A stretch of DNA of 40,392 nucleotides, from positions 1 to 40,392 of IMG/VR virus record IMGVR_UViG_3300037247_002067; one strand, written 5' to 3'. Source of the DNA: a virus. Both the position numbers and the translations under genes were made by a program. Below the pieces are notes generated by a model. That model ran no database searches, was not told the DNA's origin, and worked only from the letters and a program-made list of their open reading frames with translations. Below, piece after piece: positions 1 through 40,392 of the stretch (positions within the stretch are counted from its first letter, which is position 1; each line of letters starts with the position of its first letter).

Positions 1-24
1 AGTGAAAACATTACCACATTTTGT
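1..24. repeat. Left copy of end-to-end direct repeat
   Basis: Bases 1-24 match 40369-40392 at 22 of 24 positions. The last 15 bases of each copy are identical (10-24 and 40378-40392). The mismatches are at positions 2 and 9. A shared sequence at both ends of a contig that carries a full phage gene set suggests a circular or circularly permuted molecule, with a little strain variation at the joint. Two similar zinc-ribbon codon strings are the alternative. Confidence 0.7.
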
Positions 25-42
25 ACATTTAAAATTTACCAC
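1..42 (-). CDS. Zinc-ribbon protein, 5' end (runs off the window)
   Basis: A GTG at 42-40 lies downstream of a purine-rich ribosome site (GGAAGGAGAG) that sits just after the stop of the preceding gene. It opens a frame reading VVNFKCTKCGNVFT, with a Cys-x2-Cys knuckle in the first ten residues, before the left edge. If the ends are joined, the frame continues at 40392 through a second Cys pair (CNPPC) and stays open into the secreted FN3-like gene. The function is unknown. Such ribbons bind zinc and often contact nucleic acid or protein. Confidence 0.55.
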   Translation of the reverse strand, partial: MVNFKCTKCGNVFT

Positions 43-57
43 TTTATCTCTCCTTCC

Positions 58-411
58 TTAATAATACCTCAACTTATCCTTTCTACCCCATAGGCGATTC
101 ACGATAACCTCAACGATACGCTCAACTCCGATCTCCTTAAAAGGTGTAGTCTTACTAACCCTCCTCCCACTCCTCTTATCAAGGATTCTTCCTTTCTCAT
201 TCTCTGCTAGTGCTACTTCTCTCCTTAGCCTCCTTAGCTTAATTGAATAATTAACTATTGGCCTTACTTCTACTTTATCCCTAAGACCGAACTTCTTCAT
301 TACCTTAACTAAACGCTCCACTTCACTATCAAGAGCTTTCCTTCTGAATTCAACTTTAAAAAATCCCTTTAAAGTAAGGGAAGCTAAGAGGCGATAGAAG
401 AGAACCTTCAT
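58..411 (-). CDS. Hypothetical basic protein, 117 aa
   Basis: I do not recognise this protein. It is strongly basic (many Lys/Arg, including a KLRRLRREVALAE stretch), predicted alpha/beta, with no signal peptide and no cysteine. The ATG overlaps the stop of the upstream gene in an ATGA arrangement, so translation is probably coupled, and a zinc-ribbon gene starts 15 nt after its stop. The charge would suit nucleic-acid binding or a virion-internal role, but that is inference. Confidence 0.7.
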   Translation of the reverse strand: MKVLFYRLLASLTLKGFFKVEFRRKALDSEVERLVKVMKKFGLRDKVEVRPIVNYSIKLRRLRREVALAENEKGRILDKRSGRRVSKTTPFKEIGVERIVEVIVNRLWGRKDKLRYY

Positions 412-743
412 AACGCAGTAAATCCTATCATGCTTACATAGATGGTGGCTAAAGAAGCAGAAGAGGTAAAGTTAATAGCTGTTCCGGAGCTTCCTTTTAG
501 TGGGGTAGATAGGTTAATAACGGCTCCGCTATTTGCCGGGGCGGGTATTCTTAACTTTTCTGTAGTTCCATCTTCTATAATAACATATCCGTTAGTGGAG
601 GAGCTGTTTACTACGAATATACTAGTGACATAATTCTTAACGTCTCCTGATTGAGCCGGGAGAACTTCTGTCCTAGTAGTATCCGCTGCACTTCCTTTTC
701 CATCTATAATCATTCCATTGTTTGTTAGTATTCCCGGGTGCAT
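408..743 (-). CDS. Small beta-rich virion-type protein, 111 aa
   Basis: The frame is open to 785, but the ATG at 743 is preceded by an AAAGGAGAAAG ribosome site and is the better start. The protein is Ser/Thr/Gly/Asn-rich with alternating hydrophobic strands (YVTSIFVVNSSSTNGYVII, then ATIYVSMIGF at the C-terminus). This resembles small beta-sandwich proteins found among phage appendage and decoration genes. On a circular map it lies directly upstream of the appendage genes at the right end of the window. No catalytic motif is visible. The virion role is inferred from composition and context. Confidence 0.7.
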   Translation of the reverse strand: MHPGILTNNGMIIDGKGSAADTTRTEVLPAQSGDVKNYVTSIFVVNSSSTNGYVIIEDGTTEKLRIPAPANSGAVINLSTPLKGSSGTAINFTSSASLATIYVSMIGFTAL

Positions 744-767
744 TCTTTCTCCTTTAAGACTATAGTA

Positions 768-795
768 AATATACCAAAAAACCAACTAAATTCAA
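768..795 (-). promoter_or_regulatory. Candidate sigma70-type promoter for the leftward virion operon
   Basis: On the minus strand, TTGAAT (795-790) and TATATT (773-768) are separated by 16 nt. Transcription would start about 15-20 nt before the ribosome site of the gene at 743. The surrounding 744-892 stretch has no other convincing gene. A second possible -10, TATACT, lies further upstream with a weaker -35. This is a sequence match only. Confidence 0.35.
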
Positions 796-892
796 AAGTA
801 TGGTCATGAGCTTTATATAATCTAAGTATAGGGATAAAACTATTAATGCAAAAATAAACATCAATCCATATTCTCTTAGTTAAGTACATAAC

Positions 893-1051
893 TTAACTTT
901 CCTCCTTACCAATTGACTTATCACCTTCAACCAGTGATAGTTTTGACCCTACTGTTCCACAATGCGGGCACCAGTAAAGCTCACGGGTATATTGTGGAAT
1001 CAATGTAGTAAAATTGAATAAGCATTTATTATTTCTCTTTAATATAAGCAA
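893..1051 (-). CDS. Zinc-ribbon-like protein, 52 aa
   Basis: The frame starts at TTG 1051, just after the stop of the preceding gene, with GGGAAGAG upstream; a second TTG at 1003 would give a shorter product. It encodes an ELYWCPHCGTVGSK zinc knuckle. One earlier cysteine (residue 10) could be a third ligand. The C-terminus is acidic and flexible. It is likely a tiny metal-binding protein. The TTG start and the lack of a complete four-Cys set keep confidence moderate. Confidence 0.45.
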   Translation of the reverse strand: MLILKRNNKCLFNFTTLIPQYTRELYWCPHCGTVGSKLSLVEGDKSIGKEES

Positions 1052-1056
1052 TTTAT

Positions 1057-1218
1057 TTACTCTTCCCTTTCTTTATTTATAAACTCATTATACTTTGCTA
1101 AAGCTTCCTTCCTTCTATCATCAACTTCTCCAAGGGCGTTAGGTAAATTGTCTTCTATGATTTGATTACTTTCCCGAAGGCTTATTGCAAGAAGGTTTAA
1201 TAGGTCAGTTTCGCTCAT
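1057..1218 (-). CDS. Hypothetical small helical protein, 53 aa
   Basis: The ATG at 1218 opens a short frame ending in TAA at 1057. The product is charged and mostly helical (MSETDLLNLLAISLRESNQ at the start, ending NKEREE). There is no ribosome site: the minus strand upstream is C-rich, because the plus strand carries a G6 run there. It may be leaderless or poorly translated. It would be the first gene of the leftward unit next to the control region. The composition is protein-like, but I recognise no family. Confidence 0.45.
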   Translation of the reverse strand: MSETDLLNLLAISLRESNQIIEDNLPNALGEVDDRRKEALAKYNEFINKEREE

Positions 1219-1224
1219 TTTTTA

Positions 1225-1255
1225 AGGGGGGAGGTGAGTGTAACTTTATTGTTAC
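1225..1255 (+). repeat. G-run plus palindrome unit, copy 1
   Basis: AGGGGGGAGG (1225-1234) is followed after five bases by the palindrome GTAAC-N6-GTTAC (1240-1255). The same arrangement recurs at 1354-1385, so a compound unit of about 31 bp is repeated. Confidence 0.6.
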
Positions 1256-1480
1256 GTTTCTTTCTTCATTTTAGTATGCAAGAAGTGTACCTTTTCCTTT
1301 TATTTTAGGGGGAAAAATTAAAAACTCCGTGTGAGTGGACTAGTGCTACCAATAGGGGGGAGGGGGAGTGTCACTTTTCTGTGACAAAAAGCATGCTTTT
1401 TGAAATTTGAATGTCACCTTCTTGTTACGTCACATTTTTGTTACGTCACCTTCTTGTTACAACCGTCACTTTCTTGTTAC
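1240..1480. repeat. Six 16-bp palindromic repeats, GT[A/C]AC-N6-GT[T/G]AC
   Basis: Copies lie at 1240-1255, 1370-1385, 1413-1428, 1429-1444, 1445-1460 and 1465-1480. Each has 5-bp arms around a 6-bp pyrimidine-rich spacer (TTTATT, TTTTCT, CTTCTT, ATTTTT, CTTCTT, TTTCTT). Copies 3-5 abut exactly and copy 6 follows after 4 bp. Copies 1 and 2 have perfectly matching arms and each is preceded by a G6 run. There is no coding frame here. The array looks like binding sites for one dimeric or multimeric DNA-binding protein, as in an origin (iterons), partition site or repressor region. Which of these is not shown by sequence. Confidence 0.8.
1354..1385 (+). repeat. G-run plus palindrome unit, copy 2
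   Basis: AGGGGGGAGG (1354-1363) is followed after six bases by GTCAC-N6-GTGAC (1370-1385), a perfect inverted repeat. It pairs with the copy at 1225-1255. Confidence 0.6.
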
Positions 1481-1491
1481 ACTTTTCTTCT

Positions 1492-1505
1492 GTCAAATCC
1501 TTGAC
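1492..1505. promoter_or_regulatory. Operator-like palindrome O1 (GTCA-N6-TGAC)
   Basis: GTCAAATCCTTGAC is a perfect palindrome, with arms of five pairs around ATCC. It belongs to a second class of sites, distinct from the 16-bp array just to its left. The dyad centre is at 1498.5. Confidence 0.5.
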
Positions 1506-1562
1506 TCTCCTTACCATATCATTACATTCTCACTATGTTATAGGTAAGGAAGTAGAAGGAAA

Positions 1563-1582
1563 AGCGTCAGAGACTTGACGCT
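1563..1582. promoter_or_regulatory. Operator-like palindrome O2 (AGCGTCA-N6-TGACGCT)
   Basis: Perfect 7-bp arms flank GAGACT. The right arm contains the TTGACG that serves as -35 of the candidate rightward promoter, so a protein bound here would block RNA polymerase. The dyad centre is at 1572.5, 74 bp from O1. Confidence 0.6.
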
Positions 1583-1602
1583 AATTATCATATAATTATA
1601 AG
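1575..1602 (+). promoter_or_regulatory. Candidate rightward early promoter
   Basis: TTGACG (1575-1580) and TATAAG (1597-1602) are separated by 16 nt. The -35 is embedded in palindrome O2, and palindrome O3 covers the expected start point. This is the layout of a repressed phage early promoter. It would drive the plus-strand operon after a leader of about 200 nt. Confidence 0.5.
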
Positions 1603-1605
1603 AAA

Positions 1606-1623
1606 CCGTCAACATCTTGTCGC
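1606..1623. promoter_or_regulatory. Operator-like palindrome O3 (imperfect)
   Basis: CGTCA-ACATCT-TGTCG matches O2 with one changed arm base. The dyad centre at 1614.5 is 42 bp from O2. The site overlaps the expected +1 of the promoter at 1575-1602. Confidence 0.45.
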
Positions 1624-1813
1624 TCTCATCTATCTATCATTAACTGCCCATTTCCTTAACCGGCCGTCCCTTCCTTCCTAACTCCTTATTATCATTAAGA
1701 AAAGCGTTTTATTTCCTCTTCCTAACGAAAGATGGCACACTCATTGCAATCATTAAAAGAACATGAACGGCACATCTTTCTTTTACATCGAACTTAAAAA
1801 GGGAGAAAAGAAA

Positions 1814-1969
1814 ATGACTACACAGAAAATATTATCAGATCCATCCATACACACTTTCACCAAGAATATAATCACTGAGGGCCTAACGAAGGACCCTGTA
1901 GACGCTTATTATGATGCTTTACTGGCTGTTAGGGTATTAAAGGACGAGATGGAGAAGGCTCTTACTTAA
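1814..1969 (+). CDS. Hypothetical small protein, 51 aa
   Basis: The frame is open from 1763, but ATG 1814 follows GGGAGAAAAG and gives a compact helical product ending DAYYDALLAVRVLKDEMEKA. It is acidic, with no cysteine, signal or membrane segment. It is the first gene of the rightward unit and probably made immediately after infection. Small early phage proteins often bind host enzymes, but I do not recognise a family. Confidence 0.65.
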   Translation: MTTQKILSDPSIHTFTKNIITEGLTKDPVDAYYDALLAVRVLKDEMEKALT

Positions 1970-1984
1970 AAGGGAGGATTAAAG

Positions 1985-2299
1985 ATGGGACAAATGAGCA
2001 AATGTAAAGGAAGAGCAACGACCATCGTAAAGGCTGGTAATGACCTTTACGTCACCTACCATGATACCACAGTGGTAAAGGTAAGAAAAGGTATCATCAC
2101 ACTTGATACGGGAGGGTATAGAACAGTCACTACCAAAGCAAGGATGAATCAAGCTAGCCGTCAGTTCTTATTAGGGTATAATGTTTATCAGAAGGATTTT
2201 GATTGGTTTTTGGTGGTGAAAGGGGACAGAGAGGTAAGGAAGTTTGATAAAAGTAGTATCAGTTTCGCTAAGCCGGAGGCATGGGTCAAGGAAGGGTGA
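1985..2299 (+). CDS. Conserved phage hypothetical protein, 104 aa
   Basis: AAAGGGAGGATTAAAG gives a strong ribosome site, and the gene follows the first by 15 nt. The product is predicted beta-rich: YVTYHDTTVVKVRKGIITL, then a TVTTKARMNQASRQF turn, then YNVYQKDFDWFLVVK. The pattern of a substrate-like beta sheet with a TTK-x-RMNQ turn is familiar from small uncharacterised phage early proteins. I know no function for it. There are no Cys clusters or membrane segments. Confidence 0.75.
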   Translation: MGQMSKCKGRATTIVKAGNDLYVTYHDTTVVKVRKGIITLDTGGYRTVTTKARMNQASRQFLLGYNVYQKDFDWFLVVKGDREVRKFDKSSISFAKPEAWVKEG

Positions 2300-2303
2300 A
2301 TCT

Positions 2304-2735
2304 CCTAGGAAGATTGCTAGGTTTAACCTAGTTAGGTTCTAGCATTTTCCTAGGGTAAAATTGACCTAAAAAGTGTGAAAAAACACACAAAGTGTAAAAA
2401 AGTAGACAATTTTTAAAACGTCGATTATCTTTACACTGTAAAGCTTACCGACACGAGTGGTTCATATGAACCAATTTAGTGTGAAAAAGTAGACACAAAA
2501 ACGCCTAGAAAAAATCTAGGCCTTTCCTAGAACCTAACTAGGACCTATAATCTTGTAACTGACGATTAAATAAGAGAAATCATGTCGAAAATCCTAGCCT
2601 CTAGAGGGGGCCTTTTCTTGGGTATGAAAAATGTTAATGTAATTTAAAAATATCTTTTTATAATTAACTAATCACCTAGAATACTCTTCCTAGCCCAACA
2701 CCCCCCAAAAGCGGGGGTCCCGGATTTTCCCTAGG
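2304..2735. repeat. CTAG-rich repeat block with long inverted repeat and palindromes (gene-free, 2300-2820)
   Basis: No gene is visible here. CCTAG or CTAGG occurs at about a dozen sites (2304, 2317, 2327, 2349, 2504, 2516, 2526, 2538, 2593, 2675, 2689, 2730). CCTAGTTAGGTTCTAG (2327-2342) is repeated as its exact reverse complement at 2527-2542. Between these lie AGTGT[A/G]AAAAAGTAGACA twice (about 2390-2407 and 2478-2494), the palindromes CTTTACACTGTAAAG (2429-2443) and GGTTCATATGAACC (2459-2472), and the hairpin GCCTAGA-A5-TCTAGGC (2503-2521). A C6/G5 hairpin lies at about 2700-2717. The density suggests an origin, a partition-like site or a compound regulatory element. Confidence 0.75.
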
Positions 2736-2780
2736 AAGAAGGGAGGAATTAGAATCACTTGTACGTGCGCTATTCAGTCA

Positions 2781-2823
2781 TAAAGAGGGATTTAGAAAGT
2801 TAATGAGAGGGGGTGAAATCATG
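2781..2823 (+). promoter_or_regulatory. Repeated 5' leader, copy 1
   Basis: The stretch AGGGATTTAGAAAGTT and the ribosome site GAGAGGGGGTGAAATC just before the ATG recur in diverged form at 4248-4289, and the ribosome-site half recurs again at 4442-4459. This implies that leader-plus-small-gene cassettes have been duplicated. Confidence 0.5.
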
Positions 2824-2994
2824 ATCTGCTATGATTGCGACAAAGACCAGCCGGATGAAAGTTTTGTTAGTCTTGAATCCATTGGGCATATCTGCTTACC
2901 ATGCCGTATTTCAAGGGAAATCGAAGATAAAGAGGAAATGAAGGGAGGCGGGAAAAATGGAAACAAAGAAAATACCAATATTTTCTTGGGCTGA
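2821..2994 (+). CDS. Zinc-finger-like protein, 57 aa
   Basis: The frame is open from 2803, but ATG 2821 follows a strong GAGAGGGGGTG ribosome site. The product begins MICYDCDKDQPDE and has a second pair, HICLPC, about 25 residues on, so it can form a four-Cys zinc knuckle. The Lys/Gly/Asn-rich tail overlaps the next gene by 38 nt. It is probably a small early metal-binding protein, possibly nucleic-acid or protein binding. Confidence 0.7.
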   Translation: MICYDCDKDQPDESFVSLESIGHICLPCRISREIEDKEEMKGGGKNGNKENTNIFLG

Positions 2995-3481
2995 AATAAC
3001 TTGCGGTGAAGCATGTTGGCGTGGAAAAGAGGACAATTGCATATGCTCATGCGGCGGTAAAAACCATGGGATATGGCGAAATAACACGAATTCAAACGTG
3101 GCACGGACCTGTAAAATAACAGGTCACTTTTATAAACTAAAAAGTGTCGGTAAAGGCGAAGATATAAAGAAAACTCAAAAAGAGCTATTAGCTTCATATG
3201 GATTATATGATTGTTATGAGTATGACGGGAAACATTACCACCAAAGTTATCTTAAGCATTTTTGTTGTCGGGGCGATAAAGATTCCCCTGGCTTCCCTTT
3301 AGTTACTAAATACGCAACTCTCTCTCAATGTCATAAATGGATTGAGTTATCAACATGGAAAGATATAACAAAAGCAGAAAGAACTTATAAAGGACCTGTA
3401 TTGTTATGGGAACGAGTAGAAACTCCAAATCCAATTCAGTGTTTATGTTTTAGTGGTCTTAAAAGGGAGGTGAAGAAATGA
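2957..3481 (+). CDS. Cys-rich conserved phage protein, 174 aa
   Basis: The ribosome site GAAGGGAGGCGGG precedes the ATG. The N-terminus carries a dense cluster, CGEACWRGKEDNCICSCGG followed by KNHG, a pattern I associate with uncharacterised phage proteins that likely bind zinc. The rest is a mixed domain with further Cys pairs (HFCCRG, QCLCFSG). It overlaps both neighbours (2957-2994 and the ATGA at 3478), so it is part of a tightly coupled early operon. No enzymatic motif is apparent. Confidence 0.75.
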   Translation: METKKIPIFSWAEITCGEACWRGKEDNCICSCGGKNHGIWRNNTNSNVARTCKITGHFYKLKSVGKGEDIKKTQKELLASYGLYDCYEYDGKHYHQSYLKHFCCRGDKDSPGFPLVTKYATLSQCHKWIELSTWKDITKAERTYKGPVLLWERVETPNPIQCLCFSGLKREVKK

Positions 3482-3756
3482 CACCATCAGAATTAAAATA
3501 CAACGTAGAGCAAGCCGGAACAGCCTCTCATTTTTTTGACCGTAAAACAATGGCTTTTTTTGGGGATACAATGAAGAACTACGGATGCCTTCTCACTACA
3601 ATTACCGGAAGGTCTCATTGCAAAGGGGGGCCAGAAGGCCCCACAGTAGAAGAAGCTGTTTGGGCATTGTACAGAAAAAACCCGGTAAAACACGGATTAC
3701 ATAAGACCGCGTATTTCTCTTGTGATACATTTCGAGTCGTTTTCGCGTTCGAATGA
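3478..3756 (+). CDS. Conserved phage hypothetical protein, 92 aa
   Basis: It starts at an ATGA overlap with the preceding gene, preceded by AAAGGGAGGTGAAGAA. The segment SHFFDRKTMAFFGDTMKNYG resembles a small family common in phage early regions, in which a Phe-Phe-Asp-Arg motif precedes a helix and a beta hairpin. The C-terminal TAYFSCDTFRVVFAFE is a likely strand pair. The function is unknown. Confidence 0.75.
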   Translation: MTPSELKYNVEQAGTASHFFDRKTMAFFGDTMKNYGCLLTTITGRSHCKGGPEGPTVEEAVWALYRKNPVKHGLHKTAYFSCDTFRVVFAFE

Positions 3757-3787
3757 AGTGGAAAGGAAGTAAAAGATAGAAGAAACC

Positions 3788-3973
3788 ATGAAAAAACAAA
3801 TTCGCATGGATACAGTAAGATGTTTTGGTTGTAATAAAACATTTATTGCTATTCCAACCGAAAATAAAATTATATCTTGCAAACATTGCGATCAGCTATT
3901 TATTTATCGTTGTGAAGTGAAGTATTCAAGGTGGGTTAGAATCAAGAGTAATAATGTAATCTGGAAGAAATGA
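3788..3973 (+). CDS. Zinc-ribbon protein, 61 aa
   Basis: Two Cys-x2-Cys knuckles (VRCFGCNKTF and ISCKHCDQLF) about 20 residues apart form a classical zinc ribbon, followed by a basic tail with Trp residues. It resembles Com-like or transcription-factor-type ribbons. A nucleic-acid-binding role is plausible but unproven. The ribosome site is weak. The stop overlaps a possible further short frame at 3970. Confidence 0.7.
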   Translation: MKKQIRMDTVRCFGCNKTFIAIPTENKIISCKHCDQLFIYRCEVKYSRWVRIKSNNVIWKK

Positions 3974-4080
3974 CTAAAAGTTATCCCTTCCTTGGTGGGG
4001 TTATTCTTCACCAAGTGGGCATGGGATGGTCACCAACAAGCGGTGTCGGTTGGCTGGGAGGTGACTGGAGGGGTACTTAA
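3970..4080 (+). CDS. Possible 36-aa Gly/Trp-rich peptide
   Basis: A short frame begins at an ATGA overlap with the preceding stop and encodes MTKSYPFLGGVILHQVGMGW and a Gly-Trp-rich end. There is no independent ribosome site, so translation would rely on coupling. Chance occurrence cannot be excluded at this length. It is listed because it tightly fills the gap between two better genes. Confidence 0.3.
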   Translation: MTKSYPFLGGVILHQVGMGWSPTSGVGWLGGDWRGT

Positions 4081-4088
4081 AGTGAAAA

Positions 4089-4244
4089 ATGGATATAAAA
4101 GATTTGACAATTATTTATACTCTATCCATAAACGGGATAAACCATATTGATTCATGTGAATTCAATGTAATAGATGCGGAATTAAGGAAGATGCTTAAAG
4201 AAAATCCTGATGCAAAATGCACCATACGATTTATTGCAATATAA
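4089..4244 (+). CDS. Hypothetical small protein, 51 aa
   Basis: The ATG at 4089 opens a frame to TAA at 4242-4244. The product (start MDIKDLTIIYTLSINGINHI) has alternating hydrophobic strands, an amphipathic helix around ELRKMLKENPD and a final strand CTIRFIAI, i.e. a compact beta-alpha-beta fold. The composition is clearly protein-like. The ribosome site is weak (a GGAGGGG lies too far upstream). The family is not recognised. Confidence 0.5.
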   Translation: MDIKDLTIIYTLSINGINHIDSCEFNVIDAELRKMLKENPDAKCTIRFIAI

Positions 4245-4247
4245 CCT

Positions 4248-4289
4248 AAAAAGGGACTTAGAAAATTCATGAAAGGGCGAAAAAATATG
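4248..4289 (+). promoter_or_regulatory. Repeated 5' leader, copy 2
   Basis: AGGGACTTAGAAAATTCATG and the following AAAGGGCGAAAA correspond base by base, with a few changes, to the leader at 2781-2823. The 16 bases ATAACCTAAAAAGGGA at 4241-4256 also recur exactly at 4854-4869. The ATG at 4287, where the duplicated gene should start, now yields only 27 codons. Confidence 0.5.
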
Positions 4290-4312
4290 GAAAACAAACG
4301 GAGGACCGCGTT

Positions 4313-4426
4313 GTGCGACAAGAATTACGGGAAAACGGATCTCTATGTCCTATTTGTGATTGGGGTTTAATAGAGGACAGTTTAGGGGTATGTGTGGATT
4401 GTTATGAGGAAGGGAAGCCGTTTTGA
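4313..4426 (+). CDS. Minimal zinc ribbon, 37 aa
   Basis: The GTG at 4313 is preceded by GGAGG at 4300-4304. The product has two well-formed knuckles, SLCPICDWG and GVCVDCYEEG, spaced as in a zinc ribbon, and almost nothing else. It follows a duplicated leader whose own ATG (4287) is in another frame. The gene may therefore be a shifted or decayed paralogue of the zinc-finger gene at 2821. Confidence 0.55.
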   Translation: MRQELRENGSLCPICDWGLIEDSLGVCVDCYEEGKPF

Positions 4427-4495
4427 GTAGGTTCATTTAAAGAGAGGGATGAAATCATAAACATAAAAAATTTACCGAATAAAAAACTTTATATA

Positions 4496-4801
4496 GTGGC
4501 ATGGAGAAAGCTCAAGGCCATACCTGATGACACTGAAATTAAGGGCTTCCAATGGTGGCCTCAAGAAGCACAGGACGTAAAAAAAGAAATCATGGCTGCT
4601 CTAATGAGGCGTATTAATTTACGCGGCAAATTAAAAGAATGTAGGGGGAGAAAAGACAGTGAACAGTATATGACGTCTTTGAAGAGGGATCAACAACGTA
4701 TACGTGAGATTGTTACAAGTTGCATACGGCACTATCAATTCGAGTCAATTGAGTGTAAAAAACGGTTTTCTCATTTATTGTCAGATTTACACGAAATTTA
4801 A
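4496..4801 (+). CDS. Hypothetical protein, about 101 aa; true start may be ATA 4457
   Basis: The first ordinary start is GTG 4496, which has no ribosome site. The frame is open further upstream to a GAGAGGGATGAAATC site directly followed by ATA at 4457. That layout matches the GAGAGGGGGTGAAATC-ATG of the gene at 2821. From there the protein would begin with 13 extra codons ending LYIV. The product is basic and helical (KRDQQRIREIVTSCIRHYQF). No family is recognised. The start is the main uncertainty: a mutated start codon, a rare ATA start, or a sequencing error. Confidence 0.6.
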   Translation: MAWRKLKAIPDDTEIKGFQWWPQEAQDVKKEIMAALMRRINLRGKLKECRGRKDSEQYMTSLKRDQQRIREIVTSCIRHYQFESIECKKRFSHLLSDLHEI

Positions 4802-4891
4802 ATTATGAGACCTGAGGGGAGTAGCAGCTATTTTATTTTATATTTTAGCGGTAATAACCTAAAAAGGGAAGGGGGAATCGGAGAAACCTCA

Positions 4892-5140
4892 ATGACGCGT
4901 TCATCCTCGGATTTAATTGACGGCCAAAGGAAAAGAATGAAGGAAAAGAATGAAGAAAAAGACCAACAATCTACATCCCTCTTGAATGATGTATGCCCTA
5001 AATGTAGCCATGATTTAAAATACCATAGAGATTATGGATGTAAAGGAGCATACCTTGATGAAATTGAGGGAGTTGATCCGGAAGTTTTTTACGGAGCAAA
5101 ATGTCGCTGCAATTATCACCCTTTTTTAAATAAGGAGTGA
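4892..5140 (+). CDS. Zinc-finger-like protein, 82 aa
   Basis: ATG 4892 follows a GGAG site; the longer frame from 4805 starts in leader sequence. The C-terminal half has DVCPKCSHDLKYHRDYGCKG followed by AKCRCNYHPF, i.e. Cys-x2-Cys, His/Cys and Cys-x-Cys-x2-His ligands. This pattern is familiar from small phage zinc proteins. The N-terminal 35 residues are charged and disordered. Its stop overlaps the ribosome site of the next gene. Confidence 0.65.
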   Translation: MTRSSSDLIDGQRKRMKEKNEEKDQQSTSLLNDVCPKCSHDLKYHRDYGCKGAYLDEIEGVDPEVFYGAKCRCNYHPFLNKE

Positions 5141-5144
5141 AGAA

Positions 5145-5294
5145 ATGAAAGGAAAAGAAAAAAGAATAAGATGGATAAAAGATACAATTCAACTTCTTCT
5201 TATAGCACTTAAGGAAGAGCGAGGTAAGTTGAAGAGGATGCAGGGAAAAACATTAACGGACATTGAATGGATTTCGGAGAGGGATATTTTTTAA
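5145..5294 (+). CDS. Hypothetical small basic protein, 49 aa
   Basis: AAGGAGTGAAGAA gives an excellent ribosome site that overlaps the preceding stop. The product is amphipathic and Lys-rich (MKGKEKRIRWIKDTIQLLLI) and continues as a charged helix. No signal or cysteine is seen. The family is not recognised. The strong initiation signal and tight spacing argue that it is real despite its length. Confidence 0.65.
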   Translation: MKGKEKRIRWIKDTIQLLLIALKEERGKLKRMQGKTLTDIEWISERDIF

Positions 5295-5299
5295 CGGGA

Positions 5300-5524
5300 A
5301 TGAATATGAAGATGAAAGAAGAATGGAGAGAGAAGGTAGAGGATAGACTTAAGAGGCTTGAGGTTTTTCTAGGAATCTCTTTAATCCCTACGGAATGGAA
5401 TATAACGTTGAAGAAGATAGATAGCATTCAAAGGAGGACGGGATTTTCTTCCTCTTTAATCAGGGGTAAGTTGATTTTAAATAAGGGGATTTGGAAAGAG
5501 GAAGAGGAAGGGAAGAGAGAGTGA
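5300..5524 (+). CDS. Hypothetical helical protein, 74 aa
   Basis: Several in-frame ATGs (5300, 5306, 5312) are possible; 5300 follows a short GGGA. The protein is charged, with a likely helix WREKVEDRLKRLEVFLGISL, and ends in a Lys/Glu run. Its last bases overlap the next gene's GTG (GTGA). The family is not recognised. Confidence 0.55.
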   Translation: MNMKMKEEWREKVEDRLKRLEVFLGISLIPTEWNITLKKIDSIQRRTGFSSSLIRGKLILNKGIWKEEEEGKRE

Positions 5525-5745
5525 ATCTTCCTCCCTTAAAACCCATAAGAGAAGTCCTTCTTCGAAGGGATATTGAGTTAAGGAAGCTACTTTCTTCTCC
5601 CCTCCTTAAAGTTAGAAAGAAGAAGGTTTCATTAAAAGTAGCACTAGAGAAGGCGCTTGATGATAAGGAGTTTTTATCCCTCCTTAAGGAGGGGGGTTTT
5701 TTATGCGAAACGGGTGGGCCTTTCACAATGGAAGATGCAATATAA
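5521..5745 (+). CDS. Hypothetical protein, 74 aa, with a terminator-like hairpin inside its coding sequence
   Basis: GTG 5521 overlaps the preceding stop as GTGA and follows GAGGAAGGG. The protein is Leu/Lys-rich (PLKPIREVLLRRDIELRKLL, then VALEKALDDKEFLSLLK). Codons near the 3' end contain a perfect CCCTCC-TTAA-GGAGGG hairpin followed by six T residues. Part of the transcript may therefore end before the stop codon. The C-terminal 18 residues after the hairpin look less protein-like. No family is recognised. Confidence 0.5.
   Translation: MNLPPLKPIREVLLRRDIELRKLLSSPLLKVRKKKVSLKVALEKALDDKEFLSLLKEGGFLCETGGPFTMEDAI
5678..5702 (+). terminator. Intrinsic terminator or attenuator ahead of the structured RNA
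   Basis: CCCTCC (5678-5683), TTAA and GGAGGG (5688-5693) are followed by GGG and TTTTTT (5697-5702). This is a near-ideal intrinsic terminator, but it lies inside an open frame. It also presents AAGGAGG at ribosome-site distance from the ATG at 5703. It could limit read-through from the small-gene operon into the RNA region. Confidence 0.6.
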
Positions 5746-5786
5746 CGGCGTTCAAGGTGGAAAGCGTAGATACTCGGCAGGTGTAG
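5703..5786 (+). CDS. Possible 27-aa peptide overlapping the structured RNA
   Basis: ATG 5703 lies about 9 nt after AAGGAGG and opens 27 codons (MRNGWAFHNGRCNITAFKVE, and on to TAG at 5784). It runs into the first helix of the RNA. It could be a leader peptide, or chance. Translation here would interfere with folding of the 5755-5769 strand. Confidence 0.25.
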   Translation: MRNGWAFHNGRCNITAFKVESVDTRQV

Positions 5787-6240
5787 AGTTAATAAACATA
5801 CCCGATCAGGGCGGTTCGATTCCGTGATACTTGGTAGAGTGAAGATTGGGGGTTATAGGTGGGTTCGAGTCCCCCCTACGCTTTCTATCTAACGAACGAA
5901 TCAGCGGGGTGCCTTCTGCCTCCGCTGGATGGGATTGTTAAATGGAAATGGCGAGTTGAAGTGGCGAGGGTTTTAGGAGGCATCCTTCATAACCGGCTTC
6001 GCCGACTGAAGCGTACACTTAGCTACGCATGTAGGACACACCTACATTCATTTCCATTTAACAAGTGGAAATGGCCGACGAGCCACTGGCTTTGGTCGTG
6101 CTTTGTTGGATTTACGGCGGGGATCAACGGGACCGGTTGTGAGATAGACGGAATAGGGCAGAAACCATGTGTTGATCCGGCCGGAAGCTGCATGACGCTA
6201 TGCCCCTATACTCCTACGCCTGGGAGGACCCCGCGCCGTA
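5755..6240 (+). ncRNA. Putative large structured RNA, about 486 nt, with tRNA-like 5' domain
   Basis: The 6061-6240 part is about 57% GC, in a phage that is visibly AT-rich elsewhere. Helices read directly: 5755-5769/5876-5890 (15 pairs, two G-U); 5772-5775/5786-5789; 5805-5808/5825-5828 with 5812-5814/5822-5824 above it; 5859-5863/5871-5875 (one mismatch); 5902-5907/5922-5927; 5935-5950/6049-6064 (16 exact pairs); 5985-5989/6007-6011 enclosing 5994-5997/6001-6004; 6012-6015/6024-6027; 6029-6035/6041-6047; 6076-6079/6095-6098 enclosing 6081-6084/6088-6091; 6114-6120/6231-6239 with a 2-nt bulge; 6121-6128/6171-6178; 6190-6193/6200-6203; 6211-6214/6223-6226. The first domain carries T-arm-like loops (GGTTCGATTCC, GGGTTCGAGTCCC) and a D-arm-like hairpin. 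An open frame covers 5859-6305, but its product is Trp/His/Arg-rich and unconvincing. GOLLD and ROOL are known phage-associated large RNAs of comparable style; identity with either is untested. Confidence 0.65.
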
Positions 6241-6279
6241 AATTCAACAGAGAAGCGGCCCGCATTTTATGGTTATATT

Positions 6280-6501
6280 ATGAAGATAGATCGGTCTCAA
6301 TTTAATTGGCCTAAAGACCCTGAAAGCGGAAGATACATTTGCACAAAAGAGAAACCAATGCCTGTCAACCACAGCCATATTGGGCGTCTATGGATGCACC
6401 TGGATGCTGATGTAATAGAAGAGGATGGTCGTCAAGGCTTTGATGAAAAATATAAATGCCCTCATTGTGGCGTAATGTGGTGGACTGAATGCGATGGCTA
6501 A
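6280..6501 (+). CDS. Zinc-knuckle protein, 73 aa
   Basis: The ATG at 6280 has no obvious ribosome site and lies 40 nt after the RNA block. The product has a Trp/His-rich middle (NHSHIGRLWMHLDADVIEED) and one C-terminal knuckle, YKCPHCGVMWW, with another Cys two codons later and one earlier Cys in YICTKEK. It probably binds a metal ion. The family is not recognised. Confidence 0.6.
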   Translation: MKIDRSQFNWPKDPESGRYICTKEKPMPVNHSHIGRLWMHLDADVIEEDGRQGFDEKYKCPHCGVMWWTECDG

Positions 6502-6522
6502 CAGAGCAATAAAGAGATAAAC

Positions 6523-6768
6523 ATGGATGAACAAAAAGACATTGATTTCCAAGGGCCTCCGGTAGATTCTATTGTTATCTGCGAAAATTGCAAATATTGG
6601 GAAAATCCGGATGGAACATATGGCGAATGTAAACAGATGAAAAAGAAAGTTTCTGTCGAGGTAGAAACTCAGGTTGATAGTAGTTATTGGCTACAAACAT
6701 TTTTAACGGATAGATACTTTGGATGTATTTTAGGTGATTCCGGCATAAGTTGTCGAAAGGAAACATAA
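6523..6768 (+). CDS. Cys-cluster protein (CKYWE type), 81 aa
   Basis: The motif order ICENCKYWENPDGTYGECKQ followed by a later RYFGCILG and SCRKE is the layout of a widespread uncharacterised zinc-binding family in phages and bacteria, in which Cys-x2-Cys-x-Tyr-Trp opens the domain and a Phe-Gly-Cys closes it. It is separated from its neighbours by about 20-45 nt. The biochemical role is unknown. Confidence 0.65.
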   Translation: MDEQKDIDFQGPPVDSIVICENCKYWENPDGTYGECKQMKKKVSVEVETQVDSSYWLQTFLTDRYFGCILGDSGISCRKET

Positions 6769-6813
6769 TGAGTAAATATATTGAACAATAACGAACAATC
6801 AACCCAGGAGAAA

Positions 6814-6975
6814 ATGCTTGATAGTAAGGCTCCGGTTGATTCGATGGTTAGCGGGCAAGGGAAATGCAGGTGGATTGTTATTATCAAGGACAGCTATCAA
6901 GCTGCTTGTGGGAAGGTATTTGGATTTTGGCCCAAAAATAATGGGAAAGAATTAGAATCATACGGACGCAGCTAA
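6814..6975 (+). CDS. Hypothetical small protein, 53 aa
   Basis: ATG 6814 has a CCAGGAGAAA ribosome site; an upstream TTG at 6781 in the same frame is less likely. The product contains GKCRWIVIIKDSYQAACGKV, two cysteines about a dozen residues apart around a beta strand, so at most half a metal site. It abuts the next ATG directly (TAAATG). Confidence 0.55.
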   Translation: MLDSKAPVDSMVSGQGKCRWIVIIKDSYQAACGKVFGFWPKNNGKELESYGRS

Positions 6976-7170
6976 ATGAGCAAATGCGAAGAGTACAAGG
7001 AGGAAGAGGAAGTTTCTTTTGAAGAAGAATTTCTTCTTTGTGAAGAGTGTAAGGATCCTTTTTATTCAAAAGATGGCCTTTGTAATGAGTGTAAGGAGAG
7101 GGTAGAGAAAGAGGAGAGCAAACCTATTTTTAAAAGAGAGGGGGTGAAAAAGGAAAATGATAGATTTTAA
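6976..7170 (+). CDS. Acidic zinc-ribbon protein, 64 aa
   Basis: It starts immediately after the previous stop. It has a Glu-rich N-terminus, then two knuckles (LLCEECKDPF and GLCNECKERV) 10-11 residues apart, as in a short zinc ribbon, then a charged tail. Its 3' end overlaps the next gene by 14 nt. It is probably a protein- or nucleic-acid-binding accessory. Confidence 0.65.
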   Translation: MSKCEEYKEEEEVSFEEEFLLCEECKDPFYSKDGLCNECKERVEKEESKPIFKREGVKKENDRF

Positions 7171-7522
7171 AGTAAGCGTAACCGTAGGAAGAGGGTCAAC
7201 GAAGAGAGAGTTGGTTAAAGACATCACGATGCCGGAGAGTATTCGAGAAGCAATCGAGGTGGAAGGTGGTAGCGAGGCCGGAGTGGTACTTATGTATCAA
7301 TGTGCGCTAGTTGAGAATACAAGAGAGGTACTAAGGAAGAGTGTGACAATAACGAAGCTTGAGGCCCTTTACAAGCGCACTGTGGAAGCACTTATAGGTG
7401 CTGGTATTAATCAAGAGGAAGCGGAGAAGAGTGCAAAGGAGATAACAGGCTTTCCGGTAGAGAAGAGGGTAAGGAAGAAGAAGGAAGAGGAAGGGAAGAA
7501 AGAGAAGAAGAAGAAGAAGTAA
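7157..7522 (+). CDS. Hypothetical protein with poly-Lys/Glu tail, 121 aa
   Basis: The ribosome site GAGAGGGGGTGAAAAAGG precedes the ATG. Residues 1-60 look like a beta sheet (MIDFKVSVTVGRGSTKREL), residues 60-100 are helical (KLEALYKRTVEALIGAGINQ), and the last 20 residues are a Lys/Glu run ending in six Lys. The basic tail suits nucleic-acid or acidic-partner contact. No family is recognised. A gene-free stretch holding RNA-like elements follows. Confidence 0.65.
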   Translation: MIDFKVSVTVGRGSTKRELVKDITMPESIREAIEVEGGSEAGVVLMYQCALVENTREVLRKSVTITKLEALYKRTVEALIGAGINQEEAEKSAKEITGFPVEKRVRKKKEEEGKKEKKKKK

Positions 7523-7533
7523 AGAACTCAAAG

Positions 7534-7581
7534 TGAGAGTGCGGGGTGACATAAGAGTCCTGAACAAATCCCTGCCTCTTA
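7534..7581 (+). ncRNA. 12-bp hairpin resembling a tRNA acceptor/T-stem, partial paralogue of the next element
   Basis: TGAGAG-t-GCGGGG (7534-7546) pairs with CCCTGCCTCTTA (7570-7581), giving 12 pairs with two G-U and one bulged T, around a 23-nt loop. Its strands resemble the 5' (TGAGAGTGGCGG) and 3' (CCTGCCTCTCAT) ends of the tRNA-like element at 7615-7837, so it looks like a shortened duplicate. It lies in the gene-free stretch 7523-7858. Confidence 0.45.
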
Positions 7582-7614
7582 AAGAAATGTTAATGAATAT
7601 TTATGTTTGGAGAA

Positions 7615-7837
7615 ATGAGAGTGGCGGAATTAGACGCATAAGTACACCACTGCGAAGGCACAGAGTTGATGACTTGAGCTATGATGGAGTGTAAGAACTC
7701 CCTCGCAAAGTTAGGAAAGTTAGCGTTCTCCAGGTTAATCACCGGAATAGTAACTTTTAAAGTCGAGCAAAACTATGGTGTAAAGAGTACTTCCGTGAAG
7801 GAGGGCACTCGTGCAGGTGAAAATCCTGCCTCTCATT
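7615..7837 (+). ncRNA. tRNA(Leu)-like RNA with a large insertion in the anticodon arm
   Basis: The acceptor ATGAGAG (7615-7621) pairs exactly with CTCTCAT (7830-7836). TGGCGGAATT-AGACGC matches the 5' half of bacterial tRNA-Leu except for a missing GGT in the D-loop. The T-stem GCAGG/CCTGC (7813-7817/7825-7829) encloses TGAAAAT instead of the usual TTCRANY. GAGT/ACTC (7785-7788/7807-7810) fits a class-II variable arm. TACACCA (7643-7649) pairs with TGGTGTA (7776-7782), but about 126 nt with further hairpins (e.g. GGAGT/ACTCC, 7686-7701) replace the anticodon loop. T8 follows at 7836-7843. It is either a degenerate intron-bearing tRNA or a tRNA mimic. Confidence 0.55.
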
Positions 7838-7858
7838 TTTTTTGAAGGGGAAGATAGT

Positions 7859-8029
7859 ATGAATGAATGTTTAAATAACTTAAAAGATATACAAGAAAAA
7901 ATTATCCACTTGAATGAGTTGATAAATGAAATGACAGTTTTACAGGGAAAATACATTAATTGTTTATGCTTGAGGATTGATACAGTAATTAAAATAGTAG
8001 AAAAACTTGGGAAGGGTAGTTTAAATTGA
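7859..8029 (+). CDS. Small coiled-coil protein, 56 aa
   Basis: ATG 7859 follows GAAGGGGAAG just after the T-run; the longer frame from 7811 is inside the tRNA-like element. The product is one long amphipathic helix (MNECLNNLKDIQEKIIHLNE, continuing LINEMTVLQGKY) and probably forms a coiled coil. Its stop overlaps TTG 8026 (TTGA). The family is not recognised. Confidence 0.6.
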   Translation: MNECLNNLKDIQEKIIHLNELINEMTVLQGKYINCLCLRIDTVIKIVEKLGKGSLN

Positions 8030-8127
8030 TAAATGAGAAGGATATCGATGAGGTCATTAAGTTGATTGATTTTCGGTTTGGGAAAAAGGATAGCAGTAAA
8101 GAGATAAAGGTCTTAAAAGGGGAACTA

Positions 8128-8976
8128 ATGAATTTAAATGATAACACTATGCTTTCGACATTCAGGGATTGTCCTAGGAAGTACTTCTACCGTTTCATTC
8201 TTCACTTGACGTCAAGTGAAAGGGAGATGGGTATCGGAGCGCTTTTTGGGATTGCCATCCATACGGCGCTTGAGGTTTTTTACTCTTCCAATGAGGGAAA
8301 GAGAGAGAAAGCGGAAGACGCTTTCCTTCAAGCTTGGGTTCCCTTCGAGGGAGAGGACCTTACCGGGAAGTGTACTTCCGAGAGGGGAATAGTAATTATT
8401 AATGAGTATGAGAAACATTATAAAGAAGACCCCTTCAAAGTAATTGATACGGAAGTAACGCTTCATGGGGTTCTTTCGGAGGGGAGTCATTTTGTGTTTA
8501 ATATTGATGCAATAGTTGAATGGGAGGGGAAGGAAGGTTTTTATGTAATGGAGCATAAGACAAGTGCGCGGAAGGGATTTTTATCCCTCAGGCCGAACCT
8601 TCAAACGGAAGGGTACGTTTGGGCGGTTAAGCAATTAATGGAGCTAGATGTGAAGGGGGTTATTTTTAACATTATTAATTATAGAAAGGGGAGGAAGGGA
8701 GAGGAGGTAAGAGATACAATTGAATTCAGTAGAGTGATGACTCAAGTAGTAGAGGGGGAATTGAGGGAATGGAAGAGGGATGTAAGAGGGTGGCTTAAGG
8801 GAATTAAGGCTTGTGAGGAAGAAGACTATTGGATGAAAGCTACAGAGTGTTGTAGAAGGTATGGAGCTTGCTCTTTCTTGTCCCTCTGTGAGGTCTCTTC
8901 TCTCGAAGCTAGAGAGAGGTTGAAGAAGGAACTTTTTGTGGAAAAAAGATGGAATCCTTTAAGGAGGGGGGAGTGA
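8128..8976 (+). CDS. RecB/Cas4-like PD-(D/E)XK nuclease with putative Fe-S cysteines, 282 aa
   Basis: ATG 8128 follows AAAAGGGGAACTA and puts LSTFRDCPRKYFYRF at the N-terminus, as in PDDEXK_1/RecB-type nucleases. The frame is open to TTG 8026 (34 more codons, TTGA overlap), so a longer form is possible. Visible motifs in order are: the N-terminal Cys in DCPRKY; GIAIHTALE; the catalytic pair in FNIDAIVEW and VMEHKTSA (Asp ... Glu-x-Lys); the QTEGY motif (Gln-x3-Tyr); and C-terminal cysteines CCRRYGACSFLSLC. The first and last Cys sets match the 4Fe-4S arrangement of Cas4/AddB relatives. The likely role is DNA end processing in replication or recombination, beside the AAA_24 ATPase and the ssDNA-binding candidate. 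Confidence 0.85.
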   Translation: MNLNDNTMLSTFRDCPRKYFYRFILHLTSSEREMGIGALFGIAIHTALEVFYSSNEGKREKAEDAFLQAWVPFEGEDLTGKCTSERGIVIINEYEKHYKEDPFKVIDTEVTLHGVLSEGSHFVFNIDAIVEWEGKEGFYVMEHKTSARKGFLSLRPNLQTEGYVWAVKQLMELDVKGVIFNIINYRKGRKGEEVRDTIEFSRVMTQVVEGELREWKRDVRGWLKGIKACEEEDYWMKATECCRRYGACSFLSLCEVSSLEARERLKKELFVEKRWNPLRRGE

Positions 8977-9371
8977 TGAATCCTACGGAAGGAGAAACGA
9001 TAGAGAAGCTAGAACATATTAGTAACATAAGTTTGGGTCTCAGAAGAGCATTTGCTGAGAACCTTATTATGCAATTTCTCCTTCAATCAGGGTTCGGTCA
9101 GATAGTAGCTAAGTGGGGGGAAGTTATTAAGGAAGGAGTAGAGGAGGTAGAGCAAGAAATAAAAAGCAACTACGCATATCGAATAGTTCAAGAAGAGTCT
9201 TTAGTATCTCTAGAAACAAAGGTAGAACAATTACTAAACTGTGGTTGGTCTTTAGCAGGAGGAGTAGCTATACATAAAATGGTAAGCATAAATTACAATA
9301 ATAATGAGGTTTCTAAAATAACAACATTTATTCAAGCTTTGGTGCGGAAGGAGGGAAAAAATGCAACTTAA
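8976..9371 (+). CDS. Protein with C-terminal DUF1737-like domain, 131 aa
   Basis: ATG 8976 shares a base with the nuclease stop and follows AAGGAGGGGGGAG. Residues 1-75 are helical with no known match. The C-terminal half contains YRIVQEESLVSLETKVEQLL then NCGWSLAGGVAI, the hallmark of DUF1737 (short beta-alpha-beta domain, Trp-x-Leu-x-Gly-Gly). It overlaps the next gene by 11 nt. The function is unknown; context suggests a recombination or replication accessory. Confidence 0.75.
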   Translation: MNPTEGETIEKLEHISNISLGLRRAFAENLIMQFLLQSGFGQIVAKWGEVIKEGVEEVEQEIKSNYAYRIVQEESLVSLETKVEQLLNCGWSLAGGVAIHKMVSINYNNNEVSKITTFIQALVRKEGKNAT

Positions 9372-10056
9372 GAATACAAAGGATATATCAATAAAGGACG
9401 CAAAGAAGAAGTGGCTCATTTATGGGTCAAGTGGAAGTGGGAAGACGACATTCGCGGGGACCTTCCCTTCCCCGGTCTTTCTTGATCTAGATGATAAAAT
9501 GACGCCACTTCTAGGGAAGGATATTCCTTTTTATTCTTTCAAAGGAGAGCCTCCGGGGAGTGTTTGGTTCTCCATTATGAAGGCTCTCAAAGAGGCGATT
9601 GGGATAGAAGGGAGAAGCACAATTGTTATTGATTCCCTCACGTCCCTTTCCGATGCAGCAATGGCTTCGGTTCAGCTTCTCTCTAGTACGAGTGGGAAGA
9701 TGCCTTCACAGCCTGAATATGGAGCACAGTTAGTGAAGATTAAAGAATTCCTTTCCCTTCTACTAAGTGCTGAAAAGAACATTGTAGTTACCGCTCATGA
9801 GAAGATTACGAAGGATGAGCTTCTAGGGAGAATATGGTCAACTCCGATGGTGACAGGTCAACTTAGTGGGACCATCAGTAGGTACTTTGATGAAGTTTAC
9901 CATTCCGAGGTAGTTACGGAAGTAGGAAAGGAAGCTTCTTATCGCCTCTTAATGAGAAGTAATAATATTTACACCGGGAAGACCTCTTTCAGGGGAATTT
10001 CGCTTATGCGGCTTTATTTCCCTCCCTCTTTTGAGGATATCCAAGCGTTTTTGTAA
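9361..10056 (+). CDS. AAA_24 / Sak4-like RecA-fold ATPase, 231 aa
   Basis: Walker A GSSGSGKT lies at residues 22-29 and Walker B STIVIDS ends with Asp91, followed by the expected LTSL. FLDLDDK near residue 41 and the VVTAHEK segment (sensor-like His) are typical of the AAA_24 phage nucleotide-binding family. That family includes Sak4-type single-strand annealing/recombination proteins. Its neighbours, a RecB-like nuclease upstream and an ssDNA-binding candidate downstream, make a recombination/replication module. It starts inside the preceding gene with a GGAAGGAGGG site. Confidence 0.88.
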   Translation: MQLKNTKDISIKDAKKKWLIYGSSGSGKTTFAGTFPSPVFLDLDDKMTPLLGKDIPFYSFKGEPPGSVWFSIMKALKEAIGIEGRSTIVIDSLTSLSDAAMASVQLLSSTSGKMPSQPEYGAQLVKIKEFLSLLLSAEKNIVVTAHEKITKDELLGRIWSTPMVTGQLSGTISRYFDEVYHSEVVTEVGKEASYRLLMRSNNIYTGKTSFRGISLMRLYFPPSFEDIQAFL

Positions 10057-10069
10057 AGGAGGTAAAAGG

Positions 10070-10825
10070 ATGTTTAAAGTAGGAGATATTGTTGATTATG
10101 ATTGTGGTGGCCCGGTAGCACGGTGTGTAGTAAAGGGTGGATTAAATACTTCTAATTTAAGTTATAAATTAGAAGTAATAGAAGAGGGGTTTTATTTTAG
10201 TTCCGGAAAGATTTTAGATTTTGCGTTAGAGAAGCAATGTTCTTTAGTAAGGAAGAAAGGTGAGATAATAAAAGAGAATAAAAATGGGTATCAAATATGG
10301 AATAGCATAGATGTTCAAGAAGTCTTATTTTTGCAAGGTTATAAATGGATAGGAGGTAATAGTAATAACATTAGAATTTTAAGTGAGGCAGAAGCAAGTG
10401 AGTTAAGGTGGATATTGCAAGTATACCCGTTGGATAAGACTATTCTTGCTACACAACAAATCAAAGATTTAGACAGTAAGTATCTATCTACTATAGGAGA
10501 AGTTATAACGGGTAACTTACTAAAAAAGAAAGGTGTTGATTATGATTGTAATCTTATCCGCTTAATAGGGTGTGTAGTAAAGGGTGAATTAAATACCTTA
10601 GTAAGGAAGGAAGGGGGTGAGGAAGAAAAAATGCATTCATTTATAATAGAGCTATTCCCAAAGACGGAGGAAGCGGTTTTGGTTGATGCTTATATGGGAT
10701 CAAGCTTTAGCGATCCTGTTATAAGGGCGCTTAGTAGAGGAAAAGAGAAGGAGATTCTTGAGGAGGCTAGGAGGATGAAAGAAGCATTTAAGAAGCTTGA
10801 AGAAGGAAAATCGTACACCGGGTAA
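10070..10825 (+). CDS. Hypothetical protein with internal duplication, 251 aa
   Basis: ATG 10070 follows AAAGGAGGTAAAAGG. The N-terminal segment VDYDCGGPVARCVVKGGLNT recurs about 148 residues later as VDYDCNLIRLIGCVVKGELN. At DNA level, 15 and 18 bp blocks are identical (10091-10105/10535-10549 and 10122-10139/10569-10586). The segment resembles small beta-barrel regions of the KGDxVxY type. The C-terminus is a charged helix (EILEEARRMKEAFKKLEEGK). No family is recognised; its position suggests a replication accessory. Confidence 0.7.
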   Translation: MFKVGDIVDYDCGGPVARCVVKGGLNTSNLSYKLEVIEEGFYFSSGKILDFALEKQCSLVRKKGEIIKENKNGYQIWNSIDVQEVLFLQGYKWIGGNSNNIRILSEAEASELRWILQVYPLDKTILATQQIKDLDSKYLSTIGEVITGNLLKKKGVDYDCNLIRLIGCVVKGELNTLVRKEGGEEEKMHSFIIELFPKTEEAVLVDAYMGSSFSDPVIRALSRGKEKEILEEARRMKEAFKKLEEGKSYTG

Positions 10826-10887
10826 TCTTTGAGTAAAAAGAGCATTTAGCGAAAAGGGAACTTAACGAAAAGGGGGTGAATTAAAAA

Positions 10888-11289
10888 ATGGCTTTAATTA
10901 AAATAGATGCATCCTTCACGGACGCGAAGGAATACGCGAAGAAAGAATCAGAACCGATCTCAGAAGGTCCCAGAGAACTGAGAATAACAAAGGCTGATTT
11001 AACTCAGAGTAAGGAGAGCGGTAAGGATATGATAGCCTTTGAACTTACTAGCCAAGGTAATGTTAATCCTGATGATAATAATAAGACACTTTATTACTAT
11101 GGAATGTTACCGGGACAAGGAAGTAGGAAGGGGTATCGATCTTTAGTGGATATTGCTACGGCCGCAGGGGTTGCTTGGACTTCGGATGGGTTGGATACAG
11201 ATGAGTTTATCGGGAAAACCGTCATGGTGAATATTGTCCATGAGATTTATAAAGATAGAGTTAACGGGAAGATAAGCTCGTTTGTTTAA
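10888..11289 (+). CDS. Phage single-stranded-DNA-binding candidate (DUF669-like OB fold), 133 aa
   Basis: The pattern LRITKADLTQSKESGKDMIA, FELTSQG, then LYYYGMLPGQGSRKGYRSLV, then DTDEFIGKTVMVNIVHEIYK is that of DUF669-type phage proteins, which occupy the SSB position in many phage replication modules. Their strand pattern suits an OB fold. The ribosome site is GAAAAGGGGGTG. A terminator-like hairpin follows the stop. The SSB role is inferred from similarity and neighbours (ATPase, nuclease, polymerase). Confidence 0.75.
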   Translation: MALIKIDASFTDAKEYAKKESEPISEGPRELRITKADLTQSKESGKDMIAFELTSQGNVNPDDNNKTLYYYGMLPGQGSRKGYRSLVDIATAAGVAWTSDGLDTDEFIGKTVMVNIVHEIYKDRVNGKISSFV

Positions 11290-11296
11290 TGAGGGA

Positions 11297-11366
11297 AGGG
11301 ATAGGGAGAAGGAGCATCGGTTTGATCCTCCCTTTCTAATGTTCCATCCTTATCCCTTCTCTTTTT
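11297..11366 (+). terminator. Long-stem terminator after the ssDNA-binding gene
   Basis: AGGGATAGGGA (11297-11307) pairs with TCCTTATCCCT (11347-11357) over 11 positions with one G-U, enclosing an inner hairpin (GGAG..CTCC near 11311-11331). TTCTCTTTTT follows. It separates the recombination genes from the polymerase cluster. The loop is large for an intrinsic terminator, so an RNA-processing or regulatory role is also possible. Confidence 0.5.
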
Positions 11367-11384
11367 ATTAAAAGGAAAATTATC

Positions 11385-11642
11385 ATGGGAAATGTAAGTG
11401 AAAAACGATTAGGAAGGTTTTCGTTAAATAAAGAAGGACTTCTTAACCAACAGGATATAGTTAGGTTTATAATGAGTAAAATGATTATAGTAAGAGCGGA
11501 AGTTTCCTTTAGAGGTTCAATTGAGTATGTAGCAATAAGTGATTTATTTGAGAAGGTTAGTGAGAAAGAGGAGATACCTAGTTACACATTAAGGGTGAAA
11601 GAGAAGGGAATTCTTGAGGCAAAAAGAGTGGGGGAAGTATGA
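11385..11642 (+). CDS. Hypothetical protein, 85 aa
   Basis: The ATG at 11385 lies 28 nt after the terminator-like hairpin. The product has a helical first half (LLNQQDIVRFIMSKMIIVRA) and a strand-rich second half (SYTLRVKEKGILEAKRV). Its stop overlaps the next start (ATGA). The family is not recognised. Confidence 0.6.
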   Translation: MGNVSEKRLGRFSLNKEGLLNQQDIVRFIMSKMIIVRAEVSFRGSIEYVAISDLFEKVSEKEEIPSYTLRVKEKGILEAKRVGEV

Positions 11643-11842
11643 ATGAGGCATTAAATAAGGAACCCTTGAGGAGGATACACGTTTTGATTTTTGAGAAAGA
11701 CTTTGAGACGTTAAAGGAAATGGCTCAGGTAAAGGGGGAGGTCTCTTCCATCATTAGGAGGGTTATTAATGAGCATTGTTTAGGGTTTAGAAGAAAGAAG
11801 GAAGATCTTTTTTTAATGACGGAGGTTGAAGATGACAATTGA
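11639..11842 (+). CDS. Ribbon-helix-helix-like putative regulator, 67 aa
   Basis: The segment RRIHVLIFEKDFETLKEMAQ, then VKGEVSSIIRRVINEH, fits the ribbon-helix-helix (Arc/CopG/MetJ) pattern: one strand, helix, turn with Gly, helix. The length is typical. Such proteins bind DNA as dimers on short inverted or tandem sites. It is therefore one candidate for the protein that reads the palindromes at 1240-1623. It overlaps the preceding and following genes. Confidence 0.6.
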   Translation: MNEALNKEPLRRIHVLIFEKDFETLKEMAQVKGEVSSIIRRVINEHCLGFRRKKEDLFLMTEVEDDN

Positions 11843-12041
11843 AGATTATAAGAAGAGTGCTATACCGAAAGCTCCTACTAGAGAACTGCGAGAGGTTACA
11901 GACATTAGTTTTTATGCTGGCGTTCTTGGGGCTTTAATAGTTCTTAATATAAAGGAAGGTCGTGTAGAGAAAGAGGGCGAGTTTAATTTGCGTACAGCTT
12001 TACATGACTACGTCCCTGGATTAGAAAGAGTTAAAGAGTGA
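11832..12041 (+). CDS. Hypothetical protein, 69 aa
   Basis: ATG 11832 follows GGAGG inside the end of the previous gene; a TTG at 11826 is in frame. It has an N-terminal polar segment with AIPKAPTRELREVTD, a small hydrophobic helix (SFYAGVLGALIVLNI) and a charged end. Its stop overlaps GTG 12038. The family is not recognised. Close coupling suggests a polymerase accessory. Confidence 0.55.
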   Translation: MTIEDYKKSAIPKAPTRELREVTDISFYAGVLGALIVLNIKEGRVEKEGEFNLRTALHDYVPGLERVKE

Positions 12042-14326
12042 TAGTTAAACCGGATGGTCCGATTGATGCTAGGATTTTACTTCTAGGAGAAGCTCCCGGA
12101 AGGGAAGAGGATTTGGTAGGGAGACCTTTTATCGGTGCAAGTGGGAGGCTTCTTTCTCAACTTCTTAAACAAACGGGAATAAAAAGGGAATCTTGCATCC
12201 TAGCAAATGTAATTCCACTAAGACCCCCGGATAATAAATTAAGTCGGCTAGAGGAGACTGGGTTGACGTTGGAGAGGTGTAAGAAGGACATAGTTAAGTA
12301 CCTTATTGAGTTAAAGAGAGGGGGTTTTTTAAACGTTATTATACCTCTTGGAGCGATAGCGCTAGAGACACTGATGGGGAAGACAAGTGTCTCTAAATGG
12401 AGAGGCTCAATTCTAGAATCCACCACCGTACCGGGTTTAAAAGTGGTGCCCACTTTCCACCCAGCTTACTTAATGCGTTCTATTATGGATACTCCTCTTG
12501 TGATAGTTGATTTTAAGAAAGCCCTTCTTGAGTCTAAAAGTCCCTTTTTACAAAAAGAGAAAAAGGTGATTCTAACCCGGCTTCCTTTTGAAAGGATAAT
12601 GGAGGAGCTTTCTTCGCTAGAGAAAGAACCTTTCCTTTCCCTTGACATTGAGACTGTTCAAAAGACAGGCATCATCAAGTGTGTTCAACTAGCTTCTTCT
12701 TCTAAAAAGGCTCTGGTTATTCCAATTTGTAACGATGGACCTTATTGGACTTTAGAGGAAGAAGTTTTAATATGGGAAGCGTTAAAGAAGCTTCTCTCTT
12801 CTCCTACCATAAGAAAGATTATCCAAAATGAACACTTCGAGAAGACCCTTCTTTACCCTTATGTAGGGGAGATAGCTCCTATGATGATGGATACTATGAT
12901 TGGACATCATCTTTGTTACCCTGAGCTTAAGAAGAACCTTGCACTCCTTACTTCCCTCTACACGAATGAGCCTTTTTATAAAGACGACGCCAAGGATGCT
13001 TTTTATCAAGAGGATGCACTTTGGGAATACGGAGGGAAGGATGCTCTTGTAACATTTGAAGTTGCATTTAAGTTAAGAGGAGAATTAAGGGAACTAGGGA
13101 TGGAAACTTTTTTAAGTGAATACCAACAACCTTTCTCTCACCTTATGTGGAAGGCTAGTATGATTGGGATTAAAGTAGATGTTGGGAAGGTAAGAGAACA
13201 TAGAAGGATCGCTGAGGGTAAGCTAGCGGAAGCTCGTAGTGAGCTGTTTAAGATAGCCGGGAAGGTTATTAATGTGAATAGTCCAAAGCAAGTGGCAAGG
13301 TTTGTTTATGATGACTTGAAGTTACCGAAGCGGTTCTCCAGGGCAACTGGGGGGGTTACTACGGATGAGAAGGCTCTTCTTAAGCTCTCTAAACTATTCC
13401 CCCATCCGGCGATTAAGGCTCTTTTAGAGGCTAGGAAGTGGATTAAGTTGATAGGAACCTTTTTAAAGGAGTTCTGGGATGCTGATGAGAGGGTAAGATG
13501 TAGCTGGGTTATTACCGGAACTGTTACCGGGAGGCTTTCTTCTAGGAAGAACATTTTCGGGACCGGTTTGAATATGCAGAATCTTCCTTCTAAAGCTTAC
13601 CCGATAAGGGATATATTTGTGGCGGATGAAGGTTCTCTTTTGATTAAAGCAGATCTGGAGCAAGCAGACGCGAGGGTAGTGGCTTATGAGAGTGAGAATG
13701 AGAAGATGATGAAGGTGTTTGAGGATGGAAAGGATATTTTCTCAGAGGTTGCAAGCTGGATATATCAAAAGAAGGCGGAAATGGTGGGTAAGGGGACTTT
13801 TGAGCGTGAGAAGGCTAAGAGGCTAGTACATGCGGCAAATTATGACATAGGCCCAAGAGCGTTCGCTTTTGAATCAGATGTAAGAGAAGACGAAGCCAAG
13901 TGGCTCCTATCTCGTTACCGCTCCCTCTTCGGCATAGAAAAGTGGCACCTTTCCATCCAACAAGAATTAAGGAAAGATCGAACCTTGGTGACTGCTCTCG
14001 GAAGAAGAAGAACCTTCTTTGATTGGTGGGGACCTTCCCTCTTCCGTGAGGCTTACGCTTATAAACCTCAATCAACCGTAGGGGATTTGATTAATCAAAT
14101 AGCTCTTGAAGTATCAAAACATCCTGAGTTGCCTTCGAGTGTAATTGTTCTTCTTCAAATCCACGATGAGTTGGTGATGCAAGCTAAGGAAGAGGATGTT
14201 TCTCTTACGGTAAGTATAATAAAGGAAGTTGCTAGAAGGAAGATTATTGAGATAAAAGGGAGGAAAGTGAACATTCCAATTAAGGTAGGGATTGGGAAGA
14301 ATTGGCTTGAGGCGGGGAGGGAGTAA
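12038..14326 (+). CDS. Family A DNA polymerase fused to an N-terminal uracil-DNA-glycosylase-like domain, 762 aa
   Basis: GTG start at a GTGA overlap. Residues 1-160: UDG superfamily (family 4 type), with LLLGEAPGREED at 14-25, GRPFIGASG and NVIPLRPP following, and HPAYLMRS at 141-148; the N-terminal Cys-x2-Cys that holds the Fe-S cluster in family 4 enzymes is absent. Residues about 195-360: 3'-5' exonuclease with LSLDIET (Asp203, Glu205), IIQNEHFEK (usual Asp replaced by Glu) and YGGKDAL. Residues about 380-762: polymerase with motif A IKADLEQADAR, O-helix REKAKRLVHAANYDIG (His where E. coli Pol I has Phe762, Tyr766 kept) and motif C IHDELV (709-711). It is the replicative enzyme of the phage. 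The UDG part may sense or remove uracil. Confidence 0.95.
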   Translation: MIVKPDGPIDARILLLGEAPGREEDLVGRPFIGASGRLLSQLLKQTGIKRESCILANVIPLRPPDNKLSRLEETGLTLERCKKDIVKYLIELKRGGFLNVIIPLGAIALETLMGKTSVSKWRGSILESTTVPGLKVVPTFHPAYLMRSIMDTPLVIVDFKKALLESKSPFLQKEKKVILTRLPFERIMEELSSLEKEPFLSLDIETVQKTGIIKCVQLASSSKKALVIPICNDGPYWTLEEEVLIWEALKKLLSSPTIRKIIQNEHFEKTLLYPYVGEIAPMMMDTMIGHHLCYPELKKNLALLTSLYTNEPFYKDDAKDAFYQEDALWEYGGKDALVTFEVAFKLRGELRELGMETFLSEYQQPFSHLMWKASMIGIKVDVGKVREHRRIAEGKLAEARSELFKIAGKVINVNSPKQVARFVYDDLKLPKRFSRATGGVTTDEKALLKLSKLFPHPAIKALLEARKWIKLIGTFLKEFWDADERVRCSWVITGTVTGRLSSRKNIFGTGLNMQNLPSKAYPIRDIFVADEGSLLIKADLEQADARVVAYESENEKMMKVFEDGKDIFSEVASWIYQKKAEMVGKGTFEREKAKRLVHAANYDIGPRAFAFESDVREDEAKWLLSRYRSLFGIEKWHLSIQQELRKDRTLVTALGRRRTFFDWWGPSLFREAYAYKPQSTVGDLINQIALEVSKHPELPSSVIVLLQIHDELVMQAKEEDVSLTVSIIKEVARRKIIEIKGRKVNIPIKVGIGKNWLEAGRE

Positions 14327-14333
14327 AAGTTAA

Positions 14334-14615
14334 ATGAAGCTACAAGATAAAGAAGAGCATGTTATTAAGGCTACGGTTTTAAACTCTATACACAAAATTA
14401 GGTTGGTTGAGTCTAGAACAAGAAAAGGCGGGCTTTTTAGCTTTAATAGCAGCGTTTGTAATTATACTTATATATTACTACTACAAATAGATAACAGGTT
14501 ACATGCGTTAAGTTATATAAATGAGTCTAAACGAGATGAAGACTATAAGGTATTAAAAATTTGTTTAGAAAGAGAAGAGCTGAGCAATATTTCTGAAAGG
14601 GAAAGGAATGGATAA
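14334..14615 (+). CDS. Hypothetical protein, 93 aa
   Basis: It starts 7 nt after the polymerase. The predicted beta-rich core (YTYILLLQIDNRLHALSYIN) is preceded by a basic stretch. There is no Cys cluster and no strong ribosome site, and it ends with a Glu-rich helix overlapping the next gene by 8 nt. The family is not recognised. Confidence 0.55.
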   Translation: MKLQDKEEHVIKATVLNSIHKIRLVESRTRKGGLFSFNSSVCNYTYILLLQIDNRLHALSYINESKRDEDYKVLKICLEREELSNISERERNG

Positions 14616-14922
14616 ACAAGTAGTTAAAGATAAAAAACTGATTATTAGTTATGAAGAGTCCGAATGGAGATACCCAGCTACATTAGGGATTAAACAAAAA
14701 ATGCTCTATGTTTGTAGAGAACACTTCGTAAACAAAAAGAAACTACCGGGATACTTTGTGTTTATAACTATAACAGATAAAGAGGGGGAACAAAATCAAG
14801 AACATCAATTAAGGAATTTATATTTAGTAAAGAAAAAACAAGCTTTGATAAGCTTACACAATTATATACAAGAGTGTGAAGGGTTAAATGACTTCGATCT
14901 TCAGCCGACAAAAGTTAAATGA
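14608..14922 (+). CDS. Hypothetical protein, 104 aa
   Basis: The GAAAGGGAAAGG site precedes the ATG. The product is mixed alpha/beta and basic (KLIISYEESEWRYPATLGIK, later GYFVFITITDKEGEQ and a helix ALISLHNYIQECEG). It overlaps its neighbours by a few bases on both sides, showing coupled translation. The family is not recognised. Confidence 0.6.
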   Translation: MDKQVVKDKKLIISYEESEWRYPATLGIKQKMLYVCREHFVNKKKLPGYFVFITITDKEGEQNQEHQLRNLYLVKKKQALISLHNYIQECEGLNDFDLQPTKVK

Positions 14923-15110
14923 AGTTTGATATAGCATTAAAAATAAAGGCTAAGCATGGAAAGCTTCAAAAGTTTATAGATAAAATAGGATGGACACAAT
15001 CAGAGTTTGCGATAAAGATAAATTATAAGAATACTAGCGAGGTCGGTAAAAGGTTAAACATTTGCTTAGGAGGGAAGAATGAATTGGTTATGGAAGAAAA
15101 ACAAAAATAA
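14919..15110 (+). CDS. Possible small helix-turn-helix protein, 63 aa
   Basis: The stretch LQKFIDKIGWTQSEFAIKIN followed by YKNTSEVGKRLN resembles the XRE/Cro-type layout: a helix, then Trp-Thr-Gln-Ser-Glu-Phe-Ala as the turn-flanking helix, then a recognition helix with Ser-Glu. The start is at an ATGA overlap. If real, it could be a regulator of the palindromic control region, but the match is by eye and partial. Confidence 0.45.
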   Translation: MKFDIALKIKAKHGKLQKFIDKIGWTQSEFAIKINYKNTSEVGKRLNICLGGKNELVMEEKQK

Positions 15111-15291
15111 ATCACTTACTCCTGCTATCTATCTATCACCATGTATACAAACAGATTGTCAGTCTTATGATGAAAATTGGATGGTTTTCATTAAATACTC
15201 CTTTGTAACAAGAAGGATAACTATGAATACTTGTCATCTTTGTATACACTTTAAACGGTTCGATCTTTATAGAAAAATAAAAGATAAATGA
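15079..15291 (+). CDS. Hypothetical Cys-containing protein, 70 aa
   Basis: The GGAGGGAAGA site gives a clear start that overlaps the end of the previous gene by 32 nt. Cysteines occur as SPCIQTDC and NTCHLCIHF, which could form a four-Cys metal site across a beta hairpin. The rest is basic and aromatic. It ends at an ATGA overlap with the helicase-like gene. Confidence 0.5.
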   Translation: MNWLWKKNKNKSLTPAIYLSPCIQTDCQSYDENWMVFIKYSFVTRRITMNTCHLCIHFKRFDLYRKIKDK

Positions 15292-16424
15292 ATTGGATAG
15301 ACACTTACGTCGAGTATACTAACAAAGGAGAATCTCCGAAAGTGTTCCATCAATGGGCGGCAGTTAGTGTGATTGCTACCGCGGTAGGAAGAAGCTGTTG
15401 GCTTAATCACGCTTATAGTAACATCTACCCAAATCTTTACATTGTGCTAGTGGCAGAAACGGCACTTTGTAGAAAGAGTACAGCAGTTGAGATTGCTATC
15501 GATGATATTCTAACAACTAGCGCTATCGCGGATATCTCCTCCGAACGTTTAACGAAGGAATTTCTTTACTCTTACCTTTCTAACAAGGATAAACTTTATA
15601 ATGATGTTCTTCTTTATGCAGATGAACTAGAGACTCTCCTGAGTGCAAATGCTTATGCGGACGGTCTCTTTGCTGTCTTAACTTCCCTTTATGGGTGCCC
15701 GAATAGTAGGGATTATAAAACGAAGAACGCAGGGGTTTTTAAACTAAAGAATGTTTGTATTAACCTTCTAGGAGCGACTACCCCTAATTGGATGAGTGAG
15801 AATATGCCTTCTAGCAGTATCGAAGGGGGCTTTACCGGGAGGGTCATCTTTGTGGTGGCAGAAGAGCCAAGAGGTAAGGTGGCATTCCCTAAAGTGACAA
15901 AAGAAATGTCTTTGGTAAGAAAAGGTTTAATAAATTGGGTTATAGACATTTCTAACTTAAGAGGGGAATTTATAATGAGTGCGGCAGCCATTGATCTTTA
16001 TACTAAATGGTACAATAAGAGTGTTTTTATTAAGGATGCTAGGTTGAATGGTTATTATGCTAGAAGGGGAACTCATGTTTTTAAGGTCGCGATGGTTCTT
16101 CTGGCGGCTAGTAAACCTTGTAATATGGTTATTGAACTGGAGCATGTGAGAGAGGCGATTTTTATGTTAGAGAATATAGAACCTTTAATGGGGAGAGCTT
16201 TTTTTGGAAGTGGAGGAGAAGAAAAGGGACTAGGGAAGACACTAGATAGAGTACTAAGGATGATAGAGAGGTATAAAAAGATAGATCACTCGGAGCTCCT
16301 CAATAGACTCTATCCACTCTCCGCTAGGGAACTTAAGGATTCAATAAGTACTCTTGAAGAGGGAAAGAAGATTAAGGCTTCTTTTGATGGGAGGAAGAGG
16401 GTATATGAACCTTTTAAGGAATAG
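15288..16424 (+). CDS. DUF3987-type helicase/primase-associated AAA+ protein, 378 aa
   Basis: The N-terminus reads FHQWAAVSVIATAVGRSCWL then NIYPNLYIVLVAET, a hallmark of the DUF3987 family. The P-loop is a variant, AETALCRKSTAVE, keeping Arg-Lys-Ser-Thr but few glycines. Walker B is VLLYADELETLL. An arginine-finger-like GGFTGRVIFV follows. The C-terminal about 70 residues look like a winged-helix (SELLNRLYPLSARELKDSIS). Members often stand where the replicative helicase stands in phage genomes, and no DnaB-like gene is visible here. It is therefore the likely replicative helicase. Confidence 0.85.
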   Translation: MNWIDTYVEYTNKGESPKVFHQWAAVSVIATAVGRSCWLNHAYSNIYPNLYIVLVAETALCRKSTAVEIAIDDILTTSAIADISSERLTKEFLYSYLSNKDKLYNDVLLYADELETLLSANAYADGLFAVLTSLYGCPNSRDYKTKNAGVFKLKNVCINLLGATTPNWMSENMPSSSIEGGFTGRVIFVVAEEPRGKVAFPKVTKEMSLVRKGLINWVIDISNLRGEFIMSAAAIDLYTKWYNKSVFIKDARLNGYYARRGTHVFKVAMVLLAASKPCNMVIELEHVREAIFMLENIEPLMGRAFFGSGGEEKGLGKTLDRVLRMIERYKKIDHSELLNRLYPLSARELKDSISTLEEGKKIKASFDGRKRVYEPFKE

Positions 16425-16451
16425 TAAGGAATAATTAAGAAAGGAGTAAAT

Positions 16452-16613
16452 ATGAATGACAGAATTATTGCTTTATTACATTCATTAGGGACTGATGGAA
16501 TAAACGCATATTATGTATACTTAGCACTTGAGTATGGGACATTATGGGTTTTTTTGGTTTTGGTCGTATACGCAGCAAGAGCTGCATGGAGTAAGATTAA
16601 AGATATTATATAA
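16452..16613 (+). CDS. Small membrane protein, 53 aa
   Basis: The site AAGGAGTAAAT is excellent. The N-terminal 30 residues are polar/amphipathic, then one transmembrane helix (GTLWVFLVLVVYAARAAW) and a short basic end. The positive C-terminus predicts N-out/C-in. It could be a pinholin-like or superinfection-exclusion protein, but no family is recognised. It heads a run of small membrane and zinc genes before the endolysin. Confidence 0.6.
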   Translation: MNDRIIALLHSLGTDGINAYYVYLALEYGTLWVFLVLVVYAARAAWSKIKDII

Positions 16614-16623
16614 AGGATCAATT

Positions 16624-16872
16624 ATGATATTTATTCTTGGATTAATTGTAATAGTAATGATTTTCTTCTTTTGTGGAGCATTTGAATGCTTTATTGTAAA
16701 GACTTGTAGCTTATGTGGAAATAATTCAAAGACACACGGGCTTTGCCACCTTTTTACAGGTATATTACCTTTAGATTTTAAAGTTAAACTAAAAGATAAA
16801 AAACAAATAGGGGTTATTCACAATTATTTTTACTGTGATAATTGTGCAGAAAAATTTATGGAGCATATATGA
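16624..16872 (+). CDS. Membrane-anchored Cys-pair protein, 82 aa
   Basis: ATG 16624 follows AAAGGATCAATT; the longer frame from 16528 overlaps the previous gene. Residues 1-25 form a transmembrane helix (IFILGLIVIVMIFFFCGAF). They are followed by TCSLCGNN, GLCHLF and YCDNCAEKF, a likely zinc-binding cytoplasmic domain. The combination of membrane anchor and zinc ribbon is unusual for a phage early protein. The family is not recognised. Confidence 0.6.
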   Translation: MIFILGLIVIVMIFFFCGAFECFIVKTCSLCGNNSKTHGLCHLFTGILPLDFKVKLKDKKQIGVIHNYFYCDNCAEKFMEHI

Positions 16873-16896
16873 GTCTTTTAAGAAAGGGAATTAATT

Positions 16897-17004
16897 ATGT
16901 ATATTAGAGGGGCACTTTTAGGTGGCGTAAGTGGTGGAGGGCTTTTTGTTTGTTTCATACTTGGGGACGGTGGGAACAGCAGAGTTATATTTTATTCCTT
17001 TTGA
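16897..17004 (+). CDS. Short membrane peptide, 35 aa; possibly the front of a frameshifted gene
   Basis: The AAGAAAGGGAATTAATT site precedes the ATG. It has a Gly-rich hydrophobic helix (GALLGGVSGGGLFVCFILG) and then NSRVIFYSF before TGA. The stop falls in CCTTTTGAGG. A +1 shift there would continue as FEERLNVRY into the frame that ends at 17179. It is either a real 35-aa peptide or the first part of a 93-aa protein. Confidence 0.45.
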   Translation: MYIRGALLGGVSGGGLFVCFILGDGGNSRVIFYSF

Positions 17005-17179
17005 GGAAAGGCTTAATGTACGATATAACCAAAACAGACAACGTAGGGTATGCTTAAAATGTAACAAAATGCAAAAAGAACGTTTATTAGAAGAGAGGAG
17101 AAGAGAGGAGAAGAGAGGAAAAGAGAATGAAAAACTGCTATCATTGTACAGGAATAATTGGTACTTTTACTTACTTTAA
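16931..17179 (+). CDS. Uncertain frame, probably the continuation of the gene at 16897
   Basis: The frame starts only at a GTG inside the previous gene. Its convincing part begins near 17000: FEERLNVRYNQNRQRRVCLK, a CLKC pair, then a Glu/Arg coiled coil encoded by imperfect AGAGGAGAAG repeats (17097-17125). It probably represents the cytoplasmic tail of the membrane protein whose front is in another frame. Confidence 0.3.
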   Translation: MVEGFLFVSYLGTVGTAELYFIPFEERLNVRYNQNRQRRVCLKCNKMQKERLLEERRREEKRGKENEKLLSLYRNNWYFYLL

Positions 17180-17369
17180 CTTAGACATATCTTCTTATGA
17201 AAAGGAAGAAAAATGTCTTCTCTGTGGAAGAAGCCCCATCCACGCTACAAGTGGTGAGGTTCCTAAGTGGTGTGAAGGTTGCATTGTTCATTTTAGAATA
17301 ACTATTTTAAGAAAGGGAAAGAAAGATGAGAATTGTCTTAGACATTCAACACATCAACAAGCCTCATAA
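17127..17369 (+). CDS. Zinc-finger protein, 80 aa
   Basis: It has a GAGGAAAAGAGA site. The product has MKNCYHCTG, KCLLCGRSP and KWCEGCIVHF, three Cys pairs that can fold one or two zinc sites. The C-terminal 15 residues overlap the endolysin start by 44 nt. The family is not recognised. It may be a small regulator made with the endolysin. Confidence 0.6.
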   Translation: MKNCYHCTGIIGTFTYFNLDISSYEKEEKCLLCGRSPIHATSGEVPKWCEGCIVHFRITILRKGKKDENCLRHSTHQQAS

Positions 17370-17913
17370 TGCAAGGGATAGAGGGGCTTCTTTTGAGGGC
17401 ATAAGGGAAGTTGACCTTACTTTTGATTACCTTAATGAGACTAGGAAGTTATTAGAGAAGGAGGGTCATGTAGTTTTCTTTGGCCTTTCAGGTACTTATG
17501 AGGAGAGACATTCTTTCGTTAATGAAAGAATAAAACCGGACCTTTACATAGCCGGTCATGTTAATGCAGGGAGGGGGAGTTATTCTCTTATTGAAGTTGA
17601 TTATAGAGCAAGTGAGAGGACTTTAGAGATAGCGGAGAAGATGCGGGATTCGTTTTTGTTTGAGCTACCTGTGGAGGAAAGTTTTATATGGAAACTTTTT
17701 CGTAAAGGTCACTTTGAACTCACCCCTGCTTTTATAGGCTTTAAGTGTATAAAAGGTGTAAAGTGTTCAGCGCTCTTACTAGAGCCTCTTTTTATTGATA
17801 ATGAAGAACACCTTAATGTTCTTCTTAATGATCCTAAAAGAATAGCTAGAGCTATTGTTAAGGGGATTGAAGATTGGGAAGAAGGAAGAAGAGAAGGGGA
17901 AGGAGAAGGGTAA
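17326..17913 (+). CDS. Endolysin, N-acetylmuramoyl-L-alanine amidase (Amidase_3), 195 aa
   Basis: The fold order matches zinc amidases: VLDIQH with His9, IREVDL with Glu28, ERHSFVNERIKPDLYIAGHV with His78 followed by NAG, and the catalytic-type Glu in ALLLEPLFIDN near residue 152. These would be the zinc ligands (His, Glu, His) and the general acid/base. It cleaves the bond between MurNAc and L-Ala in peptidoglycan. There is no signal peptide, so release through a holin is expected. It is the last gene of the rightward unit; the holin/spanin-like genes lie on the opposite strand just beyond. The C-terminus is a Glu/Gly/Arg run. Confidence 0.88.
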   Translation: MRIVLDIQHINKPHNARDRGASFEGIREVDLTFDYLNETRKLLEKEGHVVFFGLSGTYEERHSFVNERIKPDLYIAGHVNAGRGSYSLIEVDYRASERTLEIAEKMRDSFLFELPVEESFIWKLFRKGHFELTPAFIGFKCIKGVKCSALLLEPLFIDNEEHLNVLLNDPKRIARAIVKGIEDWEEGRREGEGEG

Positions 17914-17945
17914 GGAAGTTCCCTCCCCTCCCCTCCTCTCCTCCC
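17870..17945. other. Purine/pyrimidine mirror tract at the convergent junction
   Basis: A nearly pure purine tract (end of the endolysin gene and its stop) switches at about 17918 to a nearly pure pyrimidine tract reaching the end of the leftward operon. GGGGAAGGAGAAGGG can pair imperfectly with CCCTCCCCTCCCC, so it may act as a two-way terminator, although no U-run follows. Such tracts can also form triplex DNA. Confidence 0.45.
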
Positions 17946-18145
17946 TAATCCTCATCGGGAATATCAAATGTATTCCTTATTAATTTACAAAGCGGAAGAA
18001 CCACTATGTCATCAATTTTATTCGGGGACTTCTCCACAGCCTCCTCAATAACATCAAGAAGTGCATCAACTCCTCTTCTAAGCAACTCCGGCGTTAGCAT
18101 GGAGAAGAGAAGTGGAAGCATTTGAAGCGCAATTTTCTTTATCAT
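17945..18145 (-). CDS. Conserved small phage protein, 66 aa, last gene of the virion unit
   Basis: The site GGAGGTGAATAAAG is strong. A hydrophobic N-terminal helix (IALQMLPLLFSMLTPELL) is followed by an acidic domain with DIVVLPLCKLIRNTFDIPD. This pattern recurs in small proteins near phage lysis genes. It could be a lysis or membrane accessory; no enzymatic motif is seen. The ATG overlaps the stop of the upstream gene (ATGA). Confidence 0.7.
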   Translation of the reverse strand: MIKKIALQMLPLLFSMLTPELLRRGVDALLDVIEEAVEKSPNKIDDIVVLPLCKLIRNTFDIPDED

Positions 18146-18348
18146 CTTTCTTTATTCACCTCCTTTCTATCATCAAGGCTTTTCCCTATATTCTCCCTTA
18201 ACTCTTTACAATGAGTAACCTCAACTTTCCTCTCCCATAACTTAGTATTACTCCTCTTCACATCCGAATGTGTCCATTTAATAGCCCCTAGTATAAGAGC
18301 AACTAATGCAGTTACATAAACAGCTACTGCTTCAGGAGTTATGGTCAT
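18142..18348 (-). CDS. Holin- or i-spanin-like membrane protein, 68 aa
   Basis: The site is GAGGGAGAAC. One transmembrane helix near the N-terminus (AVAVYVTALVALILGAIKW) is followed by a charged coiled region (KLWERKVEVTHCKELRENIG). This is the layout of XhlA-like holins and inner-membrane spanins. The neighbouring gene and the endolysin across the junction make a lysis role likely, but which component is unsettled. Confidence 0.65.
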   Translation of the reverse strand: MTITPEAVAVYVTALVALILGAIKWTHSDVKRSNTKLWERKVEVTHCKELRENIGKSLDDRKEVNKER

Positions 18349-20417
18349 GTTCTCCCTCCTCTCCTTGAAAGGGATTCAATAAAAGGTATATTCCTTAAAG
18401 GCCTTTCTCCGGTTATTCTTATGTCTCCCTCTTCCTCACCTTTAACTTGCTCTCTCTCCAATCGATTCGCCATTAGAGAGATTCTAGTTACCGTGCTAGC
18501 TGCTTGTTTTGTTCCTGGAATAGCCCTGAGACCATGAGTAAGTAACTTCGCTCCACTTTTACTAGTCATCATAAGAGCTAGAGCGAGAGGTGTAAGTAAA
18601 ATAGCTCCACTAGCACCTACACCAACCATACCAGTCCCACCTAGAAGCGCCCCCCCTATTTCAAAAGCCGCACCGGGCTGTTTAAGTTGAATAAACATTC
18701 CTCCTATACCCTCAGCTTGTCTCCTCCCGGCAACTTGGAGTAAATTAGTTATCTTCTCTACCTTATCCAATTGAGCCTTACTTAGAATAGAACTCATAGT
18801 ATCATATCCATAACCTTCCGGTCCGAGCATTTGTTTGAAGAGAGAATCCCCATCTACAAAAGTGCCTCCTCCACTAGCTCTAGGCTTAGTAGCTTTATGA
18901 ATAAGACTATTCATGAAAGACGCTTGAAATTTACTCCAAGTCTTTTCACCAACAGCCCTTTGGAACATTTCAGTAACAGAACTATTCTCTGAGGTAAAGA
19001 GTTCTTTAACTAAAGCCTCTGGTTTACCACCTCTATCAAAATCGCTCTTGAATATAATCTTTCTGAGGACCTCATTATTAAGTAACTTATTCCCACCTTT
19101 CCATAACTCATCCCCCTTTTTCCACAAACGTGCAGCCTCAGGGAACTCTTTAAGAGAGTCCTCTATAGGTTTATCTAAAGCTTTTAACAAAGAAGCCGCT
19201 AGTACCCTGAATCGAGCTTTCTTATTCCCTACTGAATCATACTCATCCATTACAGTACGAAGAGATGTTCTAAGATCCCTTACAGAAACTAAATCTACTT
19301 TATCTTTCATACTTAATACTTGTTTAGCTAATCCGGAACCCGTCTTTTCACTACCAATTCCCCTTAAGTTAGCTGATATTCTAGCAGATTCTTTAGCTAT
19401 TGGCTTTAGACTGCTTATGTTTACAAAAGCGCCTCCTTGAAGTTCTTTTGTAGAAATTGTCCTTAAAAAAGGAAACTTATGAGTAACATCGGGGGGAAAA
19501 GGGACTCTACTTTTCACATTTCTTTCTACAGGAATAATTATACTCATAGCTTTGTTATAAAAATTCTTTGATACAGCATTCTTATAAGCAGTCCACTTTT
19601 TATCGATTATATCTACGGCTAATCTACCTAGCGCTTTTGGGCCTTGAACTTCGTCAATAGAACTTACTAGATCATTAGCTATATCAACATGGGAAATGTC
19701 ACGAGCTTTTTTAAACTTCTCTACTATACCCCCACCAAAAATAGACTTAGAAGCTAGATTTTGTTCCACGTCTACTAGCCAAGAGGGAGTTACTTCGGCG
19801 GGAAGAAGTCCCCCTCTTCCTCCAAGAGCTTCTTCTGGGCCGATTTGAGGAAGTTCGGAAGCGGTTGTTACAGCTTTTTGTCCTTCTGGGGTTAATTTTT
19901 TAATGGGGAATGGCCTTTTTGGAAATAACCTCTTCAAACCAACTATTGCAGCTCTACCACCAGTCTCTCCAAATACCCCACATGAGCCGGCACCTAGTAT
20001 CCTCATGAGGGCTTCCGGACCGGTCCTTGGTGCATCTTCTCCACTAACAAGGGGAACATTAATTCCAGTTCCTCTCTCAACTTGTTCTCCTATTTGTCTA
20101 ATTGCCTCTCCCCCAGCACTCGCTATACCTGTTACACCAGCTGCAAAAGGGGTTCTTCTAGCAGCAGTCTTTATACTAGCAAGTGTCCCCGCAGCTATTT
20201 CAGGGACGGCCTTACCAATCTCCCCCAGAAAAGTCCTCTCCGCAGGCATTTCTGCGGCTTCCCCTGAAATTCTTCCTCTTATAATCTCTTTATCCCTTTG
20301 AGGAAGTTTATTATAAGCGGGATCACCTACAGCCTCTCTCTGGAAGATAATAATCTTATCTTTATTGCTTAAGCTAATAAAGCTAGGATCACTTAATAAT
20401 CCCGATACATTTCCCAT
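18345..20417 (-). CDS. Large internal virion (ejection) protein candidate, 690 aa
   Basis: It starts at a one-base TAATG overlap with the upstream gene. Residues about 60-170 are Ala/Gly-rich and hydrophobic (AVPEIAAGTLASIKTAARRT). The middle is long, helical and basic. A second Gly/Ala hydrophobic stretch lies near residue 600 (IGGALLGGTGMVGVGASGAI). Membrane-active segments flanking a helical body, next to other internal proteins, suit a podovirus ejection protein that crosses the envelope during DNA entry. There is no transglycosylase motif that I can see. Confidence 0.65.
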   Translation of the reverse strand: MGNVSGLLSDPSFISLSNKDKIIIFQREAVGDPAYNKLPQRDKEIIRGRISGEAAEMPAERTFLGEIGKAVPEIAAGTLASIKTAARRTPFAAGVTGIASAGGEAIRQIGEQVERGTGINVPLVSGEDAPRTGPEALMRILGAGSCGVFGETGGRAAIVGLKRLFPKRPFPIKKLTPEGQKAVTTASELPQIGPEEALGGRGGLLPAEVTPSWLVDVEQNLASKSIFGGGIVEKFKKARDISHVDIANDLVSSIDEVQGPKALGRLAVDIIDKKWTAYKNAVSKNFYNKAMSIIIPVERNVKSRVPFPPDVTHKFPFLRTISTKELQGGAFVNISSLKPIAKESARISANLRGIGSEKTGSGLAKQVLSMKDKVDLVSVRDLRTSLRTVMDEYDSVGNKKARFRVLAASLLKALDKPIEDSLKEFPEAARLWKKGDELWKGGNKLLNNEVLRKIIFKSDFDRGGKPEALVKELFTSENSSVTEMFQRAVGEKTWSKFQASFMNSLIHKATKPRASGGGTFVDGDSLFKQMLGPEGYGYDTMSSILSKAQLDKVEKITNLLQVAGRRQAEGIGGMFIQLKQPGAAFEIGGALLGGTGMVGVGASGAILLTPLALALMMTSKSGAKLLTHGLRAIPGTKQAASTVTRISLMANRLEREQVKGEEEGDIRITGERPLRNIPFIESLSRRGGRT

Positions 20418-21808
20418 TACTTCTCTCTCTCCTCAAGATATTTCTTTCCGGCTTCACTGAGACCTTCGGTATTGATAACAGGAGTTTTACTCGGAGGCCC
20501 CTCAAAAGACTGAATATAATCTTTAGTTCTAAGTGCCTTCTTAGTTCTTCCTATCAAAGCATTATGTTGAGCGATTTTAAAATCTGCTATCTTATCGTTT
20601 ATATCAAGAATTCTCCTTATTGATTCTTCATTCATAGTAATATCTCCCGCAGCCATTCTTGAAGCAAATACTAAATCATTATTTGAGATAGCTACGCCTG
20701 CACCAAGCATTCCACTGGAAAGTATTTCGCCAATCTGAAAGGAGATAAGAGCTGAGAAGGTCTCAGTATTAGAGGCTTTCTTTCCTCCAACATTAATACC
20801 AACCTCTTTAATCCATTTATCAAAAGTGAGCTTTATATTAGCTGCACTTCCTGTATAAATACCACTATCTAAAAGTTTCAAGCCTTCTGCTATAATGAAC
20901 TTATTCTTATAAGCACTAAAAACTTGTTTATCCCCTTCTGACAATCGATCTCCAGTTTTCAGTCCCAAACGCCCAAATAACTTAGTCTCAAAAGGATCTA
21001 TTAAAGACTGAGCTTTCTTGCCCTCAGCAATAAGAACTTCCTTTTCGCTTAGCACCACTGACGTTCCGTTCTTTTTTACAACCGGCCTTAACTTTCCAGT
21101 TATTTCATCTAAAATCATAAGTTGAAATTTGTTTTTACCTATGGGTATATATTTAGGTACTACTTGTGGAGCGAATACCTTACCTCTAGTAGGGATTGAC
21201 TTCTCTAATATAGCCTTACCCATTCCAGTAGCTAGAGTTTGAAACAAAGAAAGTCTTCCTCCTTTACCTAAGAACTCTCCAGTCCCTTTCCCACCAGCTA
21301 TATCAGCTCTAGCGATGCTACTTCTAGTAGCCTCAACCTTTTGTTGTGCTAACCCTCTTTTCTCTCTAAGGGCAGCCATTTTCTCTATGAAGGGAATATT
21401 AATATCCGCAGTCTCTGGGCGGGTTTCCTGACCGAGAGACCTTATTGCGTCTGAAGGGGAGAATTGAGGAGGGCCTTCTCCTTCGATTTGACCGATAGTG
21501 AAGAAAGGTGGAACATCTACGGGTTCTCCACTTAAACTAGCAGTCGTACCTGGAGTATAAACGCCTGCAATTATCTTAGACGCTTTTGCAAATGCATCCC
21601 CTCGAAGAATCTCTCTCATTCTCTTCCTTTTCCTCTCCTCTCTAACTATTTCCCGATCCGAGTAAACTTTCTCTTGTTCAGCTAGAACCTTCTCTTCTCT
21701 CTCCAACAACACATTTCGTCGTTTATTCTTTCTTATTGATGTAAGTATGCTTCCTATACCCCGGAATACTTGAGGTAGTCCACCTTCTTTATAATAATGT
21801 CTAGGCAT
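20417..21808 (-). CDS. Internal virion protein candidate, 463 aa
   Basis: AAAGGAGGAATAAAAA precedes the ATG. It begins MPRHYYKEGGLPQVFRGIGS, has a charged coiled coil (residues 25-75, VLLEREEKVLAEQEKVYSD) and then a mixed soluble body with few cysteines. It lies between the Gly-rich protein and the 690-aa ejection candidate, all in one operon. Podovirus genomes usually place two or three internal proteins here. The assignment is by position and composition. Confidence 0.6.
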   Translation of the reverse strand: MPRHYYKEGGLPQVFRGIGSILTSIRKNKRRNVLLEREEKVLAEQEKVYSDREIVREERKRKRMREILRGDAFAKASKIIAGVYTPGTTASLSGEPVDVPPFFTIGQIEGEGPPQFSPSDAIRSLGQETRPETADINIPFIEKMAALREKRGLAQQKVEATRSSIARADIAGGKGTGEFLGKGGRLSLFQTLATGMGKAILEKSIPTRGKVFAPQVVPKYIPIGKNKFQLMILDEITGKLRPVVKKNGTSVVLSEKEVLIAEGKKAQSLIDPFETKLFGRLGLKTGDRLSEGDKQVFSAYKNKFIIAEGLKLLDSGIYTGSAANIKLTFDKWIKEVGINVGGKKASNTETFSALISFQIGEILSSGMLGAGVAISNNDLVFASRMAAGDITMNEESIRRILDINDKIADFKIAQHNALIGRTKKALRTKDYIQSFEGPPSKTPVINTEGLSEAGKKYLEEREK

Positions 21809-21822
21809 TTTTTATTCCTCCT

Positions 21823-23001
21823 TTAAGAAAACATCCCACTGAGGATGCCACCACCACCACCACTAGTCTCTCCTTGAAGAACTGTATTCCTAGGTTGAAC
21901 TTGATTAATCAAGTACTGAAGCAATCCTATATCCTGTCCTCTCCTTCCGTAAGCAGCATTAGCAGCATTTAAAATTCCAGATTGCCTTATATCAGCACCC
22001 CTAGCCTCTAAATTCCCTCTCCCTAGAATCGTATCAGAGATAATTTGAGAAAGGTCAATATCCTGTCCCCTCCCTACCAACTCTTGTCCCCTTTGAGCTA
22101 CCTTAGGTGCAATGTCCTCTGTAAAAGCTCTTTGCAAATTCCCTATCCTTTGTTGTCTTAAGTTAATAAGCTCAGGAGCAATGTTCCTAGCTATCCCTCC
22201 CGCAGTAGAAGGTCCTAGACCCCTCAAGGCTGAAGCTCCTTGAGTCCTAGAGATGAGTTCATTTATCAAACTCTCTTCACTCTTAGAGGTGGTTCCGAAA
22301 GATGGATTAGTAATGGCTTCTCTTAAAAGATCTTCATAAGGAGAAGATTCCCTATCAGCTCCATACCCGGACCTTAAGTTTCTATCAGCAAGCCATTGGT
22401 TTATATTCTCGTTACTTAGAGTCTCCGTAGTCCCTTGAATGGGAGCAATGCTATTTAAGGTTGCGTCATAGAGACCTCTAGGAAGGCTATTAAGCTCATC
22501 ACTCCCTTTAAGCATATCTTCTAGCTTAAACCCAAGGGTAGAGACATTCTCATACTTACCGAACCCTCTATTCTCCGGTGCTTGGTCCCACACGACGTTC
22601 CCGGCATTATCCCTTATAATCTCCCCTTCAGTTGTCCTTCTAGGAACCTTCCCTCCGTAAATACCATAGAAGTTATAAGGCTCGCTTCCTGCTCCCCCTC
22701 CTGTACCCCTTCCAAAAAGACCACTTAATAAATCCGCGCCACCACTAAACGTTCCTCCCCAATCGAATCCTGCTCCCCCTCCTCCATTATTACCTGTAAT
22801 AGCCATATTTCCACCCCCATTATTATTTAACATTCCCATTAAATTGCCTCCCATTCCGCCGGACCCCCCTCCATAAATGCCGCCAACTCTTCCACCTATA
22901 GTATTCCCTCCCGGACCACCGGCGTCTCCATACATTCCTCCGGTATAATAATTTGCGACGAATCCACCAAGATTGCTTAAAAGAGATGTAAAAATAGACA
23001 T
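21823..23001 (-). CDS. Gly-rich internal/tail protein, 392 aa
   Basis: The site is AAGAGGAAGAAAT. Residues 1-110 are extremely Gly/Asn-rich (GGPGGNTIGGRVGGIYGGGS and similar), probably disordered or membrane-associating. Residues 130-380 are Gln/Arg/Leu-rich helical (SALRGLGPSTAGGIARNIAP). A Gly run near the C-terminus closes the protein. Similar proteins occur among podovirus internal core proteins. The low-complexity front and helical back suit ejection with the DNA. Confidence 0.6.
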   Translation of the reverse strand: MSIFTSLLSNLGGFVANYYTGGMYGDAGGPGGNTIGGRVGGIYGGGSGGMGGNLMGMLNNNGGGNMAITGNNGGGGAGFDWGGTFSGGADLLSGLFGRGTGGGAGSEPYNFYGIYGGKVPRRTTEGEIIRDNAGNVVWDQAPENRGFGKYENVSTLGFKLEDMLKGSDELNSLPRGLYDATLNSIAPIQGTTETLSNENINQWLADRNLRSGYGADRESSPYEDLLREAITNPSFGTTSKSEESLINELISRTQGASALRGLGPSTAGGIARNIAPELINLRQQRIGNLQRAFTEDIAPKVAQRGQELVGRGQDIDLSQIISDTILGRGNLEARGADIRQSGILNAANAAYGRRGQDIGLLQYLINQVQPRNTVLQGETSGGGGGILSGMFS

Positions 23002-23065
23002 ATTTCTTCCTCTTGATTGCCTATATTTTGATTAAGGATAGCTGCCATCTTTAAGCTCCTTTTAA

Positions 23066-23656
23066 TTAAGGCATTAAGAACTGTTGTCCTGCCCTTCCTT
23101 GATTAGCATCACTCTTCACATTCCTATGACTATCCTCTGATCCAACATGAGTAATTATAGCTATATCGCCTGGAGAAAGAACCGTAAAAGGGGATGCATC
23201 TTGAGCAGATACCTCAGACCAAGAACTAGATACCTCATTTAAAACAACTCCATCAGCATAAGTTGAGCTAGTTGAACTTTTAAACATACAATGGCTAGAG
23301 CCAAAAGCAGCACTTTGATCTAACGAGAATCCATACAACTTACCCCGACGAAGAGGAATTAGGGTACTAAAGACAAATGTTTCCTCTGTAAAAGTTGAAA
23401 AAGTGCTTAAAGAGGAGGCTGCAATATTATCCGAGGTAGCAAGCGCTGAGCCAGTTGGTAAATCAGACCCGTCTAAATCCCAAAGCTCTAAAAAGACGTT
23501 TCCGGTAGGGCTTCCTCCAGTCCATGCCACTTTTATCTTTATCTTCGAGACTGGAATATTAGGTTCTGCTGCTCCTAACATACCTCTGGTACTTATTAAG
23601 TTCCTTTCTAAACCCTCTCTACCAAACCTTCTCATCATTAAGTGAGATAACCTCAT
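23066..23656 (-). CDS. Beta-sandwich appendage protein candidate, 196 aa
   Basis: AAGGAGTCTT precedes the ATG. From residue 30 the sequence is a run of strands typical of carbohydrate-binding-like jelly rolls (KIKIKVAWTGGSPTGNVFLE, later LIPLRRGKLYGFSLD). It resembles beta domains found in phage tail and adhesin proteins. The final 20 residues are polar. It is likely a virion surface or receptor-binding component; the receptor is unknown. Confidence 0.6.
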   Translation of the reverse strand: MRLSHLMMRRFGREGLERNLISTRGMLGAAEPNIPVSKIKIKVAWTGGSPTGNVFLELWDLDGSDLPTGSALATSDNIAASSLSTFSTFTEETFVFSTLIPLRRGKLYGFSLDQSAAFGSSHCMFKSSTSSTYADGVVLNEVSSSWSEVSAQDASPFTVLSPGDIAIITHVGSEDSHRNVKSDANQGRAGQQFLMP

Positions 23657-23664
23657 AAGACTCC

Positions 23665-24306
23665 TTACTTAGAATCTATCGAAATAGCCTGTCCGTGGAC
23701 TATACTAGACCCATTTATAGTTTGAAAGCTGAGAATATCCACCCCTGAGTTAGTAAGAACAGGTTCAGCTCCATTAGCCCAATCTACATTAGCAAATGTA
23801 AGTGTTCCTAACCCTCCATTAGTCATAAAAACGATCCAACTTCCCATCCTCCCACTAATTGGAGGGTTAGTAAAAGAGAGTGTTATGGTATTTGCAGTAA
23901 TTGTAACGGTATGAACTGGTCCTAGTTCATGATCGAGGTTCTGGTTAGTTGTAATTGATCCAATAGCATTTACTACTGCCGCTGTATCCCTCTCATAAAT
24001 TTGATCTGCAATCTGATCCTCACAGAAGAAAATACCTTCCATAGTTAAGCTATCAGCAGTAACATCTCCATGAGTCCCGTCTGCAGCTATATGCTCAACT
24101 TGTAAAAATGTTTTAACATCCGTTAAAGATCCTGACGGGTTTGTTCCTAGTTCAGTTTGTATCGCTATAATTGCAGCCGCTAGATCATTTGGCACATTCG
24201 ACCTCGCAAGCGTTCGACTCGCGCTAGGATCATCCACCTCTGCATCATTATCCACATCAAGAACACTAGGGTAACCACTTCCGCTACCACTACCTAACTC
24301 ACTCAT
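23665..24306 (-). CDS. Tail appendage protein candidate, 213 aa
   Basis: ATG 24306 follows AAAGGGGAAAAGTG; a GTG one codon earlier is possible. The N-terminus is Gly/Ser-rich, residues 40-75 have PNDLAAAIIAIQTELGTNPS, and the C-terminal 80 residues alternate strands (VTITANTITLSFTNPPISGR, then GWIV-like and DILSFQTINGSSI). This C-terminal pattern of Thr-x-Thr strands and a Gly-Arg-x-Gly turn is common in phage tail fibre tips. Its position next to the tail hub supports this. Confidence 0.6.
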   Translation of the reverse strand: MSELGSGSGSGYPSVLDVDNDAEVDDPSASRTLARSNVPNDLAAAIIAIQTELGTNPSGSLTDVKTFLQVEHIAADGTHGDVTADSLTMEGIFFCEDQIADQIYERDTAAVVNAIGSITTNQNLDHELGPVHTVTITANTITLSFTNPPISGRMGSWIVFMTNGGLGTLTFANVDWANGAEPVLTNSGVDILSFQTINGSSIVHGQAISIDSK

Positions 24307-24323
24307 CACTTTTCCCCTTTAAA

Positions 24324-25991
24324 TTAAGCAAATATATGACTTTTTTCAATTACCTTTACTCTTACAGCGTATAACTCAAATGGCTCATTACCTGCATCAT
24401 GTATAACAGTAAGAGCAAGCCTTCGTACTTGTACTGGTTTTGGTATTGGAACTTGAACACGTTTCGGCTTTCTATTTCCCCAATAAGTAGTACCCCAGTA
24501 TTGAGATCCCCAGTATATAACGCCAGAGGATAGTTTTGTTCTATCTAATATTACTCCTTCTCTTGTAAGGGGTTCATCTGCCCAATACTCGCGTCCCCAA
24601 TATACCTGCCCCCAGTATGCTTGGTTCATCTCAGTACCTGTTTCCTTTGCCCCACTAATATCTAAAAGCTCTACAAATACTGCCTTTAATGTAGACAGCA
24701 ATTCTAATTCTATTTGATCAATATCCTTAGCTACAGCTGGGTCTCCTAATGAGTTATAGAAGGTAGTATAGCGAGTTTGTATATCACTACCATCATCATT
24801 GTAAACTTCGTCTTTATCTGCTTCATATACGTAACTATTATTATTTCCCTCTCCGGCGATTAACTCCCCCTTATCGCCAGGTCCGTTCATCACAAACATT
24901 TTTGAGAAAGACCTTCCTATCATAGTTCCATACCAAGGGGTACTGTCTTTTCCCAACCTGTCTACATCAAGCCAAAATTGCTTGTCGTTATAAGTCTTCC
25001 CTTTACTGGCTATGGATAGTTTATAAAATCCATCATGATACACTGCCTCAGCCTTCTCAATATTCTCGGCGGATATATCCTCTATACCTGTATACCCTTT
25101 ATAAACAGACTTTATATTATTCCCGATCGGAATAGGAGTTAGGTTAAAGAAAGGAAGTAAGTATATTTGACGGTCATTTCCTAGCCAAATTGTTCCTACT
25201 GGGGTCCATTTCATTGTCGATGAGGCAGAACACCCTACACTTAACCCTAGTTCATAAATAGTATAATTACCTCCTCCTCCGGTAGTAAGGTCACTTCCTC
25301 CAAACAAATACATTCCCTTAGAACCCGCTAGAAGAACCTTTGCTTCATAACCGGAATCAACATTAGTAGATCCATGTATAATCATCCCATAAATATTCGT
25401 ATCCGGGCGGACGCCGCAATTAGCCACCGTTTCCCAAGCGTCAGTATCACTGAAAGAAGCACTCCACGTTAGGTCACCGGGAGAGTTCACATCTAGTGAG
25501 AGAAGACGATCTTGATAAGCGAGAAATTGAATAGCTTTAGTAGGAAAGTCAGTAGGGTTTAATAAGGATGCAGTAGAACCATTCCATTTAATAGGACCAT
25601 CTACTCCATTTCCTATATAACACTTATTTAAAGCTCCCCAAGTAGCAAAGGAAACCTTTTGCCCATCAGTAAGTGATTGGCCAATCGTAGCATCAATCAC
25701 AGTCCATATTGTTCCATCTTTATATTTAATAACGCTTCCTGCACTTGCTAGCAATTGTTTACTAGAACCAAAATAAAAACGGTGAAGCCCTGTAACCGTC
25801 TTTCCGGTACTTACCTCAGTCAACACATATTTTTCGTAACCTCGCCTATTTACAATACCGTTTCTCCAAAAACAATTCTGTGTTTGAATTGCCTCGTCCG
25901 GCATCATATTTACTATATTCTTTCTTAAATTAATGCCTTTACTAGCTAGTTTATACTCATATGATTGTACATTCGTTTCTGTTATAGGCAC
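24324..25991 (-). CDS. Tail nozzle/hub protein (P22 gp10-like), 555 aa
   Basis: A GTG start follows AAAGGAGAAC. The opening GINLRKNIVNMMPDEAIQTQ, then NCFWRNGIVNRRGY, is the signature of podovirus nozzle/stabilisation proteins, in which an N-terminal Asn-Leu and Asn-x6-Gly-x3-Arg-x-Gly segment precedes beta-propeller repeats. Several WNGSTASLL/LLAGSKGMYLFGG blades follow. Residues about 470-520 hold six Tyr-Trp-(Gly/Ala) units in two groups of three. It would close the tail below the adaptor (26006-26707) and hold the packaged DNA. Confidence 0.75.
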   Translation of the reverse strand: MPITETNVQSYEYKLASKGINLRKNIVNMMPDEAIQTQNCFWRNGIVNRRGYEKYVLTEVSTGKTVTGLHRFYFGSSKQLLASAGSVIKYKDGTIWTVIDATIGQSLTDGQKVSFATWGALNKCYIGNGVDGPIKWNGSTASLLNPTDFPTKAIQFLAYQDRLLSLDVNSPGDLTWSASFSDTDAWETVANCGVRPDTNIYGMIIHGSTNVDSGYEAKVLLAGSKGMYLFGGSDLTTGGGGNYTIYELGLSVGCSASSTMKWTPVGTIWLGNDRQIYLLPFFNLTPIPIGNNIKSVYKGYTGIEDISAENIEKAEAVYHDGFYKLSIASKGKTYNDKQFWLDVDRLGKDSTPWYGTMIGRSFSKMFVMNGPGDKGELIAGEGNNNSYVYEADKDEVYNDDGSDIQTRYTTFYNSLGDPAVAKDIDQIELELLSTLKAVFVELLDISGAKETGTEMNQAYWGQVYWGREYWADEPLTREGVILDRTKLSSGVIYWGSQYWGTTYWGNRKPKRVQVPIPKPVQVRRLALTVIHDAGNEPFELYAVRVKVIEKSHIFA

Positions 25992-26005
25992 TTTTTTGTT
26001 CTCCT

Positions 26006-26707
26006 TTAATATCTCACTCCAAAAGCGGAAGGAAGAAGGGGTGGTCCTATTCCACTCCTCCCTCCTCTCCCTCCCATTACATAAAGCCTATCCACGATGC
26101 GATTATTAGATTGAATAGCGCTCTTTAAAAGGCGCTCATACTCAAGCCTTACTCGGTCACTCTTATCGAAGTCATTTAAATAACCGAGAACCTCACTCCA
26201 AGCCCAGTAAAGGAGGCAAATTTCACACTCAATAGGAAGGTCACTAGTTGCAGCATTAGTAGCAAGCGTAGCCGGAACCTTCCAATACCGATCCTTTATG
26301 GAATAAACTCCGTCCGGGATAGGACGGAACATATAATTACTCCCTCTCACCATGAAGTACTTAGGGGAACTAGTACTATCCTCATCAGGGTCACTCTCAT
26401 CCAGTTCCCTCCCACTTACTTCTAGAAGAACTCTATTACTAGTTGTATCAATAAGATCAATCGTTCTACCAAAGTCACTAGCTAAAGCATACTCATCCGT
26501 ACCATCAGCAGTATTAAACGTTTGGGTAGCATAAAGGGAGTGCCAGTCAACGGCGGCTGCAAAAATCGCTCCTTGACCTTCGTTTATAAGATCAAGAATG
26601 ATAGAAGCTAGCCCACCAGCCGTTACACTCGTCACGTCAATAACATCATCTTGACTGATACGCCTTAGTATTCTATTCGTCATTGTAAGGTAACTTATTT
26701 TAGCCAT
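26006..26707 (-). CDS. Head-tail adaptor (gp4/gp11-like), 233 aa
   Basis: Following AAGGGGAGGG, the protein opens SYLTMTNRILRRISQDDV, then LINEGQGAIFAAAVDWHSLY, then ADGTDEYALASDFGR and SSPKYFMVRGSNYMFRPIPDG. The order of helix, Trp, Tyr-x-Leu-x-x-Asp and Phe-x-Pro-Ile-Pro is that of podovirus adaptor proteins that form a dodecamer under the portal. The hub gene lies immediately downstream, as expected. It overlaps the preceding glycosyltransferase gene by 8 nt. Confidence 0.75.
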   Translation of the reverse strand: MAKISYLTMTNRILRRISQDDVIDVTSVTAGGLASIILDLINEGQGAIFAAAVDWHSLYATQTFNTADGTDEYALASDFGRTIDLIDTTSNRVLLEVSGRELDESDPDEDSTSSPKYFMVRGSNYMFRPIPDGVYSIKDRYWKVPATLATNAATSDLPIECEICLLYWAWSEVLGYLNDFDKSDRVRLEYERLLKSAIQSNNRIVDRLYVMGGRGGRSGIGPPLLPSAFGVRY

Positions 26708-27572
26708 TCCCTCCCCTTAAGAGAACCTTCGCTCTTTCTTCATAAGTATGCATCCTAGTAACTAACTCAAAGCCGGAAAAAGCGATCTCCTCCCTTTGTT
26801 CATCCCTTACCGGATCAAGCCAATAGCGAGCTTTATCAATTGCATCCTTTATGTCATCAAAAGTAATCAAATGAGTTCCCTCTTCAAAGAGGTCATTTAA
26901 AGTAGGAACATTCTCAGTTAAAAGGAAACTCTGAGTAGCAAGCGCTTCAAAGACCCTCATGTTTATGTCATCAACAGCAGCGTTATTAAGAACAATCTTT
27001 GATTGACAAAACTTCTTTGCGGCTTCTTCGAAAAGGCGTTGTCCAAAGAAGAAGGAAGGAAACTCCTTAAACATCTCACCAAGAAAGGAAACCCTCTTCT
27101 CATTGCAAAGGTGACCAATAAAACAAACATCATAGCGTTTGATTATTGAGAAAGGTTTATAACAAAGAGGCTCAACTGCATGTGGTAACCATTCAGCAAC
27201 CACACCCCCTTTCCCGAACTCCTCTACCGCTCTTTTCTGCATACAATAAACTCGATCAAACTCTTTAGCTTTTCCAAAGCGATAATCATAACCAAGATGA
27301 GCATCACTAACCCAATAAACGCTAGGCTTCGGGCATTTAATTGGCTTGTAAGAGAGAATCTCTTTAAGTGCATCTTCCCCCCAATCTATCCATAAGTGAA
27401 GGTCAAAATCACCTTGCTTTAACGCACTCTCATTTGGAGTAAGATGAACAACATCATGACCCATCCTTCTAAGTGCCACTGTAATATAAAGAGGCGCTCC
27501 ATCATTCCTGCCTACACTAGAACCATCATAATAAGAAGCTATTCTTAGTTTGTTTCCATTTCCATTACTCAC
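26700..27572 (-). CDS. Glycosyltransferase, CgeB/GT4-like, 290 aa
   Basis: GTG 27572 follows AGGGAGGTGCAAA; an in-frame ATG at 27590 is less likely. RIASYYDGSSVGRNDGAPLY begins a GT-B-like N-domain. DVCFIGHLCNEKR and then NMRVFEALATQSFLLTENVP with LFEEGTHLITFDD match the nucleotide-sugar-binding C-domain of CgeB-type glycosyltransferases (Glu in RVFEALA). It probably transfers a sugar to a virion or host surface acceptor. It is the last of three linked sugar-modifying genes inside the head/tail operon. Confidence 0.85.
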   Translation of the reverse strand: MSNGNGNKLRIASYYDGSSVGRNDGAPLYITVALRRMGHDVVHLTPNESALKQGDFDLHLWIDWGEDALKEILSYKPIKCPKPSVYWVSDAHLGYDYRFGKAKEFDRVYCMQKRAVEEFGKGGVVAEWLPHAVEPLCYKPFSIIKRYDVCFIGHLCNEKRVSFLGEMFKEFPSFFFGQRLFEEAAKKFCQSKIVLNNAAVDDINMRVFEALATQSFLLTENVPTLNDLFEEGTHLITFDDIKDAIDKARYWLDPVRDEQREEIAFSGFELVTRMHTYEERAKVLLRGGNG

Positions 27573-28800
27573 TTTGCACCTCCCTCTCATAAACCTTTAC
27601 AAAACTGATTCCGTTATAATTCTCCTTAAAAGCAACTTCCTTCAATCCCACTACAAAAGCAATATTATCTAAGGAAGAAGGTGTAAAACCATGAAGGTGT
27701 TGTGGATTAAGGGGAATACTATCAAGCGTTCTTTGGTCAGGCACAACTATAATCATTCTTCCCCCCTCCGCTAAACTCTCCAGCCAAGATCGCATAGTTT
27801 TAATAGAATCAATGCAATGCTCAAGTACATGTCTAGCAATGAGATTATCGTATGTATTCTCTGAGGAATACTCACTAACATCTCCAACTATATCAGCTAC
27901 ACTCTTCGCGCCCTCCAAAAAAGGAATAACTCCCCCTTTCGGCACTATATCAACTCCAACAGCTTCCGGTACTGTCTTTTCCGCTCCGCATCCAAATTCT
28001 ATTGTACTCCCTTCCTTCATCATTCCTTTCACAACGTCCTTTTCTTCTTCTCGAAGGTTAAACGAAAAATCCGTATCAAACGCAGGCACAATTTCATTAT
28101 GACCTTTAAGGGGCTTATACCATTCCTTAAGGCCATGTTTTTTAATCAAAGCATGGTTAGTTTTAGTCGACATCTCTAATGAATTCCAATAACTTCCATA
28201 CTCTCTTTCTCCTGTCTTAAAACCATGATGAAAGATAAAAAGGTCTCTTAAGCAAACTAATTTTTTACCCGCCTTTGTAAGTCGAATGGAAAGATCAATA
28301 TCGTCCCCGCCGGGAAGAGAAGAATCAACTCCACCCACTTCATCTAGTGTTTCCCTTTTCAGCATTATACAAAAACCGATAAGGTGAGAGACAAAAAGCG
28401 CTTTATGAGGAATGTCATGAAAGACATTCTGAAGGCCGCTTACAACATTTGAGGAAGGTCCCACCGCGCCCACATCATCATGTTTAAACCACACAAGCAT
28501 TCGTTGAAGCCAAGTATTAGCAAAAGGCATCACCTTAGTATCATCATTCATGAATACAACGAAAGGGGCCTTGCTATGCTTAAGTCCTGCTATTAAACCA
28601 CCTTCCCATCCAACATTTCGTTCCATCTGTAATATAGCAATATTAGGGTGATTAGGCACAAATTGCCTCACCCCACAATGTCCATTATTCACAACAATAA
28701 CCTTATTAAGAACAGAACTATAACAAGCTATGATGGAACGGAGGCAAGGAGCAAGATAATCAGGATTATTAAAGGTTGGTATTATAATATCAACTAGCAT
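27565..28800 (-). CDS. Bifunctional GT2 glycosyltransferase and SAM methyltransferase, 411 aa
   Basis: AAAGGGAGGGATC precedes the ATG. Residues 1-225: GT-A fold, with VDIIIPTFNNPDYLAPCLRS, VIVVNNG, RNVGWEGGLIAGL, the metal motif MNDDT, and PGGDDIDLSIRLTKAG. Residues about 260-400: class I methyltransferase, with IEFGCGAEKTVPEAVGVDI (SAM loop and acidic residue), DNLIARHVLEH and GGRMIIVVPDQ. The fusion would add and methylate, or cap, a glycan. It overlaps both neighbours by a few bases. Confidence 0.88.
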   Translation of the reverse strand: MLVDIIIPTFNNPDYLAPCLRSIIACYSSVLNKVIVVNNGHCGVRQFVPNHPNIAILQMERNVGWEGGLIAGLKHSKAPFVVFMNDDTKVMPFANTWLQRMLVWFKHDDVGAVGPSSNVVSGLQNVFHDIPHKALFVSHLIGFCIMLKRETLDEVGGVDSSLPGGDDIDLSIRLTKAGKKLVCLRDLFIFHHGFKTGEREYGSYWNSLEMSTKTNHALIKKHGLKEWYKPLKGHNEIVPAFDTDFSFNLREEEKDVVKGMMKEGSTIEFGCGAEKTVPEAVGVDIVPKGGVIPFLEGAKSVADIVGDVSEYSSENTYDNLIARHVLEHCIDSIKTMRSWLESLAEGGRMIIVVPDQRTLDSIPLNPQHLHGFTPSSLDNIAFVVGLKEVAFKENYNGISFVKVYEREVQSE

Positions 28801-29684
28801 GATCCCTCCCTTTGAGAAACTGTCATAATTGGAGGGGTTAATTTTACTCGTTGAAACTTACCATACTCACTAAAGTCTTTTGCCCTATTAATATCTTGCC
28901 CTTTTTCCCATCTATCAACATAAGCTTCATCAACCTTCGTTGGTTGACCTAAATGAACAAGCTTAACCCTAGAATCCATAAACACTCTAGCTCCTATCTT
29001 TCTAGCGTTCATACAGAAAAGAATATCTTCCCCGGTAGGGCTAGTTGACATAAAATAAGGCTCTTTTAAAGAGTGAAGAACGCTAGTTTTAATAAGCACC
29101 GCACCAAATCCAACTGCATCACACTCAAAAAGTCGATCTCTCGGATATCGATCAATATATTTAGTTTGAAAATAAGGTTGTCTAGTATCCGGCCTATAAC
29201 CATCTTCAATTGTATAAGCCACAGCTCGATAAGGAGGATTCCTAGTAAAAGCAAGAGGTGCTACAATATCAACTTCCTCATTCTCGACCATATTTTGATG
29301 AAGCCTCTCGAATACATCCACACTTGACAACATATCATCATCAATCATGAATATTAAATCCGCCCCGTTCGCAACGGCATTAAGTGCTAATTGCTCCCGT
29401 GCCATCGGTGTCAGCATAGAACCCGCAGAATACCAGAAGAATTCATACTTATCAGGATTCTCCACTTGTAGCTTACCAAGGTGAAAAGCCATCATTAGTC
29501 GGTTATCATACGCTTCCGGATGAGTAACCCCTTCAGTAGGAATACTGATTGCTACTTTTACGGGCGGTTCTTCTTCTATAACTTCCTTACCTTCGGATTG
29601 TTTAGCCCTTAAAATTTCCACTACGTCTACAGGCTTAAGTTCTTTATCCTTAAGTCTTCTATCTACTTCTGTTTCATCTTCCAT
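28794..29684 (-). CDS. GT-A glycosyltransferase-like protein, 296 aa
   Basis: After about 45 charged residues, VKVAISIPTEGVTHPEAYDN opens a GT-A fold. ANGADLIFMIDDDMLSSVDV supplies the Asp-x-Asp metal motif, and SPTGEDILFCMNARKIGARV the later acidic motif. Such proteins occur in several phages beside capsid genes. It probably works with the two following genes on one acceptor. The weak ribosome site and overlap with the zinc gene suggest coupled translation. Confidence 0.8.
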   Translation of the reverse strand: MEDETEVDRRLKDKELKPVDVVEILRAKQSEGKEVIEEEPPVKVAISIPTEGVTHPEAYDNRLMMAFHLGKLQVENPDKYEFFWYSAGSMLTPMAREQLALNAVANGADLIFMIDDDMLSSVDVFERLHQNMVENEEVDIVAPLAFTRNPPYRAVAYTIEDGYRPDTRQPYFQTKYIDRYPRDRLFECDAVGFGAVLIKTSVLHSLKEPYFMSTSPTGEDILFCMNARKIGARVFMDSRVKLVHLGQPTKVDEAYVDRWEKGQDINRAKDFSEYGKFQRVKLTPPIMTVSQREGSC

Positions 29685-29875
29685 AACCTACAGATTCTCC
29701 ATATGATAGGTTTAAGTTTTCTCTTTAAAAAAAGCCCAGCGCTCTCCCATCTAGTGGGAGAGGCCGGACCGTACAACTTGTGCCCGACATGAGCTTTAAG
29801 AGAGCTTTGATCCTTTCCATCAACTAGCGTCCATCCGCATTGCTCACATCTAGACCATTCTTTCTCTACAGACAT
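29663..29875 (-). CDS. Zinc-finger-like protein, 70 aa
   Basis: SRCEQCGWTLVDGKDQSSLK followed by AHVGHKL gives two Cys and two His in a C2H2-like spacing. The C-terminus is basic with Trp residues (WRICRLWK). It sits between a virion protein and the glycosyltransferase genes and overlaps both. It could be a small regulator or scaffold for glycosylation; not recognised. Confidence 0.6.
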   Translation of the reverse strand: MSVEKEWSRCEQCGWTLVDGKDQSSLKAHVGHKLYGPASPTRWESAGLFLKRKLKPIIWRICRLWKMKQK

Positions 29876-30315
29876 TTAACATACCCACTTACATACCCTG
29901 CGGCGCTAATAGCAGCAGGCGTACTATTTGCTATAACAAAACCAAAGCCTGCATTAGCAAAAGTGGGAGCTGTTCCACTAAACATACCTCCGGCACCTGC
30001 ACCTATAATAAGTACATCTCCTTGATTAATGGTAATGCTAGTACCTACATGCGAGATAAGAATAGAGTTAGCAAATCCACTAGCTCTTATTCGCCCTACA
30101 TCGTTTGCAGCAAAGTCCATCTGTGCTATACCTTTAAAGCCAGGTAGGTTACCAGCTGTACCAGAAGCGCCTTTCACATAATTTGCTCCATTAACGCTAT
30201 TCCCACCAAGTGCCATTACTACAGCATTCCCAGTAGTAATACTAGAAGCATCAACATTAGTCACGACTAAGTCAACATACTCCGCTCCGCTACGATTAAT
30301 TCTAGGAAAAATCAT
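29866..30315 (-). CDS. Head fibre/decoration-like protein, 149 aa
   Basis: The site is TTAAGGAGAAAAAAAG. The product is Gly/Ala/Asn/Thr-rich and nearly all beta (EYVDLVVTNVDASSITTGNA, later QGDVLIIGAGAGGMF). This resembles the small beta-barrel decoration or DUF2190-like proteins that stud capsids. It follows the capsid gene and a 90-aa virion gene, supporting a head-surface role. It could be the acceptor for the nearby glycosyltransferases (inference). Confidence 0.6.
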   Translation of the reverse strand: MIFPRINRSGAEYVDLVVTNVDASSITTGNAVVMALGGNSVNGANYVKGASGTAGNLPGFKGIAQMDFAANDVGRIRASGFANSILISHVGTSITINQGDVLIIGAGAGGMFSGTAPTFANAGFGFVIANSTPAAISAAGYVSGYVKCL

Positions 30316-30345
30316 CTTTTTTTCTCCTTAAGCCTTTAATTAAAT

Positions 30346-30368
30346 GGGAGGGAGCCATTCTCCCTCCC
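30346..30368 (-). terminator. Hairpin after the capsid/decoration pair
   Basis: GGGAGGGA (30346-30353) and TCCCTCCC (30361-30368) form eight exact pairs with a 7-nt loop, just past the stop at 30377 on the leftward strand, followed by ATTTAATT. The weak U-run suggests partial termination, which would keep capsid expression above that of downstream genes. Confidence 0.5.
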
Positions 30369-30376
30369 TCCCTTCC

Positions 30377-30649
30377 CTATCCTCTCCCTTCCACCATCCA
30401 CCTTCCACTATATCCTAATGTATCACTCCATAAAGCAGTAAGTGACCCTTCGTTTATTGTCACTTTAGGACTCTCTACCCCAATCCCCCCTTTATCTAAG
30501 GAGATATTAAAGTCAGATATAAAGTTAAGGCCATGAACAGCGTTATTAAGAGAAGCACTAGAATCCCCAGTCTCACTTATGAAAGTCCCATAAACTTTCC
30601 TTTGTGCTCCTGCGGTATTTCTTCCTGTAACAGTAAAAGTAAAAGCCAT
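30377..30649 (-). CDS. Small virion protein, 90 aa
   Basis: AAAGGGGTTTTAAGA precedes the ATG. AFTFTVTGRNTAGAQRKVYG starts a beta-rich domain, then FISDFNISLDKGG and a C-terminal strand ending GRWMVEGRG. It lies 29 nt after the capsid gene, where phages often place a minor head or decoration protein. No enzymatic motif. The family is not firmly recognised. Confidence 0.6.
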   Translation of the reverse strand: MAFTFTVTGRNTAGAQRKVYGTFISETGDSSASLNNAVHGLNFISDFNISLDKGGIGVESPKVTINEGSLTALWSDTLGYSGRWMVEGRG

Positions 30650-30678
30650 TCTTAAAACCCCTTTCTTTTTAAAACATC

Positions 30679-31668
30679 TTAAGTGAAACCTCGAATAACA
30701 CCTTGCTTTCTTCTATTATTCGTAGCCAGATTACCCTGCCATAGAACACGAGAAGACCAAGCATCTTGATCATCTCTATTAACAACAGGGGAAGTGGAGA
30801 AATCAGCTTCATCATTTACAACCATCTCTAGTTGCCTCATAAAGCTAGTAAGGAAGTACATCTCTCCACTAGTACAATCTCTATCGAAGAACATAGGAGC
30901 GCCTTTAAAGGAAAAGGTCCTAAACCCAAGATCGGCTGCTTTTGGTTCCACAACCGGGAATCTTTGTTGAGCTTGAACCCACTCCTCATAAGCCTCGAAG
31001 ATAGATTGAGTAGTGAAGATAACTTCCGGTCCTTGGTTACCATAAAGAAGCGTGTTATAAGCTGTCCTCATGGCACTTAATCCTACCGAAGCAAAAGCTC
31101 CCCCGTTAGCATTAACAAAAGCTTGCCAAAAACCTCCATTCCCCGTTGCACTGACTTGTCCAAGGGTGCTAGAGTTGCTACAAATCAACCCTAGCCCATC
31201 CATATTCTTACCGGCATTCCCTGTCCCATCACCATAAGCATCTCTACTCATTCTATCCCTAAGGGACATCTCAAGTTGTTCCACCTTTGACTTGAACAAC
31301 GAAAGGAGTGCTGCTTCTCCTCTATTATTTCTCCTTTCAAGTCCACTCATTGAAAGTGTCCCTGAATATTGAGTCCAAGGAAAACGAGCAATAGAAAGCC
31401 CCTCTTGAGGAGTAGGAGATAAGTCTTCATAAGAAGTATAACTCTTTACAGTATCATTCTGTCCGTAAAGAAGATGAACTTGAATCTCCACTCCACCACT
31501 TACTAGTCTCTTAGCACTACTACCTCTCATAGCCCTCCCTAACTTACCATTAAGCCAACTTAAGAGAGGATATACATCGAAGATGTTGTCACTTAGCTGC
31601 CTTTGGTAATTATCAAGGGTGGTCGTTAAGAGTGCATCATAAGTTCTACTTATAACTGTTCCTGCCAT
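30679..31668 (-). CDS. Major capsid protein, 329 aa
   Basis: The site is AAAGGACGAGGTA. LLTTTLDNYQRQLSDNIFDV then YPLLSWLNGK, SGGVEIQVHLLYGQNDTVKS and SYEDLSPTPQEGLSIARF form the N-arm and E-loop of a widespread phage capsid family with the HK97 fold. AAFLSLFKSKVEQLEMSLRD-like helical text (residues about 120-140) is the spine helix. GAPMFFDRDCTSGEMYFL and the C-terminal strands complete the P and A domains. The scaffold gene lies immediately upstream. Confidence 0.85.
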   Translation of the reverse strand: MAGTVISRTYDALLTTTLDNYQRQLSDNIFDVYPLLSWLNGKLGRAMRGSSAKRLVSGGVEIQVHLLYGQNDTVKSYTSYEDLSPTPQEGLSIARFPWTQYSGTLSMSGLERRNNRGEAALLSLFKSKVEQLEMSLRDRMSRDAYGDGTGNAGKNMDGLGLICSNSSTLGQVSATGNGGFWQAFVNANGGAFASVGLSAMRTAYNTLLYGNQGPEVIFTTQSIFEAYEEWVQAQQRFPVVEPKAADLGFRTFSFKGAPMFFDRDCTSGEMYFLTSFMRQLEMVVNDEADFSTSPVVNRDDQDAWSSRVLWQGNLATNNRRKQGVIRGFT

Positions 31669-31699
31669 TACCTCGTCCTTTCTTCTTTAAAAGTTTTCT

Positions 31700-32452
31700 C
31701 TACCGAAGAGTAGAAGCCTTAGCTTGTGCAAAAGCTTCATCAAGGGTAGTCGCTCTAGGTAACTTTGTATCAATCGACTCCCCTTCCTCTCCCCTAGTAT
31801 CCTTCTTTAACTTCTCTTTCTGTAACTTATCCCATTCATCGAGAGTCTTTAGTTTACCTTTCTTCAACGCAGCTCGGTTATAGAGATCAACAAGGTCTTC
31901 ATAATCAGGATCATCCCTTACATCGGAAGATAGGTTCTTTATACCCTCCTTCATCTCACTTTGATGTTCCCTCCAATCAGGATAATTCTTATCTAGCTTA
32001 TTAAAATGCCTCTTAATGGACCTTTGCTTCATCCTATCAACGTCCGCCCTTAATGAAGCATTCTCCTCTTTAGCTATCTTAGCCGCTACCTCACGAACCA
32101 TCTTTAATCCTGCTCTAGTATCCTCATCAAGCTCCTCTTCATTAAGCCCACCTCTCTTCTTTTCTAGATACTTAGCAAACCCAGGATCATTGGAAAGTTC
32201 ATTCATTAAAGCAGCAACTTTCTCCGGGCCACCATACTGAGAAAGCATCTCATCCTTTACCCTCAAGGAACCAACCTCATCCCCTTGGGTAGAAAGCTTC
32301 TGTTGAAGCTCTTTATAAGCAATCACTGCACTATCGACATTCTCAAAAAGTGGTTTCTCCTTACTAGAAGATTCTCCTTCACCTTTAGTAGTTCCCTCTT
32401 TAGAGGATTCTCCACTCTCAGATTCAGTTTCTTCGTTCTTCTCTTCAGGCAT
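31700..32452 (-). CDS. Scaffold protein, 250 aa
   Basis: Length, position (between portal and capsid) and composition all fit. The first 35 residues are Glu/Ser/Lys-rich and disordered. The rest is charged and helical (VAALMNELSNDPGFAKYLEK, EENASLRADVDRMKQRSIKR). The C-terminus ends in a short basic/hydrophobic helix (TLDEAFAQAKASTLR), the usual capsid-binding end. It would guide capsid assembly and then leave. The site is AAAGGGAAAGGATAAAT. Confidence 0.8.
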   Translation of the reverse strand: MPEEKNEETESESGESSKEGTTKGEGESSSKEKPLFENVDSAVIAYKELQQKLSTQGDEVGSLRVKDEMLSQYGGPEKVAALMNELSNDPGFAKYLEKKRGGLNEEELDEDTRAGLKMVREVAAKIAKEENASLRADVDRMKQRSIKRHFNKLDKNYPDWREHQSEMKEGIKNLSSDVRDDPDYEDLVDLYNRAALKKGKLKTLDEWDKLQKEKLKKDTRGEEGESIDTKLPRATTLDEAFAQAKASTLR

Positions 32453-32477
32453 TTTTATTTATCCTTTCCCTTTAAAA

Positions 32478-32771
32478 TTATTTACTCATTGCAAGGCCCC
32501 TCATAGTAGCCTTCGCATTAACAAAATGACTCCTATCCGCTAGCTCTAATCCTTTCTCCTTTAACACTTTTGACAATTGAGCCGGTCCGGTAATGAAGCT
32601 ACCGATAGTATCACTATACTCGTTATAAACAATCGCCTTCCCCCCTTTACTTATAAGGAGCTTCATAGGTGAGTCACACTTATCACAACTTACTCCGTGC
32701 CTTTCTTCAACTTTTCTATATTGACTAATGTTCTCTTCACAACTATAACATTCATATTCATAAATAGGCAT
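32478..32771 (-). CDS. FmdB-like zinc-ribbon protein, 97 aa
   Basis: MPIYEYECYSCEENISQYRK and VSCDKCDSPMKLL match the FmdB-type putative regulatory zinc ribbon (Met-Pro-x-Tyr-x-Tyr-x-Cys). Phages often carry one between portal and scaffold genes. The remaining 50 residues have no known domain. It sits 2 nt after the portal stop. A role in late-gene control or head assembly is inferred only from location. Confidence 0.75.
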   Translation of the reverse strand: MPIYEYECYSCEENISQYRKVEERHGVSCDKCDSPMKLLISKGGKAIVYNEYSDTIGSFITGPAQLSKVLKEKGLELADRSHFVNAKATMRGLAMSK

Positions 32772-32773
32772 CT

Positions 32774-34753
32774 TTAATCTCCATTCCCCTTCCCCTTCCC
32801 TTCCTCTTCCATCATTTTAAGAAGAACACTCGTTTTATTACTTTCCCTTACCTTCTCCTTACCTGCTTCAATTTGCTCCCTTGCTACCCCTGTCTTCATT
32901 TTAGTCTTCTCTAGATCCGCCATTATCTTCGGTTTTACCTTCTCTGTCTCAGCATTAACAGCCGCTCTTATTGCTGCTTCTCTATCCCTCTTAAGCGCTT
33001 CCGGCTCCTTCAACAAACGGTCCTTTAAGTCTCCCCTTCTATAAGCTTCTATTAGTACCTCTGCGGCCCCTCTGGAATTAATATTCTCATTTCCTGCTAG
33101 CTTCTCTATCAAACTATCTACTTCAAGCCTCTCCATATCAGCATTAAATGGCCTTGTGGCGCCGGTGGCTATATCAAAACCAAACTCTCCTTTTATGTCC
33201 TCAGCGTTCACTTTCATGAAAGGTAAAAGCACCTTAGAGTTCTCCCCGTCAGTCTCGCTTTCAAAACCTCCTGGAATCCTACCAACCTCTTTGCTTGGTA
33301 CTATGATACTCTCAATTGACCTTGGAGAAACCTTCCTCGCTTCCCTAAATTGCTCTTTATCAATCGAGATGCTAATCTCCTTATCCATCGTTTGTTGAAG
33401 AAGGAAGGCAATTTGCTCTACGCACCTTACCATAAACTCTCTGACCTTACCTTTTCTTCTTCCCCTCCTAGCTCCTACCCCTCTCTCTAGCAACTCCGGC
33501 TCCGTAGCGGTGTCAAAGTTCCTACTCTTCCCTTGCTCTAGTTCCGTAACCCCAGCCTTAGAAAGCGCACTTTGTTTAACACTATTAATAACAGCCCATA
33601 TATCCTGACTGATAGGAGCATCTTTAAGAAGAACAAGAGCCGTCTCCGGGCTGCCCTCAGCACAAGTTAAAACACTTCCATCAGGACCGTAAAGTAGTTT
33701 ATTCTTCTCAGCCTCCGTAAAAGCATTCTTCCTTTCTATATACTTCCTCCTACTTATGTTATTAACATGAGTAAGTTGATTGCTTCTTAAATGATTAAGT
33801 TCAATTTGTTCAGCTATATAAACTCCCGTGTCCCCTAGTGGAAGTTGCTTATCAGGATTCATGTTAAAGAAAAGAACCTCTATAGGTAACCCCATCTTAA
33901 ATTGAAGTGGAAAATCATCCTCAAAGATGAATTTATCATAATTAAGAACCATAGAGATTAATTTGTTCTCTCTCTTATCCCAAATATCCCACCCTTCCAC
34001 TCTTTTAAAATCATCCTTCACATTCCCCTCAGGAAATCCCCAACTTCTTTCCCCTATTATCTCAGAGGAATCAACCTCAGTATTCTCCCTTAACAAAAAA
34101 GTATCCTTATACCTCGGATTAGCCTTTATGTCCTCCAAACGTTTAACCCACCTGAATGCTACCCACCCAGCATCCCTCGCTAGATGATCTGTAGAGTTAA
34201 TATCAATCCTAACATCCCTTGCAGACCTCCTGATAGCAAAAACACTATCTCCTTTTATATGTTCATGTACCTCTAGTAACCTCCCCTTCCCTCTCTTCTC
34301 CACACTAGTAGTAAAGCCAAATTGCATAACCCCTCTAAAACCAATATTAGCATCTAACACACATTTTTCATGTTCATAGTTCATCCCAATTTGAGAAAAG
34401 CAAACATCATTAAGGAGAACTTCCATCGCTTTAGCCGCAGCAAAGGTATTATAAATTTCACCCCCCTCAGTATAAAAAGGCTTCTTCCCAGCCTTTACTT
34501 TAATAAAGGGATTCTCATCCACTAACGTAGCCATCATAGAATCAATAATAGTAAAAACAATATTATCAACAGTCGCTTCCGTATAACCTCCATCATACGA
34601 ACCTTGAAGTAACTGCTTATCACTACTACTCCACTGCTCACCAGCTCTATACCTAGCCCATTCTTTAAGTGGCTTTTCCTCGAACTTTTTATACCTAGCC
34701 TCAGCCGCCTTAATTCTATTCCTCCATATATTCAATTCCTTATTAGTACTCAA
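32774..34753 (-). CDS. Portal protein, 659 aa
   Basis: A TTG start with AAGGAGG eight bases upstream overlaps the terminase gene by 11 nt. RIKAAEARYKKFEEKPLKEW then YRAGEQWSS and ATVDNIVFTIIDSMMATLVD are typical of P22/podovirus-type portals: N-terminal helix, Gly-x-Gln/Glu-Trp, then a core. Long C-terminal helices (KERDREAAIRAAVN-like region after residue 570) suit the barrel. It forms the dodecameric DNA gate and meets both terminase and adaptor. Confidence 0.85.
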   Translation of the reverse strand: MSTNKELNIWRNRIKAAEARYKKFEEKPLKEWARYRAGEQWSSSDKQLLQGSYDGGYTEATVDNIVFTIIDSMMATLVDENPFIKVKAGKKPFYTEGGEIYNTFAAAKAMEVLLNDVCFSQIGMNYEHEKCVLDANIGFRGVMQFGFTTSVEKRGKGRLLEVHEHIKGDSVFAIRRSARDVRIDINSTDHLARDAGWVAFRWVKRLEDIKANPRYKDTFLLRENTEVDSSEIIGERSWGFPEGNVKDDFKRVEGWDIWDKRENKLISMVLNYDKFIFEDDFPLQFKMGLPIEVLFFNMNPDKQLPLGDTGVYIAEQIELNHLRSNQLTHVNNISRRKYIERKNAFTEAEKNKLLYGPDGSVLTCAEGSPETALVLLKDAPISQDIWAVINSVKQSALSKAGVTELEQGKSRNFDTATEPELLERGVGARRGRRKGKVREFMVRCVEQIAFLLQQTMDKEISISIDKEQFREARKVSPRSIESIIVPSKEVGRIPGGFESETDGENSKVLLPFMKVNAEDIKGEFGFDIATGATRPFNADMERLEVDSLIEKLAGNENINSRGAAEVLIEAYRRGDLKDRLLKEPEALKRDREAAIRAAVNAETEKVKPKIMADLEKTKMKTGVAREQIEAGKEKVRESNKTSVLLKMMEEEGKGKGNGD

Positions 34754-36188
34754 CAGAAGCCCTCCTTATAGTACCAATCCCTTTATGCCCTTTGTTTATT
34801 CTATTAAGCCAATAAGCGAAGCTATTAAAGGGAGCACCTTTTTTCTCTTTAAAGATCGGCGCTGGTCTACTCATCCCCCCATACCTGAGTGCATCTACAG
34901 CATCATCATTATACTTAACCGCATCTTCCTTAGCTTCTCCTTTTTGCTTCTTCCAATTATACTCCGGAAGTTCCCTTATTAAGTTAAAACACTTAGCACT
35001 TATGAAGACTCTAGGAGAACCCATTACTCCCTCTAAAAGGGGATGAGGATGATCCTCATCTACAGTTAGTAACTCTCCTATTCGATTAATCCCAGCCGCT
35101 CTAGCGTTATCAGCCTTAACAAACGTAATCCCCCTGCTAGAGTATTCCTCAAAAAGGGACCAATCCCCACCGTCCTTCTCTCTATCCTTCTTCCAAATAG
35201 AGGGATCAGCACTCATATAACGAAACTCTCCTATATCAAACTTACTCTTAATCTCATTGCAGTGATAACTAACTAATCCGGAACTATAATACTCATCATA
35301 TATAAAGAGGTTACCATCATTATCATAACGCCAAGCTAGAAGACAAGCTGGGTGTGACTGACCATGGTCGAAAGAAGCAAAATGACGTTCATCTCCCTTC
35401 TCAGGCCCTCTTATCTCTAACTTACTAGAAGCATTTGGGAATACATGGATGTTATAATCAAACTGAGGCCATACTTGACCTTCCGCCGCATCCCAACTCC
35501 CCGCTAGGTACTTCTTAACCCAATAATCCGGCTTACCCTTGGCTAGCCTCTCAACGTATCTATCCGGTAACCATTTATTATCTCCCGGAAGGGCTTGAAC
35601 AAATATCCTATCCTCTTCCTTCTTCCCAATCTGTTGAGGGACCACGAATATGCGCTTAACCCATCCAGGTTCCGGGTTACTAGCGTACATACCAACAAAA
35701 GGCGGATGTTCCCCATTCGGCAAGCGCCACCTTAACCTACTCTCAAGCATATCAATATCATCCTTTTCACACTCAGTAGCCTCGTCAACTCCATAAAACC
35801 CAAGCTCCATACTCTTAACTTTATTATGATTATCCCTTCCACTTAAGCCTCCATAAAGGATAATGCTCTTAGTAATAAACTCAATCTCTTGATCTCCCTT
35901 TCCATGACCCCTTTCGGAAAGTATCTTATACCCTACAATCCCCTCAATGTCACTTATCCTCGAAAGGAGAGTAACCAACGTAGTGTCCTTAAAAGCCTTC
36001 GCCTCACTCCTACATAAAAACCCTCTATTCCCAGGAAACATTAAACTATAACGAATCGCCTCAGTACAAATAGCATAACTTTTTCCTCCTCCAATCGCCC
36101 CACCGTAAAGCTTATAACGTTCGGCGGCATCTCTGAACTCAACTTGTTTATACGTTGCTCCCGTTTTACCATAGAAGATGTCTATCAC
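34743..36188 (-). CDS. terL: Terminase large subunit, 481 aa
   Basis: GTG start in a GTGA overlap. Walker A GGAIGGGKS is at residues 29-37 and Walker B is LGFYGVDEATE. The RNase-H-fold nuclease C-domain shows HFASFDHGQSHPACLLAW (first Asp), YMSADPSIW and NDDAVDALRYG (last Asp). The ATPase drives DNA into the head through the portal and the nuclease cuts the concatemer. The mechanism of end formation cannot be told from the motifs alone. Confidence 0.92.
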   Translation of the reverse strand: MIDIFYGKTGATYKQVEFRDAAERYKLYGGAIGGGKSYAICTEAIRYSLMFPGNRGFLCRSEAKAFKDTTLVTLLSRISDIEGIVGYKILSERGHGKGDQEIEFITKSIILYGGLSGRDNHNKVKSMELGFYGVDEATECEKDDIDMLESRLRWRLPNGEHPPFVGMYASNPEPGWVKRIFVVPQQIGKKEEDRIFVQALPGDNKWLPDRYVERLAKGKPDYWVKKYLAGSWDAAEGQVWPQFDYNIHVFPNASSKLEIRGPEKGDERHFASFDHGQSHPACLLAWRYDNDGNLFIYDEYYSSGLVSYHCNEIKSKFDIGEFRYMSADPSIWKKDREKDGGDWSLFEEYSSRGITFVKADNARAAGINRIGELLTVDEDHPHPLLEGVMGSPRVFISAKCFNLIRELPEYNWKKQKGEAKEDAVKYNDDAVDALRYGGMSRPAPIFKEKKGAPFNSFAYWLNRINKGHKGIGTIRRASVEY

Positions 36189-36652
36189 TTCCGAACCTCT
36201 ACTTCAATAGTCTCCCCTGCTCCCTCTTTCCTTGCTCCCGGAGGAACGTATAAGTTAAGAACAACTGTAGAAGAACCCTTCACCTCACCATTATCCCTTC
36301 CTACATAGGTTCTATCTAGAACTTCCTTCGCAGCTGCTACTTGCGAAGAGGCCGGGTTAGGTAAGAAAACCTCCTTCCCATTAATTACCTCAATAAACCC
36401 CGCTTCCAGGTTTCTAGAAATAGCCTCTATAGCCTTATCAGCTAACTTACTTACTTTAGCTAGTTTCTCTTTTCGGTACTCCGCGACTAATTCCCTCTCC
36501 GCTTCTTCCCAAGCGACCGTCTTCCTCCAACATCTTATAGAACTAATGCTGACTCCGTACTTTTCAGAGACCTCTATAAGAGAAGCTCCATCACATACAA
36601 GGTCAACTATAATAAGACTATGAATTGATTCTAGTTTAGCCAGCTCCCTCAA
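36185..36652 (-). CDS. terS: Terminase small subunit, 155 aa
   Basis: TTG 36652 lies 7 nt after AGGAG and overlaps the preceding stop (TTGA); an upstream TTG at 36673 is in frame. The helix-turn-helix IVDLVCDGASLIEVSEKYGV then SISSIRCWRKT is the DNA-recognition domain. A long helical oligomerisation region follows and a C-terminal tail ends VVLNLYVPPGARKEG. It overlaps terL by 4 nt. It selects the packaging site. Confidence 0.82.
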   Translation of the reverse strand: MRELAKLESIHSLIIVDLVCDGASLIEVSEKYGVSISSIRCWRKTVAWEEAERELVAEYRKEKLAKVSKLADKAIEAISRNLEAGFIEVINGKEVFLPNPASSQVAAAKEVLDRTYVGRDNGEVKGSSTVVLNLYVPPGARKEGAGETIEVEVRK

Positions 36653-36843
36653 ATACCCGCTCCTAGCAAGCAAAGATAACCCTCGGGGATGGTTAGAGCG
36701 TCTGCTAGAACACCACTATAAGTCCATATAGAAGCTTGCCTTCCTTCTTGGTTAAGACTTCCACTAGGAACAACATACCCAAACTCCATCTCATCTCCAT
36801 GTTCAAGAGCACTTACCCTCTTTTGCTCATTGTCAACAGCCAC
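36649..36843 (-). CDS. Small virion-type protein, 64 aa
   Basis: The GTG start follows AGAAGGGTGAAAA. The product (SALEHGDEMEFGYVVPSGSL, then IWTYSGVLADALTIPEGYLC) is beta-rich. Similar short proteins accompany appendage genes upstream of terminase in some podoviruses. It could be a capping or linker protein of the virion; not recognised. Confidence 0.55.
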   Translation of the reverse strand: MAVDNEQKRVSALEHGDEMEFGYVVPSGSLNQEGRQASIWTYSGVLADALTIPEGYLCLLGAGI

Positions 36844-36854
36844 TTTTCACCCTT

Positions 36855-38366
36855 CTAAGGTCCACTTACCATTTCCTCCTTCGTAAAAATACTCCCATCA
36901 TCAGAATGTACCCTCTTTTGGTCTACCACCCCAGCGTCACTATAAAAGTTCTCTCCCGTTGAATCAGAGTCCTTCTTATTCCTCATCCATTTATAAAGGA
37001 AATCAAGTTTCTCAAAAGGCTCTATGTTAGAACCTGGAGTCTCTTGTCCAGGTTCAACCCTATTATCATTAAGTTTTGCTAGTATTGAATCAACTACCCC
37101 ATCAATAATATCTTGTTTCACTTCTATCTTAGACATATTAACAAGTGCGTCTTGTGTTAACGAGGCCATCCCCGCCGTATTGTCAGTAATAGTCCCTATC
37201 ATTCTTACCGATACATTTGCGTTAACATTACAATTAGCATTAAAAATAACTTGACCAAATCCTTCTACTGTTACATTATGAGAAGCAGACAAAGATTCAA
37301 GTTCAATACCACCACTGTAATGTCTTATAGAAATTGTACCTGCTGCACCTGTAGCCTCTATAATCGGTGCGGCAGTACCTGCAACCAACGAAAAACAACT
37401 ATCAAATACATTATCATTAGAAGTATCAACTTGTATTCTATCTACTAGCCCACAACGTTCTGCAAATATATGAAGCTTAGTATCCCCTGCCCCAGGGTCT
37501 TGTAAAGCGCAATCTCTCGCCGTTATCCTCCCACTCCCCCCTTGAGTTCCCTCTAAAGCTAAATTTCTAAACAATGATCGAGAAACATCTTGTGAACCTA
37601 AATTAACAATATTATCTAATACACTACCTATTCCTATAAACTCCCAATCAGTGTGTGTAGCTGCTAAAGTTGAATCAGAGTTCCCCTCTAAATAATATAC
37701 CTTTACTCCAAGAGCATCCGCTAAAGTTCTCGATGCAGTAAAAGTAGAAACCGGGTTATCCTCAGTGCCGTCTACACCTAATACTGTATTAGTATTAGAT
37801 GCACCTGAATCAATAAATATCCCCGGCCCATCCGCTCCCATATATTGTGAGAACATTTTGGATGGAACGCCTAATAATCGAGTTTGATTAATATCAATTT
37901 CACCATTATTCGATTGCTTAATCTGCCCCGCACCAGTCCCTCTAGTAAACAAACCCCCGGCCGCTTCTGCCACTGCATTCGGCAACGCTGTAAGTCCTAA
38001 CCTTACAGAGTCTTGAGGATCATGAGAAACAAGTTGAATAGTAACAGGAAGAACTATCATTCCCGTCACAGTTCCGAATACCACAACCGAATCAGCCCCG
38101 GATGCTAAGGCAGCATCCGGAAGGTCCAATCGATAAGCTCCATTACCTATCGCTAAAAATCCTCCGTCTTCATGAGCATCATCCAAGGCAGGCGTTGTTA
38201 AGTCTATTTCCGTAATAGAGACAACCGTTGCCCCTTCCCGGCGATATTTAAGATCAATTCCGGCGGAATTATAAACAACACCCGTCTCAGGGGTCCCATC
38301 ACTTGAATCAATTATATAAACTTCAATCGATTGATCCGTTGCGCCTTTTTTTATTTCTCTTCCCAT
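36855..38366 (-). CDS. Beta-helical appendage (tailspike-like) protein, 503 aa
   Basis: AAGGATGAATTA precedes the ATG, in a TAATG overlap with the gene above. Residues 1-110 are an N-terminal beta domain (EVYIIDSSDGTPETGVVYNS). Residues about 160-410 look like right-handed beta-helix coils (short strands with Asn/Asp turns). The C-terminal 70 residues, FLYKWMRNKKDSDSTGENFY and later VHSDDGSIFTKEEMVSGP, are a module seen at the end of other phage appendage proteins. The likely role is receptor binding or a collar fibre. Confidence 0.65.
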   Translation of the reverse strand: MGREIKKGATDQSIEVYIIDSSDGTPETGVVYNSAGIDLKYRREGATVVSITEIDLTTPALDDAHEDGGFLAIGNGAYRLDLPDAALASGADSVVVFGTVTGMIVLPVTIQLVSHDPQDSVRLGLTALPNAVAEAAGGLFTRGTGAGQIKQSNNGEIDINQTRLLGVPSKMFSQYMGADGPGIFIDSGASNTNTVLGVDGTEDNPVSTFTASRTLADALGVKVYYLEGNSDSTLAATHTDWEFIGIGSVLDNIVNLGSQDVSRSLFRNLALEGTQGGSGRITARDCALQDPGAGDTKLHIFAERCGLVDRIQVDTSNDNVFDSCFSLVAGTAAPIIEATGAAGTISIRHYSGGIELESLSASHNVTVEGFGQVIFNANCNVNANVSVRMIGTITDNTAGMASLTQDALVNMSKIEVKQDIIDGVVDSILAKLNDNRVEPGQETPGSNIEPFEKLDFLYKWMRNKKDSDSTGENFYSDAGVVDQKRVHSDDGSIFTKEEMVSGP

Positions 38367-39856
38367 TAATTCATCCTTGCGTAAGCTGAGATAATTTGCT
38401 TTCTGATATCAACACCAACAGTTACAATCTCACTCGCACCGATATACCACGTTGATCTTATTTGTCCGATAATATCATCCGTAAATGTCCCGCTAAGATC
38501 ATCGCCGTCATCAGCTATAGCAAGATTCGTGGCATCCCCCGCTGAATCAAGCTTATAGTCATCATTTGCATAATCATTAAAAATAGTATTCGTATGAAGG
38601 TCTTTTGATCGATAACTTACATCTGGGCTTGTCGTGTCTTCTGATATGTTTTTGGCTGTAGTACCAAAACCTGCTCCAGAATCAATAAAATCATCACCCT
38701 CACTATCACCTTGGCATAAGATATTCTTTGTGTTTAATGTATAATTTAATACCCCTTTCGACTGATTAATGTTATTATAATTTTTAGCTAATGAATTATT
38801 GTATAAGTTAAAAATTCCCCCCGAAGCTATTTTATTTAAAAGAATTCCATATGCAGCTGCTTTACTAAAACCATATATAGTTGAATTAAATAAATTAAGA
38901 TTTTCGCATCCATCGTCAACTCGAAAGCCTCCAAATCCATTGACATCCCCAGCAATTAATAACCTGTTTACAAAAAACAAGGTAGCTCCAACGTCAATAG
39001 CATAAATTCCTATATTATTATTACCTGTTGCATCAAGTGCCAAATTAGATACTTCTACATTTGCCAAATCTCCACCAGTTGTTTCATCAAATGTTAGACT
39101 ATCACCAGCCGCCATAGTAATTCTCCCGCCATTACCATAAGCTCCGCCATTGTGTTCTGCACCAGAAGCTGCTGTAAGTTTCCATAAATACGTTGCAGTA
39201 TCAAGGTCAACAACAACATCTGTTGAAATAGACGATTCTTCATTAGCATGTTCAAACGTAAGATTCCCTGTAAGTATTGCTGCTGTATCTGCCTCTGCCG
39301 CCGTCACGGTATCGTAATCAAGTCCACTTCCTATTGAATATATTCCAGTTGAAACTGATCCAGGTTGATTGGAATAATCCGAAGGAAGCCTTGTTTTAAT
39401 ATCTTCATGGAAAAGAAACGTGGTAAAGTCTCGATCAAAGACAATCGAGTTATGGTCTTTCTCTTTATCATAAATAGATTCAAAATCTGCCAAGGTAATC
39501 CACCCCTGATTAAGAAAATACTTATAATCAACAAACCAATCTCTTGGCCTAATCCGTTTTTCGTCTTTAAGATAAAACTGTTCCCAAGCATAACGACCAT
39601 TACTATCAACTGAACAAAGGAACTTTTTTAGATCAAGCACTGATCCTTTTGTTGACTTCCAATCAGTCGAACCTCTTAAAGCCCAATAATCGAGAGGAAG
39701 CTCAATAAGACAAAAACCTTTTTTTATCCGCTTGCCCTTATAAAAACCTCCGGGACGAATATCCACGACCTGACCATCCCGCCACCCTTTTAAATAATTA
39801 GGGTGAGAAGAAGGCCACTTATTTCCTACTTTAGTTAATAACTGTAAACCGGGCAT
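38366..39856 (-). CDS. Beta-helix appendage protein, 496 aa
   Basis: Residues 1-145 are a basic, Trp/Tyr-rich module (YLKGWRDGQVVDIRPGGFYK and YALRG-like strands). Residues 160-480 are Gly/Asp/Asn/Thr-rich coils typical of pectate-lyase-like beta-helices (NNIGIYAIDVGATLFFVNRL, NLNLFNSTIYGFSKAAAYGI). No catalytic residues can be assigned. With the downstream 503-aa protein it probably forms fibres or spikes. The ribosome site is weak (AGAAAGTAAA). Confidence 0.65.
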   Translation of the reverse strand: MPGLQLLTKVGNKWPSSHPNYLKGWRDGQVVDIRPGGFYKGKRIKKGFCLIELPLDYWALRGSTDWKSTKGSVLDLKKFLCSVDSNGRYAWEQFYLKDEKRIRPRDWFVDYKYFLNQGWITLADFESIYDKEKDHNSIVFDRDFTTFLFHEDIKTRLPSDYSNQPGSVSTGIYSIGSGLDYDTVTAAEADTAAILTGNLTFEHANEESSISTDVVVDLDTATYLWKLTAASGAEHNGGAYGNGGRITMAAGDSLTFDETTGGDLANVEVSNLALDATGNNNIGIYAIDVGATLFFVNRLLIAGDVNGFGGFRVDDGCENLNLFNSTIYGFSKAAAYGILLNKIASGGIFNLYNNSLAKNYNNINQSKGVLNYTLNTKNILCQGDSEGDDFIDSGAGFGTTAKNISEDTTSPDVSYRSKDLHTNTIFNDYANDDYKLDSAGDATNLAIADDGDDLSGTFTDDIIGQIRSTWYIGASEIVTVGVDIRKQIISAYARMN

Positions 39857-39864
39857 TTTACTTT

Positions 39865-40260
39865 CTATGGAATAAAAATTATCCCTAGGCTATCCAGAGC
39901 ATCCGGGAAGCCCGTTAAGTCGAAAAAAAGCTTTTGTACCTCATTACTGAATTGACTTTCGCATCTACCATTCACGCTGAATAAACTCTCGCAATTATCT
40001 ACATAAGCTGTTACAACAAAAAAGTAACCATCCGGTGACCCTGCCATCACATCAACAAATTTCACTTGGATAATTTTACCAACATCAACCCTACCGGAAT
40101 CATCATACTTGCCACTCTCTGAAGATGAATAAACCCAATAACCATCAACATTTGACACTTCGTTCCACGCCAGCGCGTTACCATCCTTCGGCGGCATCGC
40201 AAAACAAAGGCTCCCCATTAAAAGAGTTGCAACGATAAATAGCAATGTTCTCTTCTTCAT
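39865..40260 (-). CDS. Secreted FN3-like protein, 131 aa
   Basis: The ATG at 40260 follows AAGGAGAGAG. Residues 1-22 (MKKRTLLFIVATLLMGSLCF) are a classical signal peptide. The mature part, NALAWNEVSNVDGYWVYSSS, then VKFVDVMAGSPDGYFFVVTA, is an FN3-like sandwich with two or three Cys that may form a disulphide. The frame is open upstream to the window edge, so a longer form joined to the zinc ribbon is possible. A signal peptide in the virion operon suggests a periplasmic or surface-acting protein. Confidence 0.65.
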   Translation of the reverse strand: MKKRTLLFIVATLLMGSLCFAMPPKDGNALAWNEVSNVDGYWVYSSSESGKYDDSGRVDVGKIIQVKFVDVMAGSPDGYFFVVTAYVDNCESLFSVNGRCESQFSNEVQKLFFDLTGFPDALDSLGIIFIP

Positions 40261-40392
40261 ATCTCTCTCCTTGAGTTTCAAAAACTTAAAATGTTCGTTA
40301 TCACTTGTAAGAGCTTCCGGTATCCTATTCGGATGACAAGGAGGATTACAACTTTCCCCGGATAATACATTGAAAATATTACCACATTTTGT
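40261..40392 (-). CDS. In-frame upstream segment with zinc-ribbon half (runs off the window)
   Basis: The codons upstream of the FN3-like gene are open to the right edge and read TKCGNIFNVLSGESCNPPCH, i.e. the second half of the ribbon begun at 42-1. Joined across the repeat, one frame would run from GTG 42 through this segment into the signal peptide. Either the ribbon gene ends by a frameshift not visible here, or the two are one frame with an internal start at 40260. Confidence 0.4.
40369..40392. repeat. Right copy of end-to-end direct repeat
   Basis: It matches 1-24 at 22 of 24 positions, with the last 15 identical. In the shared zinc-ribbon frame the differences change Val to Ile and Thr to Asn, which fits natural variants of the same locus. 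Confidence 0.7.

Follow-up and report, generated by a model that had tools for sequence, protein, structure and literature searches.

A tRNA-like phage RNA whose anticodon loop is replaced by a second T-arm

Introduction

Bacterial Y RNA (YrlA) and other tRNA mimics are non-translated RNAs that copy the tRNA elbow, and we know of no second elbow in any of them. Phages and prophages also carry large structured RNAs of unknown function, GOLLD and ROOL, often with tRNAs nearby (PMC12286853). The locus considered here lies in IMG/VR virus record IMGVR_UViG_3300037247_002067. Throughout, the window is the whole stretch of DNA that was analysed, positions 1-40,392 of that record (40,392 nucleotides, overall GC 40%). 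A preliminary description made from its sequence had proposed a single large RNA of the GOLLD/ROOL kind at 5755-6240. The unit that proves to be conserved is shorter, 5755-5890; its relatives stand alone, without 5891-6250. In structure and family taken together, this unit is almost certainly a tRNA-like non-coding RNA of a family absent from Rfam.

Like the canonical tRNA (RF00005, clan CL00001), the phage RNA has an acceptor stem, a GG-containing D-arm, a helix at its centre where tRNA has the anticodon stem, and a UUCRANU T-arm stacked directly on the acceptor. It differs in that a T-arm and a D-like hairpin replace the anticodon loop, in its length of 120-136 nt, and in an acceptor of up to 15 bp with no encoded CCA. 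As in tmRNA (RF00023), both termini build a tRNA-like end, but the phage RNA is far shorter, has no RF00023 match and shows no tag reading frame by ARAGORN. It differs from both GOLLD and ROOL in that its conserved part is 125 nt and tRNA-like, and neither is matched in Rfam even at E <= 10. Rfam at gathering thresholds gave no match for the RNA, and at E <= 10 the only tRNA-type match was tRNA-Sec, with 16.1 bits against a cut-off of 47, and not RF00005. There was no YrlA-type family among the matches at E <= 10, in a release (15) that may hold no such model, and no supporting Rfam match in the region for group I/II introns, RNase P, retrons or SRP. tRNA-like RNAs are already known; a T-arm in place of the anticodon loop is new as far as searched, a cloverleaf of this kind being absent from Rfam and the open-licence literature, and an earlier description is possible.

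Results

Folding of the region and its overlapping reading frame

On the + strand, 5740-6250 folds to an MFE of -194.9 kcal/mol, which is z -4.36 against dinucleotide shuffles and is reached by none of 100 of them; the - strand gives z -3.31. The helices listed in the preliminary description could be located: the 15-pair helix 5755-5769/5876-5890 (two of its pairs are G-U), the 16-bp exact helix 5935-5950/6049-6064 and the 8-bp helix 6121-6128/6171-6178. The outer helix 6114-6122/6229-6239 is also there and is longer than had been claimed, but the 8-bp helix cannot nest fully within it, because G6121-G6122 are common to both and the two cannot both form fully. GC content, put at about 57% for 6061-6240, measures 57.8%, the highest of any 180-nt stretch in the window.

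The frame 5859-6305, whose product had been judged unconvincing, found no match in a Pfam search, and its codon log-odds is 0.01 per codon against ~0.10-0.38 in neighbouring ORFs. The folding z together with an ORF that has neither family match nor codon signal points to structure beyond chance and to no protein gene. The idea of a structured + strand RNA outside Rfam is thus borne out by folding, by the Rfam scan and by covariation among relatives, described below.

Anatomy of the tRNA-like RNA

Two perfect tRNA T-loop motifs, at 5815-5821 and 5864-5870 with a D-loop-like GGUAG in between, had been overlooked. In context they read GG-TTCGATT-CC (5813-5823) and GG-TTCGAGT-CC (5862-5872), separated by the D-loop-like TTGGTAGAG. 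Both are enclosed by the 15-pair helix, whose end is the start of T-arm 2, as with an acceptor stem. The parts of the RNA, a compact molecule of 125-136 nt, are as follows.

5755-5890, + strand: the whole tRNA-like RNA (conserved core 5760-5884), from a covariance-model match, BLAST and covariation
5755-5769, + strand: 5' strand of an acceptor-like stem that pairs without interruption with 5876-5890 (15 pairs); 5763-5769 make up the inner 7 bp
5772-5789, + strand: D-arm 1, ACTC/GAGT, loop GGCAGGTGTA with a conserved GGT
5801-5807, + strand: helix K, 5' strand CCCGATC, at the anticodon-stem position; pairs with 5844-5850
5811-5825, + strand: T-arm 1, GCGG - TTCGATT - CCGT, a perfect T-loop motif; the stem flips between G-C and C-G among relatives
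5829-5840, + strand: putative D-arm-2-like hairpin, ACT - TGGTAG - AGT, by eye and outside the covariance model
5844-5850, + strand: helix K, 3' strand GATTGGG; pairs with 5801-5807
5859-5875, + strand: T-arm 2, GTGGG - TTCGAGT - CCCCC with one mismatch, a perfect T-loop
5876-5890, + strand: acceptor-like stem, 3' strand, pairing with 5755-5769; no encoded CCA follows

Read inwards from its ends, the RNA has an acceptor stem, then D-arm 1, a single-stranded A-rich stretch, helix K and T-arm 2, which is the order of the tRNA cloverleaf. In each of the four sequences T-arm 1 and the GGUAG hairpin lie inside helix K, and there is no 7-nt anticodon loop. The acceptor stem, the D-arm, helix K, the acceptor-stacked T-arm and the T-arm inside K are supported by covariation. 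For the second D-arm-like hairpin inside helix K the argument is sequence: its putative stem reads, by eye, ACT/AGT in the window, L128 and L217, ATT/AGT in L136, and ACT/AGT, CTC/GAG or GCT/AGC in the looser relatives. Judging by these motifs, the two D-loop/T-loop sets would form tRNA elbows at opposite ends of helix K and, given two elbows, the order of the inner half would be that of a circularly permuted tRNA core without an acceptor.

Relatives, models and covariation

Relatives were sought in IMG/VR by sequence patterns. Pattern 1 (T-arm, short gap, TTGGTAG, gap, T-arm), an arrangement hard for normal tRNA arrays to produce, returned L128 and L136; pattern 2, with an A-rich strand 5' of T-arm 1, returned L217; pattern 3 returned the same three loci. 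Other settings were set aside: an early T-arm pattern with a gap of up to 25 found mostly tandem tRNAs, gaps of 12-13 also pick up a stray GTTC ahead of a true tRNA, and the six matches in a scan of genome contigs were read as tRNAs or chance. BLAST against 2 Mb of sequence matched the three loci, with E values of 2e-8, 2e-7 and 2e-5, over ~105-117 nt, and RNA identity among members is 60-75%. Single-protein searches of viral contigs with the exonuclease, terminase and PolA found no close relatives of the virus, and phages with ~30% PolA similarity showed no comparable annotated gap.

Membership of the window in a two-T-arm family was tested with a model built without it, R1, from L128 and L217 only. 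The window contains a single match in its 40 kb, at 5760-5884 on the + strand, with 72.3 bits and E ~2e-15, a value that is only rough because the calibration was short; L136 matches at E 2e-9. Model R2, which has helix K in place of a TACC/GGTA helix, raised L136 from 50.7 to 59.4 bits and left the window score unchanged. The TACC/GGTA helix was rejected, being broken in L136, whereas K is kept in all four sequences; another helix, CAGGTGT/ATACTTG, which belongs to the window's MFE fold, was given up because the relatives lack it.

Alignment A5 of the four sequences has 96.4% of its cells paired, and 15 of 28 pairs carry compensatory changes; fitting to the model biases this alignment towards the structure. 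Its covariation score is 0.655 against 0.284 +- 0.057 for shuffled alignments (0 of 500 reach it), and with partners slid only 35-51% of cells pair. The close members number four, and the relatives among them were found by window-derived patterns, which select for the T-loops and for some strands; the patterns fix ~20-24 bases and the model match covers 125. At least one compensatory pair occurs in each of the five helices, namely the acceptor, the D-arm, K and the two T-arms. The acceptor, at the same place in the relatives, has 7 pairs in L128, 8 in L217 and 11 in L136, with both-sided changes in six of the seven model pairs. The D-arm 1 stem is ACTC/GAGT in three sequences and ACTG/CAGT in L136. 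Helix K has 7 bp in all four, with 100% of cells paired and both-sided changes in three pairs: CCCGAUC/GAUUGGG in the window, CCUGCUU/GGGUGGG in L128, CCUACCU/AGGUGGG in L217 and CCUGACU/AGUUAGG in L136. T-arm 2, stacked straight onto the acceptor stem in the manner of tRNA, has both-sided changes in four of six stem pairs. Single strands such as AAACA and AGTGA are identical among members, and none of the four encodes a 3' CCA. Folded alone, 5755-5890 reaches z -2.2, so that the support for the tRNA-like part is conservation, not energy.

A wider set of RNAs with several T-arms

An acceptor-like stem around two or three T-arms also occurs in L160, L178, L179, L181 and L189, and the arrangement is the same in Klebsiella phage Sugarland (L227) and Salmonella phage 19 (L193). 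Streptomyces phages Comrade and Moab (L190, L191) have three T-arms, partly annotated as tRNA-Ser. Their ~135-nt three-T-arm RNA with one acceptor stem (L190 1185-1325, L191 1186-1324, and L189 236-366; 75-77% identical) is hosted by Streptomyces Gilsonvirus phages and an uncultured phage (L189). The Sugarland element (L227 851-975) has two T-arms and an encoded CCA and lies between tRNA-Leu and the next gene; this Klebsiella RNA occurs in 34 records, with no feature annotated beneath it among the matches listed.

The Gilsonvirus (three T-arms) and Sugarlandvirus (two) RNAs resemble ours in having an acceptor stem that encloses the T-arms and in being the top match of model R3, which scores the Sugarland element at 27.7 bits and the Moab element at 23.8 bits, in each case ahead of the true tRNAs of the phage. 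They differ in their linkers and, for Sugarland, in the encoded CCA. R3 scores in the two genera are weak (24-28 bits, E 5e-4 to 5e-3), and since true tRNAs reach up to 23 bits with R3 these looser links are suggestive. L178 matched with E 4e-4 in a covariance search of its own record. Looser relatives occur within tRNA arrays, and within longer non-coding RNAs in L145 (~470 nt, terminator-ended) and a Klebsiella jumbo phage (~1.07 kb). We regard it as an evenly balanced proposition that the phage RNA is a double-headed tRNA, with two complete elbows on one helix K, one of them permuted and without an acceptor, and that it is a branch of a wider, unannotated class of phage RNAs that string two or three elbows within a single acceptor stem (Klebsiella, Salmonella, Streptomyces and uncultured phages).

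The GC-rich remainder

Downstream of the tRNA-like RNA, 5893-6246 has the highest GC in the window and strong helices.

5902-5929, + strand: GC-rich hairpin AGCGGGG...CCTCCGCT, a predicted fold; putative link to the RNA
5935-6064, no strand assigned: inverted repeat of 16 exact bp (5935-5950/6049-6064) that encloses inner stems; putative link to the RNA
6101-6252, no strand assigned: 22-nt imperfect helix, arms 6101-6122/6231-6252, 86% complementary; putative link to the RNA

The segment 5930-6066 gives z -5.6, and -4.9 on the other strand, near-equal values as for an inverted repeat. The 6101-6252 helix encloses 6121-6128/6171-6178 and a crossing helix, 6153-6158/6204-6209. A pseudoknot in 6104-6246 was considered and is not claimed, crossing helices as long being found in 33 of 1000 shuffles (3.3%), which makes it weak. 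Two copies of TGGAAATGGC compete for a single partner in the remainder. Two near-identical strands, AAATGGAAATGGC / AAGTGGAAATGGC, have one pairing partner in common (positions 5940-5952, 6049-6061 and 6063-6075 of the window), and a switch between two folds would thereby be allowed.

It could be argued that 5755-6246 is after all one large ornate phage RNA with a GOLLD/ROOL-like role, of which the tRNA-like part is the 5' domain. The low folding energy across 511 nt (z -4.36), the contiguity of a GC-rich, non-coding stretch, and the looser relatives that sit within longer non-coding RNAs (L145, Klebsiella jumbo phage) would all suit such a reading. We consider it unlikely, however, in that covariation is seen for 5760-5884 only, BLAST of 5891-6250 against the three close relatives and the other loci compared gave no match, a search for 5893-6246 in phages and plasmids found no relatives, there is no Rfam match, and the strongest piece is almost equally strong on the other strand. 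The remainder may continue the transcript of the tRNA-like RNA as its 3' part, a layout also seen in L145 and the Klebsiella jumbo phages, or it may have been inserted separately.

Genomic setting

The phages that carry the RNA are divergent. PolA of the L128 record shares 32% identity with the window's, which was not found in the L217 and L136 records, terminase similarity among the member phages is a trace at best, and the genes flanking the RNA differ. DNA polymerase I itself lies at 12038-14323 of the window, with an N-terminal part that is uracil-DNA-glycosylase-like by eye; its nearest relatives, 31-32% identical, are in phages of Microcystis, a Manatee Spring sample and a Desulfofustis phage. 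ARAGORN detected no tRNA or tmRNA, and there is no tRNA near the RNA. Directly upstream is one further feature.

5677-5705, + strand: intrinsic-terminator-like hairpin, from sequence

In all four phages the RNA is intergenic and runs in the same direction as the flanking genes; in L128 and L217 a stop codon precedes it at a distance of just 3-9 nt. This placement invites the main rival to an elbow mimic, namely a cis-acting leader of the next gene (a riboswitch, an attenuator or a T-box-like switch), as the RNA precedes a same-strand gene in every case, by 65-110 nt in three. We judge this rather improbable, given that the downstream genes differ: an unknown ORF; an unknown ORF followed by a DNA methylase; a 681-aa ORF (DNA polymerase by eye, no Pfam match); and a small zinc-ribbon-like ORF. 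Moreover, the window's next ORF begins 390 nt away, and the looser relatives lie within tRNA arrays.

Discussion

The explanation towards which we lean, by a modest degree of confidence, is a tRNA-like RNA that is excised from an early transcript and acts in trans as an elbow mimic. The RNA would be transcribed together with the flanking early genes: the stop codon 3-9 nt upstream in L128 and L217 leaves no room there for its own promoter, and hence it most likely arises as a segment of the early transcript that is then cut out. Both RNase P and RNase Z recognise the tRNA elbow together with the acceptor/T stack (PMC4810234). This allows the tRNA-like outer half to act as a processing handle, and excision by such enzymes is probable. 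Lacking an anticodon loop, the RNA cannot decode; as what is conserved is elbow geometry, the most economical role is that of a mimic for a host elbow-reading factor, which it would bind or distract. Candidate targets are processing or modification enzymes, the ribosome or a tRNA-directed defence nuclease. This putative mimic or decoy function is the more tentative part of our proposal. The window's 15-bp acceptor and absent CCA are a poor fit to ordinary tRNA maturation and count against the explanation.

Two further readings fare much worse. The RNA might be a functionless relic of tRNA genes that recombined, two tRNAs joined into a decaying chimera; phage tRNA arrays do recombine, the D- and T-arm motifs are duplicated and ARAGORN sees no tRNA. 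This is very unlikely, as four diverged phages keep the same chimera, each of whose helices shows compensatory changes and whose single strands such as AAACA and AGTGA are identical, and it would require that all four copies were recently transferred, against which the 60-75% identity speaks. That the frame 5859-6305 is a protein-coding gene and the helices accidental is scarcely credible: the frame is open for 148 codons and has a GTG start, but it lacks a family match and a coding signal, starts within T-arm 2, and is missing from the relatives, which are intergenic.

An excised elbow mimic would bear on a debated matter, the purpose of the many tRNAs that phages carry: here is a tRNA shape that cannot decode, yet selection keeps it. 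The shape would then be separable from translation and the elbow itself a useful part, for example in occupying host enzymes or blunting tRNA-directed defences. tRNA finders and Rfam overlook or mislabel such RNAs, as with some Streptomyces phage copies called tRNA-Ser, and the question can already be put to the test, since cultured phages carry unannotated possible relatives.

Additional observations

A ~1.07-kb unannotated region, terminator-ended, lies 3' of the tRNA array in Klebsiella jumbo phages (L192 942-2015, Klebsiella phage KpLz-2_45, MN871446). Further loci are L225, L224 1100-1300 and 1950-2010, L226 ~1500-1565, L054 770-935 and L145 4465-4935; parts of the region are found again in Shewanella phage SXP01, Erwinia phage pEa_SNUABM_10 and two viral contigs. 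The region resembles another large phage RNA; Rfam matches only a tRNA-like piece of it. In L054, 1262-1322 is a ~60-nt mini-tRNA within a tRNA array, with acceptor GGCTTACG/CGTAAGCC, GGTAG and a T-arm and no anticodon arm. In L160, a near-identical direct repeat, TTTATAACGGTTAAAGTAATAAACTACSCAGTYGTTAT, stands on both sides of the RNA (1-40 and 203-242).

Follow-up and report, generated by a model that had tools for sequence, protein, structure and literature searches.

manA RNA is known from cyanophages and marine phages. It entered the literature as a candidate riboswitch of 5′ UTRs (PMC2864571) and has been treated as a cis-regulatory element (PMC2864571, PMC9964418, PMC12197685); in the literature on manA, no description of a tRNA-like nature was found. 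In phage T4, the species 1 RNA (rnaC) is annotated as a small, stable RNA and lies beside the tRNA genes. The elbow of tRNA is a hold point for RNase P, RNase Z, and the ribosome (PMC4810234). E. coli tRNA-Leu deprived of its anticodon and variable arms is still leucylated; the A73C change or loss of the D/T-loop contacts abolishes leucylation, and A15-U48 also matters (PMC9976931).

The window analyzed here is the whole 40,392-nt stretch of viral DNA (IMG/VR record IMGVR_UViG_3300037247_002067, positions 1 to 40,392). It contains a tRNA-like feature and a hairpin just upstream of it, whose elements are as follows.

7534–7581, plus strand: upstream hairpin with ends resembling an acceptor/T-arm module, a possible minihelix paralogue
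7615–7836, plus strand: whole tRNA-like RNA, 222 nt, defined by pairing, fold, and descriptor
7615–7621, plus strand: 5′ strand of the acceptor stem, ATGAGAG, pairing 7/7 with 7830–7836
7622–7623, plus strand: U8-G9 joint
7624–7637, plus strand: D-arm GCG-GAATTAGA-CGC, tRNA-Leu-like, without G18G19
7643–7782, plus strand: enlarged domain at the anticodon-arm position (predicted fold), no anticodon loop
7785–7810, plus strand: variable-arm-like hairpin (predicted fold)
7811–7812, plus strand: GU linker, the U corresponding to tRNA U48
7813–7829, plus strand: T-arm GCAGG-TGAAAAT-CCTGC, 5-bp stem with 5/5 pairs
7830–7836, plus strand: 3′ strand of the acceptor stem, CTCTCAT, followed by a U-run

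The preliminary description had reported a tRNA-Leu-like 5′ half, exactly paired acceptor and T-stems, a D-loop lacking GGT, a TGAAAAT T-loop, and a helix enclosing about 126 nt, and all of these were present. The D-stem GCG/CGC is formed by 7624–7626 and 7635–7637, and the D-loop between them has no GG. The helix at the anticodon position consists of UACACCA (7643–7649) and UGGUGUA (7776–7782). The T-loop keeps the U54 and A58 positions and has lost UUC, and the acceptor stem can be extended by A-U pairs with the U-run 3′ of its 3′ strand. The RNA is placed between two co-oriented genes in a 337-nt intergenic gap (the upstream stop codon ends at 7522, and the next ATG is at 7860), so that its 3′ end lies 24 nt before the ATG. 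Folding of 7590–7850 gave z = −2.55, with 1 of 200 shuffles equally stable. A descriptor blind to the D-arm sequence (7/7 acceptor pairs, 5/5 T-stem pairs, U8, U48, and A in the T-loop) scored 7 at this RNA and 2 at the other match in the window; the best score in shuffles was 4. The feature at 7615–7836 is real. At this locus, ARAGORN called no tRNA and the search of Rfam at gathering thresholds, including the tRNA model RF00005, returned nothing. No Rfam tmRNA match was present in the window, and no promoter-like site was found near the RNA.

Protein searches with the RecB-like nuclease and the terminase revealed no close relatives of the window phage in viral contigs, and blastn of the window region against named phages gave no relatives either. 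Since no close relative turned up, further members were sought by means of the D-arm signature AGTGGCGGAATNAGACGC, which occurs in 25 stretches in 2.9 million viral contigs, most of them with a paired acceptor stem and T-arm downstream; a looser D-arm pattern gave 105 stretches. An acceptor stem of 7 perfect pairs directly next to a 5-bp T-stem was present in 61 of 120 viral candidates and in 34 of 2400 shuffles (1.4%). Among cellular genome contigs, 0 of 19 occurrences of the signature had this arrangement. After removal of duplicates, 52 distinct members remained; their D-arm conservation is partly imposed by the search patterns, which fix most of the D-arm, and the members are not independent. 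When 16 D-stem sequences were allowed in the pattern, 15 loci came up, every one of them known before and with GCG/CGC, and a T-arm pattern retrieved only two members, both already found. Candidates in coding DNA (L003/L011/L020, L021, L026, and cellular contigs) were rejected, as either the acceptor stem or the T-arm fails.

A covariance model, R1, was built from the family. Each of the 43 member phage records tested contains a significant R1 match, and some contain two to four copies; 20 members match by construction, and a few D-loop variants were picked up later by R1. In the window RNA, R1 (7615–7708) misaligns the 3′ half, the insert being too long for the model, and the membership of this RNA therefore rests on the descriptor and not on the end placed by R1. 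A run of R1 on 299 Pseudomonadota genomes was empty; it counts for little, as only a few first-look candidates were scored per genome. ARAGORN and the Rfam tRNA model miss the family RNAs, as they miss the window RNA. Short-query blastn for the signature against named phages and plasmids was uninformative; its many matches of the phAPEC8 type were set aside, as the T-arm match falls in an unannotated tRNA-like sequence of a tRNA cluster, from which the D-arm signature is absent. In phAPEC8 itself (L149), this sequence lies at about 1448–1530 between tRNA-Asn and tRNA-Thr and has an 8-nt T-loop, TATCGAAT; it is common to many Phapecoctavirus records.

Family members retain the acceptor stem, which covaries, the U8-G9 joint, a D-arm that is almost fixed and lacks G18G19, the T-arm, and U48, which directly precedes the T-stem and is present in 52/52 members. 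Acceptor pairs 1–6 each occur as all four Watson-Crick types among the 52 members, and pair 7 is always G-C. In the 20-member alignment, double changes were observed in 11 of 15 tested pairs, 99.3% of cells were paired, and the covariation score was 0.73; shuffles gave 0.16, and sliding of the partner strand gave no more than 0.13. These figures are somewhat inflated by the choice of members for pairing; this bias is insufficient to explain them because the control rate is only 1.4%. UUC is missing from the T-loop of 47 of 52 members, the window RNA included. The identity of the variable D-loop base goes with the type of T-loop (Fisher p = 3e-7, uncorrected for shared ancestry), as would be expected if the two loops still touch. 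An eighth pair of the closing stem (−1 with 73) is found in 40 of 52 members versus 23 expected by composition, and in 21 of 52 the stem runs at least two pairs beyond 7 bp. Position 73 is A in 24 of 52 members, and CCA is seldom encoded. Member length ranges from 68 to 241 nt. Conservation is lowest in the domain between the D- and T-arms, which has no common sequence and cannot be aligned.

When compared with bacterial tRNA-Leu, the family shares the 7-bp acceptor stem, U8, the GCG/CGC D-stem with GGAAU...AGA, U48, the T-arm, and the variable-arm-like hairpin. It differs in having no G18G19, mostly no UUC in the T-loop, and no anticodon arm. The acceptor stem and T-arm of a decoding tRNA are in place, and its G18G19/UUC elbow is absent. 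Instead of a 5-bp anticodon stem with a 7-nt loop, there is the 126-nt domain in the window RNA and a 3-bp stub with 6 nt in the shortest members (68–69 nt). Because the middle varies freely and the smallest members carry only this stub, the comparison points to a non-decoding family and not to decayed or intron-bearing tRNAs. On these grounds the family is, as read from its alignments, a group of non-decoding, tRNA-Leu-derived phage RNAs under selection for the outer frame of tRNA.

Two other known RNAs resemble it in part. T4 rnaC is likewise stable, of similar size, located in a tRNA cluster, and built of a tRNA-type T-arm and a large middle domain; it differs in lacking the family D-arm and is missed by R1. 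T4 rnaD was set aside, its fold giving z = −0.83. As in tmRNA, the acceptor stem and T-arm of the window RNA are joined via a long non-anticodon domain. In contrast to tmRNA, the window RNA has no reading frame, is far shorter, and carries another D-arm.

As to origin, a phage tRNA-Leu gene is the simplest ancestor to assume; in T4, the canonical genes nearest to R1 are tRNA-Leu and tRNA-Ser. L110 (IMG/VR contig 3300044675_004667) has three tRNA-like copies with the same acceptor stem, at 3488–3591, 3712–3820, and 5454–5588. Two of them have GG in the D-loop and the T-loop TTCGAAT, and one has no GG and the T-loop TATCGAAT. Judged by these loops, the L110 paralogues show how a tRNA-like elbow (GG with UUC) gave way to the elbow-less form, and the copies provide a natural pair for comparing the elbow change. 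An additional GG/TTC copy without a normal anticodon arm is present in L056. In L100, by eye, a tRNA-like sequence with a normal T-arm and an enlarged loop at the anticodon position lies upstream of the family RNA at 11077. In L007, a second tRNA-like RNA follows directly downstream, 173–316 nt from the start of the family RNA (in RNA orientation); it has another D-arm (TGGTATAAGCGC) and an acceptor stem that can be extended past 7 bp.

The hairpin at 7534–7581 had been described as a mini-paralogue of the window RNA. The hairpin itself is well supported, with z = −3.45 for 7531–7584 and 1 of 200 shuffles as stable; paralogy is only suggestive, the family covariance model giving only 4.2 bits. 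A tRNA-like scaffold in a second RNA island of this phage had also been claimed. This second island was not located; one candidate stretch, 6785–6895, is no more stable than its shuffles (z = −0.66). Elsewhere in the window, a long purine-rich/pyrimidine-rich hairpin with many spurious microRNA matches was noted at 17867–17957, where convergent genes meet. It is probably a terminator.

The genomic surroundings of the members were also compared. Neighboring genes are not conserved across the family; the largest cluster of neighbors, of methyltransferase-like proteins (by eye), occurs in 8 phages and at varying distance. The family RNA usually runs in the same direction as the upstream gene, and in 29 of 52 members it shares its orientation with both neighbors. 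Thirteen members have their nearest downstream gene on the opposite strand, an arrangement ill-suited to a cis element of the downstream gene. In L008, a consensus promoter, TTGACA-17-TATACT, ends 8 nt before the stem, and in L010, TATAAT lies 5 nt before it. Bona fide tRNA genes were found within about 6–11 nt of the family member in L023, L114, and L128. In L102, a DUF3800-VIII RNA (Rfam RF03075, above cut-off; 4303–4368, minus strand) starts a few nucleotides past the 3′ end of the family RNA, and several other members have strong hairpins just downstream.

We give an even chance to the leading reading, in which the locus encodes a non-decoding tRNA-like RNA, derived from a type II (leucine-type) tRNA gene, that would be a separate, stable, and trans-acting RNA. 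Such an RNA would be transcribed from a promoter of its own or be released by processing of tRNA clusters or operons. Its trans action would consist in tying up a protein or RNA of the host (or of the phage) that reads the acceptor/D/T core and not the anticodon. The G18G19 of the D-loop and the UUC of the T-loop were lost together, the anticodon and variable arms were replaced by arbitrary structures, and the family is spread over many unrelated phages with no shared neighboring gene. The earlier suggestion that a tRNA frame serves here as a decoy or a regulatory RNA agrees with what the family shows: covariation in the acceptor stem and T-arm, a fixed D-arm, and no anticodon arm. A decoy for anticodon nucleases is unlikely because the anticodon arm is absent. 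With the elbow lost, the family RNA may be poorly recognized by RNase P, RNase Z, and the ribosome. As a partner, leucyl-tRNA synthetase (LeuRS) would be the strongest single candidate, a hypothesis drawn only from published identity elements, those of E. coli tRNA-Leu. Binding without efficient charging would be expected, since U8, A14, A15, and U48 are kept and G18G19 and a fixed A73 are missing.

According to another explanation, the RNA is a cis-acting tRNA-like element of phage operons that brings in RNase P or protects mRNA ends and thereby leads to cutting or stabilization of polycistronic transcripts. The position of the window RNA between co-oriented genes, 24 nt before an ATG, and the 29 members co-oriented with both flanks agree with it, and tRNA mimicry is known to recruit RNase P (PMC4810234). 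We nevertheless find it unlikely. Apart from the 13 members with an opposing downstream gene, the elbow on which RNase P stacks is gone, the stem crosses the expected cleavage site through the −1/73 pair, and such an element has no need for a fixed D-arm.

With permissive settings, manA (RF01745) was the only meaningful Rfam match at the window locus (21.9 bits, E 0.0017). The model aligned full length (1–192) in the window and in the L002, L009, L024, and L075 phages, the match in L009 being weak. Along a faster route, which did not report the window's own match, the manA model gave three matches with E < 0.01 in 64 phage records, all on the family RNA: L002 (2e-6), L024 (1e-3), and L075 (2e-8). 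All manA scores are below the gathering cut-off of 55.2 (window 21.9 bits, relatives at most 32.1), and R1 does not find manA. In both manA and the family, an acceptor-like stem with AG-UG comes first, then a D-arm bearing a GAAUAA motif and a branched middle domain, and after these a hairpin ahead of the T-arm, the T-arm, and the closing stem; some members of each adjoin tRNA genes. They differ in the closing stem of manA, which is 5 bp long and nearly invariant, and in the additional 5′ hairpin, the D-loop insert, and the highly conserved middle that manA possesses; neither the conserved 5′ hairpin nor the conserved middle domain of manA was found in the family. By this comparison kinship is no more than likely, since R1 misses manA and manA differs in these several respects.

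No member of the family was found in a phage isolate, whereas manA is carried by the cultured cyanophages P-SSM2 and P-SSM4. For comparison, manA RNAs were taken from these two and from viral contigs, giving 98 distinct complete sequences. In 9 of the 98, a tRNA gene lies within 1 kb, and all nine are co-oriented and less than 150 nt away. Seven of the 98 (L151, L170, L183, L214, L246, L256, and L261) have the tRNA gene, mostly tRNA-Asn, 7–18 nt downstream. In these cases manA does not lie in the 5′ UTR of a coding gene, which is at odds with a purely 5′-UTR riboswitch. We tentatively entertain, at somewhat under even chances, the wider proposal that the family is a phage-restricted, widespread class derived from tRNA-Leu, in which the anticodon arm was discarded and the elbow re-made, and that its members would be uncharged mimics directed against a host tRNA-binding factor, manA (a riboswitch candidate since 2010) being the marine branch.

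That the family is instead a manA-type riboswitch, i.e., a metabolite sensor controlling the downstream gene, seems improbable to us. The sub-threshold match and the riboswitch proposal for manA (PMC2864571) would favor it. The family has no common downstream gene, though, and that gene is opposed in 13 members; some manA RNAs are followed by a tRNA gene and not by a coding gene; and the internal domain, the would-be ligand pocket, is the least conserved part of the family.

A tRNA-like RNA that is charged with leucine and donates this amino acid, or enters a reaction of the tmRNA type, is in our estimate quite improbable. The retained U8, A14, A15, and U48 and the independence of E. coli LeuRS from the anticodon and variable arms (PMC9976931) are in line with charging, and one member phage has a tmRNA-like gene close by (L109, 1–231, minus strand, downstream of the family RNA; Rfam tmRNA 34.2 bits, the gene incomplete at the locus end). 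Nevertheless, G18G19, the UUC T-loop, and A73, which E. coli leucylation needs, are lost or not fixed, CCA is rarely present in the gene, and no tag reading frame fits a 68-nt RNA. The stem extension and the variable N73 weaken any charging-linked role.

A decaying tRNA-Leu pseudogene enlarged by insertions would account for the clearly tRNA-Leu-like D-arm and for the T4 genes nearest to R1, yet we regard it as very improbable in view of the strong covariation and the D-arm fixed in dozens of phages; simple decay is excluded because distant members have the same non-decoding design. A functional tRNA with an intron, as the preliminary description had also considered, is hardly credible: the insert does sit at the anticodon-arm position, but no intron family scores at the locus, the inserts share no sequence, and the short members have no restorable anticodon arm.

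A single odd locus has thus led to an RNA family that is defined by a signature and a covariance model and counts dozens of members. The orphan manA RNA can be seen in a new and testable way. The finding also bears on the long-debated role of the stable non-tRNA RNAs produced from phage tRNA clusters, the T4 species 1 and 2 RNAs, and on how phages deal with the tRNA biology of the host when they provide no decoding tRNA.
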